From Methylacidiphilum infernorum V4 (lineage in GTDB: Bacteria; Verrucomicrobiota; Verrucomicrobiia; Methylacidiphilales; Methylacidiphilaceae): a stretch of DNA of 64,000 nucleotides. Location: contig NC_010794.1 of assembly GCF_000019665.1 (NCBI RefSeq), positions 124,001-188,000 on the forward strand, read 5' to 3'. Made by a program: the position numbers and the translations under genes. The notes under the pieces are model-generated. The model was given only the letters and a program-made list of their open reading frames with translations. It did not search any database and was not told the DNA's origin. Shown here piece after piece: positions 1-64,000 of the stretch; within the stretch, counting starts at the first letter, position 1, and every line of letters starts with the position of its first letter.

Positions 1-1
1 T

Positions 2-748
2 ACCTATTTTTTAGGAGAATTATCAAAATTATCTTGGATTTTCGACAGGAAAATTCCTTTTCTTTCCCGTTGTTTCAACCAACTCAGGCAACGGAGAAAG
101 GAAAGGGAAGGAAGTTGGAATCCCTATGCTGGAGAAGAGAAAAAAGAGGAAAATTTAAATCCCAGTCCTTTGCTTGAAAAGTCTTATATTGAGGCTATTG
201 AAAACGGGTATAGCCAACTTCATTCCAAAGCTTTTTTGCCCGACCTAGCCTGCCTTCTTCATAAAGTTCTTTTGAGAGGTTGCAAACAAGGAGAACCGGG
301 TAAATATCGAACGGTTCAGATCCGGTGGACTCCCCGTTTAAGCGGCTCTACGATGGCGCTTTATTTATCCCCGCCCCCGGAGCTAATCAGGCCGTGCATG
401 GAATCCCTCTGTTGTTTTTATGACATGGGGAAGAAGATGCCTCCTCTTGTTGTCATTTCCCTGGTTCATCTTCAATTTGTATCCATTCAACCCTTTGAAG
501 ATGCTAACCGAAGGGTAGCCAATCTTCTTGCTTCCTTGTTTTGGGTGAAGGAAAGATTTTTTCCCTTTCCCTTGCTTGATTTGACAGGCTATTTCGAATG
601 GAGTGCGATGGATTTTCTCTATTATTTTTTAAAAGTGATTCGCCAGGGAGCTTGGGAGGACTGGCTCCTCTATTATTTTAGGGGAGTAGCGATAGAATCC
701 CGGAGAGCTTACCTGTTCCTTAAAGAAACAATTAAAAAAGAATTCTGA
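2..748 (+). CDS. Fic-fold protein, degenerate active site, 5' end outside the window
   Basis: The reading frame is open from base 2 with no stop, so the gene begins upstream. The first candidate start inside the window is a TTG at 170. The early residues (LGELSKLSWIF) resemble the helical N-terminal part of Fic proteins of the Fic_N/Fic type, and the rest aligns with a Fic core. The usual H-P-F-x-D-G-N-G-R motif reads QPFEDANRR (residues 107-115 counted from the TTG), so the catalytic His is Gln and the first Gly is Ala. I do not see the inhibitory S-x-x-x-E-G motif. AMPylation by the standard chemistry is therefore unlikely. The protein may be a non-catalytic Fic, a different enzyme, or a gene starting to decay. 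It stops 77 bases before the export cluster on the same strand; a functional link is only suggested by position. Fic family is sure, activity is not. Confidence 0.7.
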   Translation, partial: TYFLGELSKLSWIFDRKIPFLSRCFNQLRQRRKEREGSWNPYAGEEKKEENLNPSPLLEKSYIEAIENGYSQLHSKAFLPDLACLLHKVLLRGCKQGEPGKYRTVQIRWTPRLSGSTMALYLSPPPELIRPCMESLCCFYDMGKKMPPLVVISLVHLQFVSIQPFEDANRRVANLLASLFWVKERFFPFPLLDLTGYFEWSAMDFLYYFLKVIRQGAWEDWLLYYFRGVAIESRRAYLFLKETIKKEF

Positions 749-825
749 TCCCGTTGACTCGAGCTTGAGCTGACAAAAGGCTTTAGGCTTTAACACGGGC
801 TTGGCAATCGGGATATTCGGAAACG

Positions 826-3039
826 ATGAGGGCAACCAGTAGTATTAACCTCGACTCTTTGAATCCCAAGGAAGTGGTTTCTAGGCTTGTCGATTTTTCG
901 CACAAGGCCAAGACCATCCAAGAATATCTCTGCTTTCACGGAGAAACTCTCTTGTCTGTTCTTGCAGGGATAGGGTGCTTGTACTGGTTCATAGAAAAGG
1001 AAAAAGTAGAAATCGTTTTAGAGCGGGGAGAGCTTAAAGGGATTGCCGCATCGGTAGCGGAAAAAGAGAAATTCCTTCCCATCCTTTACCAGGTTTTAGA
1101 GAACAACTCCTACCGGGTTATGACCGGAGAATCGTTGGCTTCGGTTAATTCTGAAAACCTCCTCGAGCATCATTTTATTCCGATCAAACCGTTTGATTAT
1201 CCTCCCTTTGTTGTTCTCCATTTCCTGTTTCCAGCTTGGGAAAAGGATTTAGCCCCGTTACGGAAAGAGCTTCTCTTTAAAGGAGCTGGATTGTTGGAAG
1301 AGTTTTTTAAAAAAATGGGGCCGAAGGAAGGTTCTACAAAGGCTTCTTTTGGCCTATCTTCTTATATCCAGCTCCTGGAAGCTCTTTCTGGAGAATATGA
1401 CATAGGAAGGCTTGGCCATGTTGTGGCCAATTATAGCAGGGAAATAGCCGGCTGCGATAGAACAACTCTTTTTGTCGCCAAGGACTATAAAGGTTTGCCT
1501 GCCGACTCCTATCAATCCAATGCGAATTTTTACTGCCGGTTTCGTTTGCTTTCCTGTAGCGGGGTTAAAAAGCCCTCGGATAAGACCGAACAAGCAAAAA
1601 TTTTAGGAGAAGTGGGCTTAACTTTGGCCTTTCTTGCCAATGAGCATCTTTTCCCGGAATCGAAAATAAGAAAGCGGTTAAAAATTACCTCCTCATCCCC
1701 AAGGAATGCAAAAGAAAGACCCACAAAAGAAGCCCATGAAGGGGAAAAGAACGGATCAATACCAAAAAAGGCTTCTTCTCAAAAAGAAGGGTTTTCTTTT
1801 TTTCCTCAAGCTCCCCGGACAGGCTGCCCCCTTGCGGATAGGAATGACAACAGGACTAGTGAAAACCACAAACCGAAAGCACGACAAGGAATCCGGATAG
1901 GATTCTCCAGAAGAGATCCGGCTCGAATCCTCTCATGGCCACAGCCGGTCAGGAAATATTTTGAATCTCTACCCATGAATTGGATCGCTTCGCTTCCCCT
2001 AGTAGATCGAGGAGGTAGGGTCTCGGGGTTTTTGCTCTTTGAGGGAAGAGAAGCTCCTGAGCCTTCGACTGAACTTCTTGATTCTTTAAGAAATTTGTCA
2101 GGGCCTGTGGGCCAGTCCCTTGGAATGGCTTTATCGATAGATAGAGAGTGGGTTTGGAATTTTATTTTCAAGTTCCTCATGAAGGGAGAACGGGGAGAGA
2201 AGAAGAAATTTTTTTTGAAGTCTCTAGGCGGAGTCCTGGGCTTAGTCCTTCTCCTTTTGATTCCTGTGCCTTTCAAAATCAAGGGGAAAGCTTTTATTAG
2301 GCCCACCCTTGAGATAACTGTCCCTGCACTTGTTTCCGCCAGGATAACGCAAGTATTTGTTCGCATCGGGGATGGGGTTAAAAAGGATGACCTTTTGCTC
2401 CAGATGGATCCTACTGAACTCGTACTCAAGTTAAAGGAGGCCGAACAGGATTATAAAAGGCATCTGGCCGAAGCGGACTTGGCGATGAATCTCCGTAAAG
2501 AAACCGAGATGCAGGTTGAAAAACTGAATGCACTCAAAGCTGCAACTACGGCTCAAAAACTGTATTGGGATTACAAACAAACGATCGTCCGGTCTCCCAT
2601 TGATGGGATTATTATGGGGCCGGCTAACCTTCCCTTCATCCAGGGGAAAGTTCCCCAGGTAGGCGAAGTGCTCATCGAGATCGCCGATCCCAGAAGTTGG
2701 GAAGTGAAAGTGGTGCTTAGGGAGCAAGACCTTATCATGATTAGGAGATATTTCCAGATGAACAACCATCCAATCAAGGTTCAACTCCGCTTGGCCGCCG
2801 ATCCGGCCGCTACTTACTCATTAAAGCTTAGTTCTGGAAATATGCTCATTCGAGGGTTAGAAGCGGAAGGAGAGAAATATGAATTTAGCATTGTCCTTCC
2901 ATGGAACAGTTCGAGTATCGATCCTGAGTTGCTCAAAAAGGGACTTCGAGGACAAGCAGCAATTGAATTAGGAATGAAGCCTGCAGCCGAAGTCTTATTC
3001 AGGGACTTCATTAACTACATGAAAATCCAGCTCTTATAA
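826..3039 (+). CDS. GAF-like / HlyD membrane-fusion hybrid protein
   Basis: This 737-residue protein has a cytoplasmic N-terminal half and a periplasmic C-terminal half joined by one membrane segment at about residues 465-482. The N-terminal half looks like one or two GAF-type sensory modules (about 30-160, and 185-440). The second is interrupted by a charged, low-complexity stretch at about 283-360. After the membrane segment come a lipoyl/biotinyl-like hairpin (about 490-527, containing RIGDGVKKDDLLLQ), a helical hairpin, and a second half-motif VRSPIDGIIMG. Such halves are the hallmark of HlyD/RND adaptor subunits. It is the first gene of a four-gene cluster with an adaptor, a TolC homologue and an M50 fusion, all on the plus strand with small gaps or overlaps. 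The likely role is an inner-membrane adaptor whose assembly or gating may be sensed through the GAF-like part. Substrate unknown. Confidence 0.72.
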   Translation: MRATSSINLDSLNPKEVVSRLVDFSHKAKTIQEYLCFHGETLLSVLAGIGCLYWFIEKEKVEIVLERGELKGIAASVAEKEKFLPILYQVLENNSYRVMTGESLASVNSENLLEHHFIPIKPFDYPPFVVLHFLFPAWEKDLAPLRKELLFKGAGLLEEFFKKMGPKEGSTKASFGLSSYIQLLEALSGEYDIGRLGHVVANYSREIAGCDRTTLFVAKDYKGLPADSYQSNANFYCRFRLLSCSGVKKPSDKTEQAKILGEVGLTLAFLANEHLFPESKIRKRLKITSSSPRNAKERPTKEAHEGEKNGSIPKKASSQKEGFSFFPQAPRTGCPLADRNDNRTSENHKPKARQGIRIGFSRRDPARILSWPQPVRKYFESLPMNWIASLPLVDRGGRVSGFLLFEGREAPEPSTELLDSLRNLSGPVGQSLGMALSIDREWVWNFIFKFLMKGERGEKKKFFLKSLGGVLGLVLLLLIPVPFKIKGKAFIRPTLEITVPALVSARITQVFVRIGDGVKKDDLLLQMDPTELVLKLKEAEQDYKRHLAEADLAMNLRKETEMQVEKLNALKAATTAQKLYWDYKQTIVRSPIDGIIMGPANLPFIQGKVPQVGEVLIEIADPRSWEVKVVLREQDLIMIRRYFQMNNHPIKVQLRLAADPAATYSLKLSSGNMLIRGLEAEGEKYEFSIVLPWNSSSIDPELLKKGLRGQAAIELGMKPAAEVLFRDFINYMKIQLL

Positions 3040-3080
3040 GAATAGCTTTGTAAAGATCGCTAACACCGTGGGATTGCCGG

Positions 3081-3974
3081 ATGATCCCAGATAAGACTAT
3101 GATTTTGATGATTATTTTCCTCTTATTTTGGGGTAACGCCCTTTGGGGTTCAATGTCCGAGTCTACACTGCCGTTTGATTTATCCCTACAGAGAGATTTC
3201 CCGTTAGTTCCAGAGATTGAATCGAATCGGGTTGGTTCTTTGAGGGGTGTGCTCTTGCCCATAGAAGATGTTCGTTTGTGTTCGAAAGAACCGGGGATTC
3301 TTGAAGGATACACCGTGGAAGAAGGTCAGGTGGTTCACAAAGGAGACATTGTGGCCAGGCTTAATGCAGAGGAGGAGACAGCCGAAGTAGAAAAGGCCAC
3401 CGCCTTGATCAAGGGGACAGAGGCAGAAATAGAACACGCACGAGCCGAATTCGAGAGGATTGAAGGGCTCTTTCGAGAGGGGATTTCGAGCAAAAAGCAG
3501 TACGAAGAAACAAAGTTCCAGTTGAGCAGCGCTCAGAGCAAGTACGATCAAGCCAAGGCTTCCTTGAGTGCAGCCAAAAGCAAGCTTGAATCGAGAGTTA
3601 TTCGTTCACCTATTGATGGAATTTTTTTTAAGAAACTAAAAAATCCGGGAGAATCAATAGAGCGGTTCGAGGCCATCGGCAGGGTCGTCAATACTAAGGA
3701 ACTACAAATGGTAGTTTTTTGTGATGCCAAGTATTTTGGGAAAGTCAAGGTTGCCGACCAATTGCAGGTTGAAATCATAGATGGCCCTTCTTCGGGCAGG
3801 CAAACCCTGGCTACTGTTGTGCACGTAGATTCCATCCTTGATCCGATCAGCGGTACGTTCAGGGTCAAGCTCCTCATCCAACCTACCGATTTTATCGTTG
3901 CGGGCATGTCCGCCCTTCTTTTGCTTCCCGAAGAAGGAACGGCAAAGAGAAATGAACTTTCAAAAAGCCCTTGA
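3081..3974 (+). CDS. HlyD/RND-type periplasmic adaptor
   Basis: A 297-residue membrane-fusion protein. A hydrophobic N-terminus (MILMIIFLLFWG) serves as signal or anchor. It is followed by a lipoyl half-motif (EEGQVVHKGDIVARL), a coiled-coil hairpin rich in Glu/Ala/Lys (about residues 105-170), the second half-motif VIRSPIDGIFF, and a beta-barrel domain. This order is that of RND and ABC efflux adaptors. It is shorter than typical RND adaptors (350-400 residues). It sits 41 bases downstream of the GAF/HlyD fusion and runs into the TolC-like gene. No RND pump gene accompanies it, so it probably bridges the other cluster members to the outer-membrane channel. Family call is firm; cargo unknown. 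Confidence 0.85.
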   Translation: MIPDKTMILMIIFLLFWGNALWGSMSESTLPFDLSLQRDFPLVPEIESNRVGSLRGVLLPIEDVRLCSKEPGILEGYTVEEGQVVHKGDIVARLNAEEETAEVEKATALIKGTEAEIEHARAEFERIEGLFREGISSKKQYEETKFQLSSAQSKYDQAKASLSAAKSKLESRVIRSPIDGIFFKKLKNPGESIERFEAIGRVVNTKELQMVVFCDAKYFGKVKVADQLQVEIIDGPSSGRQTLATVVHVDSILDPISGTFRVKLLIQPTDFIVAGMSALLLLPEEGTAKRNELSKSP

Positions 3975-3991
3975 TTTTTGCCTATGGATTT

Positions 3992-5464
3992 ATGAAGAGA
4001 AAAATATTTTCGGTTTTCTATACGGTATCGCTCATCCTCGTATGTCTTGGAAAAATACCCTTGTTTTTCTCTTCTTTATTTTCCATGGAATCCCCCCAGA
4101 TGTTTCCCGAGAGTAATCCTTCCCTGGGTCCAGCTCTTTCCGCCCCTCAACTCCTCTCCTCTATCCGTTCCCCTAAGCGTCTTTCCCTTCCGCAGACGGA
4201 CTCAACCTTGGAACAATGGGACTTAGAAAAAGCCGTTCAAAGAGCCCTTGATGCCAATCCGGATGTGACAGCCGCCCGCAAGGCTATTGAAGAGCAGCAA
4301 GGAGTCAAAATGGAATTCAAGGCTAAACTCTACCCTAGGGGAGGGCTTGTATACAATTTTCAAAGGGAACAAAGCTCCCTTCTCATGTTCCTCCCTACGG
4401 TTCCCGTCTATCCCCTTACTCGAACGAGTTGGTTTGGAGCAATCCAAGTAAGGCAAACCCTTTTAAATCTATCTGCAGTTAAGGAAGCAAGGCAACAAAA
4501 GGAACTCCTTGAAAGGGCGATCTGGTCGTCCATGGATGTGGCTTTAAAAACAGTAGCTAAAACCAAGCAGGCTTTTTATCTCACCCTTTACCGGAGCGAG
4601 GTTGTTAGAATCCGGGAGGAGTTGCTTGAAGTTTCCAGGCTTATCATGCAGTCTAGTCGGAGGCTGGCTGAATCCGGAGAAATACCCAACTACCAGGCTT
4701 TGACCGCAGAATCCGAATATAGAACGGCTCAAGCGGATCTTTTTCAAGCACGATCCCAGATGATCCAAGCGCAAGAACAGCTAAGGATGCTTTTGAATCT
4801 GCCGAGTACAAGCGAAAAGGAGCCGTTGCCTCTAAAAGGAGAACTCGAGTTGCTTTCCTTCGACGTTCCCTTTGAGGAGGCCTTGAAAATCGCCTTGGAA
4901 AAACGGACGGATTTGAATGCAGCTAGATATGCACTCAGGGCAGCCGATGCTTCCGTTGCCGCTGCAAAAGCAAGTTATTATCCCAACGTTGACCTTCTAT
5001 TGCAGTATGAAACGATTAACGATATTTATGTTCTTTATCCAAAATTCGGGTGGACTGCCGGTGCGCAAGGTCAATGGGGTCTTTTTAACATCATGGAAAA
5101 CGAGGGTAAAATTAGGCAGAAGCAAGCCCAGAAAAATATAGCTGAAATAAGGTTACAGCAGCTTCAAATGGATATTCCGGCACAACTTAGGCAGTATTAT
5201 GCTCAATTCAAAAAGGCGAAAGAGGCCGTAGCCTCTCAAGAATTGTCCGTAAAGGCGGCGGAGCAAGGATTGAATCAAGCCGTGAATCTTTTTAAAAGCG
5301 GAGAGACGGGATGGGTGCAGGCGGTAACAGCAAGGCAGGCCTTGCTTAAAGCCAGGTTAGGTTTTCTTGAAGCTTTGTACAATTACAATACGGCTCTTGC
5401 GGATTTAGAATACGCGGTTGGGGGACAGTTTCCTCCGGGTTATCATGCACCTCCTTCCCCTTGA
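3992..5464 (+). CDS. TolC-like outer-membrane efflux protein
   Basis: This is an OEP/TolC-family channel with two repeated alpha-helical segments. The first repeat begins near DLEKAVQRALDANPDV and the second near FEEALKIALEKRTDLNAAR, as in all members of the family. I prefer the ATG at 3992, which gives a classical signal peptide (MKRKIFSVFYTVSLILVCLG). A TTG at 3971 would overlap the preceding stop codon as TTGA and add seven residues. The protein forms the outer-membrane duct for the cluster. The next gene can begin at a TTG that again overlaps this gene's stop codon, so translational coupling is plausible. Confidence 0.88.
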   Translation: MKRKIFSVFYTVSLILVCLGKIPLFFSSLFSMESPQMFPESNPSLGPALSAPQLLSSIRSPKRLSLPQTDSTLEQWDLEKAVQRALDANPDVTAARKAIEEQQGVKMEFKAKLYPRGGLVYNFQREQSSLLMFLPTVPVYPLTRTSWFGAIQVRQTLLNLSAVKEARQQKELLERAIWSSMDVALKTVAKTKQAFYLTLYRSEVVRIREELLEVSRLIMQSSRRLAESGEIPNYQALTAESEYRTAQADLFQARSQMIQAQEQLRMLLNLPSTSEKEPLPLKGELELLSFDVPFEEALKIALEKRTDLNAARYALRAADASVAAAKASYYPNVDLLLQYETINDIYVLYPKFGWTAGAQGQWGLFNIMENEGKIRQKQAQKNIAEIRLQQLQMDIPAQLRQYYAQFKKAKEAVASQELSVKAAEQGLNQAVNLFKSGETGWVQAVTARQALLKARLGFLEALYNYNTALADLEYAVGGQFPPGYHAPPSP

Positions 5465-7725
5465 AAGGAACTTTAAAGCTCCATCTTGGTGTTGAGGATT
5501 CAACCCAAAATGAAGATGGAATTGAGATTGATCCAATGAGGGAGCGAACAGAGCAAGAACTTTTGGCTTTGGTCCTGGTTTCTACAAGGAAAGATCTAGT
5601 GGGGAAGTTGCAACTCTTTGCCGGCAAAGAATTCTACGTGGTTAAAGATCCCCTTTCTCTCAATTATTTCCGCTTTCCTCCTGAAGAGTATGATTTGGCA
5701 CAGCTGATCGATGGGAAAAGAAGGATAGGGGAAATTCTTTTGCTTTTCCATAGAAAGTATCCTCATCTCCAGATTACTGCTGAAGAAGTGATTTCCTTTC
5801 ATAAGGACTTGATACAAAAGGGGTTGGTAATTCTCCCCGCTCGATCCTTTGTCAGTGAAGTAACCAAGAAAAGGCCCTTTTCTCTTTTCGGTTTATGGGC
5901 TCAACTTATTCATAACTTGATCTTTTTTAAAATTCCCCTCCTCGATCCCAACGATAAAATCGAAAAAGTGGTGCAATTGTTTTCTTTTGTTTGGTCGAAA
6001 ACGGGAATAACCCTAACCGTTGCTTTTTGGATGATCACCGTTTTCTTCCTCTTTATAAACGAGGAGGCTTTTAAGACTAACGAGGTCAATTTTTTTTCTC
6101 CTCAAAACTTCTTTCTTTTATATCTAGCCACCGGCCTTGTTAAAACCTTTCATGAGTTTGGCCATGCCCTGAGTTGTAAAAGGTTCGGTGGAGAAGTTCA
6201 TGAAATGGGTATCGGTTTTCTTTGTTTTGTCCCCGTAGGTTACGTCGATGCCTCCGATACGTGGATGATTGAAGATAAAAGAAAAAGATTATTTGTTGCC
6301 GCTGCCGGGATATACATGGAATTAACGATCGCTGCCTTGGCTTCCTATTTTTGGGTGTTTTCTCCCCTAGGCCTAGCCAAGAATCTCGCTTTCAATGTGA
6401 TGGTGACCGCCAGCGTCACCACCCTGTTGTTTAATTTAAATCCCTTGATGCGCTTTGACGGCTATTATGCTCTTTGTGATCTCTTGGAAATACCCAACTT
6501 GCGCGAAAAAGCCATTGCTTTTTGTTCGGCAAAAGTCCAGAGACTGCTTTTTGGCTATCGCAATCTCATGCAAGAAGAACTTTTCCAGGATGAAAGCAAG
6601 GGAAAGGTTTTTATTCTTTATGCCATCGCGGCCTATTTGTACATGGTTTACCTGATTTATGCGGTAGGAGGTGTGCTGTTTGCCAGGGTTCTCAAGCCTT
6701 ATGGGTTAGAAAATGTTGGATTTTTATTTGGAATTTTTTTTGAAGCTTCTTTTGCCCTTCTGCTTGTGAGCCGGGTGCTTTACGATGCCTTCTCTACGCA
6801 CAATAAAGCTTATATCGTGAAAATAGAAAATGTTTGGATTCGGCTTTCCAAGGTTACCGCTTTTCTTTGCCTTTTGCTTTCCTTTCTCTTTTTTGTCCCG
6901 GTACGGGAAAAGATCAGTGTTCAAGCTGTGGCCAGGGCAGAAAAAGGACAAAGTTTATCCAGTCCTTCGGGAGGGGTTGTTGAAGAAGTCTATGTCCGGA
7001 ACGGTCAATGGGTGAAAGCCGGAGAGCCCTTGTTAAAACTCAAAAATCCGGAGATAGAAACAGAAGAAAGATGGGAAAGACTAGAATTAGCTTCCCTGAT
7101 GCTCGATCTTTCCCCTCAACATGGAAGTAGGGAAGTCAAAGAGAAAGAAAAGGGAGCCATCGCCTCCCTTTCACTCAATAGAACGATTTCTAGGTTGCGG
7201 TGGGTAGAAAAACTCAAGGAAGGCTTGCTCATTCGGGCAAATGCAGAAGGGATGGTTACGACTCCCGATCCTCAAGCGTTGGTCGGCAAGTATTGTAAAG
7301 CTCATGAAGTGATATTAAATATAGCGGAGACAAAAACCCTGTATCTGTGGATACCTCTTGATGAGTCCCAGACTAAAGTCGTTGCGGTGGGCAACAAGAT
7401 AAAAGCGGCATGGTTGGCAACGGCCGAGTATTTTTATACGACGATTGATAAAATCACTAAAGGAGATTGCCATACTGAAGATCTTCTGCCCGCCCTGTTC
7501 GTCCGTAACGGGGGGCCTGTACCCAGCGTGGATTTTGGAAATCCAAGCGCCGTTTTAAAAAAATTTCCCGTATTTTTTGCCCTTGCCCCTGTCCCTCCCT
7601 TGAAAGGTGAATTGTTTATTGAGGGCATGCGGGCAAAAGTCCGCATTTATGGCAAGAAAACGACGATCGGAAAGCGGCTATGGAACAAGCTCTGTCTTTT
7701 TTTCCTTAAAAAGCAAGAAGGCTAA
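5461..7725 (+). CDS. PqqD-like / M50 metalloprotease / HlyD fusion protein
   Basis: A 754-residue multi-pass protein. The first ~130 residues resemble a PqqD-type winged-helix peptide-binding domain. A polytopic M50 (site-2-protease-like) core follows, with HEFGH at residues 231-235 and a second metal-ligand region NLNPLMRFDGYY (325-336, D333). After more membrane segments comes a lipoyl-type HlyD module (about 498-530, containing RNGQWVKAGEPLLKL). The zinc-site residues look intact, so proteolysis within or near the membrane is possible. By analogy with PqqD-containing RiPP systems, it could bind a peptide and cleave or hand it to the adaptor/TolC duct; that is inference. Start: TTG 5461 overlaps the upstream stop; ATG 5536 (residue 26) is the alternative. 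A strong terminator lies just downstream. Confidence 0.8.
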   Translation: MKGTLKLHLGVEDSTQNEDGIEIDPMRERTEQELLALVLVSTRKDLVGKLQLFAGKEFYVVKDPLSLNYFRFPPEEYDLAQLIDGKRRIGEILLLFHRKYPHLQITAEEVISFHKDLIQKGLVILPARSFVSEVTKKRPFSLFGLWAQLIHNLIFFKIPLLDPNDKIEKVVQLFSFVWSKTGITLTVAFWMITVFFLFINEEAFKTNEVNFFSPQNFFLLYLATGLVKTFHEFGHALSCKRFGGEVHEMGIGFLCFVPVGYVDASDTWMIEDKRKRLFVAAAGIYMELTIAALASYFWVFSPLGLAKNLAFNVMVTASVTTLLFNLNPLMRFDGYYALCDLLEIPNLREKAIAFCSAKVQRLLFGYRNLMQEELFQDESKGKVFILYAIAAYLYMVYLIYAVGGVLFARVLKPYGLENVGFLFGIFFEASFALLLVSRVLYDAFSTHNKAYIVKIENVWIRLSKVTAFLCLLLSFLFFVPVREKISVQAVARAEKGQSLSSPSGGVVEEVYVRNGQWVKAGEPLLKLKNPEIETEERWERLELASLMLDLSPQHGSREVKEKEKGAIASLSLNRTISRLRWVEKLKEGLLIRANAEGMVTTPDPQALVGKYCKAHEVILNIAETKTLYLWIPLDESQTKVVAVGNKIKAAWLATAEYFYTTIDKITKGDCHTEDLLPALFVRNGGPVPSVDFGNPSAVLKKFPVFFALAPVPPLKGELFIEGMRAKVRIYGKKTTIGKRLWNKLCLFFLKKQEG

Positions 7726-7769
7726 TCCTTTTCTTCTGATCCGACGGTTCCCGGAAAATTGGGTAAAAC

Positions 7770-7801
7770 GGGTGAAATTTCACCCACTTTTTAATTTTTT
7801 T
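7770..7801 (+). terminator. Rho-independent terminator of the export cluster
   Basis: A perfect inverted repeat, GGGTGAAATTTCACCC (7770-7785), is followed closely by a T-rich tract (7788-7801). It lies 45 bases after the M50 fusion gene and before the TonB receptor. It therefore separates the four-gene cluster from the receptor as transcription units. Confidence 0.85.
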
Positions 7802-7817
7802 TGAGCAATTCTTTCCT

Positions 7818-10442
7818 ATGCTTTTTTCTTTTCTCCCTGCTATTCGGCCAGTAGCGGGAATCGGCATTGTTGGCATAGTATTTGCTCAAAGCTTCTCCGC
7901 CATGACTGTTTTGGTCCGAATTACTCTATTGACCATAGGGATTATTTCGCTTATGACCCCCTCTCTATTCCCGGGACAATCTATGGATGGTCAAACGGGT
8001 TCACCAACCGACAATCCAAGTTCATTCAACCGCAAAGATCGGTCAACCAACAAAGAGGATAAGACCGGGACCGCCAAGCAAGAGAAACCTTTGGCCGAGA
8101 AAAATGACCGTTCAATAGCCTTGGAAGGGAGCCAAAGTGGAGGAGAAACCTTAAAGGCCGATCCCATCCAACCCGGTGCCGGTTATACCCAAAGGACACT
8201 AGAAGAAACCGTCAGTCAACTGCCCGAGGTTCAGGTTGTTGCCGTTACCCCTTTACCGGGAATGGGCCAACCCATGGAAAACCTGCCGGGCAACTATCAG
8301 TTAGCCAAAGGAGAGAGTTGGTTAAGACAGGAGGAATTCAGCTTGCCGCAGTTCATGGAAAGGAACATGGCCAGTGTTAACGAAGTCAATCTTAACGGCA
8401 ATCCCTTTCTTCCCAATATCAATTACAGGGGGTTTGCGGCTTCGCCCATTCCCGGGACTCCTGTCGGCATTTCGGTCTTCTACGATGGGGTGCGTATCAA
8501 CGAACCTTTTACAAACAATGTTTTGTGGGATTATGTTCCCCAACTGGCTGTTTCGACCATGGAAGTCGTTCCCGGCTCAAACCCGATTTATGGACAAAAC
8601 ACGTTGGGAGGGGCGCTGGTCATCCAAACCAAGGATGGGAGGCATAACCCCGGATCCATGATCCAGGACTATGCCGGTGCTTGGGGGACTAATGATCTCG
8701 AGTTTCAACACGGGGGATACAAGGGGAACTGGGACTGGTTTTTGGCGGGGAACTGGTTTAGCCAACAGGGATGGAGGCAAGAGAGTTCAAGCTATGTCAA
8801 GCAACTCTTTGGGAAAATCGGATACCATAACGAGACTACGGGGACCGACGTCCACCTTGAATATACAGGAGCGGATAACGAGCTCAATATCCTTGGTCCT
8901 ACACCGCTAGATATGTTAGGTGGGCCGTTTGGCAACTCGATGATTTACACCGGCCCTAACCCCCAGCAGGATAATCTTAATTTTGTCAATCTCTATGGTA
9001 CTCAAGCCCTGGGAGAGGAGTGGACCCTGGGAGGCAATGTTTATTTTAGGGAATCGGATTTTTCCTTTAACAACGGCAATATCGCTAACGATGTCGTCCA
9101 GTTTTTAGGGTTTAATTATCCTTTGAATGCCCAGGCTATAGTGGGCTACAACCCGGATGGCACCCCTCAATTCGGACCTGCAGGGGAGTGGGATTTCGGC
9201 AACATCAACCAAACCGGAGCAGGGGCTAGGGTACAGGGACAATGGGATAAAAAGTTCTCCACGATGGAAAATTACCTTGTTTTGGGTGCCAGTTACGATT
9301 GGTCTCAAAGCATCTTTAATTCGGGTTTTTACCCGGCAGCAATGGGAGCTAATTATAATAATATCCTCATCCCTGGTTTTCCTTTCCAACAGCAGTTTGT
9401 CGTTCCCGGGTTTTCGCAGTTTGTGGGCTTATACCTGACGGATACTTTCTCCCCTACTCCTTGGTTTCATCTTACCGGAGCTTTAAGAGACAACTATGCC
9501 CAGATGATTATTGGAGGATTTGGCGTAGATAATAATGGGCAGACTGTCTCATTAAGCGCAGCGGAGAGATTTCAACAACTCACCCCTGCTGCGGGTTTTA
9601 CTTTCCAACCCCTTGCGGCACTAGGGCTGAAGGAGCCAGCAATTGAAGATTTGACCTTTTATTTCAATTACAGCGAAAGCTTTAGGGCTCCGATGCCCGG
9701 AGAAATCGTTGGAGCCAACCCGGCCATTCCCGTGATTTTACCTATCGCCCAACTGGGGGATCCTTCCTTGGCTCCTGTTCTAGCCCAAACCTTTGAAAGT
9801 GGTTTTCGAGGGACAATACAACCCGGGGCAATTTCATGGGCCCTTTCTTTTTATCGAACGGACATTTCTAACAACATCGTTTTTCAGAATACGGGGCATT
9901 CCAGTGCCGGGTTTTTTCAAAATGTAGCCGCTCAACAAAACCAAGGGGTGGAAGTGACAATCCAAGGAAACTATAAAAAACTGGGTTGGTTTGCCAACTG
10001 GTCTTTCCTGGAAGCGACATTCCAATCTTTCCTTTTTCTGGAAAACGCGATCAGCACCTCTGTTCCCGTTTCTCCTGGGGACCGGCTGCCTAACTTGCCC
10101 GAGCAGATGTTTAAAGCGGGGCTCAACTATCAAATTTTTCCCTGGTGGTTGGTTTCTCTTGACTTCCAGTATTATTCAAGCCGCTTTCTTTATGGTGACT
10201 GGGCCAACATGTATCCTATGATGAGGGGTTTTAGCGTTCTTAACATCCAGAGTTATGTAACGCTAAACAAGTACTTGCAACTTTTTGTCTTTGCTACCAA
10301 CGTGTTCAACGAGTTTTATGCGGGCGCAGGCTTGATCAGCCAGAACGTTTTTACGGGAGCCCCTAATGGGGGTACTATCGTCCCCTTTATCACTCCTGGT
10401 TCTCCCTTTGGAATATGGGGTGGGGCAAGGTTTACTTTTTGA
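7818..10442 (+). CDS. TonB-dependent outer-membrane receptor
   Basis: An 874-residue protein with a plug domain beginning near residues 135-250 (ending around GGALVIQTKDG), then a long beta-barrel with many aromatic-flanked strands and a terminal Phe (GARFTF), as required for BAM insertion. An internal ATG at 7902 gives a clean signal peptide (MTVLVRITLLTIGIISLM), so the true start may be 7902 rather than 7818. About 100 polar, low-complexity residues separate the signal from the plug. TonB receptors import metal chelates, vitamins or oligosaccharides using the proton-motive force through TonB. Nothing here fixes the ligand. No iron-type operator is visible upstream, unlike the second receptor at 14913. 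It is separated from the export cluster by a terminator. Confidence 0.88.
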   Translation: MLFSFLPAIRPVAGIGIVGIVFAQSFSAMTVLVRITLLTIGIISLMTPSLFPGQSMDGQTGSPTDNPSSFNRKDRSTNKEDKTGTAKQEKPLAEKNDRSIALEGSQSGGETLKADPIQPGAGYTQRTLEETVSQLPEVQVVAVTPLPGMGQPMENLPGNYQLAKGESWLRQEEFSLPQFMERNMASVNEVNLNGNPFLPNINYRGFAASPIPGTPVGISVFYDGVRINEPFTNNVLWDYVPQLAVSTMEVVPGSNPIYGQNTLGGALVIQTKDGRHNPGSMIQDYAGAWGTNDLEFQHGGYKGNWDWFLAGNWFSQQGWRQESSSYVKQLFGKIGYHNETTGTDVHLEYTGADNELNILGPTPLDMLGGPFGNSMIYTGPNPQQDNLNFVNLYGTQALGEEWTLGGNVYFRESDFSFNNGNIANDVVQFLGFNYPLNAQAIVGYNPDGTPQFGPAGEWDFGNINQTGAGARVQGQWDKKFSTMENYLVLGASYDWSQSIFNSGFYPAAMGANYNNILIPGFPFQQQFVVPGFSQFVGLYLTDTFSPTPWFHLTGALRDNYAQMIIGGFGVDNNGQTVSLSAAERFQQLTPAAGFTFQPLAALGLKEPAIEDLTFYFNYSESFRAPMPGEIVGANPAIPVILPIAQLGDPSLAPVLAQTFESGFRGTIQPGAISWALSFYRTDISNNIVFQNTGHSSAGFFQNVAAQQNQGVEVTIQGNYKKLGWFANWSFLEATFQSFLFLENAISTSVPVSPGDRLPNLPEQMFKAGLNYQIFPWWLVSLDFQYYSSRFLYGDWANMYPMMRGFSVLNIQSYVTLNKYLQLFVFATNVFNEFYAGAGLISQNVFTGAPNGGTIVPFITPGSPFGIWGGARFTF

Positions 10443-10485
10443 CCATTTCAGCGCTGCTCTTCAAGGCTGCCCATTGCCAAAAAAC

Positions 10486-10509
10486 CGGCTCTAAAATATA
10501 TTTTAGCCG
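10486..10509 (+). other. Hairpin in the TonB receptor-mnmE gap
   Basis: CGGCT and AGCCG flank the 14-bp palindrome TAAAATATATTTTA, with one unpaired C. There is no strong T-run after it on the plus strand. It may be a weak terminator for the receptor gene or an mRNA 3' stabiliser. Confidence 0.35.
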
Positions 10510-10561
10510 AAAGGTTTTATGGCTCTTTAGATATTCAACTAATTAAAGAGTTGTTATTAAT

Positions 10562-11887
10562 GTGGAAGATACCATCGTTGCCCCGGCTACTCCTCCTGCA
10601 CTTTCGGCTATAGCCCTTATCCGGATGAGTGGGCCAAAAAGCTTGGAGATCATAAGTTCATTGCTCAGAAAAAGCTTCAAGGGTGATCCTCAAAGACTCT
10701 ATTACCGGAAGCTCTATTTTGGAGAAGAACTTTTGGACGACGTCGTGTTGTCTTATTGGAAATCTCCCCGGTCCTACACGGGAGAGGACATGATAGAGAT
10801 CTCTTGCCATGGTAACCCCTACATCGTGGAGAGGATACTCGAAGCCTGTCTTAAGAAGGGGGCTAGGTTGGCTTCCCCCGGGGAATTTACAAAGCGGGCT
10901 TTTCTTAACGGGAAAATGGATTTAACGCAAGCCGAAGCGATCATCGACTTGATCCATGCAGGAGGGATGCTGGCTTTAAAATCCGCCCAAGCTTTGCAGT
11001 CGGGGGGATTGTCCAAGGAACTTCTCCGCATTCGGGCCGAACTTATAGATATTTTGGCCGAAGTCGAGGCTTACATCGATTTTCCCGAAGAAGATATCCA
11101 GCCGGAAGTAGGAGACCAGTTGATTGGCCGGCTTTTGGCCATGGAAAACAAACTTTCAACACTGCTTTCTTCAGCCCCTTTAAGCCGGGTCCTGCGGGAG
11201 GGTTTAACCATAGTCTTGGCGGGTTCTCCTAATGTCGGCAAGTCGAGTTTGTTCAATGCCCTACTTAAGGAAAATAGGGCCATTGTTTCTCCGCATCCGG
11301 GAACGACAAGGGATACCATCGAGGCTGAATGTCGCATTAGCTCTTTTCTGGTCAAAATTGTTGATACCGCCGGGCAAAGAGTGGCCGATGACCAGATTGA
11401 AGCTGAAGGAATAAGAAGGGCCCAGGAAGCGGTTAAAAGAGGGGATCTCATCTTGCACCTGGTTTCGGCTCCAGACGATCCCTCCACTGATCCCTATGTT
11501 CTTCCTCAACTACAGGCACAACAAAAGGTCATTGCCATAGCTTCAAAAGCCGACCTGGGGATCCATCCGGCGAATAAAGACAAGCATGCGCTATCGATCG
11601 TAACGGGCATGGGGCTGGAAGAACTGGAAGAAAAAATTAAAAAGCTTTTAGAAAGCTTTTTCCCCATGGATTTTTCTTATGGGGTAAATCCCCGCCAGCA
11701 GGCAGCCCTTGCCAAGATGGCAGAAGCTCTCAATAAAGCGATCTTAGGAATAAAAAATAGCCTGCCTCCTGAGCTGATCAGCAGTGAATTGCACGAATGC
11801 CTGGAAAGAGTAGGAGAAATTGTCGGGCTTGTCAGTTCTGAAGACATTTTAGATAAAATATTCCAGAAATTCTGCATAGGCAAATGA
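10562..11887 (+). CDS. mnmE: tRNA modification GTPase MnmE
   Basis: A 441-residue GTPase. With MnmG it installs the carboxymethylaminomethyl group on U34 of certain tRNAs in the cytoplasm. The start is GTG 10562 ([12 protein letters not shown]). The N-terminal formyl-THF-binding domain is followed by a helical domain into which the G domain is inserted: P-loop [11 protein letters not shown] (about 221-231), switch region [13 protein letters not shown], and SKAD. The protein ends FCIGK, the conserved C-x-G-K terminus whose Cys is needed for activity. Length and architecture are normal. pyrD follows after 4 bases on the same strand. Confidence 0.95.
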
Positions 11888-11891
11888 TCCA

Positions 11892-12938
11892 ATGATCTAC
11901 AAAAGCTTTTTAAGGCCGATCCTTTTTTCTCTTGAGCCCGAGTATGCCCACAACCTTTGCCTGGGTCTTCTTAGCCACCCTTTTTATCCTTTCTTTCATA
12001 AGCTGTTAGCTTCTTTTCAAAAGGATCTTCCCCTGCTGCCCAAGGAACTTTGGGGAATGCAGTTTCCCAATCCGGTTGGCCTTGCTGCCGGATTTGACAA
12101 AAATGGAGTGGGGTTGCGGGCTTGGGAATCTTTCGGTTTTGGTTTTGTCGAAATAGGAACCGTGACTCCCTTGCCTCAAGAAGGCAATCCCGCTCCCCGC
12201 CTTTGTAGATTGCCCAAGGAAGGAGCCCTTTGGAATAGCTTGGGGTTTCCCAGCCAAGGAGCACAAAGGGTAGCCGAGAGATTGAAAAAGGTTTTTCTAT
12301 CGGGCAGGCCCAAAATCCCTGTAGGAATCAATATAGGAAAAAACAGGCACACTCCTTTGGAAGAGACGATAGAGGACTATAAAAAATGTTTTTCTTATTT
12401 CAAAGATCTTGGAGATTTTTTTGTCGTCAACGTGAGCTCTCCGAATACCCCGGGGTTAAAATCCCTTCAACAAAAGCGGTTCTTGGAGCTCCTTTTTGAC
12501 CGTTTGAACCCGCTCAACAGTTCTCCCCGCAAACCCCTGCTTGTCAAGATTGCACCGGATATAGAACTTAAAAACCTTGCTGGAATCTTGGAAGTTCTTC
12601 TCCGTAATGAATCGGTGGGGATTGTCATAGCCAACACCCTCCCTGCCAAGGGACCCGGTGGCAAAGAAGGAGGCTTAAGTGGAAAGCCTCTAAGGGAACT
12701 TTCTTTAGGGCTGATCCGCTTTGTAAAAAAAGAAACGGCCGGCCGACTCCCCATCATCGGCGTAGGGGGCATTTTCTCTTCAAAAGATGCCTTCGAAAAA
12801 ATGGAGGCCGGTGCCGACCTCATCGAAATTTTTACCGGTTTTGTGTACAATGGCCCTTCTTTTCCCGCCAACCTGTGCAGGGAACTCGAAAGGTTAAGAA
12901 AAACTCCTCAATGTTCGGCTATTTTTTTACAAGATTAG
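11892..12938 (+). CDS. pyrD: Dihydroorotate dehydrogenase (quinone), class 2
   Basis: PyrD oxidises dihydroorotate to orotate and passes electrons to quinone at the inner-membrane surface in pyrimidine synthesis. At 348 residues it has the class 2 N-terminal helical extension ([18 protein letters not shown]), the FMN-binding [12 protein letters not shown], and [10 protein letters not shown] carrying the catalytic Ser of class 2 enzymes. FMN-phosphate residues sit near [18 protein letters not shown]. It probably forms an operon with mnmE and converges with the UPF0173 gene, their 3' ends overlapping by 12 bases. Confidence 0.95.
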
Positions 12939-13607
12939 GCTTTCTTTCACCTTGAGGAGACGGAAGGGAATTTCTTCGTCTTGGAATTTCTTTTTTGCTT
13001 CTTCATGATCGATCTTAATGGCCTCGAAGGTATCAAAGTGAACGCCCATGACCTGCTTGCAGTTAAGAAGGTGGGCCGCCCGAATGGCTTCGTCTACCCC
13101 CATTGTAAAGGTTCCCCCGATAGGAAGAAGGGCGATGTCGATTTGAAAACATTCTCCAAAAAGTTTCATATCGCTCATCAGTGCCGTATCCCCGGCATAA
13201 TAAAGGATTCCTTCCGGCCCTTCCACGATGAATCCACCGGCGGTTCCCCCGTAAGAACCGTCAGGAAGGCTGCTTGAATGAGCCGCTTGAACATAGTGGA
13301 TTTTACCGAAATCAAAAGAGCGGTTCCCCCCAAGGTTCATGGGAAGAACTTGACTTAGCCCCTGCTTTTCAAGCCATAGTGTAATTTCGAAGTTGGATAG
13401 AATGGGTGCTTGCGTTCTTTTTGCAATTGGGGAAGCATCCGCAATGTGGTCGAAATGACCATGGGAAATGAGGATATACTGCGGATTAAGGGTATCGAGA
13501 AGGGTAGGATCGGACAAGGGGTTTTGGGAAATAAAAGGATCGAAAAGAAGGAAAGAACTTCCTATTTCTAATCCAAAACAGGAGTGACCGTAATAGTGGA
13601 TTTTCAT
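12927..13607 (-). CDS. UPF0173 metallo-beta-lactamase-fold hydrolase
   Basis: A 226-residue cytosolic protein of the UPF0173 (YtkL-like) metal-dependent hydrolase family. Metal ligands are visible in YYGHSCF, the signature [27 protein letters not shown] and VMGVHFDTF. These proteins share the metallo-beta-lactamase fold, but their substrate is not established. Length and motif order match the family. It is a single gene facing pyrD. Confidence 0.9.
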
Positions 13608-13772
13608 AACTTCATTATAATAAAAATATTAAACCGGGTTTGATGAAAGATTAAAGGGCAAGAAATTTTTTTTTAAAACAGCCGTTGTGCTTAAGGAAGC
13701 CTTGCAAAATCCTGCAAGAGTTGCTTGAAAACCATGCCTTGGCGGTTAGCAACGATCAGCCGCTCAAGAGTT

Positions 13773-14582
13773 TCATTCCTCTTCGAATCTAAAGAAGGTT
13801 GTTGGTGAAAAATAAAGGCCAAAATCCGCATTTAAGACTTCTATGAGTTCATAGGCGTCTTTGATCTCTCTGAGTTGAGAGGAATGAGGGCTTAAAAGGG
13901 AGAACTTTTTGTTCCGTAAAATTTTTCTTTCCCCGGGGGATAAAGATTGCACGATTAAGCTTCTTGTAAAGGGGGAATCGGGATGAGTAGAAACGTAATA
14001 GTTGGCCATTTTGTAATCGACGTATTCTTGAGGTTCAAGAGAAAAAGAGTAAAGAGAATTCCATTCTCTATTTTCCCAAAGTTGGATCACCCACAGGGAA
14101 TTGAACCGCTTAACCCTGTATTTCCAGCCAAAATGCTCCGTTTCATGGCTATCTTCCAAAAGAAGGGGAAATAAAAGTCCATGGCCGCCAAAGCCGACAT
14201 CTGCAATCCACATGGCCCCATCACATTGGACCAAAAGGCTCATATGGGTTTTGGGAAGGAGTTTTGTCGTTTTATAATGGACTCGGGCTGCCAGCTTGAT
14301 GAACGAAAAACCGAGCTGGCTCAGGACATGGGCAAACAAGGTATTTTGCTCAAAGCAGTATCCTCCCCGCAGGTCCCTGACGAGCTTTTTTTCTATGTCT
14401 TGAATCTCCAGAGAAATAGTCTTGCCAAGAAGAACATCAAGATTCTCAAAAGGGATAGACTTGGCATGGGCAAAATGAATTTGGAAAAGATTTTCTAAAC
14501 AAGGGGATCTTTCCCCCTTGTAACCGATCCGTTTGAAATAGCGCTCAATATCTATTTTATAAGCACAAAGCTCTTCTTCCAT
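13773..14582 (-). CDS. Arylamine N-acetyltransferase-like protein
   Basis: About 270 residues of the NAT family, which transfers acetyl groups from acetyl-CoA to arylamines or related acceptors. The catalytic triad can be seen: Cys in RGGYCFEQN, His in KTHMSLLV, and Asp in IADVGFGG. I chose ATG 14582, which gives the usual NAT opening (YFKRIGYKGE). The frame extends to a TTG at 14627, and an AAGGAG sequence near 14617 could instead serve a TTG close to 14600. It stands alone on the minus strand, separated from the iron-regulated receptor by a 285-base divergent region. Confidence 0.88.
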   Translation of the reverse strand: MEEELCAYKIDIERYFKRIGYKGERSPCLENLFQIHFAHAKSIPFENLDVLLGKTISLEIQDIEKKLVRDLRGGYCFEQNTLFAHVLSQLGFSFIKLAARVHYKTTKLLPKTHMSLLVQCDGAMWIADVGFGGHGLLFPLLLEDSHETEHFGWKYRVKRFNSLWVIQLWENREWNSLYSFSLEPQEYVDYKMANYYVSTHPDSPFTRSLIVQSLSPGERKILRNKKFSLLSPHSSQLREIKDAYELIEVLNADFGLYFSPTTFFRFEEE

Positions 14583-14827
14583 GACCTTGGTTTTAAGCAA
14601 GTTACGGTTTTCTCTCCTTCTGGACAATCATTTTTGAGCTGACAAATTGAGCTAAAAAATATCCGGAATGAGACAAGTCATCCAACCGTTTTATTCTACA
14701 AAGCCAACGTAGTTCCCCAATTTTTTTGAAGGAAACGGAAGCCAAGGCTTCCCTCAAAAAGGAATCCAAGCAAGCTGCCGTGACGAGCTAAACGGCTGAA
14801 AAGATTGATAAAAAGAGGATTTTATTA

Positions 14828-14847
14828 AATAATGATAATGAATTATC
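14828..14847 (+). promoter_or_regulatory. Fur-box-like operator upstream of TonB siderophore receptor
   Basis: AATAATGATAATGAATTATC matches the classical Fur consensus (GATAATGATAATCATTATC) closely, apart from a one-base insertion. It lies about 20 bases upstream of a TTGACA promoter element for the receptor gene at 14913. This implies repression by iron through a Fur-like protein. Confidence 0.6.
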
Positions 14848-14868
14848 AGTATTAAGGAAAGGTTGGCA

Positions 14869-14909
14869 TTGACATATATTTAGGCTTTCCTAAATTAGGT
14901 AAGGCTAAT
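14869..14909 (+). promoter_or_regulatory. Promoter with overlapping IdeR/DtxR-like operators
   Basis: TTGACA (14869-14874), a 16-base spacer and TAAATT (14891-14896) form a plausible sigma-70 promoter. A perfect repeat TTAGG-cttt-CCTAA (14880-14893) covers the spacer and part of the -10. A second element TTAGGTAAGGCTAA (14895-14908) matches 13 of the first 14 bases of the IdeR consensus. The AAGG in the second element is also the likely ribosome-binding site of the gene at 14913. Confidence 0.6.
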
Positions 14910-14912
14910 TTT

Positions 14913-17342
14913 ATGCCTTTTATTATTTTTTTTATCTGCTTTACTTTCTCTATGCTGGATAAGCTTACTGCTCAAAATCCGGCGGCATCCTCCTCTTCCT
15001 CCGCAGTCAACGAACCGATTATGTTACCCACGGTCGAAGTGACTGAAGAGGCCCTACCGGGCCCAGCCTCCTCTTCTACGACCGCCTATGGACCTGAGCT
15101 CAGTGTCTTAGAAACCCCCAGGCAGATCACCCAGATATCCCGGCAAGCCCTAGATACCCTTTCTCCGGGTAACCTCATGGGATATGACGACCTTGCTCCC
15201 TTGGTGCCTTCCATGACAACCATGGCTCCGGCCGGAGATTATTCCGTGGAGCCTTTTATTCGGGGCTTGCCCGCAACGACTTTCCGCAACGGTATGCTTG
15301 TCGGGCTAGAAAGTTATGGGACCAGTGGGGTGTTACCCAATTTTTATGCCTATGAAAATATCGATATCGTCCAGGGCCCTGTGCCCGCCGTTTTTGGAGC
15401 GAGAGAAATGGCTGCCGGCTATGCCAACCAGATTACCAAGCAGCCCTACTTCGATCGATTCCGGGGTGCAGCCCAATATTCGGTAGGGATGTACGACCAA
15501 AACCGGTGGAACGTCGATATAGGTGGGCCCTTTGCGGGAGGCAAAGCGGCTTACCGCTTTGATTATGCCGGGCAATATTCGGGGAGCTACTACGAGGGTG
15601 CTTACATGCATAGCCAGGCTTTTTATTTGGCTTTATCGGCCAGGCCTACAGAAAACTACTCTATCGATTCGAATTTTGAATTCGATACCCTAGGCTTTAA
15701 CCTTCCTTTGGGGATTAATCGGCCCGATCAGGCCTTGATCGATTCCGGTCTCTACCAGAGTGGAAACATGATCGGTTGGCTTGGACCCAACGGGCAATTC
15801 CATCCGGGGATCGGTACATCCGTTCCCGGGGAGGGATACATCATCCAGTGGGGACCGCAGGTCCCGATAAGTTTGCGTAGCAACCTGGCCAACTTGGCTG
15901 GTTCTGGAAACCGGTCTACCTACGGGGTGGCACAGCTCATCCAGACTTTGAAGCTTTCCGATGAGCTCCAGCTCGTGAATAACTCCATGTATGAATATGT
16001 CACCCTTCTTCAAAATCCTTTAGCCAATTCCAATTGGACCTACACACCCGGGGATTGGCTGGTCGAAAACCGGCTCGAAGCCATTGCCAAAACGAACACG
16101 GAACTGGGCAAGATCTCCCTCAGCCATGCTCTCGATGGCGGGCTTTTTTTCATGTTCGGGAGTAATACCGATTACACGGAGACAAGCCGGATCGCCGATA
16201 ACTTTTGGAACATGACCAAGCCCCTTTCCCGGGCCGATCTATTGCCTCCCTTGACCCTGGCCGAGGCTTTGCGTGCCCAAAACATTTATCTTACCGATAT
16301 CCCGGTTCCGGGCATCCCTTATATCACCTACAATACCAATAACTTCGCAACGGCAAAAGACCAGTTTTTTCAAATTTCCCCTTTTGTTCAGGATTACGTT
16401 CAACTGGGGAAGCACTGGAGCCTGCTTTTTGGAGCTCGGCTGCAGTGGTACATGATTGGGGCTACTGATCCTCCCGGCACCCCTCCGGCCTTGATGTTGC
16501 AAAGCTACTACTCTGTGCTTGAACCCCAAGTCAATGCGAGCTTAAGCTACAAGCCTTACCCCTGGATGAATGCCTACTTTACTTATGCCAACGCCCAAAC
16601 GGCCGCTATGGACGTCCTGGGCGGGTTTTGCCCGGAATTTACAAGCCGCTACTACCATCTGACAAACATCGAGTATGAGGCCGGGGTCAAATGGAACCTC
16701 ATCCATGACAAGCTCTTTGTGACCACCGAGGGATTTTTCTACTCTACCTTTTTCCCCGTTACAGTTCTTCCCGGTGGATTTACCCCGATTACTCCTGCCG
16801 ATGTGATAGGGGCCGAAATAGCCGCCACCTATCAACCGAACCGAGATTGGTCTTTTAATTGTGGGTTTGATTACTTAACGGGAGAGGAGTTTTGGACCCA
16901 GTCGAGTGCGCAAACCGGCCCCACGGTCATCCAAAACTATTCGGCTGCGGTGGCAGCAGCTTATAATCTTCCCGTGGATCCCTACATTACCCTACCCACG
17001 GGGATTTATCCCTTCATCGGTTTTCCCCACGAACACGGCACGGCAATGATCAGTTATCATTCTGATAGGGGTTTTGGGATCAATTTTTGGCTCTGGATCC
17101 AAAGCGGCATGTTCCTTTCCTATGATTATGCGACTCGGATTCCCGTAGATTACACTCTCAACACAAGCCTTTTTTATGGAACAAACCGGTGGAAAATCCA
17201 AGTTCAACTTTACAACATTACCGATAATCATTATTGGTTCCCGACGGGGACGGGTTTCCAGGGAGATAGGGTCTACAATTACGATAAGGTATTGATTGGA
17301 CTCCCTTTTTGGGTCATGGGAACCTTTAGCGTGTTTTTTTAA
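14913..17342 (+). CDS. TonB-dependent siderophore receptor
   Basis: An 809-residue outer-membrane receptor. A hydrophobic signal peptide (MPFIIFFICFTFSMLDKLTAQ) precedes a FhuA/FpvA-type plug. That plug contains ETPRQITQISRQALD and FIRGLPATTFRNGM, then YENIDIVQGPVPAVFGA. A barrel of about 22 strands follows and ends in Phe (TFSVFF). The plug style is that of ferric-siderophore receptors, and the gene is preceded by Fur- and IdeR-like operators, which supports iron import. No siderophore synthesis or ABC uptake genes are in the window, so it may take up a siderophore made elsewhere. Confidence 0.9.
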   Translation: MPFIIFFICFTFSMLDKLTAQNPAASSSSSAVNEPIMLPTVEVTEEALPGPASSSTTAYGPELSVLETPRQITQISRQALDTLSPGNLMGYDDLAPLVPSMTTMAPAGDYSVEPFIRGLPATTFRNGMLVGLESYGTSGVLPNFYAYENIDIVQGPVPAVFGAREMAAGYANQITKQPYFDRFRGAAQYSVGMYDQNRWNVDIGGPFAGGKAAYRFDYAGQYSGSYYEGAYMHSQAFYLALSARPTENYSIDSNFEFDTLGFNLPLGINRPDQALIDSGLYQSGNMIGWLGPNGQFHPGIGTSVPGEGYIIQWGPQVPISLRSNLANLAGSGNRSTYGVAQLIQTLKLSDELQLVNNSMYEYVTLLQNPLANSNWTYTPGDWLVENRLEAIAKTNTELGKISLSHALDGGLFFMFGSNTDYTETSRIADNFWNMTKPLSRADLLPPLTLAEALRAQNIYLTDIPVPGIPYITYNTNNFATAKDQFFQISPFVQDYVQLGKHWSLLFGARLQWYMIGATDPPGTPPALMLQSYYSVLEPQVNASLSYKPYPWMNAYFTYANAQTAAMDVLGGFCPEFTSRYYHLTNIEYEAGVKWNLIHDKLFVTTEGFFYSTFFPVTVLPGGFTPITPADVIGAEIAATYQPNRDWSFNCGFDYLTGEEFWTQSSAQTGPTVIQNYSAAVAAAYNLPVDPYITLPTGIYPFIGFPHEHGTAMISYHSDRGFGINFWLWIQSGMFLSYDYATRIPVDYTLNTSLFYGTNRWKIQVQLYNITDNHYWFPTGTGFQGDRVYNYDKVLIGLPFWVMGTFSVFF

Positions 17343-17389
17343 TTTGTTAAGAATTTTCTAAGAGTGGACAACCGCCTGTATCATTCAGC

Positions 17390-18475
17390 ATGAAAAGAGG
17401 AGAAGAACGGGTAGTAACAATAGAAAAAATCGTCTATGGGGGAGAAGGAATCGGAAAATTAGAAGAAGGGCTAGTCATTTTTGTTCCCTTTGCAGCTCCT
17501 GGAGATAAATTGCGGGTAGTGACCCGAGAAATTAAAAAAAGCTATGCTAGAGGTACGATAAAGCAGATCATTGAGAAGGGAAAAGGAAGGGTTGATCCAC
17601 CTTGTCCTTATTATGGTAAGTGTGGAGGCTGCCTCTACCAGCACCTTGATTATAATACAGAACTTTCGATTAAGCAGCAGCAGCTACTAGAAATATTCTT
17701 TGGCTTCATCAAAGATGAACCTTCTTTGATCGAACCGATCGTTGCTTCGCCCTCCCCCTACGGTTACCGCAATCGCATCAGTCTTCATGCTTACAGAGGG
17801 GTGGTGGGATTTTACGAAAGGGGATCGAACCGGATTGTCCCGCTGGAGTCCTGTCTTATTGCTTCGGAAGAGATCAATAGGCTATTGGCGGAGAAAATCA
17901 CCCAAGTCCAAGATCGGTGTTCTGAAAGGATAAGACATTTTTCCTTGCGGGAACCGACGATTCCGGGTTCTGGTTTTTACCAGGTCAATCGGTTTCTTTT
18001 AGAAAAACTCAAGGAGACGGTTAAAAAACTCATCAGTTCTAATATCTCCTTTATTATTGAAGGGTATTGTGGAGCAGGGTTTTTTACAGTCCCCTTGAGC
18101 CAAAGCGTAGAACGGCTGTATGCCATTGAAGCCAATCCTCAAAGCTTAGCGGAAGCAAAAAAACTGGGACTTCGCAATGTTGTATTTATTGAAGGAAAGG
18201 TAGAGGAGAAGATAGCCGATTGTTTTTCCCAAGTTGAAAAATCCAAGGCCGCCTATCTTTTTGATCCTCCGGAAGAGGGGCTGGCTCAAGAACTGCTCCT
18301 TTGGTTAATCGATCATCCTCTGCCGCAACTGGTGTATGTTTCTTGTAATCCTTTGACCTTAAAAAGAGATATCTTGAGGCTTGAAGAAAGCTACGTGCTT
18401 AAAAAAATAATTCCCCTAGATCTTTTCCCAAGAACACCCCAGATAGAATCCGTTGCCGTTTTGATGGCCAAATAA
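17390..18475 (+). CDS. RlmD-like 23S rRNA (uracil-5-)-methyltransferase
   Basis: A 361-residue TrmA/RlmD-family enzyme that makes 5-methyluridine in rRNA (possibly tRNA) using SAM. It opens with a TRAM RNA-binding domain (to about residue 60). Then comes the Fe-S cluster region CPYYGKCGGC with a further Cys at LESCLIA. The SAM domain contains EGYCGAGFFTVPL, and the end holds VSCNPLTLKRDI with the catalytic Cys. The DPP motif reads FDPPEEGL instead of the usual DPPRxG, and the protein is 60-70 residues shorter than RlmD of E. coli. The exact target is therefore uncertain. Confidence 0.85.
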   Translation: MKRGEERVVTIEKIVYGGEGIGKLEEGLVIFVPFAAPGDKLRVVTREIKKSYARGTIKQIIEKGKGRVDPPCPYYGKCGGCLYQHLDYNTELSIKQQQLLEIFFGFIKDEPSLIEPIVASPSPYGYRNRISLHAYRGVVGFYERGSNRIVPLESCLIASEEINRLLAEKITQVQDRCSERIRHFSLREPTIPGSGFYQVNRFLLEKLKETVKKLISSNISFIIEGYCGAGFFTVPLSQSVERLYAIEANPQSLAEAKKLGLRNVVFIEGKVEEKIADCFSQVEKSKAAYLFDPPEEGLAQELLLWLIDHPLPQLVYVSCNPLTLKRDILRLEESYVLKKIIPLDLFPRTPQIESVAVLMAK

Positions 18476-18502
18476 ATTCCTTTCTAACAAAAAAGGCCTT
18501 CT

Positions 18503-18540
18503 TCCCTATTCTAATTCGAGAAGGGAGATTTATTTTATTT
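18503..18540. terminator. Possible bidirectional terminator between convergent genes
   Basis: TCCC-TA-TTCT (18503-18512) pairs with AGAA-GGGA (18519-18526) around a six-base loop, with a two-base bulge, and a T-rich tract follows. It sits between the 3' ends of the RlmD-like gene and the minus-strand gene at 18530. Confidence 0.45.
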
Positions 18541-18943
18541 TCTTAACGATGTAACGAAGGAAGAGTCCGAAAATAGCAAGACTGAGGAGGAGTCCGCTTA
18601 AAAAACCCACTTTTTGATGCCAACAGAGATGTCCATGAGAAAATAAAGAAAAAATGAAGACCCCGGCTAAGGGTAAAAAGAAAAGAAGGAAGGGAAAAAT
18701 TAAAAACAAAAAGATTAAGACCCCATGGATTTTTTTTTCCTTGGAAGGGATAGTGATCGGTTTCCCCAAGCCTAGATCAATAATGAGTGGAGAATCTTTT
18801 TCTACCGTAGGTAGAATTTCTTCTTCATCTTCTCTTTCAAGGAAGTCGAAGTCCTTAAGATTTGTTCCTTCTGAATTTTTTTGAGCCGCTTCAAATTCGG
18901 CAATTTTATCTTTGGGATAGAAATCTTTTATCCGATTTTTCAT
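18530..18943 (-). CDS. Small membrane protein of unknown function
   Basis: 137 residues, no family recognised. The first 75 residues are hydrophilic and acidic (LEREDEEEILPTVEKD). Two membrane segments follow: VLIFLFLIFPFLLFFLPLAG and VGFLSGLLLSLAIFGLFLRY, separated by a short loop with two His and a Cys (SHGHLCWH). The C-terminus is Lys-rich, which predicts a cytoplasmic tail. It starts at ATG 18943 and faces the RlmD-like gene. I find no basis for a function. Confidence 0.6.
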   Translation of the reverse strand: MKNRIKDFYPKDKIAEFEAAQKNSEGTNLKDFDFLEREDEEEILPTVEKDSPLIIDLGLGKPITIPSKEKKIHGVLIFLFLIFPFLLFFLPLAGVFIFSLFSHGHLCWHQKVGFLSGLLLSLAIFGLFLRYIVKKIK

Positions 18944-18998
18944 AAACAGTTATATCAATATATAACGTATAGGATGAAGGAAAAGGGCTTCATTCCCA

Positions 18999-19574
18999 TT
19001 ACCCTGATGGATGTTGGCCTTCATTTAAGATTCCTCTTTTTCCCTGGACAAGTTGCTCTTGGATAGAAGCATAAATTTCAAAGGCGGTGCGGTCGAAAAG
19101 GCAAAAGATGACCTTTTGGGGAATCAAGTGGGATTCAAGAAATTCTAGAACGATTTTCCATGCGATCCTTGCCGCTTTTGCAATGGGAAACCCGTAAGCT
19201 CCCGTGCTGATTGCCGGAAAAGCCACGGAATGAGCTCCAAGTTCATGGGCACGGAGTAGGGCCTGGTGGTAGCAGGAAGCAAGAAGTTCTTCTTCCTTTG
19301 CTTGGCCTCCTTGCCAAACGGGACCTACGGCATGAATGATCCATTTGGCCTGGAGGTTAAACCCGGGGGTAACTTTAGCCTGGCCCGTAGGGCAACCCTT
19401 TAACTGGGCACAAGCTTCAGCCAGTTTTGGCCCTGCTGCTCTATGGATGGCTCCATCGACACCCCCACCTTTAACAAGCCGCGTATTTGCTGCGTTGACA
19501 ACCGCATCCACTTTGAGCTTTGTGATATCACCTTGAACCAGCTCGATCCGTTTGATCACATCCTCTATCCCCAT
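18999..19574 (-). CDS. Macrodomain protein (ADP-ribose / O-acetyl-ADP-ribose binding)
   Basis: About 191 residues forming one macrodomain. The ligand loops are clear: DAVVNAANTRLVKGGGVDG (catalytic Asn and Gly-rich loop), AIHRAAG, and FPAISTGAYGFP. These match the MacroD/YmdB type, which hydrolyses O-acetyl-ADP-ribose or removes mono-ADP-ribose from proteins. I prefer ATG 19574; a TTG at 19580 is in frame. It is a single gene next to a decayed Fic toxin locus. Macrodomains can undo ADP-ribosylation, not AMPylation, so a link is not implied. Confidence 0.92.
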   Translation of the reverse strand: MGIEDVIKRIELVQGDITKLKVDAVVNAANTRLVKGGGVDGAIHRAAGPKLAEACAQLKGCPTGQAKVTPGFNLQAKWIIHAVGPVWQGGQAKEEELLASCYHQALLRAHELGAHSVAFPAISTGAYGFPIAKAARIAWKIVLEFLESHLIPQKVIFCLFDRTAFEIYASIQEQLVQGKRGILNEGQHPSG

Positions 19575-19580
19575 GTACAA

Positions 19581-20003
19581 AACTAATAGGTTTTTAGCCC
19601 GGTGTTCAAAAAAATTATTTTTTATTCCAAGTATTTTTTAGGAACAAGCAGCTTTCTAGGAATTGCTTGGAAGATATTGGAGGATAAAGAGTATGCTTCC
19701 CTTGAAAGAAAAGCTACTTGCCCTGTCCAGAAGAGCATCCGGAATAGCAAGAAGCCCTTTGCCGTGTAATTTTGGCCGAGGCACTTTTGGAATTAACTTC
19801 GGCTGTCAGCTCCCCTGGTTAGCTACTGGGAAGAATGGAGGGGGTTACAGTAGCTTAAGCAACCGGGCTTTTTTCCCATGGCAGCCTGTTGTTCATTTCC
19901 CGGGAGTATCGGTGAATCCCAAAGGAGATCTGTTTTCCAGGGAAAAGGCTAGGGAACGACACGAAAAAATTTTTACTTGGGAATATGGCCTTAAAGTAAT
20001 CGG
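19581..20003. other. Region without a supportable gene, before the Fic remnant
   Basis: A plus-strand open frame covers 19663-20118, but its composition and sequence match nothing I recognise. It runs into the decayed antitoxin in another frame. I regard it as non-coding or as the debris of an older gene. Confidence 0.4.
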
Positions 20004-20160
20004 GTGGTTTGTAGGGAAAGGAAAAAAAAGAGAAAGACCGATGAGCGCGCGCTGCCAAGGCCAAAACGACGTGACGCCCTGGAGAATGCGATTGCCTCGG
20101 CTGCAATCGAAAGGCTAGGAATCGACCAGCTAAGTAGGGAAAAGCTTGAATGTGCCGATC
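20004..20160 (+). pseudogene. Remnant of VbhA-like Fic antitoxin
   Basis: From about 20069 the frame reads RRDALENAIASAAIERLG, then LSREKLECADRSLSG. This fits the small class I Fic antitoxins (VbhA type), whose helix carries S-x-x-x-E-G: here it is SAAIER, with Gly replaced by Arg. It directly precedes and overlaps the Fic toxin remnant, the normal gene order. No clean start, and the frame runs on into non-homologous sequence, so I call it broken. Confidence 0.6.
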
Positions 20161-20760
20161 GATCCCTTTCCGGGGTTCCCGGAGAGAGAGAAAAAAAAGA
20201 ACTGCGCCATGGATCCACCCCTTCTGTTACGGAATTCCGCCGGGGTTAAGTCACAACAAGCCTTGGACCGAATAGAGAGCCTATGCTTCCTTGGGAGAGC
20301 TTGCGAGCTTTTCCAGTTAGCAATTGTAAAAAATTCGACATGAACCATCTCCTGGCAATCCACCAATTTCTTTTTGGCGGCGTATACCCCTGGGCTGGAG
20401 AGCTGTGCAAGCTTACCATAACCCAAGGCGACCCCTTTTTTGCCGGTGAAGCGGCTGTGAGAGGGCGGCTGCCGTTCTCTTCAGCAGGCTAGCCGAAGAA
20501 AGAAGCTTGGCTGGCCTTGGCAAAGTCGACTTTTGCAAGCGGGCAAGCCAGCACCTTGGAGAGATTAATGTCCTTCATCCCTCTTGAGAAAAAATGGACG
20601 AACCCAGAGAGAGCCTTCCTAGAACAGCTTGTCCGCAATAGGGGCTACGGTATCCATTGGAAAGGGCTCACAGCTTTTTAAATGAAAGAAGCCCCGGTAG
20701 CCGCATGCGAAGGGGGCTCAAGACCGCTTTCTTTAATTACCCACCAGCGCCTCTCTTGCG
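20146..20760 (+). pseudogene. Frameshifted Fic toxin (class I, VbhT-like)
   Basis: Pieces of one Fic protein are spread over three frames. Frame of 20146: MDPPLLLRNSAGVKSQQALDR (from about 20209). Frame of 20283: FDMNHLLAIHQFLFGG then VYPWAGEL (about 20335-20460). Next is RLAEERSLAGLGKVDF to INVLHP (20486-20581). This is broken by a TGA at 20585-20587, then NGRTQRE resumes in a third frame at 20593. A possible C-terminal piece (MKEAPVAACEGG) follows at about 20683. Together they restore the Fic order including H-P and N-G-R of the active site. At least three frame changes and a stop make it non-functional. It pairs with the antitoxin remnant just upstream. Confidence 0.75.
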
Positions 20761-21049
20761 TTGAAATTCCCTAGGATTTATAAAGGAGCCGTGAGGGAGC
20801 TATTGTTAAAAGGGCTGGGCGGGGTCCAAAGACCAGATTGAGATACCGGGCCGAAATTGGCGGTTCTGCCTCTGCGTGCCGGTGCATGCGAACATCAGTT
20901 GGTTACACCGCTATTGCATCTTGGATTCTGCATGGACTCGATGTATGATTCTAATAGCCCACCGACTTTGAACCTCCCGGCAGCTATTCTTTAGCCTCTG
21001 CTCAAGCCTTTGTAGCCGGCCTGGCGATAGAGAGCCTGTAAGCTTTCTT

Positions 21050-21841
21050 TTAGCTGCGTACCGGGCTCTGTTTTGGCATGGGCTTGATGGCCGTGATCGT
21101 TGCCGATACCACGTAATCTTCAGCCTTCAGTTCCGAAGCCCAGTGCTGGATGAACTGCCGGCTTTCAGGCTTGATTTTTACATCTATCTTTTCAAAACCC
21201 GCAGCGGCTAGCCCCTCCTCGATCTCAGGGACGGTTAATGCCCCGGCAATACAACAGCCAAGAAGTTCTGGATCCTGTTTCATCGCCTCGGGAAGCGGAC
21301 CGGTGGCAACCACGTCAGAAATCGCCAGCCGTCCCCCTGGCTTAAGGACTCGGAAGGCTTCGGAAAAAACCTTCTGTTTTTCGGCTGAAAGATTAATGAC
21401 GCAGTTAGAGATAATGACATCGATTGTAGCGTCGCCCACCGGAAGGTGCTCGATCTTTCCAAGACGGAATTCGACGTTGGTGTAATGGCCTAGGAGAGCG
21501 TTTGCTTGTGCCCTGGCTACCATCTCCGGAGTCATGTCAACGCCAATTACCTTGCCGCTTTCACCGACTTGGCGGGCAGCTAAAAAGCAGTCAAAGCCGC
21601 CGCCACTACCCAGGTCGAGGACGGTTTCTCCTTCCTTGAGGGAGGCGCTGCTTAGGGGATTCCCGCACCCTAGCCCCATTTCGGCCCCTTCGGGAACAGA
21701 TTGCAGCTCTTCATGGGAATACCCCAACTCTTCAGCTTTTGTGGACGCAACCGCCGGTTTCCCGCAACATCCCCCTGTGGTCTTTGCCACTTGCGCGTAG
21801 AACTGGCGAACGAAATCTTGAGTTGCCTCAGATGTTTTCAT
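21050..21841 (-). CDS. arsM: Arsenite S-adenosylmethionine methyltransferase ArsM
   Basis: ArsM methylates As(III) in the cytoplasm to methylated, partly volatile arsenicals. About 263 residues from ATG 21841 (MKTSEATQDF). The SAM motif VLDLGSGGGFDCFLAA is followed by GVDMTPEMV. The arsenic-binding Cys residues expected for the family are present in CCGK, GLGCGNP, ISNCVINL and LLGCCIAGAL. A 21-residue N-terminal extension to 21904 is possible but passes through the promoter region described below and is unlikely. No arsR, arsB or arsC lies nearby, so it appears to be a stand-alone resistance gene. Confidence 0.94.
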   Translation of the reverse strand: MKTSEATQDFVRQFYAQVAKTTGGCCGKPAVASTKAEELGYSHEELQSVPEGAEMGLGCGNPLSSASLKEGETVLDLGSGGGFDCFLAARQVGESGKVIGVDMTPEMVARAQANALLGHYTNVEFRLGKIEHLPVGDATIDVIISNCVINLSAEKQKVFSEAFRVLKPGGRLAISDVVATGPLPEAMKQDPELLGCCIAGALTVPEIEEGLAAAGFEKIDVKIKPESRQFIQHWASELKAEDYVVSATITAIKPMPKQSPVRS

Positions 21842-21847
21842 ATTTCT

Positions 21848-21886
21848 AGTATGGCAGAAATATAATCCAATGTCAATTGATTGGAT
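21848..21886 (-). promoter_or_regulatory. arsM promoter with palindromic operator
   Basis: On the minus strand TTGACA (21876-21871), a 17-base spacer and CATACT (21853-21848) form a good sigma-70 promoter. The expected transcription start falls on or within a base or two of the arsM ATG at 21841, suggesting a leaderless mRNA. A 7-bp inverted repeat, ATCCAAT-8-ATTGGAT (21865-21886), straddles the -35, a suitable place for a repressor such as an ArsR-type protein. Confidence 0.55.
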
Positions 21887-22089
21887 ATTTTCAAGAGAGT
21901 TCAAGAACTTCTATTTCTTTAAGAAGATGGAATTGAAAGAGTCGGTAGGTTAGCTCGGCATGTCAATCGTGAGCTTAAGCGGTCCGGCGAATCATTCTCC
22001 AAGGGGGTGTTCCATAAAAAAGGGAACAATCCGCGGGCCTTTTGGTAGAATCCCATCCGTTTAAGCAGGATTGAGCCGACACTGAAGAA

Positions 22090-22806
22090 CTAAGGCTCAT
22101 TCTTGGGCACAAATTCGAGAAAGTATTGGTAGGGTAAAAAACCATGCTTTTTAAGCAATTTGTAACCGGCGAGTTTGAATTCGGCTATTGCAGTTTCTTC
22201 TGAAAGCCGATGCTTTCGAGGTGGTCCATAAGGGGCATGAGGATAAAAATCGATCAAGACAATCTTTCCTCCTTTTTTGAGAGACGAGGAAAGTTTCTTC
22301 AAATAGGCTATCCTGTTGTCTATGTGGTGATAAACTTCACAGAGAAAGATGATGTTGACCGATTGGCTTTCCAAACTGGGATTGCCAGGTTGCACCTGCT
22401 TGACGACAACATTTTTAAGTTTCTTCTCTTTGACTTCTTTTTTTAGGTACTTGATCATGGCGGGTTCCGAATCTAATGCGTATACCGTCCCCTTTTCTCC
22501 TACCTCTTTAGAAAATCGCCTCGTGAAATAGCCCGTTCCCGCACCCAAGTCGGCAATGCTGTAGCCGGGTTTAATGTCAAGGGCTTCAACAACACGATCC
22601 GGCTTTTGCCACTTATCTCTTTGTCGAGATTCAAATATCTGGGCATAATGTTCTACATCATGAAAACTGTGATGGTAGCCTTCCTTGGCTTTTTGCTGAA
22701 TGCTCTCCTTGTCCATTTCTTGACCCAAGGCGAGGGATAAGCCCAAGCAGGGGATGAGGAAAAGAACCCAAAAGAAAAATTTTATCGGATAAACACTCGG
22801 TATCAT
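22090..22806 (-). CDS. Class I SAM methyltransferase with a signal peptide
   Basis: 238 residues. The N-terminus is a hydrophobic export signal (FFFWVLFLIPCLGLSLALG) with a likely cleavage before QEMDK. Next is a YAQIFESRQRDKWQKP segment and a Rossmann methyltransferase domain: IADLGAGTGYFTRRF (motif I), ALDSEPAMI (motif II), CEVYHHI, and GGKIVLIDFYP. Similar signal-bearing methyltransferases are known in other bacteria, but their substrate and SAM source outside the cytoplasm are unclear. It may remain membrane-tethered. It stands alone on the minus strand. Confidence 0.82.
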   Translation of the reverse strand: MIPSVYPIKFFFWVLFLIPCLGLSLALGQEMDKESIQQKAKEGYHHSFHDVEHYAQIFESRQRDKWQKPDRVVEALDIKPGYSIADLGAGTGYFTRRFSKEVGEKGTVYALDSEPAMIKYLKKEVKEKKLKNVVVKQVQPGNPSLESQSVNIIFLCEVYHHIDNRIAYLKKLSSSLKKGGKIVLIDFYPHAPYGPPRKHRLSEETAIAEFKLAGYKLLKKHGFLPYQYFLEFVPKNEP

Positions 22807-23365
22807 TCCTTTGTTTTAAACTATTTCCTATTGTCCTGACAACCTTTATTTAATTTAGAGTGGAAGCTGCAGGCGTTTTTCAAGGGTATCTTTGGCCGTC
22901 AAAGTTCAAGCTTGGAGTCTTGCCGATGGCCGATCTTTGATCTGTATATTGACAAGCAAGTTGACTCGGCCATTTTCTAACCGGTAATGATCGTGGATTC
23001 ATTTTTAATATTTGAAGATAGAAAATTGGAGCCGATAGTATGGGGAGGGAGGATATCCTTTGGTTATCCTATAACCCATTTCTCCATCCCTGGCACTTCA
23101 TCGCTTTGCTTTTTTTACTTAAAAGATCGAGGTCCCATTACGACCCGCTTTTCTCATGGCCGGTTTGTAAACCTTCTTCTGTTATCGTTGGGTCCTTTCT
23201 AGGGCAATAAAGAAAAAAGCCGGTTGCGATCGTTCTCTTTACAGGAGAACCCTTGGGACTGCGGCGGACAAAAAATTTATGAGGAAGGGAGTTAAAAATA
23301 TTTCCATATAACTAGAAATAATGAATAATAGAGGAAAACCTTGAGGAGCCGATCCTTTCTTATCC
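22807..23365. other. Intergenic region between divergent genes
   Basis: 559 bases between the signal-bearing methyltransferase and the barrel protein. The only open frame (22987-23202) has no recognisable homology and no clear ribosome-binding site. It presumably holds the two divergent promoters. I see no riboswitch or repeat. Confidence 0.5.
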
Positions 23366-24241
23366 ATGAAACCGATTTGCGATTTTAGGAAATCCCATGT
23401 TCTTGGGTTAAGAAATTCTTTTTTGATCCTCGTTCTTTTTCTTGGATTTTGGAATTTTTTTGTTCATGCCCAAGCTGGAATCAAGGATCTAAGCGAGATC
23501 GAGGCCAGCAAGGATCTTGTTTTAAAAGAAGAAAATCTCAAACAAGATTGGACAAAAGATCTCTTTCTAGGGGTGTTTTCAGGGGGATTCTGGCCATCGG
23601 TTTCAAGGACATCTTCTACCACCTTTTATCCTTCAGGCAGGGAGGTCCATTCTCAAGGGTACAGCCAATCCCATTCCGGTTATTTTGGAGGACTTTATGT
23701 CGGTTATGATTTAAAGGAAGCAGCCCTGGCTCTATGTGCCGATAAAAAATGGAAAATGATTCCCTTTGTGGCTTGCATCTTTAACTATGGTCAGATCAGC
23801 AGTTCAGGTTTTTCTTATGATGGGCTCTCTCCTTATCCCTCTTTTTCCAATGCCAGCAGTCAGTCCTTTATCCCTGAAATAGCAGCAGGGGTTAACTTTT
23901 CCAACACGACGCGATTTGTCCCTTTTGTGGGTATAACCTTGGGTGCGGCTTTAAATTGGCTTACCGATCCGGCTGTGATCAGTCCACAGGGTGAATCCCT
24001 TTTAGCACCCAATCAGACCGCTTTTGCCTTGGCATGGACATCGAAGTTAATTGCGGGAATGGCCTTTAGGCTTGCCCCGCATTGGGATCTTCTCATTGCC
24101 TATACGACGAGGTTTATTTCCCCACAGGATTTTAACCTGAAGGGAGAAACGCCCGGGGGAGTGTCTTCAGTTGTTGCCCATTTGGGATGGTACCAGGATT
24201 TTGAAGGTTGGGGAGCTATTCAATATAACTTTTGGCCCTAA
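23366..24241 (+). CDS. Predicted outer-membrane beta-barrel protein
   Basis: 291 residues. A signal segment (LILVLFLGFWNFFVHAQA) is followed by a short charged linker. The remainder alternates polar and hydrophobic residues with many Gly, Ser and aromatics (GYFGGLYVGYDL, FVPFVGITLGAAL, HWDLLIAYTTRFI). It ends in an aromatic-rich strand (WGAIQYNFWP). This is the look of an 8-stranded OmpW/OmpA-type barrel, but no specific family signature is visible. It stands as a single gene. Function unknown. Confidence 0.65.
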   Translation: MKPICDFRKSHVLGLRNSFLILVLFLGFWNFFVHAQAGIKDLSEIEASKDLVLKEENLKQDWTKDLFLGVFSGGFWPSVSRTSSTTFYPSGREVHSQGYSQSHSGYFGGLYVGYDLKEAALALCADKKWKMIPFVACIFNYGQISSSGFSYDGLSPYPSFSNASSQSFIPEIAAGVNFSNTTRFVPFVGITLGAALNWLTDPAVISPQGESLLAPNQTAFALAWTSKLIAGMAFRLAPHWDLLIAYTTRFISPQDFNLKGETPGGVSSVVAHLGWYQDFEGWGAIQYNFWP

Positions 24242-25306
24242 GAGAAAAAGGAGCATGACTGGTTTTAAAAGGGGGATGAATAAGCCTTTTTTACTCCTTG
24301 CTCCATCCCCGGCTCTTCTCAAGGTTGCCGACTGCCTACTATGGCAGGGCTTCGAACCCTGTCGTGAACAGCCCGCTGTCAGTGACTTGGCTGCGTCGGG
24401 TGGAATAGGTTGCAGATCGCTTGTGGTTTAAGGCATGGGTTTGCACATTAAATCGCTTAATTCGAAAGAGATGTAAAAGCCTTATCTATATTATTAGCCT
24501 ATATCCCTATTTTTATCCTTATTAAGAAAAATCACCTAATAGGAAGGAACTAGGACTAAGAAAAAAAGACGAATCACCCATGTCGATCGTATCCTTTTTG
24601 TTGATCTTAGGATGACAACCGCTTGGAACCGAGCTCGCTTCCCTTTAAGAAATTCCGTCAAAATCTTAAGTTCCCTTTCTTTTTCAGCCACTCTTCAAGA
24701 AGGAAAAAGGTTTTCAATGCAAAGGACAAAGCAACCGGCTCTCTTTCCTGGGATCTACCCAGCCATTCATTAGCTTCTTCTTTGAGAAAATCTAAAGCAA
24801 GAAAAGAAAGCCCGCTTTCTCTATTTCCAAAAACCTTAACAAGGTAAACTTAGCCAAGTCACCAACCAATATGGGACTACCTCCTAGTCGTCATCGATTT
24901 TCTTTTCTTAAAACCAAACAAATAAAGGAAGTGCTCCTCTTATAAGTTCGCTAAAGGTTGGCTTCTCCAAGACTGCAAGAAGCTAGTCCAATTCCTGAAA
25001 AAGAATGGATGGTAGCCATTGCAGCAATCCTACGATCTTTTTGGCTTGTACAGAAACCACCGTGGTGCCGTTGATCGTGTAAAGCATCTGATCTCCGCCA
25101 GAATGTCTGGCTTGGCCACCCAGTCGCCCGATCCTGTCAAGAACCTTGCTTGGCTGCTGTTTTTACTGTATTGCTTTACGTGCGGAGGGAAGAAAGTGAA
25201 ACCCATGCGGCTGGCTCGGCCTTGCAACGATTTATTTTTTTCAAGGAAAAAAGAGAAGTATTGGAGTCAAAATTGTGTTTATTTGGTTTGCTCGTTTGCG
25301 CAAACC
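24242..25306. other. Gene-poor accessory region
   Basis: About 1.07 kb without a supportable gene. A hairpin with the shape of a tRNA T-arm lies at 24345-24361 without the rest of a tRNA. A short stretch at 24871-24942 (GLPPSRHRFSFLKTKQIKEVL) recalls the N-terminus of RnpA but stops at once. The segment probably contains old gene debris. Confidence 0.45.
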
Positions 25307-26176
25307 CTATGACCGATTCTTCTTCTGCCAATCAACAACATTATTTACTGCTGCCCGCACGACCCCCCAACAGATTGTGCAAGTGTCCTTATCTGGCTGC
25401 ATCTCCATCTCACGTTGTTTTTTGGGGTGAACAATGTTTCTGTACTCGCGCAATATGCGACTAAAGTCATTTACATGCTTCCGAATCCACCCGCGTTTGT
25501 GGGCCACGTTGATCAAATCATTTAAGGTCCAATCGCAAAAATCTTTAGGTTGTCCTTTCCTGTCCTTGGGGGAAGCACTTGAGCGATTGGCTTCCTCTGG
25601 ATTGGCTTCAGCCACCGCAAGCAAAACGCCTTCAAGCAGGCTTCCCATCATCACCAATGCGGCCACGTAAGCACCAGAATCCACGCATTTTCTAACTTCT
25701 ATCCATCGTTCGTGCAAAATATCCCTAAGCAGTTGATCATTCGTCAAAGGCGTAAAATCTGGAGGATCTAAAAATCCAAGCGGATTTTCTGGATCCTTAA
25801 TCAGTCCTGGTTCTCTATCGATCAACTGAGGCTTGATACCGTCAAGTTTTATTTCGTAGCCTTCGACAATGAGCATTTTGTTCAGCTTGGTTACGACTTC
25901 TTCAACTTTCTTGGGATCGCCCCCATACCCACGCGGATCAGCAAGGCTCAGAATTGTATTCTCGATGTTTCCCGGGAATTGGGATGCTGTTAGCAACGTT
26001 TGGCATATCCACTCCTGTAGGGCATCTCTATCAGCATTAGAGTGGCGTTTAATTGTCATTACCCATAGAGGACCAGGATCCTCGATGCTACATATAATAC
26101 CAGCCAGAGAATGTAAGGTACCTATATCCCACTTCTTCATTTTCTTGCTGTCTTGGACCTCCTTAGTCCTCTCCAT
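25307..26176 (-). CDS. HEPN-domain protein, abortive-infection-like
   Basis: About 289 residues from ATG 26176 (a TTG at 26185 is in frame). The C-terminal ~120 residues are helical and contain LLEGVLLAVAE, TLNDLINVAHKRGWI and ILREYRNIVHP. The last carries an R-x6-H pattern typical of HEPN RNase domains in abortive-infection (AbiJ-like) and related proteins. The N-terminal part (about 1-150) is of unknown type and may sense the trigger. It is a single gene without a visible partner, near an MNT/HEPN pair and an HNH-like gene. A defence role is likely but inferred from family and context. Confidence 0.65.
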   Translation of the reverse strand: MERTKEVQDSKKMKKWDIGTLHSLAGIICSIEDPGPLWVMTIKRHSNADRDALQEWICQTLLTASQFPGNIENTILSLADPRGYGGDPKKVEEVVTKLNKMLIVEGYEIKLDGIKPQLIDREPGLIKDPENPLGFLDPPDFTPLTNDQLLRDILHERWIEVRKCVDSGAYVAALVMMGSLLEGVLLAVAEANPEEANRSSASPKDRKGQPKDFCDWTLNDLINVAHKRGWIRKHVNDFSRILREYRNIVHPKKQREMEMQPDKDTCTICWGVVRAAVNNVVDWQKKNRS

Positions 26177-26802
26177 TAATGTCAACTTTAATCTTATCCC
26201 CTCAGCTCTTTACGTCCAATGTTTTCAGCAAATCTTAAGATAAAGTTGCTGGAAAAAATAATCGACGAAATAACTGTTGTGTCTATCGTTGGCGTCTGCC
26301 CGGAGGCGGGACGAAAACATTGGACAAAATGATTAAGCTTGCGTGGATTCCGCTTTCAAGCGTTAATCCTCGTCGACGAAACTTTGTGGAACTGGTTTTA
26401 TGAAGCATGATGAAAAAAATAAAGACAGTAGTCGACTGAAGACTAACATGTCTTAGTGGGAAGGCTTTTTGAGCTGGCAGTTGGGATAGGACATTAGGTG
26501 TTATGGGTAGATGCTGAAATCTGTGTGATTGGTGCTGGACTCTGCCATGAATGCCTTGGGCTATTCCAGCAGGTCATCGCTGGCGACCATCAACTAGCTT
26601 GACTAGGATTAGGCTCTTGCCGCTTCTTGAGTCTATCCAGAAGCCCATGCGGTTGAAGAGGAGGCGACAGAGGATACGAGCCTTTGGTAGCCTCACATGT
26701 GCTTGGCAGGCGATAAGCGAGCCAGGTCTTGGCCCTGTTAGGCAGGGGGTAGGTCGTCGAAGGTGATGTCGTAGAGCATCTCCTTTAGGATAGGGGTTGC
26801 TG
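26177..26802. other. Non-coding stretch between HEPN genes
   Basis: About 620 bases with only overlapping, unrecognisable open frames on both strands (26551-26766 and 26574-26942). The latter overlaps the HEPN gene antisense and looks like a shadow. I see no repeat or RNA gene. Confidence 0.45.
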
Positions 26803-27213
26803 TCAGTCTGAAAGCCTGAGGCCTGCTTCGACCAGTTTTTCTCGCACAAAAGCCCGGACCCGCTCGGCAAGTTCAACAGCCCCTTGTGTTTCCTCCTGAT
26901 CGGGTGCATAGGGCTCCTCGCCGTAACGAAGGGCAGTCGCACAACGGGTGAGTTCCCGTACTCCCCATTCCTTTAGCTCGTAAAACGAAGGGAAAATTTG
27001 TGCACAAAGGTTGACGAGAGAAAGAATGTTATGAGTTCGAGGATGCTCTCGACCGTGAAAGATGAGAAAGGCCTTCAGGTATTTTTCGACGCACTGCTGC
27101 ATGTGAAAGCACGTGACCCAGTAAATGGGATGGTTAGATCGCATTAGGATCTTGCCAGCCTCCAGGTCGTCTTCTGCCCTCCGGATCCATGCCCGAACTG
27201 TCTCTTCGTTCAC
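26803..27213 (-). CDS. HEPN toxin of an MNT/HEPN toxin-antitoxin pair
   Basis: 136 residues. The sequence RRAEDDLEAGKILM, then FHMQQCVEKYLKAFLIFHGRE, then RTHNILSLVNLC, is the pattern of the HEPN proteins that pair with minimal nucleotidyltransferases. Members act as RNases held inactive or AMPylated by their partner. The start is GTG 27213, overlapping the stop of the MNT gene as GTGA, so the two are translationally coupled. Gene order (MNT then HEPN) fits this family. Confidence 0.82.
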   Translation of the reverse strand: MNEETVRAWIRRAEDDLEAGKILMRSNHPIYWVTCFHMQQCVEKYLKAFLIFHGREHPRTHNILSLVNLCAQIFPSFYELKEWGVRELTRCATALRYGEEPYAPDQEETQGAVELAERVRAFVREKLVEAGLRLSD

Positions 27214-27560
27214 AGCTCAATCCCTTCCTTGAGCACGTAATAGGTGAGGCTGCCGGTGTCCCCGGCTCGCTGGATAGCGGTCTCCTCGGACTGGACGAAC
27301 ACGTCGGCCCAGATCTGCTCTTCGGCCAAACGATCGCAGATGCGGTCGGCAATCTCCCACCGGGTCTTCCGTGGGGCAGCAGGAGCGATGATGATGTAGA
27401 AGTCCCAATCGCTGTCAGGCCGGCATTCCCCGCGGGCGCGGCTGCCGAAGAGTAGCGCGCGGCGGACTTGGAATCCCGCTCGCTCCACTTCCTCTCGGAT
27501 GATCTGCCTAGCCTTGCCTAAGATAATTTCTATTGGCTCACTATCCGTTGGATGGGACAT
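27210..27560 (-). CDS. Minimal nucleotidyltransferase (MNT), partner of HEPN
   Basis: 116 residues of the DNA-polymerase-beta-like MNT fold. The active site LLFGSRARGECRPDSDWDFY contains the G-S signature and the D-x-D metal ligands, so it looks catalytically competent. In related MntA/HepT modules this protein neutralises the HEPN toxin by adding nucleotides to it; whether that holds for this subtype is inference. It overlaps the HEPN gene by four bases. Its base composition is noticeably richer in GC than the neighbouring island, suggesting acquisition. Confidence 0.85.
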   Translation of the reverse strand: MSHPTDSEPIEIILGKARQIIREEVERAGFQVRRALLFGSRARGECRPDSDWDFYIIIAPAAPRKTRWEIADRICDRLAEEQIWADVFVQSEETAIQRAGDTGSLTYYVLKEGIEL

Positions 27561-28003
27561 CGATCTGGTCCTCCTGTACCTGTTCCTATCGCGAGGGCTT
27601 ATGCCGAATTACATTCCTGACCGTCATGTTTATCCGAATTCCCAATAGGGATTCCGGCTCCTCGTGATGGTCTGCACCTCCCGGCCGATGGCTTGCTCCA
27701 GCCTCTACTTTGGCTTCGCAAATTCCTCCACGCGCCCAGATATATTGCGGTCCCCGTTGAGGAAAGCGGCCGCTCATCTCATGCGCGGACACGGGCGTCG
27801 TCTTTCAAAAAGCCTTTAGTATTTATTTTATAGCAAAAATTGGAATCAGTATAAACGGAAATATGGAAATAAAGATATGTGCAAAAAGACATATCTGTCG
27901 CTTTCTCGATAAAAGCGGAAAAAAGAAAAATAAAAGTGCTAGCAGAAAGGAGACCTACTATAGGTAGCAGTTAAGACGGTACGAGGCGTTAGGAACCATT
28001 TAT
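27561..28003. other. Spacer between MNT gene and repeat remnant
   Basis: 443 bases. A minus-strand frame (27586-27792) has no recognisable homologue, and composition changes sharply from GC-rich to AT-rich at about 27810. That step looks like a junction between segments of different origin. Confidence 0.4.
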
Positions 28004-28116
28004 TAAGCTTTCTTTTGTAAAACGACTTTTTTCTGATAAGGTGAGTTTACGGGCTAGGCCCAAACTACAACAATTATCGTTTCTCTATGAATCTTTTTTC
28101 CATCTTTTTAGATCAC
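28004..28116 (+). pseudogene. Degenerate copy of the small membrane/coiled-coil gene
   Basis: The DNA aligns with the leader and first codons of the intact copies at 29096 and 46930. From 28059 it translates AQTTTIIVSL, then stops (TGA at 28089), against VQTVTIIVSLGG in the intact gene. Similarity resumes to the codons for FYLF. The coiled-coil part is missing. Confidence 0.65.
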
Positions 28117-28167
28117 GTATTCCACTGGGTATTATTTCTTCGAAAATACACAAGGTAAGGTAAAGAA

Positions 28168-28917
28168 ATGACAAGCTGCAGTAAAAAACCCAAAAAAGAG
28201 GAATTAAAATGCATTTACTGAGGTGGGCCGTATGAAACTAGAGATCATGCGGTGCCGAAGGGTATTTTCCCTGCTCCGGCACCGGAAAACCTGATCACCG
28301 TGCCTTCGTGTAAATCTTGTAACAATGGTTATTCACGGGACGAAGAGGAGTTTCTGATTGACCTGGTCCTTTCGGCAACGGCTCTTGATAAGAACAACGA
28401 AGCCAATAAGGTCTTGGGTAAGGTTGTGCGCGAGCTTCGAGGAGAGAGAAAAGGAGTGATCCGTTCAGGAAGAAGGAAAAAATCGTTCCGAGTGGTTCAG
28501 TCTGCTCGTTTGGTTGATGTGTTCACTCCTAGCGACGTCTTCCTTGGACAGGTAGTTGCCTTCCCGGCTAACGGAGACGCTTTCTATCGGGTTATAGATA
28601 AAATTGTTAGAGGCCTTTACTACCACCACTTCGGGAAGGCGTTGAGCAGGGACGCGCTTGTTTGGCAGCAACCGGTCGACAGGTCATCTCCGGATTGGAG
28701 GGAGGAATTCATTAAAATGGTGGCGCCGTTCAAGTGGAAAAAATTCATGATAGGAAACGGAAAGACATTTCAATACTTGCTTGCAACGGGCCAAACTGAC
28801 GGTTTCGACGAAACTTACTGGATACTTGTGTTTTATGAAGGTAACGGCCATCTCTCGCTTTACTTGTGCGGCACGAGGGAAACCGGGATGGGGAATGCCG
28901 ACGACATCCCCTCATAA
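28168..28917 (+). pseudogene. HNH-nuclease-like gene with one in-frame TGA
   Basis: From ATG 28168, with an AAGGTAAAG ribosome-binding site, the frame runs 249 codons and is interrupted only by TGA at 28219-28221. Read through, the protein has KCIY-x-GG, TRDHAVPKGIF, then VPSCKSCNNGYSRDEE, the two-CxxC plus EHVIP-like layout of HNH/HNH_5 zinc nucleases. The TGA falls exactly on the second Cys of the first CxxC. The downstream part (from GTG 28252) remains fully open for 221 codons and shows no other decay. It could be a very recent nonsense mutation, a sequencing error, or recoding. Without the first Cys pair the product from 28252 would lack its metal site. Confidence 0.7.
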
Positions 28918-29095
28918 ATTGGTTAAAATAATTGAAGATCATTAGAGATTTCCTCAGCAGGAATGAATACGCTAAAACGTAATTGTACTGATCCGGTTCT
29001 GTGAAGAAATAATAAAACGAAAAGTATAATTTGAGAACAATACAACTGAGTAAATACTCCAATCTGTAAGAGCACATGAACGTCAAGTCGAAGTT

Positions 29096-29153
29096 CCGGC
29101 CGTCTATCCGGAAAATCTCTTGTAATGCAGGTTTTTTCTGGTAGGATGGATCT
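29096..29153 (+). repeat. Conserved leader of the small membrane/coiled-coil gene, copy 1
   Basis: These 58 bases match the leader of the second copy (46930-46988) at most positions, beginning CCGGCCGTC and including TCCGGAAAATCT and CTGGTAGGATGGATCT before the GTG start. Homology begins abruptly at CCGGCCGTC in both places, as expected for a duplicated or mobile segment. GGATGG is the likely ribosome-binding site. Confidence 0.75.
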
Positions 29154-29351
29154 GTGGATTGGGTTCAGACTGTAACAATTATCGTCTCTCTGGGAGGCTT
29201 TGTTTTCTACCTATTTAGAAACCAGGAGAAAAGGATAGAGGATCTCAGGTCGGACATGAATGTGCGTTTCGCTGAGCAGGGGAAAAGGATCGAGCTTGTG
29301 GAAAAGATCCTAGCCAAGGCGGTCCGGATCGATCCGCAGACTCTAGACTGA
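29154..29351 (+). CDS. Small membrane-anchored coiled-coil protein, copy 1
   Basis: 65 residues from GTG 29154. One N-terminal membrane segment (WVQTVTIIVSLGGFVFYLF) is followed by a charged helix with 11-residue periodicity (KRIEDLRSDMNVRFAEQ) and a conserved end, GKRIELVEKILAKAVRID. A close paralogue lies at 46989, and decayed copies at 28004 and 29763. I do not recognise a named family. Conservation of protein and leader across copies argues that it is expressed. Confidence 0.72.
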   Translation: MDWVQTVTIIVSLGGFVFYLFRNQEKRIEDLRSDMNVRFAEQGKRIELVEKILAKAVRIDPQTLD

Positions 29352-29532
29352 TTTTTTTACTCCTAGTAAACCGGATCAGAATCAGCGGCTCAGTGAAGAA
29401 TTCCGGCCCATCTTTAACTGTCGGCCTGCTCTCTGTCTTAACCGGCATTGGCCGGCAGCCGGAAGTAGCCGAACTTCCCGGCCCCAAGAAAAAGAACAAA
29501 TTAACCAACGGATTGCAGCACACAACTGCTCG

Positions 29533-29697
29533 CTTACTTATACAACCTTGTATCCTTATAACCTCATATTCTTATAACTACACCTCCTTACATATACTTT
29601 AAGCTTTATATCATTATAACTATAGATCCTTACAATCGCATGTCCTTATAGCCTTATAGACTTGCATCATCAAAACCGCATAATCTTACATCCGGAC
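29533..29697. repeat. Degenerate 16-bp tandem repeat
   Basis: About ten units of 15-16 bases with a core near ATCCTTATAAC (for example CTTGTATCCTTATAAC followed by CTCATATTCTTATAAC). Units drift strongly toward the right end. It is AT-rich and outside any gene. Confidence 0.6.
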
Positions 29698-29762
29698 ATA
29701 AGTCCAGGTCCATTCGACAGTGAAGCCCAAAAAACCCTAGAGAAGAACACCGGCAGAGCACC

Positions 29763-29989
29763 CGCGGCCTAGCCAAGCAGGGCAAAAGGATAGTCGACTT
29801 TAATGGCGGATTTAAACTCGATGCTGCCTACTTGAGAGCGGATGTAATTCGACAACTGCCGGGCTGAGGACTGATGTGCACTTGCGGTTTGCCGATCGCG
29901 ACAAGAGAATCGACAAGGCAAGAGAATTCCTATGCGAGCTATTGTTCAGCACGAAAAAGCGGGATTCGGCGTTGCTAAAGAGATATTAA
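29763..29989 (+). pseudogene. Decayed fragments of the coiled-coil family
   Basis: One frame gives AKQGKRIVD and later YLRADVIRQLPG, ending at TGA 29865-29867. The next frame, from 29864, gives LRTDVHLRFADRDKRID. The intact copy at 46989 has LRADMNARFAEQGKRIE. The match is good for two modules, but the membrane segment and start are absent. Confidence 0.55.
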
Positions 29990-30112
29990 GTCGTACCAAC
30001 CGGATTTTTCATTAGGGAACAACTCACCGCAAACTCTAGGCAGTCCCCTTTGCCTTTTTCTTTACAAAGAAAATTTCTTGGCCGATGTTAAGTTAAAAAT
30101 TCCTTTTTGCTC

Positions 30113-30286
30113 ATGAAATCAAAAATATTAGCGATATTCCTCTTCTTGCTCGTTGGGGGGGTCCCGTTGGGATCCCAAGCTAAGCCTTTAGGAGGGAAAG
30201 CCCATTGTAATTGTGGGAAGAAATGTGCCCATGCGCAAAACTGTTTTGGCTTTAAAGCTCGGTGCGATCATGGCCAAAGGAAATAA
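30113..30286 (+). CDS. Small secreted Cys/His-rich protein
   Basis: 57 codons from ATG 30113 to TAA 30284-30286. A clear signal peptide (MKSKILAIFLFLLVGGVPLG) with cleavage near SQA precedes a mature part of about 34 residues. That part contains five Cys and three His: AHCNCGKKCAHAQNCFGF and then RCDHGQRK. The spacing C-x-C-x3-C is metallothionein-like, suggesting metal binding or disulfides in the periplasm or outside. Its stop is 57 bases from the convergent YyaL-like gene. No family is recognised; it could be a metal chaperone, a redox peptide or a toxin-like peptide. Confidence 0.65.
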   Translation: MKSKILAIFLFLLVGGVPLGSQAKPLGGKAHCNCGKKCAHAQNCFGFKARCDHGQRK

Positions 30287-30343
30287 CCCTTCGGTATGGA
30301 TCAAAGAGCAGGGATAAAGAAGACCGCAAAAAAAACTGGAACG

Positions 30344-32518
30344 CTAAATCGGCTGATAGCTCTTCTCAGGAAATAAAACCGCAAAAGGTTTCAGAATCTC
30401 CAAGGCTTTATCCCTCTCTGTTTGGGCTAAGTGGCATTGGCCGTTTGTACAGATATAAATTAAGGGTAGCCCCTCGTAGTGCCGGGTAAGAGTCGTGTAG
30501 AAATCGGGAGATTTTAACAAGGAAGGGAGTTTTTCCTGGGGGTCCAAGACGACTAACAACCGGTTAGGGATGAGCAACTTGGATAAGCTGTGGAATAGCC
30601 GTTTTGTCTCTTCATTTTTTTTCTCGCCGACAAGGATAATTTCAACAAGGGGCGCTCTATATTCGCAGTATACCCCAAGTAAATAGGGCAGTGCGGTAGG
30701 AAATCTTTCTAAAATGGGCCATGCATAGCTAAAGAGCTCTTCTAGCCTTTTCCGCCATTTTTCTTCGCCTGTAAGGGTATAGAGTTTTAAAAGAGAATGA
30801 GCGGCCAAGGAAAGGGTGGCCGGTTCGGCTCCATCATATTCTTCTCGAGTCTGGATAGATTTTGCAGAGATTTCCACCGCTTCCACCATGTAGTTGTGCC
30901 TATAGGGATCCACGAACTTTTCTTCAAGCAGTTCTTGGAAGAGCTTTGCCAAGGAAAGCCATTTTTCGTCCTGATCGGCTTCAAAGAGATGAAGCATGCT
31001 TAGGGCAAGGGAAGCATAGTCAGAAGAAAATCCGGGCGTTCCCCTGCCGTTGCGATAAATGCGGTAAAGGGTTTTACTGCTTGGATCCCAGAGGTTCTCT
31101 AAAAGAAATGTTGCCGTTTTTTTGGCCTCGTTTATCAGCCGGCCATCTCCAATGACCATGTATGCCTTTGCAAGGGCTGAAAGGGTATAACCGTTCCAAG
31201 CGCAGATGATCTTATCATCCAAAAAAGGCTTCGAACGCTTAAGTCGTTCTTTTTTCAGGCCTTCTTTTGCCTTCAACACGATCTCCCTGGCCTCTTCAAG
31301 GGATATGCCCAGTTCATGGGCGAGGTCGGAAAGGGGTTTTTCCATAAGGAGGATGTTTTTTTTAGCCAGGGCTTCTTCAGATATAAGTCCACCCGGAAGG
31401 TTACCCTGTTCGGTTGCGCCAAAGAAATGGGCAAGGATCTTGCTTCTGTCTTTCCCTACAATCGGCTCAAGGGTTTGTTGGAGCTCCTGGAAAGTCCACA
31501 AGTAGTAAGCTCCTTCTTCTTCTTGTCCAGAGGCATTCAGGCTGTCGGCATCTTCAGCCGAATAGAAGCCTCCTGAAGGGTGGTGAAGATGGCTCAGGAG
31601 GTATTCAACAAGAGACTCAAAAGTATCTTTAAAAAGGGGATCATCAGTTGCTTGATAGGCATCAAGATAGGAAAGACCCAGGGTAGCCTGGTCATAAAGC
31701 ATTTTTTCAAAATGGGGCAGTCGCCATTTTTCGTCTACGGAATACCTGTGGAAACCCCCTTCCAGCTGGTCATGAATGCCCCCACCGCTCATTTTTTGCA
31801 GACTATACAAGGCCATTTGGAGGCTTTTTTTCTTGTAATCCTCTGAAAAATCAGCCAATGAGCCGGCTCTAAACAGGAAATAAAATAGGCTAGGACGAGG
31901 AAATTTAGGAGAAGGACTGAATCCTCCATGAGTCCTATCAAAGCTTCCCCAAAGCTGTTCTACAGCTTTTCTTGAAGCGATCGCCAGATTGGGAGGACTT
32001 TTCGGTTCGAAAGAACTCTGAATTACCTCCCTCATTTTATGAAAAATTTCTTGGCCTTGCTGTTCAAGAAGGGATCGATTGTATTGCCACAGCTCGGCTA
32101 TCTTTTTGAGAATATCAACAAATCCGGGCTTACCCCATTTGCTCTCCAAGGGAAAATAGGTTCCTCCAAAAAAAGGTTCAAGATTGGGGGTAAGCCAAAC
32201 GTTCATAGGCCATCCTCCCTGCCCGGTAAAGGCTTGGACAAATTCCATGTAAAACTGATCGATGTCCGGTCTTTCTTCTCTATCTACTTTTATCGGGATA
32301 AAAAAGGAATTGAGCAGTTGGGCCACAATAGGATTTTCAAAGGATTCTTTAGCCATGACATGGCACCAGTGGCAGGTTGAATAGCCTACGGAAAGAAAAA
32401 TGGGCCTGTCTAAATGCTTTGCTTTAAGCAGGCTTTCTTCGGTCCAGGGATGCCAATCCACTGGATTGTCGGCGTGTTGGAGCAAGTAAGGACTTTTTTC
32501 TTTGCAGAGAGCATTCAT
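30344..32518 (-). CDS. DUF255 / YyaL-type thioredoxin-like protein
   Basis: 724 residues, the full usual length of the YyaL/SPATA20 family. The N-terminal thioredoxin-fold domain carries [10 protein letters not shown] (C-x-x-C) and DREERPDID, followed by an N-acylglucosamine-2-epimerase-like alpha/alpha barrel with [30 protein letters not shown] and [10 protein letters not shown]. The family is conserved from bacteria to humans, but its reaction is not settled. No signal peptide, so cytoplasmic. It starts at ATG 32518. Confidence 0.92.
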
Positions 32519-32641
32519 TAAGGAATTGGTGGTAGCGAAAGAATGCTTTTTATAAAAAAAACCGTTCTTTCTTTTTTATTATCTTCGGATAATTCTATTG
32601 AATGTCAAATGGCTATGCTCTTCTTTTCCCCAAGAGCCATA

Positions 32642-33487
32642 ATGGGGATAAAAAGCCTGGCAAGGAAGAAAAAGACGGTCCCCAGTTGGGGAAGAGGGGT
32701 TTTTGTATTGGCTTTTTCTCTTTTTTTATTCCTCCCCATTATTCCTTGGGCCCATGGTGGAGAAGAAAAAACCCTGAATATCGCCCTTACGGAAAGCCAA
32801 GCGGAAGAGATCGGAAAGAAAATCTGGGATAATGAATCGGCTGGAAAAATTTCTGGACTGATCAGTTGGAATGAGGGAGAAGATTTTATTTCTTTAGGCA
32901 TTTGTCATTTTATCTGGTATCCTATGGGAAAAAGGGGTCCCTTTGAAGAGAGTTTCCCCAAGTACCTTGAATTTGCTGTAGAAAATGGAGCTAGGCTTCC
33001 CCGGTGGCTTAATCTGCATTCCAGTTGTCCCTGGTCCAGCCGTAAGGCTTTTTATGCGGCCAGGGGAGGCAGACAGGAGGAGGAGTTAAAACTTTTTTTA
33101 TTGGATACCATTCCTCTGCAGGTGAAGTTTGCTATTCAGAAGCTTAAAGAAGCCCTCCCTAAAATGTTGGCGATATGCTCTAAGAATGAAAAAGAAAAAG
33201 TGAAAAGCAATTTTATTCAGCTTACCCGTTCGCCTCAAGGATTATATGCCTTGATCGATTATGTCAATTTTAAAGGCGACGGCACCTGGCCCACGGAGAG
33301 GTACCAGGGGCAAGGATGGGGGCTTTTACAAGTTCTTGAAGAAATGGAAGGAAATGATCCTCTAGATGCCTTTTGCGAAGCGGCTAAAAAGGTGCTGAGA
33401 AGGAGAGTAAGAAATGCTCCCCCTTCTCGCCATGAAGAAAGATGGCTTGCAGGATGGCTTAACCGCGTAGAAACCTATCGCCAATGA
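32642..33487 (+). CDS. Conserved secreted protein of unknown function
   Basis: About 281 residues from ATG 32642, which gives a basic n-region and a strong hydrophobic signal (GVFVLAFSLFLFLPIIPWAHG). The frame is open to ATG 32543, adding 33 residues. The mature part has striking conserved-looking stretches: KIWDNESAG, LISWNEGEDFISLGICHFIW, FEESFPKYL, LPRWL and CPW. I recall similar periplasmic proteins in proteobacteria without a known activity. The Asn-Glu and Gly-Glu pairs could suggest a hydrolase, but this is a guess. Confidence 0.72.
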   Translation: MGIKSLARKKKTVPSWGRGVFVLAFSLFLFLPIIPWAHGGEEKTLNIALTESQAEEIGKKIWDNESAGKISGLISWNEGEDFISLGICHFIWYPMGKRGPFEESFPKYLEFAVENGARLPRWLNLHSSCPWSSRKAFYAARGGRQEEELKLFLLDTIPLQVKFAIQKLKEALPKMLAICSKNEKEKVKSNFIQLTRSPQGLYALIDYVNFKGDGTWPTERYQGQGWGLLQVLEEMEGNDPLDAFCEAAKKVLRRRVRNAPPSRHEERWLAGWLNRVETYRQ

Positions 33488-33511
33488 ATTGGTCATTCCT
33501 GACACGATGTT

Positions 33512-34276
33512 ATGAGGATAAAATCGAGGACCAGGTCCCCCTGGATGATCGTTAATGGCCTAAAGGGAAAGTTCATTTTCCTTCTTCTTTTTTTTTGTTC
33601 TTCTTGCCTTTCTCTTAGGGGATGGAATTTAGAAAAGAAGGTTGAGCAGGGGGCTTCTCTACTCTTAGAGATGAAAAACAGGTATAAAGATACTGTTCCT
33701 GAACCCCTCTTCGAGGAAGCTAAGGGAGTAGGTTATCTGAGTATTCTTGAGGCCGGCTTGTTTATGAAAAAAAGAAGGGGCAATGGATGGATAGCTATTC
33801 GACTGCCTGAGGGACGCTGGTCTGGCCCCCTTGCTGTGAATGTTTCCGGATGGGATTTGGGATTAGAGGTGGGGATCAAAGCTGTTGATCTTTTGTTGCT
33901 TTTCAACGCTCAAGAAACGATCGATCTGCTTGTTAAAGGCAAAAGATGTAATATTGGAGTTGGGCAGAGTGCGCAGCCGGGGTTGGTTGAACTAACCGAA
34001 GATCAAGTTTCCTCTCCGACAGCCTCCGTCTACGTTTATCTCATTTCCAAGAATAAAATAAAAGGAATAAAAATAGGCAATTTCGATCTTATCGCTGATC
34101 CTGCGACCAATTGGCAGTATTACAAGAATAAATATATACCCTATCAAATCCTTTCAGGAAGGGTTCCTGTCCCGGAAAGTGCCCAGAGATTGATCCAGGC
34201 GTTGGCAGAACCCTTTCGCAGCCTCCCTGTAAAACCCGCAGAAAAAGTCGTTGCTTCTCCAGAACCCTTTCATTAG
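33512..34276 (+). CDS. SYLF-domain (Ysc84-type) lipid-binding protein
   Basis: 254 residues. The N-terminus has a hydrophobic signal (FIFLLLFFCSSCLS) with a possible lipobox, so it is likely exported and perhaps a lipoprotein. The rest is a SYLF/Ysc84 domain: VPEPLFEEAKGVGYLSILEAG, then WSGPLAVNVSGWDLGLEVG and VDLLLLFN. Family members bind lipids. It starts 24 bases after the preceding secreted-protein gene, so the two may be one operon. Its 3' end overlaps the histidine kinase gene on the other strand by four bases. Confidence 0.88.
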   Translation: MRIKSRTRSPWMIVNGLKGKFIFLLLFFCSSCLSLRGWNLEKKVEQGASLLLEMKNRYKDTVPEPLFEEAKGVGYLSILEAGLFMKKRRGNGWIAIRLPEGRWSGPLAVNVSGWDLGLEVGIKAVDLLLLFNAQETIDLLVKGKRCNIGVGQSAQPGLVELTEDQVSSPTASVYVYLISKNKIKGIKIGNFDLIADPATNWQYYKNKYIPYQILSGRVPVPESAQRLIQALAEPFRSLPVKPAEKVVASPEPFH

Positions 34277-35592
34277 CTCTTTTCCATGGGCTCCTTAAGC
34301 CCATTTTCTCGTTGCAAGGGAAAGGTTAATTCCATTGTGGTTCCTTTCTCCGGCTCGCTTATCGCTCGGATTTGTCCTCCGTGGAGTTCAACAATCTGCT
34401 TGGTTATGGACAGACCTAGTCCGGTCCCTTTTTGTTCGCTGCTCCGGGATTTGTCTCCACGATAAAACCGGTCAAAGATGAAGGGAAGATCCTTGGAAGG
34501 AATTCCAAAACCGTTGTCGATGATTTTTAACACGAAGTTTTGATCGATTTTTTGGGCTTCAATCACCAGTTTTCTAGGCGGAATGGAAAATTTTAGGGCA
34601 TTGTCGACTAAATTATAAACGGCTTGTTGAAACCAAAAGGGATCGATTTCAACGGTTGGAAGATCGGGCTCGATCAAGAGGTTGACCGTGCATTCCTTTT
34701 GCTTGAAAAGAGGGTGGAGATCCTGGATGGTTTCTTCGAGGAATTCAGCGATGGAGACAGGGGTGGTTTCAATGGTTAATTTGCGGGATTCGAGCTTGGC
34801 AAGAAGAAGAAGGTCTTCAATTAGAGAAGAAAGCCTTTGGCAGTGTTTCTTTAAAATTTCATAGATTCTTTTTACTTCGCTTTTAGAAAGCCTGGGGTTA
34901 TCAGTCAAGGTTTCAACGTAACCCTTAAAAATAGCCAGGGGGGTTCGTAATTCGTGGCTGACATTGATTACAAATTCTTTTCTTGCTTCTTCAAACATCT
35001 TTATTTCGGTGATGTCGCGAAAAACTAGAACCATAATATCACTGGGCAGATCCTGGGATTTGGTGATTACGGGGACGGCATCGACAACAAAATATCCAGA
35101 TAGCTTTCCCTTTGTTTCTGTCCCCAGGATTTCCTGGGACAAAGGTTCTTGGGCTTTAAAAGCTTCTTCGATCATTTTTTCCACTTCGGGAAGCTGGATG
35201 AGTTCAACCAATTTTTTCCCCTGCGGATTTCCACTTAGTCCTAAAATCCTCGTAAAGGATTCATTGGCTATTTTGATAAGATGGCTGCGGTCGATGATCG
35301 CGATCCCTTCAGCCATGGATTTCAGGATGGTGTTTAGATTGATTTCTTCTTCTTTGGAAGCATGGATGAGTCGTTGAAGCTCTGTGGATATAGCCTCGAG
35401 ATTCCTTGATATGGCGGAAAGCAGTGGATCTCCGGTAAGGAGAAAAGAAGGAGGAATTCGTTTATTTTTTATCGCATCAGTGATCTTTTCGATTTTGTGT
35501 AACCTGGATAACCAAAATTTTTGCTTGTGAAAAAAAAGAGCAAGAAAACCGACACACAAGAAAATGACTAGACCGGTCAAAAGCCAAAGCAT
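34273..35592 (-). CDS. PhoR-type sensor histidine kinase
   Basis: 439 residues. A single N-terminal membrane segment (LLTGLVIFLCVGFLALFF) is followed by a linker, a PAS domain (ILKSMAEGIAIIDRSHLIKI) and HisKA with the phospho-acceptor His in FVINVSHELRTPLAIF. The ATPase has N (NLVDNALKF), G1 (IDNGFGIP), F (FDRFYRG) and G2 (GTGLGLSI). There is no large periplasmic sensor, as in PhoR. It lies downstream of a PhoB-type regulator on the same strand. No pst genes are nearby, so phosphate is the likely but unproven signal. Confidence 0.88.
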   Translation of the reverse strand: MLWLLTGLVIFLCVGFLALFFHKQKFWLSRLHKIEKITDAIKNKRIPPSFLLTGDPLLSAISRNLEAISTELQRLIHASKEEEINLNTILKSMAEGIAIIDRSHLIKIANESFTRILGLSGNPQGKKLVELIQLPEVEKMIEEAFKAQEPLSQEILGTETKGKLSGYFVVDAVPVITKSQDLPSDIMVLVFRDITEIKMFEEARKEFVINVSHELRTPLAIFKGYVETLTDNPRLSKSEVKRIYEILKKHCQRLSSLIEDLLLLAKLESRKLTIETTPVSIAEFLEETIQDLHPLFKQKECTVNLLIEPDLPTVEIDPFWFQQAVYNLVDNALKFSIPPRKLVIEAQKIDQNFVLKIIDNGFGIPSKDLPFIFDRFYRGDKSRSSEQKGTGLGLSITKQIVELHGGQIRAISEPEKGTTMELTFPLQRENGLKEPMEKS

Positions 35593-35646
35593 AGCTTGGG
35601 TGGAATGGGGTAAAAATCCAAGATTAGTCTCCCTGTCATAAGAGCC

Positions 35647-36363
35647 TTAGTTCGTTTTTTTAAACCTGTATCCAATACCTCTGACGGTCCTCAAGTATTG
35701 GGAAGCCCTGCCCAGTTTATCCCGGAGTCTCCGGATATGGGTATCGATCGTTCGCGTATCGACTGTTTTATCGTATCCCCAGACTTCCTTTAAAAGCTGT
35801 TCACGACTCTGAACGGCCCCTTCTCTTTCAACAAGGGTAGACAAGAGTCGAAATTCGATAGGGGTCAATTCGATCTTCTTTTTCTTAAAATAGGCGACTT
35901 TATCGATCGGATCGAGCCTGATGCCGTCCTCTTGCTGGATCTGCTCGGCTAAGGGGTTATCTTCCAATCTCCTGCGCAGTATCGACTGTATCCTCAGGAT
36001 CAACTCTCTGGGACTAAAAGGCTTGGCGATGTAGTCATCGGCACCCAATTCAAGGCCTAAAATACGGTCCGAGGGGTCGGACTTCGCGGTCAAAATGACA
36101 ATAGGAATGGATAAGGTATCCGGATCCTTCTTCAAGTATTTGCAAACGTCGAGTCCCGAAAATTCAGGTATCATCAGGTCAAGGACGATCAGATCGGGAA
36201 GTTCTTTTCTGGCGATACGCAACGCCTCCATCCCTTCTTTTGCTCCGATGGTCTCAAAGCCTTGGGAGTTGAGGTGTAAGCAGATTAAAGACAAAACATC
36301 TTCTTCATCTTCGACCACGAGTATTTTTTTCTTTCTTTTATCTATACCCTTATCGGTAGTCAT
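35647..36363 (-). CDS. PhoB/OmpR-family response regulator
   Basis: About 238 residues from ATG 36363 (an upstream start at 36423 is in frame). The receiver domain has acidic pocket VEDEEDV, phospho-acceptor Asp in DLIVLDLMIP, Thr in VILTAKSD and Lys in YIAKPFSPREL. A winged-helix DNA-binding domain follows, with ELTPIEFRLLSTLVEREG and VDTRTIDTHIRRLRDKLG. It is paired with the downstream kinase gene, 54 bases away, and diverges from gyrB across a 300-base region. Confidence 0.9.
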   Translation of the reverse strand: MTTDKGIDKRKKKILVVEDEEDVLSLICLHLNSQGFETIGAKEGMEALRIARKELPDLIVLDLMIPEFSGLDVCKYLKKDPDTLSIPIVILTAKSDPSDRILGLELGADDYIAKPFSPRELILRIQSILRRRLEDNPLAEQIQQEDGIRLDPIDKVAYFKKKKIELTPIEFRLLSTLVEREGAVQSREQLLKEVWGYDKTVDTRTIDTHIRRLRDKLGRASQYLRTVRGIGYRFKKTN

Positions 36364-36568
36364 GGATACACAACACCGCTCGATGATGAAAAAAGAGCTT
36401 AAAGAATTATTCTCTACTAACATTAGAATAGAATGAAGAGAATGTTAAAGCGAAAATTTCGTCAAAAAAGTCGCTTTTGCTTGCAATTTCTCACCAAAGG
36501 GGATACTCTAGATAGCAACGTCGTTCGATCTCCATTATTTTTTTTCTTTAAATCCCTCCCATTCTAGA

Positions 36569-36574
36569 TATAAT
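36569..36574 (+). promoter_or_regulatory. Possible -10 element for gyrB
   Basis: A perfect TATAAT lies about 95 bases upstream of gyrB in the divergent region. No convincing -35 is found at the right distance, so this is tentative. Confidence 0.3.
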
Positions 36575-36650
36575 AACATTAATGAGTTTCAATTAGATCT
36601 TTTTTTAGCCCTTTAAAGATTCTCAAAGGCTTAACCGTTTTTTGCAGTGA

Positions 36651-39194
<2,544 letters not shown>

Positions 39195-39226
39195 TAACCG
39201 GCTGTTTTTGTATTTTGTTTGAATTT

Positions 39227-41836
39227 ATGCCTCAAGAACCAGAAAACGGTAACCAACAATTGGATAGTCCGGATAACTCTTCGGTTCACTTGGTGGACGT
39301 GTCCGAAGAGATGAAGAGCTGTTTCATCGACTATGCCATGTCGGTGATTATCGCGCGGGCATTGCCGGACGTCAGGGATGGTTTAAAACCATCCCAGCGT
39401 CGAATTCTTTTTGCCATGCATGAGCTCGGCCTGGCTCCTAACCGGAAGCATTTAAAATGTGCAAAAATAGTGGGTGAAACCATGGGCAATTTCCATCCCC
39501 ATGGCGATCAAGCTATTTATCCCACCCTGGTGCACATGGCCCAGCCTTGGGCGATGCGCGAAGTGCTGATCGATGGCCAAGGAAATTTTGGTTCTATTGA
39601 AGGAGATCCCCCAGCAGCCATGCGTTATACCGAAGCACGGCTTTCCGCGGCGGGGGCTTTGCTCATGGCGGATATGGATAAGGATACCGTGGATTTTGTG
39701 CCCAACTATGACGAAACCCGGATGGAGCCCTCGGTATTTCCCGCTTCTTTTCCCAATTTGATTGTTAACGGGGCAACGGGTATTGCCGTAGGTATGGCTA
39801 CGAATATCCCTCCCCATAATCTTTCTGAAACGATTGATGGGCTGGTTGCCTTGATCGACCATCCCGGTCTTTCTTCCGAAGAGCTTTTGGAATATATAAA
39901 AGGCCCGGATTTCCCTACGGGGGGAGTGATTTTAGGGAGGGAAGGAATCGTTAATTATTTTACTACGGGCAGGGGGAGCCTTAAGGTGAGGGGAGAAATC
40001 CATGTTGAAGAACTCAGGGGAGGGAAGTCGGCGATCGTGATCGATGAAATTCCTTATAACGTCAATAGGGCCTCTCTTGTTGAAAAAATTGGAGAACTGG
40101 TCAATCAAAAAGTTATCCAGGAAATTGCCGATATCAGGGATGAATCCGATGAAAACACCCGGGTGGTCATCGAGCTGAAGAGGGATGCCGTGGCCAAGGT
40201 GGTCGCCAACAATCTTTACAGGCATACCCCTTTACAGACCACCTTTGCTGTGAACATGGTCGCGATTGATCGGCTGCGTCCCAAGTCACTTAATTTAAAA
40301 GAACTGTTGAGTTGCTATCTGGATCACCGGCATGAGGTCGTAACCAGGAGAACGCGGTTTGATTTAAACAAAGCCTTGGAAAGGGCCGAAGTTCTCGAAG
40401 GATTTTTGATCGCTTTAAGTAGATTGCAAGAGTTTATCGAGATTATAAGGCAATCCTCTAATAGAGATGAAGCCCGAAGGAAACTTTTGGATAGGGAGTT
40501 TTCCCCTGAATGGATCGAAAGCCTGGGTATACCCCTTGATGGGCAGAGGATGACTGAGGGAGCAATGTATAGACTGTCCCTCAGGCAGGTTGAAGCCATT
40601 TTGGATTTAAGATTATATCAACTGACGGGCCTTGAAAGGGAAAAAATAGCCGGCGAATATGCAGAATTGCTGGAAAAAATTAAGCAGTTTCGTCTCATAC
40701 TGGCCAGCGAGGAAAAAATCTGGGCTATCGTCAAGGCTGAACTCCTCGAGATCAAGGAGAAATATGGGAACCCAAGAAAGACGAAAATTATTCCCGATGA
40801 GGGAGAAGTGGCCTTTGAAGACCTGGTTGCCAACCAACGGGTGGTTATTACCCTTACCCACAACGGGTTTATTAAAAGAACGAGTCTAGACAGTTACAGG
40901 TCTCAAAGAAGGGGAGGAAGAGGGGTAATAGGGATGTCTACCCAAGATACGGGGGTAGAGGAAGAGAAAGATTTTGTTGAATCTTTGTTCAACGCTTCGA
41001 CCCATGATTTCCTGCTCTTTTTTACAACGGACGGAAGGGTTTATATCCAAAGAGTCTATGAAATTCCTGAAAAAGAAAGGGCGAGTAAAGGTAAAAATAT
41101 AGCCAGCATTCTTGAATTAAAGCCGACAGAAGAAATTGCCTCGATGTTGAGGATAGTTGCTAATACGCAGGCTTCAGATGGGAGAGAATCATCGTGGGAT
41201 AAAGAAGGCTATATATTTTTTTGTACCTTAAAAGGAAAGGTGAAGAAAACCCCTGTCAGTGAGTTTCGTAATATTCGTAAAGGGGGTATAACGGCCATTT
41301 CTATCGAGGAAAACGACAAGCTTATCGATTGCTTGTTTACGGATGGACAGAAAGAAATCGTTTTAATTACCAAGGAAGGACAAAGCATAAGGTTTTCAGA
41401 AAGCGACGTTCGTCCCATGGGAAGAAATGCCGCCGGAGTCATAGGGATCGACTTGCAGCCCGGAGACGAGGTCGTAGGGATGTCTATCGTTGATCATAGG
41501 GCAACTTTGCTGGTTGTCAGTGAAAAGGGAATGGGGAAAAGAACTTCTTTTGAAGAATACCGCAAGCAGAAAAGAGGGGGACAGGGAGTAATAACGATGA
41601 AAACCTCCGATAAAACGGGCAAAGTGGTAAAAGCGATCACCGTTTTGGATGATGACGAGCTGTTAGTCCTTACCCTTAAAGGAAATGTAATTCGGATCCA
41701 TGTTAAAGATCTTCGAAAAACGGGAAGAAATACCCAAGGTGTTCGGCTCGTCCAATTGGACAGCGAAGATAAAGTCACTTCCATCGCCCGGATTATTCCA
41801 GACAAAGAAGACAATGAAGAGCCTTTATTTCCTTAA
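39227..41836 (+). CDS. gyrA: DNA gyrase subunit A
   Basis: About 869 residues from ATG 39227; a TTG at 39215 is in frame but less likely. The breakage-reunion domain contains RALPDVRDGLKPSQRRILF, GNFHPHGDQAIYPTLVHMAQ, and the catalytic Tyr in MRYTEARLS. The C-terminal six-bladed beta-pinwheel shows repeated blades, and the GyrA-box is recognisable as QRRGGRGV, distinguishing it from ParC. It works with the product of gyrB just upstream. Confidence 0.97.
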   Translation: MPQEPENGNQQLDSPDNSSVHLVDVSEEMKSCFIDYAMSVIIARALPDVRDGLKPSQRRILFAMHELGLAPNRKHLKCAKIVGETMGNFHPHGDQAIYPTLVHMAQPWAMREVLIDGQGNFGSIEGDPPAAMRYTEARLSAAGALLMADMDKDTVDFVPNYDETRMEPSVFPASFPNLIVNGATGIAVGMATNIPPHNLSETIDGLVALIDHPGLSSEELLEYIKGPDFPTGGVILGREGIVNYFTTGRGSLKVRGEIHVEELRGGKSAIVIDEIPYNVNRASLVEKIGELVNQKVIQEIADIRDESDENTRVVIELKRDAVAKVVANNLYRHTPLQTTFAVNMVAIDRLRPKSLNLKELLSCYLDHRHEVVTRRTRFDLNKALERAEVLEGFLIALSRLQEFIEIIRQSSNRDEARRKLLDREFSPEWIESLGIPLDGQRMTEGAMYRLSLRQVEAILDLRLYQLTGLEREKIAGEYAELLEKIKQFRLILASEEKIWAIVKAELLEIKEKYGNPRKTKIIPDEGEVAFEDLVANQRVVITLTHNGFIKRTSLDSYRSQRRGGRGVIGMSTQDTGVEEEKDFVESLFNASTHDFLLFFTTDGRVYIQRVYEIPEKERASKGKNIASILELKPTEEIASMLRIVANTQASDGRESSWDKEGYIFFCTLKGKVKKTPVSEFRNIRKGGITAISIEENDKLIDCLFTDGQKEIVLITKEGQSIRFSESDVRPMGRNAAGVIGIDLQPGDEVVGMSIVDHRATLLVVSEKGMGKRTSFEEYRKQKRGGQGVITMKTSDKTGKVVKAITVLDDDELLVLTLKGNVIRIHVKDLRKTGRNTQGVRLVQLDSEDKVTSIARIIPDKEDNEEPLFP

Positions 41837-42438
41837 TTTATCCCTGGCTAAAGCGGCATCTTCACATCCAGCCTCACCAGGAAACGGGATGAAGAGAGCA
41901 CTCTTAGGCAACTTTTTTTTGTTGCTCTAGGTTTTTTTCCCATGGATCCGCGCTCTCCTGCTGATCCTAGGTAGCCCGGCGACTCTCCCATAGGCTTGGA
42001 TGATTCCCAAGAGGATGCCTTGGCAGGAATAAATATAATAAAGATGGACCCAATGACTATCCCTTTAAGTATTTTTTAGCGAACTACAATGTCCCCGTTA
42101 ACGTGGGTAAAAGGAAAGGGCCGTGCCGCGTGCCGGGTAGGAACAAACCAATAAGGAGATCGACCAAGGATTATTCCTTGGCGATTTTTAAGGCCGTGCG
42201 GCCTTAGACTTACGGGTTGTAGATTACCCAGCGATTGCTGCTTACCCAAAAAAAACTACCTAGCCCTTCATTGAGTCCGGTTATCTTGTTGTCTTGGGCT
42301 TGAGGGCAGAGCCTGCCCGCTCCAATGGCTCTACTATCCTGAACTTGCGGTCATTTTCTTGGGAATCAACGGCGCAGTCTCCTTCCATTCTTCTCTTGGA
42401 TATTACCCCTGGACACCCCCTTGAGTAGAATTGGCATA
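41837..42438. other. Intergenic region after gyrA
   Basis: 602 bases between the convergent ends of gyrA and the Sua5-like gene. Apart from the double hairpin at 42164-42206 nothing is recognisable. Confidence 0.5.
42164..42206 (+). terminator. Double hairpin, possible terminator
   Basis: Two perfect 7-bp stems lie side by side: CCAAGGA-TTAT-TCCTTGG (42164-42181), then five T (42185-42189), and TAAGGCC-GTGC-GGCCTTA (42189-42206). They are 328 bases after gyrA, so they may end a longer gyrA message or a small RNA in the gap. Confidence 0.45.
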
Positions 42439-43413
42439 TCAGCTCTTCCCTGCTGCTTTTTTTAGCCTATCATTGATGGCTATACCCAGTCCTTTTTCGG
42501 GAAGGAGTAAAGCATAAATTTTTTCTACCCCGCTTTTGTCAAGATCGCGAAGCATCTGGAATAGGTTTGCTGCTGCTTCAGTAAGAGATTTCCGGGGAGA
42601 AAGGTTCCTGAACGTTTTAAAACCCTGAGTATCTTCTTCTCCCCAAAAAAGCAAAGCACTATTTTTTCTTTTATACAAGGGTAGATCGGTAAGAGTAAAA
42701 ACGGTTTCTAGAGGGGTTGATGGAGCATAATGCCTTGGGAATCTCCCTGGAGCCAGGTTCCATCCTGTAGAGGGCGGGGGGATAGTTACAGGGCCGATTT
42801 TTCTTTCAATTTCTTCTTTGGAAATGGCGCCGAATCGAAGTAACAAGGGAGGAATTTGAGCGAAAGAAACTACGGTAGATTCAATTCCTACTTGGCATGG
42901 ACCCCCGTCTAAAATAAAGGGGATAATCTGGTCGAACTCTTCGTAGACGGCTTGAGCGGTTGTAGGGCTGATTTTCCCAAATTTGTTGGCGCTGGGTGCT
43001 GCTAGGGGCCTGCCGAATTTTTGGATCAATTCTAATGTTAAAGGGTGCTTGGGCACCCTGAAGCCGGCAAAAGGAAGACCTGCAGTGACAATGTCGGGAA
43101 TAGATTCCTTTTTTTTAAGAACGAGAGTCAATGGACCGGGCCAAAAGCTTTCTCCGAGTATTCTCGCTTCATCAGGCAAATCGCAGACATAAAAGCCCAC
43201 TTCTTTAAGAGAAGAACAGTGGACGATGACGGGGTCAATTTTGGGTCTTTTTTTCAGCTCAAAAATTCGAGCTACGGCTTCAGGATTTAGACCGTCTGCC
43301 GCTAAACCGTAAACCGTTTCGGTAGGGATAGCGACAACTTCACCTTTATTTAAAAGGTCAACAGCCTTTTCTATTGCCTTTTTGATTTCTAGATTAAATT
43401 CTTTATCTTTCAT
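42439..43413 (-). CDS. L-threonylcarbamoyladenylate synthase, Sua5 type
   Basis: 324 residues. It makes threonylcarbamoyl-AMP from Thr, bicarbonate and ATP for the t6A37 modification of tRNAs. The YrdC core is clear: VAIPTETVYGLAADGLN, KKRPKIDPVIVH, FWPGPLTLVL, AAPSANKFGKISPT and GIESTVVSF. The C-terminal ~110 residues (APGRFPRHYAPSTPLE onward) are the extra Sua5 domain absent from short TsaC. It starts at ATG 43413 and diverges from fmt over 154 bases. Confidence 0.94.
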   Translation of the reverse strand: MKDKEFNLEIKKAIEKAVDLLNKGEVVAIPTETVYGLAADGLNPEAVARIFELKKRPKIDPVIVHCSSLKEVGFYVCDLPDEARILGESFWPGPLTLVLKKKESIPDIVTAGLPFAGFRVPKHPLTLELIQKFGRPLAAPSANKFGKISPTTAQAVYEEFDQIIPFILDGGPCQVGIESTVVSFAQIPPLLLRFGAISKEEIERKIGPVTIPPPSTGWNLAPGRFPRHYAPSTPLETVFTLTDLPLYKRKNSALLFWGEEDTQGFKTFRNLSPRKSLTEAAANLFQMLRDLDKSGVEKIYALLLPEKGLGIAINDRLKKAAGKS

Positions 43414-43567
43414 GAATTAAAAAACATCGAATAGATGAAAGTAGGCTTTGATTAAAAAATGCGAAAGGGAGCTCTTTATAAAAAGCATGAAAATACAAAA
43501 ATCCTTCTTTATGCCTATTAAAAAAAATTTTTGAAGAAATCGAATTCTTTACATGAGATAATAGCCA

Positions 43568-44530
43568 ATGATGAGAGTTGTATTTATCGGCACGGGAGAT
43601 TTCGGTGTCCCAAGCCTTGAAGCGATAGCCCTGGATGGAAGATATACTATACCGGCAGTTGTGACCCAGGCTGACAAACCTTTGGGGAGGCAAAAGGAAG
43701 TTATCCCTTCACCTATAAAAAGGACCGCTTTAAAACATCACATATGGGTTTTTCAACCTGAAAACATAAATTCTGCGGGTTCAATTCAACAGATCCAATT
43801 TCTTAAACCTGATCTGCTCGTGGTTTGCGACTATGGACAAATATTGTCGAAAGCCGTACTGGAAATTCCTTCAATAGGTGCTCTAAACATCCATGGCTCT
43901 CTGCTTCCCAAGTATCGTGGAGCATCTCCGATTCAGGCCGCCATAATGAACAGGGACAAAGAAACAGGAGTGACGGTCATATGGATGGATGAAGGCATTG
44001 ATACGGGAGATATTTTGATGAGCGATAAGCTGTTGGTTCGCTCTACCGACACGGCTGAAACATTACATCATAGACTTGCCGAGCTTGGGGCTCGATTAAT
44101 TATCCAATCCTTGGAAGCGATTAGGGCGGGCAAAGCCCCTCGGATCCCTCAAAATAACGCCCTTGCTTCTTATGCTAAGAAAATCAAAAAAGAGCAGGCC
44201 CTGATCGACTGGACAAAGGATCGACACGAAATTGACGCGATGATTCGAGCCTTTAATCCGTGGCCCGTCGCTTTTACCACCGTTTGGATCGGAGGAGAGA
44301 AAAAAATTTTAAAGATATTTAAAGTGATCATTTCTCATCGGGCAAAAGGTATGCCCGGCGAAGTGGTTCGAATCGATCGGCATGGCATTCTCGTTGCCGC
44401 GGGCCGTTCCGGTGGGCTTCTGTTGAGAGAGGTCCAGCTTGAAGGTAGGAAAAGGATGCATGCTGCAGATTTTGCTCGTGGAGCCCGGTTAGCTATAGGT
44501 ACGGTTTTGGGGCAAAAAGATGAGCAATAG
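43568..44530 (+). CDS. fmt: Methionyl-tRNA formyltransferase
   Basis: 320 residues. Formylates initiator Met-tRNA with 10-formyl-THF. The Rossmann domain begins VVFIGTGDFGVPSLEAI; the active site includes ALNIHGSLLPKYRGASPIQAAI (Asn, His), and TGVTVIWMDEGIDTGDIL (Asp). The C-terminal OB-fold domain starts near residue 205. Normal length. The downstream gene overlaps its last 11 bases, so they are cotranscribed. No def gene is present in the window. Confidence 0.96.
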   Translation: MMRVVFIGTGDFGVPSLEAIALDGRYTIPAVVTQADKPLGRQKEVIPSPIKRTALKHHIWVFQPENINSAGSIQQIQFLKPDLLVVCDYGQILSKAVLEIPSIGALNIHGSLLPKYRGASPIQAAIMNRDKETGVTVIWMDEGIDTGDILMSDKLLVRSTDTAETLHHRLAELGARLIIQSLEAIRAGKAPRIPQNNALASYAKKIKKEQALIDWTKDRHEIDAMIRAFNPWPVAFTTVWIGGEKKILKIFKVIISHRAKGMPGEVVRIDRHGILVAAGRSGGLLLREVQLEGRKRMHAADFARGARLAIGTVLGQKDEQ

Positions 44531-44978
44531 CTCTTATGGAACAATACTTGCAGCAATAAGTCTTGATGGGAAGTACTTAACCCGGGAGTTCTCCCCGGCC
44601 TTGCTCTGTCAAAGGCTTTTGCCTTTGAAAGAGGAGGATTCAAGGGAAATTTTGACCGATCTCGATTGGGATGCCCCGGATAAGGCTGCTTTTCGATTAA
44701 AAAAAATTAATCCTAGCTCCTTGGAAAAAATCTTTTCCTTGAAGCATCCTTTTTTTCTTTTGGGTTCCCCGACGGCCAATAAGCTGGCCTTGGAGGCTAA
44801 AGCAGTAGATAGGATAGCCTTGTTGTGGACGCCTTCTTTATATCCGGAAAGAAAAAAGTTTTTGATTGAAGCTTCTTTCCCTGCTCATCAAAGAATAAAA
44901 TTCAAACTGGAATCTTGGGAAGTCTTTCCAGAAGGCTGCGCTTGCCATTATAAAGTGGCGGCTAACGAAAAAAGATAA
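44520..44978 (+). CDS. Hypothetical protein coupled to fmt
   Basis: 152 residues with no recognised family. ATG 44520 lies inside the end of fmt. The sequence is globular without membrane segments or signal. It contains a short stretch resembling a nucleotide or sugar-binding loop (FFLLGSPTANKLALEA), and its two Cys lie together near the end (GCACHY). The overlap suggests coupled translation with fmt. Function unknown. Confidence 0.62.
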   Translation: MSNSSYGTILAAISLDGKYLTREFSPALLCQRLLPLKEEDSREILTDLDWDAPDKAAFRLKKINPSSLEKIFSLKHPFFLLGSPTANKLALEAKAVDRIALLWTPSLYPERKKFLIEASFPAHQRIKFKLESWEVFPEGCACHYKVAANEKR

Positions 44979-45022
44979 TTTTTTGTAGTCTAGAAGTTTT
45001 TTCAATGTGTTATAAGGAAATC

Positions 45023-45664
45023 ATGATCAAAATAAGAATATTTTATGTTTTGGTTTTCCCTTTTTTCTTTGTTTTGAGTTTATATGCCCAAAGGCCTTTT
45101 AGTTTACCCAAGCAGTTCTCTGTTTCTCAAGTCATCAAGGTAGGCAGTGGAGAGATCATTCAAAGGATTTTTGTTGATGGAGATAAAATCAGGGTTGAGG
45201 GACCAACGGGAATCCAGCAGCAAATCAATATTATTCGAAAAGATAAAAAAATCATTTACACCCTTTTCCCCGATGAACACATCTATTTTGAACATCCAAT
45301 CAAGGAAGAAACTCCCCTATATGATATTACTCCTGGTGATCCCTCGGCAAAATGGACCCTTCTTGGGACAGAGAACCTTCAAGGGGCGCTTTGCAGCAAA
45401 TACTTGATGGAGTCCAAAGCGGGTAAAGCTACTTTTTGGATTGAAAAAGAGACTGGAGCTCCCATCCAGATTATGCCAGAAAAAGGAAACATCGTTGTAG
45501 TCTGGAAAGATTACAAAGTAGGTCCCCAGCCCGAGGATCTTTTCGTGATTCCTTCGGGTTTTCAGCAAATCGAAAACTATTCCATCGACCCGGGGAACAA
45601 GGAACCCGGACAAGAGGAAAAAAAACCCTTGCCTCTTCCTGCTTCACCTCACCAAGTACAGTGA
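45023..45664 (+). CDS. Secreted LolA/DUF4412-like protein
   Basis: About 213 residues from ATG 45023 (an ATG at 45005 adds six residues). A signal peptide (IRIFYVLVFPFFFVLSLYAQ) is followed by a beta-rich domain. It has regularly spaced strands (QRIFVDGDKIRVEG, KKIIYTLFPDEHIYFE, CSKYLMESKAGKATFWIEKE) like the LolA/LppX fold family proteins annotated DUF4412. The C-terminus is Pro/Glu/Lys-rich and probably disordered. It follows the hypothetical gene by 44 bases. A lipid- or hydrophobe-binding periplasmic role is plausible. Confidence 0.62.
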   Translation: MIKIRIFYVLVFPFFFVLSLYAQRPFSLPKQFSVSQVIKVGSGEIIQRIFVDGDKIRVEGPTGIQQQINIIRKDKKIIYTLFPDEHIYFEHPIKEETPLYDITPGDPSAKWTLLGTENLQGALCSKYLMESKAGKATFWIEKETGAPIQIMPEKGNIVVVWKDYKVGPQPEDLFVIPSGFQQIENYSIDPGNKEPGQEEKKPLPLPASPHQVQ

Positions 45665-45730
45665 CTGGGAGCTAAATGTAGTATTGCATGCGCATTAATA
45701 TAATAATGGTGATTAGGGAAAGTGAGATGA

Positions 45731-45958
45731 GCAGAATCAAGGCGTCGGACGCTCAAGGATCTGGAATGGACATGCCCGCAATGCAGGACACACCACGACC
45801 GTGACCTGAACGCGCCAACAAATCTTGAGTGCCACCTGCCCACTGCGGTGAGTTCCACCGAAAGGCAGGCCTGTGGAGAGGCAGGCTCTGGCTCAGCTCG
45901 CAATACCCGAGTAAAACCATCCTCGATGAAGCATGAAGTCAGCTTTGTTCCTGTTTGA
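45731..45958 (+). pseudogene. 3' remnant of an IS200/IS605-type tnpB
   Basis: The frame reads DLEWTCPQCRTHHDRDLNAP, then QACGEAGSGS and KHEVSFVPV before TGA 45956-45958. This is the C-terminal zinc-finger half (CPxC) and the last RuvC motif (HDRDLNA, with catalytic Asp) of TnpB, followed by its typical tail. Everything upstream of a TGA at 45728 is lost, so only about a fifth of the gene remains. Confidence 0.75.
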
Positions 45959-46026
45959 GCAGCAGTGAGTAAGTCTGACGGAACGGTTAACAGAGTGGGC
46001 TTAGCTAAACACTTTTGATCACGTTT

Positions 46027-46407
46027 TTAGGAATACCGCGTGAGCTCGACCCCTCCGATGATTATCCCCGACACCTGCCCGCTTTGCTGGCTGACGCTCA
46101 TCGCGGCCCGTTCGCGCTTTCGTAGCTCCGCTGTAGCCCGTGTAGGGTCGCTGATGAATCGAGCGCCTCTTAGATGCTCAAAAGCCTGCTGTCTAGAGGC
46201 AAGCCGGATTCCTGCGATTGCTCCCAAAAGCATCAGAAAGTAGACGAGCAAGACCCGCGGCTCGTGGAGCAGATCAGGCAAGCTATACAGACTGTAGAGG
46301 TTGACGCCAATGGCCAGGGAGGAAGCTACAGTCAAGCCAACAAGGGCTCCGGAAAGTGCTCAGATCTGGACCTCTTCGACTCTGACGAGCAGGCTCGGTT
46401 CGCTCAT
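46027..46407 (-). pseudogene. Truncated conjugative coupling protein (TraD/VirD4-like)
   Basis: On the minus strand, from ATG 46407, the frame has an in-frame TGA at 46362-46360. It then continues with membrane segments (VLLVYFLMLLGAIAGIRLA) and LRGARFISDP, and ends near GIIIGGVELTR. This matches the N-terminal membrane part and the strand before the ATPase of type IV coupling proteins. It breaks off at 46027 before any Walker motif. It is about 70 bases from the tnpB remnant. The GC-rich composition differs from its surroundings. Family call is tentative. Confidence 0.5.
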
Positions 46408-46491
46408 CGCTCGTTCTAAAAAATATGCACAATTTTTTAGGAAAATAAAGATGAAATATTTACACTTTCGCTGACGTGATAATTCGGTAAT

Positions 46492-46923
46492 ATGAAAATA
46501 TCAGAGTGGAATTTAGAAATAGTAAAGAAAGTGGCAAAACTGCTCAAGGTCAAGTCACGTCTGCAAGGACAAATGTCACGTCTGCAAGAACAAATTGAAA
46601 AGATAAACACGGAACTTGACAGCCTTGAGGAGAAGGAAACCGAGTTGGACAAAATTGGCAAAATAAGGTTGCGCATAAAAAATCCAAAGAACCCGGAACT
46701 TGAACAAAAAATTTTAGAAGCCTTGAGGTCCGCGGGGGACGAAGGGCTGACTGCGAAAGAAATCAGCGAAAAGACAGGGTTGTCAGTGCGCAGCATTGCG
46801 GAGTGGCTCATTATGGGAATTAGGCGTTTCGGGGTCAAGAAAGTCGGGGGTAGGTGGGTGCATAGCAACCACTCGGTCCACAATCAGCAGGAAGAGAAAA
46901 AAGACCTGGAGAAAGTAGTGTAG
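46492..46923 (+). CDS. Coiled-coil protein with winged-helix domain
   Basis: 143 residues. The first ~60 form a long coiled coil (LKVKSRLQGQMSRLQEQIEK, with a repeat SRLQGQM/SRLQEQI). Residues 75-125 form a winged-helix domain: EQKILEALRSAGDEGLTAKE, ISEKTGLSVRSIAEWL, RFGVKKVGGRWVHS. Together this suggests a dimeric DNA-binding protein. It lies just upstream of the second copy of the small membrane/coiled-coil gene. Specific family not recognised. Confidence 0.65.
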   Translation: MKISEWNLEIVKKVAKLLKVKSRLQGQMSRLQEQIEKINTELDSLEEKETELDKIGKIRLRIKNPKNPELEQKILEALRSAGDEGLTAKEISEKTGLSVRSIAEWLIMGIRRFGVKKVGGRWVHSNHSVHNQQEEKKDLEKVV

Positions 46924-46929
46924 GCTTCC

Positions 46930-46988
46930 CCGGCCGTCCATCCGGAAAATCTTTTGCAATGCGGGTATTTATCTGGTAGGATGGATCT
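46930..46988 (+). repeat. Conserved leader of the small membrane/coiled-coil gene, copy 2
   Basis: 59 bases matching the leader at 29096-29153, beginning at the same CCGGCCGTC boundary. It begins only 6 bases after the stop of the coiled-coil winged-helix gene. Confidence 0.75.
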
Positions 46989-47231
46989 GTGAACTGGGTT
47001 CAGACTATAACAATTATAGTCTCCTTGGGAGGCTTATTTTTCTATCTTTTTAGGGATCTTAAGTCGGACGTGAACAAGAGGATAGAGGATCTTAGGTCTG
47101 AGGTGAACAAGAGGATGGAGGAGTTGAGAGCCGACATGAACGCGCGTTTCGCCGAGCAGGGGAAAAGGATCGAGCTTGTGGAAAAGATCCTGGCCAAGGC
47201 GGTCCGGATCGATCTGAAGTCTATAGACTGA
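46989..47231 (+). CDS. Small membrane-anchored coiled-coil protein, copy 2
   Basis: 80 residues from GTG 46989. Membrane segment WVQTITIIVSLGGLFFYLF, then three 11-residue modules (DLKSDVNKRIE, DLRSEVNKRME, ELRADMNARFA), then GKRIELVEKILAKAVRID. It differs from copy 1 chiefly by 15 extra residues in the coiled coil. It follows the coiled-coil winged-helix gene, with which it may form an operon. Function unknown; a membrane-tethered oligomer is the simplest reading. Confidence 0.72.
   Translation: MNWVQTITIIVSLGGLFFYLFRDLKSDVNKRIEDLRSEVNKRMEELRADMNARFAEQGKRIELVEKILAKAVRIDLKSID
47055..47153 (+). repeat. Three 33-bp in-frame repeats
   Basis: Units at 47055-47087, 47088-47120 and 47121-47153 encode successive 11-residue coiled-coil modules. 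The first two differ at only a few bases; the third is more diverged. The other intact copy of the gene has fewer units. Confidence 0.75.
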
Positions 47232-47621
47232 TTCAGCCAGACTCCAAGAAAAAAGAAAAAAAAACGGGATATTTAAGTTCCGGCAGAATTTAAGATACCA
47301 ACTTTATTTTATATTTCTAGTAATGACGTAACTGGGCGTTAATGGGGTTAGGATCAAAGTTCAACGGCTGCAATACCCTTAAAGTTGGAATCAGCTTGTT
47401 CTTTTCTTATTTCTTTTTTCTTTCAGTCCCGACCGGGTAGTCCGAATCGTCTGAGAAGTCGGAAAAGGTATAAAAAGCTGAAATCTTCTTCTTAAAAGCT
47501 TCATCCTTCCCCTTGTTGCCCCTTGGGGGGGGTAGGGGTTGGAGACTTGAGATCTTGCCAATTTTTATCCTACCGACCGCCCTGGGGGGATTAATTTTCG
47601 AGGACAAAACAGATCCTTGAA
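47232..47621. other. Intergenic region without recognisable content
   Basis: 390 bases. A short minus-strand open frame at 47407-47607 has no recognisable features beyond a Lys/Ser-rich composition. I do not support it as a gene. Confidence 0.4.
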
Positions 47622-47948
47622 TTATCCTTTAAAAGCAAAGAACACTGCACCGATGATCAACAAGTAAGAGATCAAGAGATTCCAGCTTGGGGATTCTTTA
47701 AAGATAATCCAGGCTAAGAGAGTGAATACCGCAAGGGTAATGCATTCCTGCAAGACCTTGAGCTGCGTTACGCTGAAAGTGGAAGATCCTATTCTATTGG
47801 CGGGAACTTGAAAGATATATTCAAAGAAGGCAAGGCCCCAACTCATCATTATAGCTGCTACTAAAGGCTTGTTTTTAAATTTGAGATGGAGATACCAAGC
47901 CAGCGTCATGAAAATGTTAGATAGAATCAAAAGGAAGACGGTTTTCAT
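47622..47948 (-). CDS. DUF486 (DMT-superfamily) membrane protein
   Basis: About 108 residues from ATG 47948 (MKTVFLLILSN); upstream starts at 47963 and 47996 are in frame. Four membrane segments are evident. The sequence TLAWYLHLKF, MSWGLAFFEYIFQVPANRIG, FSVTQLKVLQE is the signature of the DUF486 family, a small relative of drug/metabolite transporters. Transport substrate unknown. Single gene. Confidence 0.88.
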   Translation of the reverse strand: MKTVFLLILSNIFMTLAWYLHLKFKNKPLVAAIMMSWGLAFFEYIFQVPANRIGSSTFSVTQLKVLQECITLAVFTLLAWIIFKESPSWNLLISYLLIIGAVFFAFKG

Positions 47949-48103
47949 GGGTTTAAAAGTCATTTTTATGTTTTTAATTTGCATGAAAGGCACCACGAAA
48001 AAATGACAACGAATGAAAGGCTATAGGGTTTTACCTGGGAAAAGCCTACAAAAAATTTTCAAAATGGAAGACCTTTTTGAAATAACCGATCAGGGTAAAA
48101 AAT

Positions 48104-50062
48104 TCAAGGAAAATCGTTTTTGGCCTTGGCTATTTTATCTATAAACTGGCTGTCTTCAAGTGTTGTAGTATCCCCGGTGATCCGCCCCTCAAGGCTTATT
48201 TCTTTTAAAAGCCTCCTTACAATTTTTCCGCTCCTTGTTTTGGGCAAGGTGTCAAGAAAACGAATCTCTTTTGGCCTCGCCAAAGAACCGATCTCTTTGA
48301 CCACATGGTCCTTGAGGGCTTCCGAGAGTTCGGTTGAAGGCAAATAGCCTTCTTTGAGGGTAACAAAGCCGAGGAGTGCTTCCCCCTTAGTGGAATCGGG
48401 AATACCGACAACCGCAGCTTCAGCTACTGCCGGATGACTGACCAAGGCGCTTTCAACTTCCGCAGATCCAATGCGATGCCCCGAAACGTTGATGACATCG
48501 TCTATCCGGCCGGTAATCCAGAAATAGCCCTCTTCATCTTTATAAGCTCCATCTCCGGTAAAATAAACTCCGGGTATTCGGCTGAAGTATATTTTTTTGA
48601 AACTCGTTTCATCTTTGTGTATTCCCCTGAGCAGGGATGGCCAGGGCCTTTTTATGACTAAAAACCCATTGCGGCCGGGTGGTAAAGACCGGCCCTTTTC
48701 ATCAACCACATCGGGCAAGATGCCGAAAAAAGGTAAAGTGGCCGATCCGGGTTTCATAGGCGTAGCCCCGGGCAAAGCTGAAATAAGAATGGATCCTGTT
48801 TCTGTTTGCCACCAGGTATCCACGATCGGACACCTTTCTTTTCCCACGTGACGATAAAACCACAGCCAGACTTCCGGATTGATAGGTTCACCCACGCTGC
48901 CGAGTAATCTTAAGGAAGAAAGGTCGTAATTTTCGATCCAGGGGGTTCCCCACTTAATAAAAGCTCGGATGGCGGTTGGAGAAGTATAGAAAATGGTTAT
49001 CTTGTGTTTATCTATCAACCGCCAAAACCGATCGACTGAAGGGTAATCGGGAGCACCTTCGTAAATAAAAACCGAAGCGCCATTGGCCAAGGGACCATAA
49101 ACGACATAACTATGCCCGGTAATCCATCCTATGTCAGCCGTACACCAGTATAAATCCTCTTCTTTAAGATCAAAGATCATCTTCGTGCTTAAAGCTACTT
49201 GGACTAAGTATCCTGCGGAAGAATGGACTATGCCTTTGGGTTTTCCCGTTGTTCCGCTCGTATAAAGGATGAAAAGAGGGTGTTCACTATCCAGGGCAAT
49301 CGGCTCACAATGTTCTTCAACCTTTTGCAGCTCTTCTTCCATCCAGTAGTCTCTTCCTGGAATCATTTGAATAGCACAGCCCGCCCTTTTATAGACAAGG
49401 ACTTTTTTGATTTGACTGCTCAGGCTTGCGGCTTCATCCACCCGAGCTTTAAGAGGAATGATCTTTCCCCTCCGAAATCCCCCGTCCGCTGTGACTACAA
49501 TGCTTGCTTCACTATCCTGGATTCTTTCAAGCAGGGACTTGGCACTGAATCCGGCAAAGACAACGTTATGGATAGCCCCGATCCGTGCACAAGCCAGCAT
49601 GGTGATAATGGCTTGAGGAATCAAAGGCATGTAAATGACCACCGTGTCAGATTTTCTCACTCCATGCCTTTTGAGAACATTTGCAACAATGGCTACTTCT
49701 TTGGCTAACTCTTCATAGGTATAGGAAAGGCATTCTCCATTTTCTCCTTCCCAAATGATCGCCCGCTTGTTTCTGCGATCGCCTTTCAAATGTCTATCTA
49801 GGCAATTAAAAGCTACATTGAGGCTGCCTCCGCAAAACCATTGGGAATCAACGAAACGGCCGTTGGAAACCTTGTCCCAGGATTTAAACCACTCTATATC
49901 TTGGGCAGCTTTTCCCCAAAACAGTTCCGGGTTTTCGATCGATTCTTTGTATAAAAAACTGTATTTCTCTAGGCTATCGATAAGGGCTTTTTGAGAAAAC
50001 GAAGAAGGAGGATAGATCACGACAGCCGAAGCGGATTTATCTATCTTTTTTTGGGCTTCCAT
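48104..50062 (-). CDS. acsA: Acetyl-CoA synthetase (AMP-forming)
   Basis: 652 residues, normal length. It activates acetate to acetyl-CoA through acetyl-AMP in the cytoplasm. Adenylation motifs: FILYTSGTTGKPKGIVHSS, DTWWQTETGSI, YFTGDGAYKDEEGYFWITGR, and the catalytic Lys in PKTRSGKIVRRLL near residue 610, which is the target of regulatory acetylation in homologues. The CoA-binding N-terminal part includes WFKSWDKV. An enhancer-binding-protein-like regulator gene lies 76 bases upstream on the same strand and may control it. Confidence 0.95.
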   Translation of the reverse strand: MEAQKKIDKSASAVVIYPPSSFSQKALIDSLEKYSFLYKESIENPELFWGKAAQDIEWFKSWDKVSNGRFVDSQWFCGGSLNVAFNCLDRHLKGDRRNKRAIIWEGENGECLSYTYEELAKEVAIVANVLKRHGVRKSDTVVIYMPLIPQAIITMLACARIGAIHNVVFAGFSAKSLLERIQDSEASIVVTADGGFRRGKIIPLKARVDEAASLSSQIKKVLVYKRAGCAIQMIPGRDYWMEEELQKVEEHCEPIALDSEHPLFILYTSGTTGKPKGIVHSSAGYLVQVALSTKMIFDLKEEDLYWCTADIGWITGHSYVVYGPLANGASVFIYEGAPDYPSVDRFWRLIDKHKITIFYTSPTAIRAFIKWGTPWIENYDLSSLRLLGSVGEPINPEVWLWFYRHVGKERCPIVDTWWQTETGSILISALPGATPMKPGSATLPFFGILPDVVDEKGRSLPPGRNGFLVIKRPWPSLLRGIHKDETSFKKIYFSRIPGVYFTGDGAYKDEEGYFWITGRIDDVINVSGHRIGSAEVESALVSHPAVAEAAVVGIPDSTKGEALLGFVTLKEGYLPSTELSEALKDHVVKEIGSLARPKEIRFLDTLPKTRSGKIVRRLLKEISLEGRITGDTTTLEDSQFIDKIAKAKNDFP

Positions 50063-50138
50063 GAGATTACTCTAGGTTATGGCATGATTGTGATAAAAAT
50101 TTTTTTTTGAGAAAATTCTTTTTTACAAAAAAAGAAAT

Positions 50139-51089
50139 TCAGTGAATTCCGTATTTCCGCAACTTGGCATAGAGAAGAGGCCTGAGAATGCCCAGTTTTT
50201 TGGCTGCAGCCGACCGCGTTGGACATTCAGCCAGGGCTTTCTGGATAAACATTTGTTCAAGTCCTTCAAGCGCCTTCGGTAAAGGCAGATTGAAAAGATT
50301 TTGAATTTCCTTCTCTTTTGTTGCAAAAGAAGAGTTAAAAGGTATTTCTATGTCAAGGGCTTCAATGGTCTTTTTTTGTAAGGTGAGGCAAAGCCGAATG
50401 ATCAAGTTTTCCAGTTCTCTTACATTGCCCGGCCAAGAATACCGGGTCAGTTGCTCGAGAGCTTTTTTGGATATCCGTTTGGGATTGCCCTTAGAGTATT
50501 TAGAGAGGAAATATTGAATGAAATCGGCTATGTCTTCTTTTCTTTCCCTGAGTGCAGGAACATGGATGCGGATGACGTTGAGTCGAAAAAAGAGTTCCTT
50601 GCGGAAATTCCCCTGTTGCATCGCCCTTTCGATATTGCCTTTGCTGGAGGCTATGATTCGGATAGAGTTGTTGAGGCTGTTCTTTACCTCTTGGTCAAAG
50701 AGCCGAAGAAACTTGGATTGTAAAAGGGGTTGGAGTTCATCTATCTCGTCAAGGAATAGTGTGCCCTTGGCCGCTGCCGCCAATTTTCCTCTTTTTTTCC
50801 CCGCTTCTTGGCGTTGTCCAGCTACCCTAAAGTTATCTCCGAATATTTCATTTTCTGCCAGCTCTTCTGGAAGAGAACTGCAGTGAATGGAAATAAAAGG
50901 ATAAGCGGACCTTGGACTCTGGGAGTGAATTGCCCTGGCGATGAATTCCTTGCCGCTGCCCGTTTCTCCCGAAATCAGGACGGGTTGATCGGTGGAAGAA
51001 GCGATTGTTACCATTCTCCGAAGCTCTTCGGCTAATCTACTCTTACCGATGATGCCGTAGGGGGAAATGGCTTGAGAGGAAAGTCTCAT
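50139..51089 (-). CDS. AAA+ enhancer-binding-protein-like regulator lacking GAFTGA
   Basis: 316 residues with an AAA+ domain and a Fis-type helix-turn-helix, but no receiver or other sensor domain. Walker A is GETGSGKEFIARAIH, Walker B is GTLFLDEIDEL, and the arginine-finger region is LFFRLNVIRIHVPALRERKEDI. WPGNVRELENLI and the C-terminal AAKKLGILRPLLYAKLRKYGI (HTH) are typical. The L1 loop, normally ELFGHEKGAFTGA, reads EIFGDNFRVAGQRQEAGKKR, so the sigma-54-contacting GAFTGA is missing. It may act without sigma-54, as TyrR and some NtrC proteins do. It precedes acsA and could regulate it. Confidence 0.82.
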   Translation of the reverse strand: MRLSSQAISPYGIIGKSRLAEELRRMVTIASSTDQPVLISGETGSGKEFIARAIHSQSPRSAYPFISIHCSSLPEELAENEIFGDNFRVAGQRQEAGKKRGKLAAAAKGTLFLDEIDELQPLLQSKFLRLFDQEVKNSLNNSIRIIASSKGNIERAMQQGNFRKELFFRLNVIRIHVPALRERKEDIADFIQYFLSKYSKGNPKRISKKALEQLTRYSWPGNVRELENLIIRLCLTLQKKTIEALDIEIPFNSSFATKEKEIQNLFNLPLPKALEGLEQMFIQKALAECPTRSAAAKKLGILRPLLYAKLRKYGIH

Positions 51090-52210
51090 TTTAAAGCCTT
51101 GTTAAACCGTGGAATTGATGCAAAAGGGTGTTGAAACCATAAGCCAAGTTCGGCTTGTTATTCCAGAATACACCGGTTGAATTCCATGAAGGCGGAAGGA
51201 AGAGGCATCGCAAAAAAGAAAACCGCTTGGGATACCGCATCATGTTTGTTCTTCCTATTATAAAAAAACGGGTAGGAATGATAAAGTTTCTGCTCTAAAG
51301 GACTAAAATAGTTAAAATGTCTTTTTTGGCTAGGTCTCCATTCTCTTGCTGCCCCGCTTCCTTCCTATCGCCATTGATATCCAAGCAAGCAGCAGCTATG
51401 AGTCGATAGCCTATTGCGAGATTCCATGAAGAAAAAGAATGGAAGATCTTCTCATAGGATTAAGCTGTAAGCTATAGGCCTCTTTTAAGCTTATCCCTAT
51501 AGCTGAAGCAAGGAAAGAAATGAAGTGGAGGAGCAAATAAAAAGCCCTTTAGGAAGTAGCGTTGAATTTGAATTGTGGATCTAGATTCAGCTCTTCATCA
51601 AGATCCAGGACTTACCGGCCTAGACCTTGTTCATGATTCTTTTGGGACCTTTATTCCCATGATGCAGTATGACAGGAGCTTATTCAAAAAGATTGCTTTT
51701 CCATCGGCAATATGTTCTTTTGTCTCGACGAAGAAAAGCCGGATACTTCCAGCCATCTCGGGTCCCCTGTTTTTCTTGCTTGGGGGGATATCCCCCTATT
51801 TTGCCCAAGGATGTTCATTTTTGACATGGGAATTTGAGTATTTGAGTATAACAATAAACGGTAAGAAGCTAGGTCTTGATGGTTGCCCAATAAGGCTTTT
51901 TTTTTGATGAACGAGAGCTCAAACTAACCTCTTTTTTTCTATCCGGTGTCCCAATGGAATACAAAATTAACGGTCTTTTTTATCCTCCTCTACGTGGCCA
52001 ATGCTAGTTCTTCATTTATCGTGGCCAAGCAAGGTCGTATCTTCTTAAGATAGCCTTAAAAATAGGGTGCCAAGAGGACCTATTTCAAAACTATTCAAAG
52101 GATTTTCCTCTATGCAGCTTCTATCCAGTTGAAACTTCCGAATCGAGGTTTTTTGACTGCAGGTTATATAGATGGCTGTGAGAGGATCTTGGAAAAGCTT
52201 TCCCTTTCTT
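51090..52210. other. Long gap without supportable genes
   Basis: About 1.1 kb. A plus-strand open frame at 51575-51907 starts at a weak codon and has no recognisable features. An inverted repeat TTCCTA/TAGGAA lies near 51256-51282. I see no RNA family, no insertion sequence and no convincing terminator. Confidence 0.45.
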
Positions 52211-54358
52211 TCACCAAGCGAGTTCAAATTGAACTTTTTTCCCTTCGACCGCGTTGGGGCCAACCCAAAGAAAGAATCGGCCCCCTTCAATTTTTCTTTT
52301 TCCTTCAAAATCTACGAAGGCAAAATCAGAAGGAAAAAGGCTGAATTTTACCTTTTGTTTTTCGCCAGGATTGAGAAAAATTTTTTTAACCCCTTTCAGT
52401 TCTTTTAGGGGCCTGGAAATAGAAGCTACAGCATCCCTAATGTAAAGCTGAACGATCTCTTCACCTGCCTTCTCCCCGCTATTTTCTATTTCCACGTAAA
52501 CTTCCAAGACGTCGTCAGGACCAATCCTTGTATGATTGAGCGTGGGAAAGCCGTAATGGAAGCTGGTATAACTGAGCCCGTAACCGAAAGGGAAAAGAGG
52601 AGATATTTTTTGATCCAGGTAGCCGGTAGAGGGTATAGACCAACCGGAGGGTCGTCCCGTGGGCAGATGGCTGTAATAGATGGGAATTTGACCTACAGAT
52701 CGGGGAAAGCTGATGGGCAATTTCCCAGAAGGATTGGAGAAACCAAAAAGAATTCGTCCTAAAGCATTTCCCGTTTCTGACCCTAAGAACCATGCTTGAA
52801 TTATTCCCTTGACCCGGTAAAAAAATGGGGACAAATCCAACGGCCTGCCGCTGAATACGACCATGATAACGGGAAGTCCGATCTGCAAAAGGATGTCGAT
52901 AAGTTTTTGCTGTGCCTTGGGAAGTTCAAGAAAGGCTCTTGATGCTGCTTCTCCTGACATGCTCGCTTTTTCACCAACGGCAACGATGATGACCTCTGCT
53001 TTTTTGGCCATCTCTAGGGCCTGCCGCAACTCTTCCTGAGATGAAGTAAAAAAATCACACCCCCTGGCCACGGCGATTTTTACCCCTAAAGGAGCATGGG
53101 CTTTCATTCCTTCGGCAAGCGAAACGACTTGTTGAGGGTCGCCTATTCCAGGCCAGGGGCCTAAATGTTCTTTCTGTTCTGTGCCGAAAGGCCCAATTAA
53201 AGCTATGGTGCGAATAGAAGGGGAAAGGGGAAGAAGAGCGTTTTCATTTTTAAGAAGCACAACGGAGTTGATTGCCGCTTCGAGGGCGATCTCCCTGTTG
53301 GTTTTAATGATGGCCTGCAGGTTTTCTTTATTCGGTTCCACCTGGGGAGAGCGGACGGAAAAGAGTCCTAGTTTATGCTTCAAGGATAAAACCCTTAAAA
53401 CAGCCTGGTCGATCGTATCGATCTGGACCTTTCCTTCGAGGACAAGTTCTTTGAGGTACTTTAAGTAAAGTCCACTGGCCATATCGATATCAATCCCAGA
53501 ATTGATTGCAATCTGGGCTGCCTCTTTTTCATTTTCGGCAATGCCGTGATGAACGAGTTCTTTTACGGCATTCCAATCGCTTATTACCGGTCCTTTAAAG
53601 CCTATCTCCTTTCTTAATAGGTCTTTTAGCAAGTAGGGATTGGCTGCCGGGGGCAACCCGTTGATCGCTACAAAAGCAGCCATCGTAGAGAAAGACCCCG
53701 TTTTGAAAGCTTCTAGAAAAGGAACCAAGTAAATTTCTTTAAGCTGCTTCAAGGAAACGTTAGCCGAATTATAATCTCTGCCCCCTTCGACCGCTCCATA
53801 GCCGACGAAATGCTTGGGACAAGAAGCCAGGAGACTAGATGAAGAAAGAGCATTTCCCTGGAATCCTTTGATCCAACCGGCACATAAAAGAGAGGCCAGG
53901 TAAGGATCTTCCCCTGGGCATTCCGCCACTCTTCCCCATCTCGGATCCCTGGTTATATCGAGCATTGGCGCAAAAGTCCAGTGGATACCGTAAGAACGGG
54001 CTTCTTGGGCCGATCCCCGAGCGATCTTTTCGACAAGGGAAGGATCCATGCTCGAGGCTAAGGCTAAAGGAATGGGAAAAAGGGTTTTAAATCCATGTAA
54101 AACGTCGAAAGCGAAAAGAAGAGGAATTTTTAACCGACTTTTCCTTAAAGAAATCTCCTGGGCTTCCTGGATCTGTTCAGGATCAGAAATATTTAAAAAA
54201 GATCCTACATGGCCTTTTTCAATAAGAGTTTTGAGTTCGTGATCTAAAAAATCCCCTTTGGGAGGGAGTTGGACGAGTTGTCCAATTTTTTCTTCCAATG
54301 TCATCCGGGAAAGAAGGGCAGTAAGGGTTGGCTCTTCTTTTGCCGTCCAGGAGCTCAT
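52211..54358 (-). CDS. Glycoside hydrolase family 3, beta-glucosidase-like
   Basis: 715 residues with the GH3 layout. The TIM barrel has MTLEEKIGQLVQL, FAFDVLHGFKTLFPIP, RDPRWGRVAECPGEDP, KHFVGYGAVEGGRDYN, and the nucleophile Asp in GPVISDWNAV. An alpha/beta sandwich with the acid/base region follows, and a C-terminal fibronectin-like domain (from about 610). I see no signal peptide, unlike periplasmic BglX, so it should act in the cytoplasm. Substrate could be a beta-glucoside, xyloside or other beta-glycoside. Single minus-strand gene. Confidence 0.9.
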   Translation of the reverse strand: MSSWTAKEEPTLTALLSRMTLEEKIGQLVQLPPKGDFLDHELKTLIEKGHVGSFLNISDPEQIQEAQEISLRKSRLKIPLLFAFDVLHGFKTLFPIPLALASSMDPSLVEKIARGSAQEARSYGIHWTFAPMLDITRDPRWGRVAECPGEDPYLASLLCAGWIKGFQGNALSSSSLLASCPKHFVGYGAVEGGRDYNSANVSLKQLKEIYLVPFLEAFKTGSFSTMAAFVAINGLPPAANPYLLKDLLRKEIGFKGPVISDWNAVKELVHHGIAENEKEAAQIAINSGIDIDMASGLYLKYLKELVLEGKVQIDTIDQAVLRVLSLKHKLGLFSVRSPQVEPNKENLQAIIKTNREIALEAAINSVVLLKNENALLPLSPSIRTIALIGPFGTEQKEHLGPWPGIGDPQQVVSLAEGMKAHAPLGVKIAVARGCDFFTSSQEELRQALEMAKKAEVIIVAVGEKASMSGEAASRAFLELPKAQQKLIDILLQIGLPVIMVVFSGRPLDLSPFFYRVKGIIQAWFLGSETGNALGRILFGFSNPSGKLPISFPRSVGQIPIYYSHLPTGRPSGWSIPSTGYLDQKISPLFPFGYGLSYTSFHYGFPTLNHTRIGPDDVLEVYVEIENSGEKAGEEIVQLYIRDAVASISRPLKELKGVKKIFLNPGEKQKVKFSLFPSDFAFVDFEGKRKIEGGRFFLWVGPNAVEGKKVQFELAW

Positions 54359-54650
54359 TGCTTAAAACAGGAAGAATTTCATGATAGAACAAAATCAGGA
54401 ATTTACAAGATCACACTGATCCAAGAGCCCGGGAAAAGAGAATAAATTTAAAGCTGTAGAGAAGCTCAATGGGTGTATGCGCGATTGATAATGGAGGAAA
54501 TAGAATGAAGCTAAGGAGAATAAAATCGGCTCCTCAATTGCATCTGCCCTTGTAAGGCGAAGGAGGAAGCTCACGGCTTTTTGAACAGCCGCAAACGAAC
54601 AGCAAAACCGGGCCAGAGGGGACCTATCGCTGAAACGATATTTTTAAGGG

Positions 54651-56033
54651 CTACCTGGATAAAATGACGTCTTGATGAAGAGAAGATTCTCCTTTTCCTT
54701 CAGCTTTCCTCCATTTCCAGAGGAGAGGACAACCCCTGAAACAAAAAGCTTGCCGAAATTGTTTTTCGAGAAATTTTTGATAGGTTTCCTTTATACAGTT
54801 CGGATTGTTGACAAAAAGGATAAAGGTAGGGCAAGGAGAACCGCCTGAACCCTCTTTGTCGTAAATCTGCGTGGCATAATAAATTTTAAGCCTTTTTCCC
54901 TGGACTTGTGGAGGGGGATACTGGTTCAAGGTCTCTTGGAAAAATTGGGTAAGCCGGTGAGTGGGTATTCTTTTTTTCCTTTCTTGATCAACACGAAGAA
55001 GGGTAGAAAGAAGGGTCTTAAAATTCCATTTTTTTTCTGCACTGACAACGACTACCGGAGCATAACTTAAAAAAGGGAGCTGCTCTTGGACATACAACAT
55101 CCCTTTTTTATTTCCTTCTTTGAGGTTCAACCGATCTTCTAGGAGGTCAATCTTGTTAAGGATAACCATGCAAGGCTTAAAAGCTTTTTGAATTAAGCCT
55201 CCGATTTTCTTGTCTTGGAGAGTGATCCCCTTCTGACCATCGATAATAAACCACACCAAGTGGGAACGGTTAATGGAATGAACTGTTCGACCCGAAACCT
55301 TAATTTCCAAGCCTTCCTGTAGCTTGTTTTTTTTCTTTAGTCCCGCTGTGTCAATAAAGGTAAATGGAACGCCGCAAACCTCGATTCCCACCTCCACTGC
55401 ATCATGGGTTGTGCCCGGTTCTTCGTGAACGACAAGACGGCTTTCTCCGATGAGGCTGTTGATGAGAGAGGATTTTCCCGCATTCGGTTGACCGATCACG
55501 GCGATCCGGGTTGAAGGAGCAAAAATAGGGTTTTCTCTCTCTTCGGCTCCCAGGGAAAAAATCTTTTCGAGGAGTTGATTGATGCCTAAGTTGTGGGCGG
55601 CGGAAACGGCAAAGATTTCTTCAAAACCCAGGTTGGCAAACTCCGCGCAGAAATGTTCCATCCCGGGATGATCAAGTTTATTGACGACGACAGTTACAGC
55701 TTTGTGCTTTTCTCTTAAAAATTTTGCTATTTGCTTGTCTAAGGGGAGCAGCCCGGTTCTACCGTCTACAACAAATAGGATGTGATGGGCTTCTTCGACG
55801 GCCATGCTGATCTGATCGAAAAGCGATTTTGCTAGATCGGTTTGACAATCAAATACCAGCCCTCCGGTATCGACGAGGACGATTTCTTTGCCCTCCTTTT
55901 TTATGCAGCAAACAATTCTATCTCGGGTTACTCCGGGCTGGTCATAAACCAAAGAGATTTCCTTCCCACACAGTCGGTTAAACAACAGAGACTTGCCGAC
56001 GTTTGGTCTTCCCACTATGGCTATGGTTTTCAT
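54651..56033 (-). CDS. der: Ribosome biogenesis GTPase Der (EngA)
   Basis: 460 residues with the tandem GTPase domains found only in Der. G domain 1: GRPNVGKSLLFNRL, GVTRDR, VDTGG, NKLDH. G domain 2: GQPNAGKSSLINSL, GTTHDAVE, DTAGLKKKNK, LNKIDLL. The KH-like C-terminal domain includes LKIYYATQ and PTFILFVNNP. It assists 50S subunit assembly. The C-terminal ~30 residues (RKAEGKGESSL) are a small extension. pgsA lies 12 bases upstream on the same strand, so gltX-pgsA-der probably form an operon. Confidence 0.96.
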   Translation of the reverse strand: MKTIAIVGRPNVGKSLLFNRLCGKEISLVYDQPGVTRDRIVCCIKKEGKEIVLVDTGGLVFDCQTDLAKSLFDQISMAVEEAHHILFVVDGRTGLLPLDKQIAKFLREKHKAVTVVVNKLDHPGMEHFCAEFANLGFEEIFAVSAAHNLGINQLLEKIFSLGAEERENPIFAPSTRIAVIGQPNAGKSSLINSLIGESRLVVHEEPGTTHDAVEVGIEVCGVPFTFIDTAGLKKKNKLQEGLEIKVSGRTVHSINRSHLVWFIIDGQKGITLQDKKIGGLIQKAFKPCMVILNKIDLLEDRLNLKEGNKKGMLYVQEQLPFLSYAPVVVVSAEKKWNFKTLLSTLLRVDQERKKRIPTHRLTQFFQETLNQYPPPQVQGKRLKIYYATQIYDKEGSGGSPCPTFILFVNNPNCIKETYQKFLEKQFRQAFCFRGCPLLWKWRKAEGKGESSLHQDVILSR

Positions 56034-56045
56034 CCCGCAGTCAAA

Positions 56046-56657
56046 TTACCCTTTTTTAGGCGTTGAAGGTACAGAACGACCGACTTGATCAAGAATATAC
56101 TTTATGCCTCTGAAAAAATAAACCAGGGTTGAAGCAATAACAAACAGGGCACACAGGTAGACCGAGATCGCACTGAGGAAAGAAGTTCCCAAAAGAGAAA
56201 ACCCGATAAGGGTAAAACTGGCAAAGGTAGCGACTTTTCCTGTCCAATGGGGGTGAATTTCTATCTCTTTATGGGTGGCTTTGAAATAAAGGAGGCCAAG
56301 GAGAAGAAGAAGATCTCGAGAAGCGATTAAAAGAGGAAGCCAAAGGGGAATTTTCGCTATTTTAGAGGCATTGATTGTTGCCAGGGAAAAGAGCATGACA
56401 AAAAGAAGAAGTTTGTCTGCAAGAGGATCGAGTATAGCGCCAAGCTTGCTTTTTTGACCGCAGTTTCTTGCTAGGTAGCCATCCAGGCCATCCGATAAGG
56501 CGGCCAGAAGGAAAAAAATGAAGGATCCCACTCTTAACTTTTCGTCTGGTTGATTCATCTCGTCGCCCTTTTCGTATTGGGCCAGAAAAGCGAGAATCAA
56601 AGGAAGAGAAAAGATCCTAAATAAGGTGATCCAGTTAGCAGGAGTCATTGCTTTCAT
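56046..56657 (-). CDS. pgsA: CDP-diacylglycerol--glycerol-3-phosphate 3-phosphatidyltransferase
   Basis: 203 residues, several membrane segments. It catalyses the committed step to phosphatidylglycerol at the inner membrane. The CDP-alcohol phosphotransferase motif D-G-x2-A-R-x8-G-x3-D-x3-D is complete in DGLDGYLARNCGQKSKLGAI followed by LDPLADK. NWITLFRIFSLPLILAF is the usual start. It overlaps gltX by four bases (ATGA) and precedes der. Confidence 0.9.
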   Translation of the reverse strand: MKAMTPANWITLFRIFSLPLILAFLAQYEKGDEMNQPDEKLRVGSFIFFLLAALSDGLDGYLARNCGQKSKLGAILDPLADKLLLFVMLFSLATINASKIAKIPLWLPLLIASRDLLLLLGLLYFKATHKEIEIHPHWTGKVATFASFTLIGFSLLGTSFLSAISVYLCALFVIASTLVYFFRGIKYILDQVGRSVPSTPKKG

Positions 56658-57988
56658 TCTTTTGGACCAACTACCTTATATAATCTATTCAAAACCTTCT
56701 GCTTTCCCAATACTTCCAACATCGGGTAAAGACTGGGGCCAACCGTTCTTCCTGTGAGGGCTACCCTTAGCCTGTGAATGTAATCGGCTGTCTTTCTCCC
56801 CATTTTTAAGGAGAGATTTTTGATGATTGCTTCAAGCTCTTTTGCCTGGAAAGAAGAGACCTCTTCCAAGTAAGGGAGAGCTTCGCGGAGGATTTCCTTG
56901 CCTTTGTCATCGAGGTATTGTTGAACAACGGCCTCATCGTATTGTAGAGTATCACTCAAGAGGGGTTTCATCCACTCGACGAGTTCTTTGCCGGTTTTGA
57001 CTTTCTCTCTAACTATTCCCACCGCCTGTTTTAAGAATGAACAATCGGTATTCTGGTCGATTAGTCCCGCTTTTTTCAGCCAGAAGAAAGCATGGGGATA
57101 GAGTTCATCCAGCGGCAAAGAACGCATGTATTCTCCATTGATCCAAAGCAGCTTTTGATGGTTAAAACGGGCATTGCTCCGGTGGATTTGCGGCAGGTCG
57201 AACTTGGCGATCGCCTCCTCGATCCCAAAAATTTCCCTGTTTTCTTTTAGAGACCATCCCAGTAAACAGAGGTAATTACGAAAGGCCTGGGGCAGAAATC
57301 CTTCGTCGATATATTCTTGGACAGAAGAACCCTTGTCTCTTTTACTCATTTTTGTACCACTGGGATTTAGGATAAGGGGGATATGAGCATAAAGAGGAGG
57401 GCTCATCCCTAGGGCTTCAAAAAGGGCGATATGTTTGGGGGTGTTCGAGAGATGATCTTCTCCTCTAATAACGTGGCTGATTTGCATTTCTAGATCGTCA
57501 ACCACATTAACCAGATGAAAAACAAATGAGCCGTCTTTTCTACGGATCACAAAATCCTTCTCTAGGCTACAGTCAAAATAGATGTCTCCACAGATTAAGT
57601 CAGAAACAATAATCCTTTTCCTAGGCATCCTAAAGTAGACGGCCTCATCTTTGATATAAGCAAGCTCTTTGGCGATTAACCGGTTGCAGTACTCATTGTA
57701 GATTTCTTTCCTTTGACTCTGAAAATAGGGGCCAAATTGTCCTTTTGAACTGCCATCGGGCAGAGGTCCTTCATCCCAGTCCAAGCCCAACCAGCTAAGA
57801 TTGTCAAAAATAACGGATAGAGCTTGTGGGGTATTTCTACTCTGGTCTGTATCTTCGATTCTTAAGATGAATGTGCCTTTAAAGTGTCTTGCATATAACC
57901 AGTTAAAGAGGGCGGTGCGGGCACCTCCAACGTGAAGAAAACCTGTTGGAGATGGAGCAAACCGCACCCTTGGAATCATTTTGTTCAT
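56654..57988 (-). CDS. gltX: Glutamyl-tRNA synthetase
   Basis: 444 residues, class I synthetase. The HIGH-type motif is PSPTGFLHVGGARTALFNWL, and the KMSKS motif is KMSKRDKG (about residues 228-235). RIEDTDQSRN and VIRGEDHLSNTPKHIALFEA are conserved tRNA/Glu-binding regions. No zinc-finger Cys cluster is obvious. It begins at ATG 57988, upstream of pgsA in the same operon. Whether it is discriminating or also charges tRNA-Gln cannot be told from the sequence. Confidence 0.96.
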   Translation of the reverse strand: MNKMIPRVRFAPSPTGFLHVGGARTALFNWLYARHFKGTFILRIEDTDQSRNTPQALSVIFDNLSWLGLDWDEGPLPDGSSKGQFGPYFQSQRKEIYNEYCNRLIAKELAYIKDEAVYFRMPRKRIIVSDLICGDIYFDCSLEKDFVIRRKDGSFVFHLVNVVDDLEMQISHVIRGEDHLSNTPKHIALFEALGMSPPLYAHIPLILNPSGTKMSKRDKGSSVQEYIDEGFLPQAFRNYLCLLGWSLKENREIFGIEEAIAKFDLPQIHRSNARFNHQKLLWINGEYMRSLPLDELYPHAFFWLKKAGLIDQNTDCSFLKQAVGIVREKVKTGKELVEWMKPLLSDTLQYDEAVVQQYLDDKGKEILREALPYLEEVSSFQAKELEAIIKNLSLKMGRKTADYIHRLRVALTGRTVGPSLYPMLEVLGKQKVLNRLYKVVGPKE

Positions 57989-58105
57989 GAAAGTCCTCGA
58001 AAGTAATTTAAGTTCATATGAGTTAATGATTCAACTCAAGTTATTAGGATAGAGAGTTTATCTTTTTTCCATCGATTTGAGGGATATTCCCGATTCGACT
58101 TTACT

Positions 58106-59068
58106 TTAATAAGCGATGTAGCCGCTGGAAAAAGTGACTACCGAGCTGTCCCTGCCTTCAAACCATTGTTCGTAATAAGTTCTTCTCAATGAAACTTTCT
58201 GGTCCTTGAAAATCTCCATCGTTAGGGCGATGGCGCCAACGCCATCGAAAAAACGGATATTTTTTTCTTTTTGAAGATGGCTTATAAAACCTTCAAAATT
58301 TTGTTCTTCGACATGTCTCCAGAGTTCTTTTTCCCATAAATCCGTGTTTTTAAGCATTTCTTCGGTTACTTTGAAAGGATGGCCGAATCTTGGCCCTATG
58401 TGGCATCCATCGATACTGAGGACCAGGCCAACCTTCTTTTTGTAAAAAGAGAGAATTTCTCTAAGGATGGATGCAAGCTTTTTCATCCTGAGGAGCTCTT
58501 CCCGCCCGTTGTCGTAAATGATCAGTTCATGTAATCCTCCACACAGAACGGGCAAAAAACATAACGGTTTTTGGATGCCCATCCAGTAACGTAAAGCTTG
58601 CATAAAAACGATGGGAAATTCTATGGAATGTTCTTTTTGATGCGCCAAAGGATCGGTCAGGCAAAAGTCGACTTTTCTATTGATCTCCTCGACAAGGTCT
58701 CTTTTGTTATAGGCTCTTCCTAGGGGGGTGATGTAATCCCTGGGATCAATGCTCCATTCGATGCGGCTGTGATGGCCGACGCCAAGGAGGATAAAAAAGT
58801 CAGCTTCGGCCATGGAGAACCATGGAGAAAAAGCATAAGTATAAGCCTTGGGGCTAACTTGAAAATCGATGTGAGGAGCCAAGATGGCCAAGGTTTCCTT
58901 TTTTTCTCCAGCAGTCAACCTTTCTTTGGGCCAGGAACAAGCCCCAGGAACTTCAAAAAAGGACCGAAAATGCTTTAGGCATGCGAGAGCATCCGAAGGA
59001 TATGAAAATCCATGACAGCTGGCATAAATGGCACGATTTTGCATATCGATGTTTTCTAAGTTCATCAC
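58106..59068 (-). CDS. MEMO-family protein (AmmeMemoRadiSam system protein B-like)
   Basis: 320 residues. The MEMO1-like core is recognisable: LAPHIDFQVSPKAYTYAFS, LLGVGHHSR, DPLAHQKEHSIEFPIVFMQA, FLPVLCGG, and the end TFSSGYIAY. Conserved His residues (PHIDF, GVGHH, KEHSIE) are those thought to bind metal in Memo proteins. About 60 residues precede the core. The other AmmeMemoRadiSam components (AMMECR1, radical SAM) are not in the window. Family firm, reaction unknown. Confidence 0.85.
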   Translation of the reverse strand: MMNLENIDMQNRAIYASCHGFSYPSDALACLKHFRSFFEVPGACSWPKERLTAGEKKETLAILAPHIDFQVSPKAYTYAFSPWFSMAEADFFILLGVGHHSRIEWSIDPRDYITPLGRAYNKRDLVEEINRKVDFCLTDPLAHQKEHSIEFPIVFMQALRYWMGIQKPLCFLPVLCGGLHELIIYDNGREELLRMKKLASILREILSFYKKKVGLVLSIDGCHIGPRFGHPFKVTEEMLKNTDLWEKELWRHVEEQNFEGFISHLQKEKNIRFFDGVGAIALTMEIFKDQKVSLRRTYYEQWFEGRDSSVVTFSSGYIAY

Positions 59069-59116
59069 GATGAGTTGCTCAGGTTAAATAGAAATTGAAG
59101 GTTTTTAAGGGTCTCG

Positions 59117-60391
59117 TCAAATAACCGTCCCATGGGGGACTACTCCATCCTTGGGGATAATGACGATGCCATCCCTAATATAATAAAACTCCCCATCGTA
59201 ATTTTGAGGTTTGCCCTCGGGAGAAATTTTTACGTTGTTACCAATTCGGCAGTTCTTGTCAATGATTGTCTTTTCAATTGTAGAGTGGCTGCCTATTCCT
59301 ATTCTTGGCAAACCATGGCCTTCAGCAGCAAGAGCCTGGCTTTCGGTTTCATAATAATCGTTACCAAGCAGTACCGTATCCTTAAGACAAGATTGAGGCT
59401 GCACAATGCTTCTTATTCCTACGAGGGAGTGAACGATTTTTGCCCCAGAGATAATACAACCTTCAGCAATAAGGGAATTTTGAATCTCGGCATTAAGAAT
59501 TTTCGATGGAGGTAGATATCGAGGACGGGTAAAGATGGGGAAGTGGCTATCGTAAAAGTCAAAGTTGGAATGGAGATCACACAGATTGAGATTAGCTTGG
59601 TAAAAAGCGGAAATTGTTCCGATGTCTTCCCAGTAGCCTGGATAAATGTAGGAATAAACGCGGTGAGAACGGATTAAAGAAGGAATGATGTCTTTACCGA
59701 AATCCGGCTCAGAGCCCATGAGAGCATTGGAAAGGGTCTTTCGATTAAAAACGTAGATTCCCATCGAGGCAAAGAAAAAAAATCGGTCTTTAGGGAGGTG
59801 ATAAAGACTCAAGAAAGGGTCGTTAATGGAAAATTCCTTGAGGACTTCTTTCTCTTTAGGTTTTTCAACAAAAGCGATTATTCTTTTTTCTTCGTTGACC
59901 CTTAAGATACCTAGAGAAGAAGCCTGTTCTATAGGCACCGGCGTAATCCCCACCGTTACATCGGCACAAGTCTCGATATGTTGTTCGATCATGACCCGAT
60001 AATCCATTTTATACAGTTGATCTCCGGCCAAGATTAAGACCATGTCATGGGGATGACTACTGAAATGGATAAGATTTTGCCTTACAGCATCAGCGGTTCC
60101 TTGATACCAATAGGCTCCTTTAGGAGTTTGTTGGGCAGCAAGAATTTCGACGAAACCTTGGGAATAATCATCAAATCTATAGGTTTGCTGGATATGTCGA
60201 TGCAAGGAAGAACTGTTGAATTGCGTTAGTATAAAAATTCTTCTTAATCCGGAGTTAATGGACAAGCTTATGGGAATATCCACAAGACGGTATTTGCCGG
60301 CGAGGGGAACAGCAGGCTTGGCTCTTTCTTTGGTCAGGGGGAAAAGTCTTGTTCCTGCCCCTCCTCCCAGAATAACGGTGACGACATCCAT
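59117..60391 (-). CDS. glgC: Glucose-1-phosphate adenylyltransferase
   Basis: About 424 residues from ATG 60391 (MDVVTVILGGGAGTRLFPLT); an ATG at 60424 is in frame. It makes ADP-glucose for glycogen. The pyrophosphorylase signature KPAVPLAGKYRLVDIPISLS, GTADAVRQNL, and the catalytic ILAGDQLYKMDY are present. The C-terminal left-handed beta-helix follows (ISGAKIVHSLVGIRSIV). It ends VPHGTVI, as in bacterial and plant homologues. It diverges from glmS with very little spacing. Confidence 0.94.
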   Translation of the reverse strand: MDVVTVILGGGAGTRLFPLTKERAKPAVPLAGKYRLVDIPISLSINSGLRRIFILTQFNSSSLHRHIQQTYRFDDYSQGFVEILAAQQTPKGAYWYQGTADAVRQNLIHFSSHPHDMVLILAGDQLYKMDYRVMIEQHIETCADVTVGITPVPIEQASSLGILRVNEEKRIIAFVEKPKEKEVLKEFSINDPFLSLYHLPKDRFFFFASMGIYVFNRKTLSNALMGSEPDFGKDIIPSLIRSHRVYSYIYPGYWEDIGTISAFYQANLNLCDLHSNFDFYDSHFPIFTRPRYLPPSKILNAEIQNSLIAEGCIISGAKIVHSLVGIRSIVQPQSCLKDTVLLGNDYYETESQALAAEGHGLPRIGIGSHSTIEKTIIDKNCRIGNNVKISPEGKPQNYDGEFYYIRDGIVIIPKDGVVPHGTVI

Positions 60392-60467
60392 TGGGGAAAA
60401 CGAAAAAAGATGGGATCTATTCATAATGTTTGATATTTACTTTGATTTTATTTAAAAATAGCGCAAT
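60392..60467. promoter_or_regulatory. Compact divergent control region glgC/glmS
   Basis: Only 43-76 bases separate the two divergent starts, depending on the glgC start used. Promoters for both genes must lie here or inside the opposite gene's 5' end. It is AT-rich; no glmS ribozyme is recognisable. Confidence 0.4.
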
Positions 60468-62321
60468 ATGTGTGGAATTTTTGCATACCTGGGGAAAAAG
60501 GAAGCCCAGCCGATCTTGCTTGATGGGTTGAAACGGTTGGAGTACCGGGGATACGATTCCAGCGGCATTGCCATTGCCGATGGAAAAAGAATTGAAGTAA
60601 TCAAAAAAAAGGGGAGAATTGCCGATCTTGTTCATCTTCTCAATTCCAAGCAACTGCACGGTAGGTTGGGAATAAGTCATACCCGCTGGGCTACTCACGG
60701 CATTCCCAGCGATGAAAATGCCCATCCCCACTTCGATCAATCCCGTCGGCTTTCTTTGGTCCATAACGGGGTTATTGAAAATTACCAGCTTTTAAAGCAA
60801 AGATTACTCAATTTCGGACATAAGTTTCAATCAGAAACGGATACAGAAGTTCTTGCCCATCTTATAGGCTATAATTATGAGCTGGAGGAAGCAGAAAGCG
60901 ATCCCCGCCAAAGGCTGATTCGTGCCCTGAAACGGTCGCTTAAGGAGATCAGTGGAACCTATGGCATAGCATTAATTCATGCCGATGTGCCTAACTTGCT
61001 TCTAGGGGCGAGGCGTGGCAGTCCTTTAGTTCTAGGCATTGGCAATGAAGAGTTTTTCTTGAGCAGTGATGTTACGGCTATTTGTCCTTATGCCCACAGG
61101 GTTGTTTACCTCAACGACGGGGACCTGGTTGCCATCTCCCCCGAGACTTTTGACATCCAATCCTTAAATAAATCCAATAATGGGTTTGAGATCAGGGATG
61201 TTGATCAATTGGAAATGACGGCCAGTCTTAAAGGCTTTCCCCATTACATGCTCAAAGAAATCTATGACCAGCCTGAGGCGATTAGAAATGCATTTCGTGG
61301 GCGCTTGATTCATGAAGAAGCCACAGCCAAGCTTGGCGGCCTTAATATGAGTCCCCAGGAACTTTTGAGAATCGAAAGGATTCAAATCATTGGATGTGGG
61401 TCTGCAAGACATGCAGGGATAGTGGGGGAGTACCTCATTGAATCTCTTGCCCATGTTCCTGTTGAAGTGGAATTTTCCAGTGAATTTAGGTACAAAAATT
61501 CTCCCCTGGATAGGCATACCGTGGTTTTTGCGGTGAGCCAGTCGGGAGAAACCGCCGATACCCTTGCGGCGGTCAAAGAAGCAAAGAGGAAAGGTCTAAA
61601 GGTCTTGGGTATCTGTAATCGCGTCGGCAGTTCCATAGCCAGGGAAACAGAAGGGGGAGTTTTCATGCATGCCGGACCGGAAATCGCCGTTGCCGCGACT
61701 AAGTCTTTTAGTTCCCAGGTTCTGATTTTTTCTCTGCTTGCTTTGTTATTAGGAAGGTTGAGATTTCTTTCTGCTAGAGAAGGACATGAAATCGTTGAGG
61801 CGATCGAAGCTCTACCCGATCAGGTAACCGAAGTGCTCAAATTGGATTCCCAGGTAGAGCAGTTAGCCAAAAAATATGTTCAATGCCGAAGATTTTTGCT
61901 CTTTGGCCGACAGTTCCAATATGGGGTTGCCTTGGAAGGAGCTTTGAAGATAAAAGAGATTTCTTATTGTTGTGCGGAGGGCAATCCATCGGCGGAATTA
62001 AAACATGGCATCATAGCCTTGATCGATAAGACTACACCGAGTATTTGTCTCTGTCCAAGGGATGGGGTATATGACAAAAATATCAGTAACATGGAAGAAA
62101 TAAAGGCAAGAGGAGGTCCTCTCATCGCCATTGCAACGGAAAACGACGAACAGGTTGCCCGGATCGCTGACGATGTCTTGTACATTCCCAAGGCTCCAGA
62201 GTACTTGTCCCCGATACTGACGGTCATTCCGCTCCAGTTGTTTGCTTACCACCTGGCTATTTTACTGGGAAGAGACGTGGATAAACCAAGAAACTTGGCT
62301 AAAAGCGTAACGGTGGAATAA
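60468..62321 (+). CDS. glmS: Glutamine--fructose-6-phosphate aminotransferase
   Basis: 617 residues. It makes glucosamine-6-phosphate for peptidoglycan and LPS. The N-terminal nucleophile Cys follows Met (MCGIFAYLG), with the glutaminase domain motifs RLEYRGYDSSGIA, SHTRWATHG and HNGVIENY. The two SIS isomerase domains have GCGSARHAG, AVSQSGETADTLAAV, and ELKHGIIALI. The C-terminus LAKSVTVE is the typical end. Length normal. Diverges from glgC and converges with gpsA, the 3' ends three bases apart. Confidence 0.96.
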   Translation: MCGIFAYLGKKEAQPILLDGLKRLEYRGYDSSGIAIADGKRIEVIKKKGRIADLVHLLNSKQLHGRLGISHTRWATHGIPSDENAHPHFDQSRRLSLVHNGVIENYQLLKQRLLNFGHKFQSETDTEVLAHLIGYNYELEEAESDPRQRLIRALKRSLKEISGTYGIALIHADVPNLLLGARRGSPLVLGIGNEEFFLSSDVTAICPYAHRVVYLNDGDLVAISPETFDIQSLNKSNNGFEIRDVDQLEMTASLKGFPHYMLKEIYDQPEAIRNAFRGRLIHEEATAKLGGLNMSPQELLRIERIQIIGCGSARHAGIVGEYLIESLAHVPVEVEFSSEFRYKNSPLDRHTVVFAVSQSGETADTLAAVKEAKRKGLKVLGICNRVGSSIARETEGGVFMHAGPEIAVAATKSFSSQVLIFSLLALLLGRLRFLSAREGHEIVEAIEALPDQVTEVLKLDSQVEQLAKKYVQCRRFLLFGRQFQYGVALEGALKIKEISYCCAEGNPSAELKHGIIALIDKTTPSICLCPRDGVYDKNISNMEEIKARGGPLIAIATENDEQVARIADDVLYIPKAPEYLSPILTVIPLQLFAYHLAILLGRDVDKPRNLAKSVTVE

Positions 62322-62324
62322 GGT

Positions 62325-63212
62325 TCAGTCTTCTTCGCCGACCCGCCTTTCCAAGAGATCGACTACCGATTCATGGATTTTTTTGTTCTCATAAAGTATT
62401 CTATAAATTTCATCGGCGATCGGTTTTTTCTGTTGGGCAAAGAGCCTACTTTTGTACACGGAAATCGTCGTGGGCAGCCCTTCGATGACGGTTGGTTCCA
62501 TGGCGGTTGCTTCATTTAGAGAGACACCCGAAGCAAGCCTTGCTCCCAGTCTGAAATTTCGGCTTTTCATGCTGCTTGCCGTAAGCAACAGATCTCCTAC
62601 CCCGCTGAGGCCGAAAAACGTTTCCGTTTTTCCCCCGGCAGCCGTCCCCAGTCGTGTCATTTCAGATAAGGATCGAGTCAAAAGAGAAGCGTGAGCATTT
62701 TCTCCCAGCTTCAATCCATAGCAAAGACCACCGGCAATAGCATAGATATTTTTGAGCGCTCCTCCTAGTTCTACACCGACCAGATCGGTTGAACGATAAA
62801 CCCGAAATCTTTTAGAATGAAAAATATTTTGAAAAAATTTTCCCAAGTTTACTTCTTCAGCGGCAACGACCGAGGCTGCTGGAAGGCCAGCAAGGATTTC
62901 TTCAGAAAAATTAGGGCCGGAAAGTGCCCCAACGATTGCATCCTTCCAAACATCCTTGATGATTTCACTGGCTCTTTTCCCCGTGCCTATTTCCAGTCCT
63001 TTACTCAAACTGATGACTGGGCAACGCGGGGAGGGAAAACGAAAGAGAGTTTCTCGAATATGCTGAACGGGTAGGGCGACACATAGGCAGTCAAGCTTTG
63101 CTCCCCAGCTAGTGTCCGTGTGGTGAAAACCAAGGACTTCGTAGTTGTTTTCTTCAAGCAGTTTTTTAATCGTTATCCCCCACCTGCCTTGGCCAAGAAT
63201 ACCGATCTTCAT
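62325..63212 (-). CDS. gpsA: Glycerol-3-phosphate dehydrogenase [NAD(P)+]
   Basis: 295 residues. It reduces dihydroxyacetone phosphate to sn-glycerol-3-phosphate for phospholipids. The dinucleotide fold opens ILGQGRWGITIKKLLEE. SLSKGLEIGT, GALSGPNFSEEI and the catalytic Lys in ELGGALKNIYAIAGG follow, then FFGLSGVGDLLLTA and MEPTVIEGLPT. Slightly shorter than the usual 330. Its start directly abuts the stop of plsY (63213), giving a plsY-gpsA operon that supplies and then acylates G3P. Confidence 0.94.
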   Translation of the reverse strand: MKIGILGQGRWGITIKKLLEENNYEVLGFHHTDTSWGAKLDCLCVALPVQHIRETLFRFPSPRCPVISLSKGLEIGTGKRASEIIKDVWKDAIVGALSGPNFSEEILAGLPAASVVAAEEVNLGKFFQNIFHSKRFRVYRSTDLVGVELGGALKNIYAIAGGLCYGLKLGENAHASLLTRSLSEMTRLGTAAGGKTETFFGLSGVGDLLLTASSMKSRNFRLGARLASGVSLNEATAMEPTVIEGLPTTISVYKSRLFAQQKKPIADEIYRILYENKKIHESVVDLLERRVGEED

Positions 63213-63857
63213 TTATTTTGTTTTTTGTTTTGAAAACTTTAGTTTTGGTTCGGTGCCCGCTAGAATTCTTTTTATGTTTGATCGATGTCTCCAGAGAGCA
63301 AGACAAGATGCGGCAATAGAGAAGAAGAAAAAGAGAGGACTTTCAGGATAAAGTAAAAAAGTAAACAGGGGAAATAATAGGGCAACGCAGATAGAACTTA
63401 TCGAAACGATACGGGTTAAAAAAAAGAGGGCTACCCAAACCACAACCAGAAAAATAAATACCTTGGGCATGAGAGCGGAAAGTACGCCCGCCGAAGTGGC
63501 GATGCCCTTTCCTCCCCTGCCTTTGAGCCAAGGGGTGAAATTATGACCGAGAATAGAGAAAAGGCCGCAGAGAAGGGCAAAAAGATCCAAAGAAGTGGGG
63601 CTTAGACCGAAACGCCAGTGAACGACAATAAAAACGGGTAAAAACCCCTTGAAAAAATCAAGTATAAAAACAACAAGAGCCCATTTCCATCCCAGTATTC
63701 TTCCGACATTGGTTGCTCCGATGTTTTTGCTGCCAAGCTGCCTAATGTCTACTCCCTTGGCTTTTCCAATTAAAAATCCAAAAGGGATAGAGCCCAACAA
63801 AAACGAAAAAAGAATGCCACCTAAGAGTAAAAAAGGAGACAGAAGAGAAGAACTCAT
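63213..63857 (-). CDS. plsY: Glycerol-3-phosphate acyltransferase PlsY
   Basis: 214 residues with five to seven membrane segments. It transfers acyl groups from acyl-phosphate to G3P, making lysophosphatidic acid. Conserved motifs: GSIPFGFLIGKAKGVDIRQL, GSKNIGATNVGR, GHNFTPWLKGRGGKGIATSA and the C-terminal WRHRSNIKRILAGTEPKL. Its partner plsX is not in the window. gpsA follows immediately and provides its substrate. Confidence 0.95.
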   Translation of the reverse strand: MSSSLLSPFLLLGGILFSFLLGSIPFGFLIGKAKGVDIRQLGSKNIGATNVGRILGWKWALVVFILDFFKGFLPVFIVVHWRFGLSPTSLDLFALLCGLFSILGHNFTPWLKGRGGKGIATSAGVLSALMPKVFIFLVVVWVALFFLTRIVSISSICVALLFPLFTFLLYPESPLFFFFSIAASCLALWRHRSNIKRILAGTEPKLKFSKQKTK

Positions 63858-63930
63858 AACTTCATGATAATAAAAGCTCTAAAAGAATGTCTTGTGAATC
63901 AAAACTTGGTTTCATAACCAGCAAAAGGGG

Positions 63931-64000
63931 TCATGAAAAACTTCGAGGAGTTAACTCTATGGCTTTTTGTCTTAAAGCATGATCGACGAGGACGAGCTTG
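63931..64000 (-). CDS. 3' end of an unidentified gene
   Basis: On the minus strand the frame is open from the window edge to a TGA at 63933-63931. It encodes a C-terminus reading LVLVDHALRQKAIELTPRS plus three residues. It is 73 bases upstream of plsY in the same direction, so it may belong to the same operon. Too little is visible to name it. Confidence 0.45.
   Translation of the reverse strand, partial: KLVLVDHALRQKAIELTPRSFS

Follow-up and report, generated by a model that had tools for sequence, protein, structure and literature searches.

Results

The four-gene cluster and its domains

The window analysed here is a stretch of 64,000 nucleotides (genome positions 124001-188000) of the single 2,287,145-base contig of Methylacidiphilum infernorum, a heat- and acid-loving bacterium with its kin in the Verrucomicrobiota. 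Positions 826-7725 of the window are occupied by four genes on the forward strand coding, in this order, for a GAF-HlyD fusion, an HlyD adaptor, a TolC homologue and a PqqD-like/M50/HlyD fusion (M50-HlyD), the latter being the constant component of the system (Table 1). A 41-bp gap separates the first two genes, and at the other two junctions the genes overlap by 4 bp. A first-pass annotation of this DNA had described the tight packing of four same-strand genes and the lack of an ABC, RND or MFS pump in this run, and both statements were confirmed, with all frames and domains found as described. The TTG starts of the TolC and M50-HlyD genes are doubtful, the alternatives being ATG 3992 and ATG 5536; ATG 3992 is likely the real start of the TolC gene. 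The hairpin behind the cluster had been called a strong terminator; both the hairpin and the T-rich stretches are present, but we would call the site no more than plausible, and the region has no excess of terminator-like sites over chance (20 versus 15.4 +/- 3.7). Directly 3' of the hairpin, at 7818-10442, lies a gene for a TonB-dependent receptor which is probably not part of the system.

Table 1 Features of the probable exporter locus, in window coordinates.
Feature	Position	Strand	Details
Fic-family gene, 3' part	170-748	+	gene start at genome 123789, before the window
GAF-like/HlyD fusion	826-3039	+	737 aa; HlyD_3 and Biotin_lipoyl
HlyD/RND-type periplasmic adaptor	3081-3974	+	297 aa; RND_mfp 4e-40; signal peptide-like N-terminus
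TolC-family outer-membrane channel	3971-5464	+	497 aa; OEP/TolC 7e-45
PqqD-like/M50/HlyD fusion	5461-7725	+	754 aa; Peptidase_M50 2.6e-10, HlyD_D23 2.5e-11
Putative PqqD-like leader-binding (RRE-type) domain	5536-5826	+	residues 26-122; three strands followed by three helices
M50 catalytic core	6100-6498	+	HEFGH 6151-6165, NPLMRFDG 6439-6462
HlyD/MacA-like periplasmic adaptor domain of the M50 fusion	6898-7665	+	residues 480-735; MacA/MexA-like in the model
Terminator-like hairpin with T-rich tail	7770-7785	+	6-bp hairpin (-9.7 kcal/mol) with two T-rich stretches behind it

Structure prediction of the 5461-7725 product, which the first-pass annotation had suggested as a check, gave a good model (pLDDT 86.9) composed of a PqqD-like domain, a membrane M50 core and adaptor parts. 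The strands and helices of the PqqD-like domain follow the order known from PqqD-type leader-binding domains. The earlier assignment of this domain is further upheld by matches to PF05402 in 14 of 16 members and by the profile, which reaches PqqD 3G2B (6.5e-4) and lasso-peptide leader-binding proteins; taken alone, the window protein gives a weak match (E 0.1). The M50 part is modelled as a helical membrane core containing HEFGH at residues 231-235 and NPLMRFDG at residues 327-334, i.e. both the HExxH and the NPxxxxDG motif of M50 (site-2) proteases are located in membrane helices. HExxH is intact in all 105 M50-HlyD relatives; a loss of protease activity in some of them was considered and rejected, as the three apparent exceptions read HEFSH or HEFWH.

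The model of the GAF-HlyD fusion has two alpha/beta domains in its N-terminal part, one at residues 14-136 and the other, which contains a disordered insert, at about 190-410; a single transmembrane helix (458-478) and a periplasmic barrel-sandwich adaptor (480-720) follow. The GAF-like character noted earlier is marginal in the window's 826-3039 protein (GAF_2, E 0.11) and clear in its orthologues (E 1e-6 to 1e-13), and the family profile matches solved GAF-containing sensor kinases. Since the HlyD part fills the lists, fold searches with the whole models returned adaptor proteins only and are silent on the PqqD, M50 and GAF folds either way; sequence profiles were therefore used for these parts.

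Leader-bearing proteins next to both copies of the cluster

Upstream of the window, two genes starting at genome positions 110226 and 119967 (L134 10226-13921 and L008 5967-9593) code for proteins of 1231 and 1208 aa with the N-terminus MKKKLRIESLEKRYLMHAAP, a beta-repeat stalk and a phosphoesterase domain following the stalk. These candidate cargo genes lie outside the window, 5-15 kb upstream of the cluster and with the Fic-family gene intervening, and all genes of this series, from the 1231/1208-aa pair over the Fic gene to the four-gene cluster, are on the same strand. The pair is 93-100% identical over the first 400 alignment columns and near-identical at the C-termini, but only about 42-60% identical in the middle, a mosaic that points to recombination or gene conversion. 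In G012, which belongs to another genus, GAF-HlyD, HlyD and TolC come after a relative of the two proteins; the leader end of this relative is off the contig.

A second, paralogous copy of the four genes is located outside the window at about 508.5-515.3 kb of the genome (L009). On its 5' side we found genes for two small leader proteins, an HprK-like kinase, a YydG-like radical SAM protein and PqqD. The small proteins, 114-136 aa in length, carry ...EELESRQLFAAAAVPHH and ...EGLESRQLFAAAAVPHH near their N-termini, and the second locus is kept, including both of them, in 4/4 congeneric genomes. The likely cargo of this locus is the two small proteins beside the radical SAM protein, the HprK-like kinase and PqqD, and that of the window's cluster the two beta-repeat/phosphoesterase proteins encoded at 110226 and 119967.

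Alignment of the cluster neighbours yielded the consensus E-x-L-E-x-R-x-[LM]-[LF]-[AS]-[AG]. For motif selection only LE.R.[LMF][LMF].[AGS] was used, and the glutamate at -2, which was not a criterion, is nevertheless present in 37 of 38 leader rows. The motif is N-terminal: it occurs in 25 of 833 N-termini, compared to 1 of the 1967 internal windows, and shuffled sequences gave 0.25. When the own genome was searched for the leader, exactly four were found at E<1e-8 (next 2.6), two beside each M50-HlyD locus; this result required the 19-row leader alignment, as a genome search with one small leader protein recovered only its neighbour. On the basis of the N-terminal enrichment and of this search, a chance origin of the LE.R motif was rejected. 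The leaders have no hydrophobic core, unlike the signal peptides of the cluster's own TolC and HlyD.

The ExLExRxLL[AS] core at the N-terminus relates these leaders to Planc_extracel (PF07595), which matches them, and to LEPR-XLL (NF012209), motifs that share an N-terminal ExLExRxLLA core and occur in large proteins of surface type that lack a Sec signal. The leaders of Methylacidiphilum diverge from these: those on the window side score below the curated cut-offs (19.4 versus 25.5 for PF07595 and 13.1 versus 17 for NF012209), whereas an Opitutaceae leader (L041) exceeds that of PF07595 (29.2). The consensus of Planc_extracel is given as RRLxxExLExRxLLA in PMC8567305, which cites Studholme 2004 for its presumed role as a novel export signal and reports the motif in eight of the ten longest Tuwongella immobilis proteins. 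In the open-licence literature both are known as a motif alone, with no exporter assigned. We also noted a likeness of the LL-[AS]-[AG] end of the leader to double-glycine leaders.

Co-occurrence of leader and M50-HlyD in two phyla

Among 40 relatives, M50-HlyD is encoded in seven of the eight genomes with a leader, compared to a background of 10/40. M50-HlyD is present in 62 of 288 Verrucomicrobiota genomes, and these include 18/18 leader genomes; leaders were found in 0/226 genomes without M50-HlyD. The training set of our leader model, A3, came partly from these loci; upon removal of the five training genomes, the result was 13/13 (p=2.7e-10). Nine of the 22 verrucomicrobial leaders are no more than 20 kb away from M50-HlyD, with about 0.2 expected. 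The 44 of 62 M50-HlyD genomes in which no leader was detected at the threshold used include some HMM misses (L145, L154), and many of them belong to other M50-HlyD clades, perhaps with another job. For the most part, such clades (L043-L069; many Planctomycetota, Prosthecobacter, Chthoniobacter) show no SecA and no leader gene in the vicinity, and they may form a branch with a different function.

For a second test, the public LEPR-XLL model NF012209 was chosen because it is independent of A3, and was applied to 292 genomes of the alphaproteobacterial order of Sedimentitalea xiamensis (L105), 32 of them with M50-HlyD. Again, all 17 leader genomes encode M50-HlyD and no leader was found in the 260 genomes without it (p=4e-19); since genomes are related, this and the verrucomicrobial p-values overstate independence, which is softened by the count by genus in the Verrucomicrobiota (13/13, p=9e-9) and by the second phylum. 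Nineteen of the 20 giant leader frames of this order are on the M50-HlyD contig, 18 at a gap of 1.6-4.2 kb and one at 14.6 kb. In addition, strong LEPR-XLL matches were obtained in all of five proteobacterial genomes reached via M50-HlyD. Judged from sequence, leader and M50-HlyD are tightly linked across the two phyla.

A clade of M50-HlyD proteins without a dedicated SecA

The own genome encodes only one SecA, the canonical one (frame of 1025 aa); the idea of a dedicated SecA encoded elsewhere was rejected, as the genome search returned canonical SecA alone. A secondary SecA is absent in 5/5 Methylacidiphilum genomes. Of the other 13 leader-bearing verrucomicrobial genomes, 12 contain a second SecA frame of roughly 570-770 aa, mostly directly beside M50-HlyD, and G133 does not. 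A tree of 105 M50-HlyD proteins placed the window's protein in a clade of Methylacidiphilum and Opitutaceae-like sequences (11 rows, support 100). None of these rows is SecA-linked and ten have an adjacent leader protein, the eleventh (L040) being on a 4.8-kb contig that leaves no space for one. The survey of M50-HlyD neighbourhoods, also suggested by the first-pass annotation, showed GAF-HlyD, HlyD and TolC to be conserved together; neither an ABC transporter nor a cognate, co-inherited RND transporter was found in the neighbourhoods of the clade's loci. As leader and M50-HlyD co-occur where SecA is absent, M50-HlyD, and not SecA, appears to be the best candidate for the leader receptor.

The leader proteins of the SecA-less clade are 110-1,506 aa long (some cut by contig ends), whereas those of many SecA-bearing genomes reach thousands of residues, with leader frames, as open frames rather than proven proteins, of up to 19,216 codons. 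In view of this length contrast, which is a correlation only, the export of very long cargo may depend on a dedicated SecA. The open frames with leader motifs of 17,000-19,216 codons are from Verrucomicrobiota (G056, G125, G190, G219) and belong, to our knowledge, to the longest bacterial frames.

Discussion

The first-pass annotation knew of no functional description of such a cluster. This has to be corrected, since a related module was described computationally by Kamneva, Poudel and Ward in 2015 as a secondary SecA_DEAD encoded with M50/HlyD, GAF/HlyD, HlyD and sometimes OEP in planctomycetes, verrucomicrobia and proteobacteria, including META1p2399-2402 of M. extorquens (PMC4452313). In that study, SecA was proposed as ATPase and M50 as pore, the role of the module was called completely unknown, and the text mentions neither Methylacidiphilum nor an N-terminal cargo motif (PMC4452313). 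The window has M50-HlyD, GAF-HlyD, HlyD and OEP/TolC in common with this module, and neither has an ABC transporter; however, the module is defined by the secondary SecA, which is absent in the window and its clade, and no cargo was named in 2015. New here are thus the SecA-less clade and a named cargo, which can likely be assigned because leader tag and machine almost always co-occur. The open-licence literature on LEPR-XLL, Planc_extracel, secondary SecA and Methylacidiphilum exporters contained no paper joining motif and machine. It seems that two orphans, the motif of 2004 without a machine and the SecA/M50/HlyD module of 2015 without a cargo, are halves of one system. Their match would establish how some of the largest bacterial proteins are secreted, and the version in the window shows that the machine can exist without a dedicated ATPase.

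We consider the cluster to be, probably, a leader-dependent protein secretion and processing system. Comparison of the genomic sequences ties M50-HlyD and its partners genetically to leader-bearing proteins without a Sec signal peptide. The cytosolic PqqD-like domain of M50-HlyD would bind the leader, and the chain would be presented to the membrane M50 site, with a predicted cut near the LL-[AS]-[AG] end. The HlyD part of M50-HlyD, GAF-HlyD and the separate HlyD may form a periplasmic tube to TolC, through which the protein would leave the cell or reach its surface. There is a precedent in the epipeptide M50 protease EpeP, to which both cleavage and export of its peptide have been ascribed (PMC10885120). 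In most relatives, the dedicated secondary SecA would push the chain; the window's clade has lost or never had this protein, and canonical SecA, or no own ATPase, would serve instead. A more far-reaching proposal, which we put forward tentatively and as somewhat short of probable, is that secretion in the SecA-less clade proceeds without an own ATPase, with M50-HlyD acting at once as leader receptor, protease and the route by which whole proteins cross the inner membrane. Canonical SecA or the proton gradient would supply the drive, and the same machine, joined by a dedicated SecA, would be the exporter of the very large LEPR-XLL proteins found in planctomycetes, verrucomicrobia and proteobacteria.

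The export machine envisaged in the first-pass annotation survives in part. The lack of ABC and RND transporters, the PqqD-like domain and the intact M50 site agree with it, but the likely cargo is not mainly small peptides: small proteins of 114-136 aa are found at the second locus, but proteins of 1208-1231 aa beside the window and of many thousands of residues in SecA-bearing relatives. Nor is the engine gene missing in most relatives: there it is the SecA encoded directly beside M50-HlyD, which the window's clade does not have.

Among the other explanations, a role of M50 as leader peptidase only, with the cargo crossing via SecYEG and canonical SecA and M50-HlyD trimming it and handing it to the HlyD/TolC tube, appears somewhat unlikely to us. 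It would agree with canonical SecA being the sole SecA of the genome, no second one being found in Methylacidiphilum genomes, and with the invariant M50 site residues. However, the leaders do not have a hydrophobic core like that of Sec signals, and the SecA of SecA-bearing relatives is without the full scaffold domain (PMC4452313), a poor fit to ordinary SecYEG use.

Slightly less likely again is the original notion of a RiPP-type machine that matures and exports small modified peptides. The PqqD-like domain and the gene content of the second locus, where two small leader proteins accompany a YydG-like radical SAM protein, an HprK-like kinase and PqqD, speak for it, as does the M50 similarity to daptide (NF041824, E 1e-47) and YydH/LiaK epipeptide proteases (6e-12), which share a membrane M50 with homologous core and a leader-cleaving role. 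Yet the scores are far below the curated cut-offs (162.6 versus 300 for NF041824 and 45.7 versus 225 for NF058609), the window locus has no modifying enzyme, and the adjacent cargo exceeds 1,200 aa and reaches thousands of residues in relatives. We know of no HlyD fusion or TolC tube for the epipeptide and daptide proteases, which act on small peptides.

The MacA- and MexA-like adaptor domains might also serve an unlinked small-molecule pump (ABC, RND or MFS), the M50 domain then being incidental; this is very improbable, as the four genes stay together across genera with no pump, the M50 residues are conserved and the leader association would be left unexplained. An envelope-sensing complex, in which GAF senses and M50 cleaves a membrane-bound regulator, could account for the GAF domain and the site-2-protease-type core but is no more probable, given that no conserved regulator gene is nearby, that TolC and three adaptor domains indicate transport and that the leader linkage indicates cargo. 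With type I secretion (HlyB/HlyD/TolC), the proposed leader-dependent system shares HlyD and TolC; type I systems, however, have a dedicated ABC transporter beside adaptor and TolC, which the examined neighbourhoods of the clade's loci do not, and a C-terminal cargo signal instead of an N-terminal leader.

Additional observations at the two loci

The cassette of small leader proteins, HprK-like kinase, YydG-like radical SAM protein and PqqD (L009 1146-4462 and L027-L030) is conserved before the second exporter locus and is possibly a new peptide-modification system. TolC is absent from the locus in G001, G003 and G004; in G004 (L030 9357-11526), the M50-HlyD gene is split into three frames and the rest of the locus is mostly intact-looking.

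A homologue of the Fic-family gene between candidate cargo and cluster (L035 1534-2448) comes after M50-HlyD in the other genus (G012). Because both Fic proteins read QPFxx(A/G)NRR where the catalytic HPFxxGN(G/K)R is expected, i.e. the catalytic His is replaced by Gln, the Fic-family proteins of the two genera are probably inactive or altered enzymes. Finally, the gene at genome 115582-118773 (L008 1582-4773) is chimeric: it codes for a TonB-dependent receptor with a relic of the leader-protein N-terminus before a hydrophobic stretch, the first about 95 residues being 42% identical to that N-terminus (E 1e-17).

Follow-up and report, generated by a model that had tools for sequence, protein, structure and literature searches.

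A TGA at a zinc-site cysteine codon of an HNH nuclease-like gene in Methylacidiphilum infernorum V4: probably an ordinary nonsense mutation

Introduction

HNH endonucleases (Pfam PF01844 and PF14279) share an N-terminal CxxC ... H ... CxxC-N layout. Bacterial selenoproteins are recognized by an in-frame TGA that stands opposite a conserved Cys, with a hairpin downstream; the loop of the bacterial SECIS element lies 16 to 37 nt from the UGA, and one of its first two nucleotides is a G. UGA is also the leakiest of the stop codons. Selenocysteine (Sec) is typically found at redox sites (PMC1794560).

Here we analyze an HNH-type gene of the acidophilic methanotroph M. infernorum V4 that joins these features, within a window of 64,000 nucleotides (contig NC_010794.1, positions 124,001 to 188,000); all coordinates below are those of the window. 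An earlier note on this DNA had offered three readings of its single stop: a recent nonsense mutation, a sequencing error, or recoding of UGA to Sec. The first proved to be the best supported of the three, because the sel genes are absent, the relatives carry Cys and the gene lies in a V4-specific insert.

Results

The HNH-type frame and its stop

28168 to 28917, plus strand: HNH-type gene with one in-frame stop, a probable pseudogene (frame reading, alignments)
28219 to 28221, plus strand: in-frame TGA, codon 18, where relatives have the second Cys of their first CxxC
28210 to 28326, plus strand: remains of the HNH zinc/active site, C15, (TGA18), H27, C48, C51 and N52 (alignments A1, A3 and A5; model)
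28252 to 28917, plus strand: 221-codon frame from GTG 28252, the earliest possible restart past the TGA

On re-reading, the gene coordinates, the frame and the sole TGA were as the earlier note had given them. The tail behind the TGA is open up to the TAA end, as that note had also said, but it holds 231 sense codons, and the 232 counted before include the TAA. Because the frame is closed by another TAA four codons upstream, ATG 28168 is the only start codon 5' of the TGA. Shuffling the bases of the 231-codon tail produced a mean of 12 in-frame stops and left none of 20,000 shuffles free of stops; the frame was therefore once coding and belonged to a real gene.

With the TGA read through, the alignments place codon 18 on the second Cys of the first CxxC, in agreement with the earlier claim. 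Translation that starts at ATG 28168 would yield 17 residues and stop short of almost the whole HNH site, and therefore no working nuclease is expected. Single-base changes could create a stop in this ORF by 107 routes, 28 of which give TGA, and 4 of these 28 fall on a zinc-site Cys; about one random TGA in seven would therefore look like this one.

The protein family

The read-through protein, to which all residue numbers from C15 to N52 refer, shows the CxxC-His-CxxC/H-Asn motif of HNH nucleases when the TGA is taken as Cys. In alignment A1 (15 sequences, TGA likewise read as Cys), C15, C18, H27, C48 and N52 are invariant. Of 28 family-conserved columns, 24 are matched by the read-through protein, column 18 being among them only since the TGA was read as Cys. 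Its identity to HNH proteins of Verrucomicrobiota, other phyla and plasmids is 18 to 32%. Against Pfam HNH (PF01844) it scored 14.8 bits, below the cut-off of 21.4; among the eight alignment members, five matched HNH_5 (PF14279, best 1.4e-05) and three matched HNH. The sole Pfam match of the tail after the TGA, DUF2515 (E 0.19), was taken as chance.

An hmmsearch recovered the PDB HNH chain 4h9d_A (E 0.0085). The AlphaFold2 model of the read-through protein has a mean pLDDT of 80.8. Compared with the beta-beta-alpha metal fold of HNH nucleases, its motif region contains two strands (24-27 and 44-47) and one helix (57-73). PDB fold searches with the whole model gave no convincing match, and those for the long C-terminal domain gave no clear one; most PDB rows of a second look were hotdog thioesterases or dehydratases with Z at most 4.2, and were given no weight. 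Some positions of the C-terminal part (G196, F201 and W218) are conserved across the family. Judged from these sequence comparisons, the gene is best read as one for a putative nuclease that belongs to an HNH nuclease family of patchy distribution.

Relatives on plasmids carry annotations as hypothetical proteins or as HNH proteins. One has a recombinase and a restriction endonuclease as neighbors and another a SIR2 protein; a defence role is only a guess.

Codon 18 in relatives

The earlier note had proposed comparing strains at this codon. The comparison was run across relatives instead, at 73 loci that include 11 weak generic HNH matches (L065-L075). A Cys codon is aligned at codon 18 in 68 of them, two weak loci have a gap and three have no alignment over the motif. 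Removal of three duplicates (L085, L096 and L104) leaves a Cys codon aligned in 65 of 70 distinct loci, and in all five loci not aligned through codon 18 the CxxC was seen on reading. TGA was found at codon 18 in none of the 73 loci (70 distinct). Among matches with stops, the strong match L050 has a TGA at its own C-terminal end, and the weak matches L071 (one TAA) and L075 (one TGA and one TAA) have Cys at codon 18.

The phylum search matched 32 of 387 genomes, the V4 genome counted in, and three more of its weak matches stand outside the 73-locus set. The plasmids collection gave 20 records below 60% identity, 12 of which were taken into the comparison, and the phages collection gave two distant HNH matches, neither of which was taken; scans of the viral_contigs collection with the single protein and with A3 gave no relative. 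In a Marinobacter plasmid relative (L022:601-612) the annotated start lies inside the first CxxC and omits the first Cys from the annotated protein; this start is probably misplaced.

A V4-specific insert

24250 to 30204, no strand: V4-specific insert holding the HNH gene (flanks compared, limits approximate)
28011 to 28112, plus strand: degenerate remnant, immediately 5' of the HNH gene, that corresponds to the 5' end of the small gene at 29154

The flanks of the insert are a 291-aa gene ending at 24241 and a DsbH-like gene at 30344-32518. The matched blocks are 244 to 389 bp apart in four other genomes of the genus and about 5.96 kb apart in V4. As the flanks lie close together in all four, the HNH gene sits in a lineage-specific insert, which is about 5.6 kb long and absent from those 4/4 genomes. 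The HNH gene itself had no match in these four or in eight other genomes of the family, and the insert was probably acquired horizontally.

The relic at 28011-28112 (102 bp) reached a local score of 38, while 500 shuffles gave no more than 16, and it has stops in its frame. The earlier statement that nothing else is decayed thus holds inside the HNH frame but not upstream of it. The small gene itself (29154-29351) encodes 65 aa, with a membrane-anchor-like start and then a coiled-coil-like stretch. It belongs to a V4 multicopy family, also present at 46930-47233, and its DNA matches eight other places in the genome, one region of which (L040/L042) has many tandem motif repeats. In the intergenic stretch, 29535-29706 is a degenerate tandem repeat whose unit measures about 16 bases.

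The insert also carries a 292-aa protein without a family match (25307-26185). HEPN and MntA-like nucleotidyltransferase genes adjoin each other at 26803-27213 and 27210-27560 on the minus strand; G+C of this stretch is 0.52 to 0.59 versus about 0.45 around it, and the two genes look like a separately acquired toxin-antitoxin pair.

Is the TGA real, and is it read as a stop?

A sequencing or assembly error, with the strain's gene intact, was the second of the earlier options. The remaining frame is intact and a single codon stands out, as such an error would have it. However, the V4 genome was produced by Sanger shotgun with 43,008 reads and 344 finishing reads for 2.29 Mb (PMC2474590), a coverage of 11- to 13-fold if reads of about 600 to 700 bases are assumed. 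An error is therefore still conceivable but unlikely, and the TGA base is probably real in the organism.

UGA is a working stop in this genome, since the RF2 gene prfB is present and TGA ends 14 of the 37 non-overlapping ORFs of 200 or more aa in the window. Low-level readthrough, for example by tRNA-Trp, would give a little full-length protein in which some other residue fills position 18. The leakiness of UGA, the presence of tRNA-Trp and the intact downstream frame would all suit it, whereas RF2 is present, no specific signal is known, and the product would lack a zinc ligand because position 18 is an invariant Cys in the relatives. We regard such readthrough as very improbable.

Slightly less credible still is a restart at GTG 28252, giving a working protein of 221 residues whose role is not HNH cleavage. 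This GTG is in frame, 31 bases past the TGA, and opens a 221-aa ORF that would keep the conserved places of the C-terminal part. On the other hand, the two Cys of the first CxxC and the conserved His are missing from this frame (C15, C18 and H27, which do not vary in A1, A3 or A5), and no truncated relative lacking these residues, as a restart product would, was seen among the relatives.

The hairpin after the TGA

28222 to 28256, plus strand: hairpin directly 3' of the TGA, -14.6 kcal/mol, 9-nt loop, weak SECIS resemblance

The earlier note had suggested looking for a SECIS-like hairpin after 28221. A hairpin is indeed present, with a 9-bp stem that closes a 9-nt loop and stands on a lower stem of 3 bp; it folds at -14.6 kcal/mol in the two shortest folding windows, and its z ranges from -1.64 to -3.06 over five windows. 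Its SECIS likeness is weak: the loop has guanosines inside but starts with AA, the distance from UGA to loop is 14 nt, and this does not fit the SECIS consensus. In 42-nt folding windows, equally stable hairpins follow 24 of the 1,912 TGAs in the window (about 1 in 80). The same stability was reached at 152 of 5,812 positions with comparable G+C and at 7 of 236 codon positions within the ORF itself, some of the latter overlapping this hairpin. The hairpin is thus mildly unusual, does not carry a case for recoding and is probably incidental. We also considered a stop that is leaky by design, where hairpin and UGA together pass a trickle of full-length protein independently of Sec and so keep a costly nuclease very low; we give this idea hardly any credence.

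Selenocysteine machinery

The search of the sel genes, also suggested earlier, covered a genome in a single contig (2,287,145 bp, 99.97% complete) and found none of SelA, SelB, SelC and SelD. For selA, PF03841 had no match in this genome while the E. coli and M. jannaschii controls were positive; in 12 other genomes of the family there were short matches in three, none over the cut-off. For selB there were six matches, all below the cut-off. The best of these loci is EF-Tu, the whole protein being over the EF-Tu cut-off; for the other five, where the matched stretches were scanned, the best assignments were CysN or its bifunctional form, IF-2, TypA, LepA and EF-G. For selD there were only two sub-cutoff matches, which are ThiL and PurM, each over its own cut-off. 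For selC (tRNA-Sec), ARAGORN named all 46 tRNAs, each with an ordinary anticodon and none with UCA; the sole RF01852 match over the cut-off is a tRNA-Ser with anticodon UGA. The published tRNA count for V4 is likewise 46 (PMC2474590). In that genome paper the terms 'seleno' and 'pseudogene' have 0 occurrences, and a literature search with Methylacidiphilum infernorum and selenocysteine found no title carrying either term.

Absence of the sel genes thus coincides with Cys in the relatives, the combination that the earlier note had named as speaking for plain mutation. Sec decoding is excluded as far as a genome sequence can exclude it. Recoding of UGA as Sec at the zinc-site Cys, the third of the earlier options, is accordingly the least probable reading of all, because the TGA/Cys pairing and the hairpin with guanosines in its loop are outweighed by the missing selA, selB, selD and tRNA-Sec, the poor fit of the hairpin to the SECIS rule, the equally stable hairpins after other TGAs, the lack of TGA in any relative and the nature of the site, a structural zinc ligand rather than one of the redox sites typical of Sec (PMC1794560).

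Discussion

We conclude, with a probability of roughly 0.86, that the TGA arose by ordinary nonsense mutation, probably not long ago, in an HNH gene that had come by horizontal transfer and was dispensable. As the cell has no machinery to read Sec, an ordinary broken gene is the most likely state of this locus. Features of a nonsense pseudogene were found: an early in-frame stop and no recoding machinery in the one V4 genome, and relatives that are intact. The adjoining decayed gene fragment (28011-28112) also counted for this reading. Counted against it were the position of the TGA exactly on an invariant Cys, the fairly stable hairpin that comes next (z -3.06 in the best of five windows), and the otherwise unbroken HNH frame, in which decay has to be read from a single base.

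In the proposed course of events, an accessory insert would have brought a member of the HNH nuclease family into the V4 lineage, and one nonsense mutation would then have disabled it; the mutation is probably recent, because the rest of the frame is intact. The ancestral protein was presumably a DNase and may have protected its host from foreign DNA.

In itself, another accessory nuclease gene interrupted by a nonsense mutation means little. The locus is mainly a caution, as a single TGA that stands at a conserved Cys and precedes a hairpin mimics a selenoprotein until selA, selB, selC and selD are checked; if UGA were in truth decoded here without sel genes, this would amount to a novel recoding route.

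Compared with bacterial selenoproteins with TGA/Cys pairs, the gene is alike in its in-frame TGA opposite a conserved Cys and its downstream hairpin, but it differs in having no Sec-decoding genes, no TGA in relatives and no redox site. Its local similarity to the PADLOC candidate-defence family PDC-M01B and to PtuB is weak and confined to residues 9-58 (best E 2.3e-06), whereas outside the HNH motif region the protein differs. The N-terminal CxxC ... H ... CxxC-N layout is that of HNH endonucleases (PF01844 and PF14279), from which the V4 protein is set apart by a stop in the zinc site and a long C-terminal domain.
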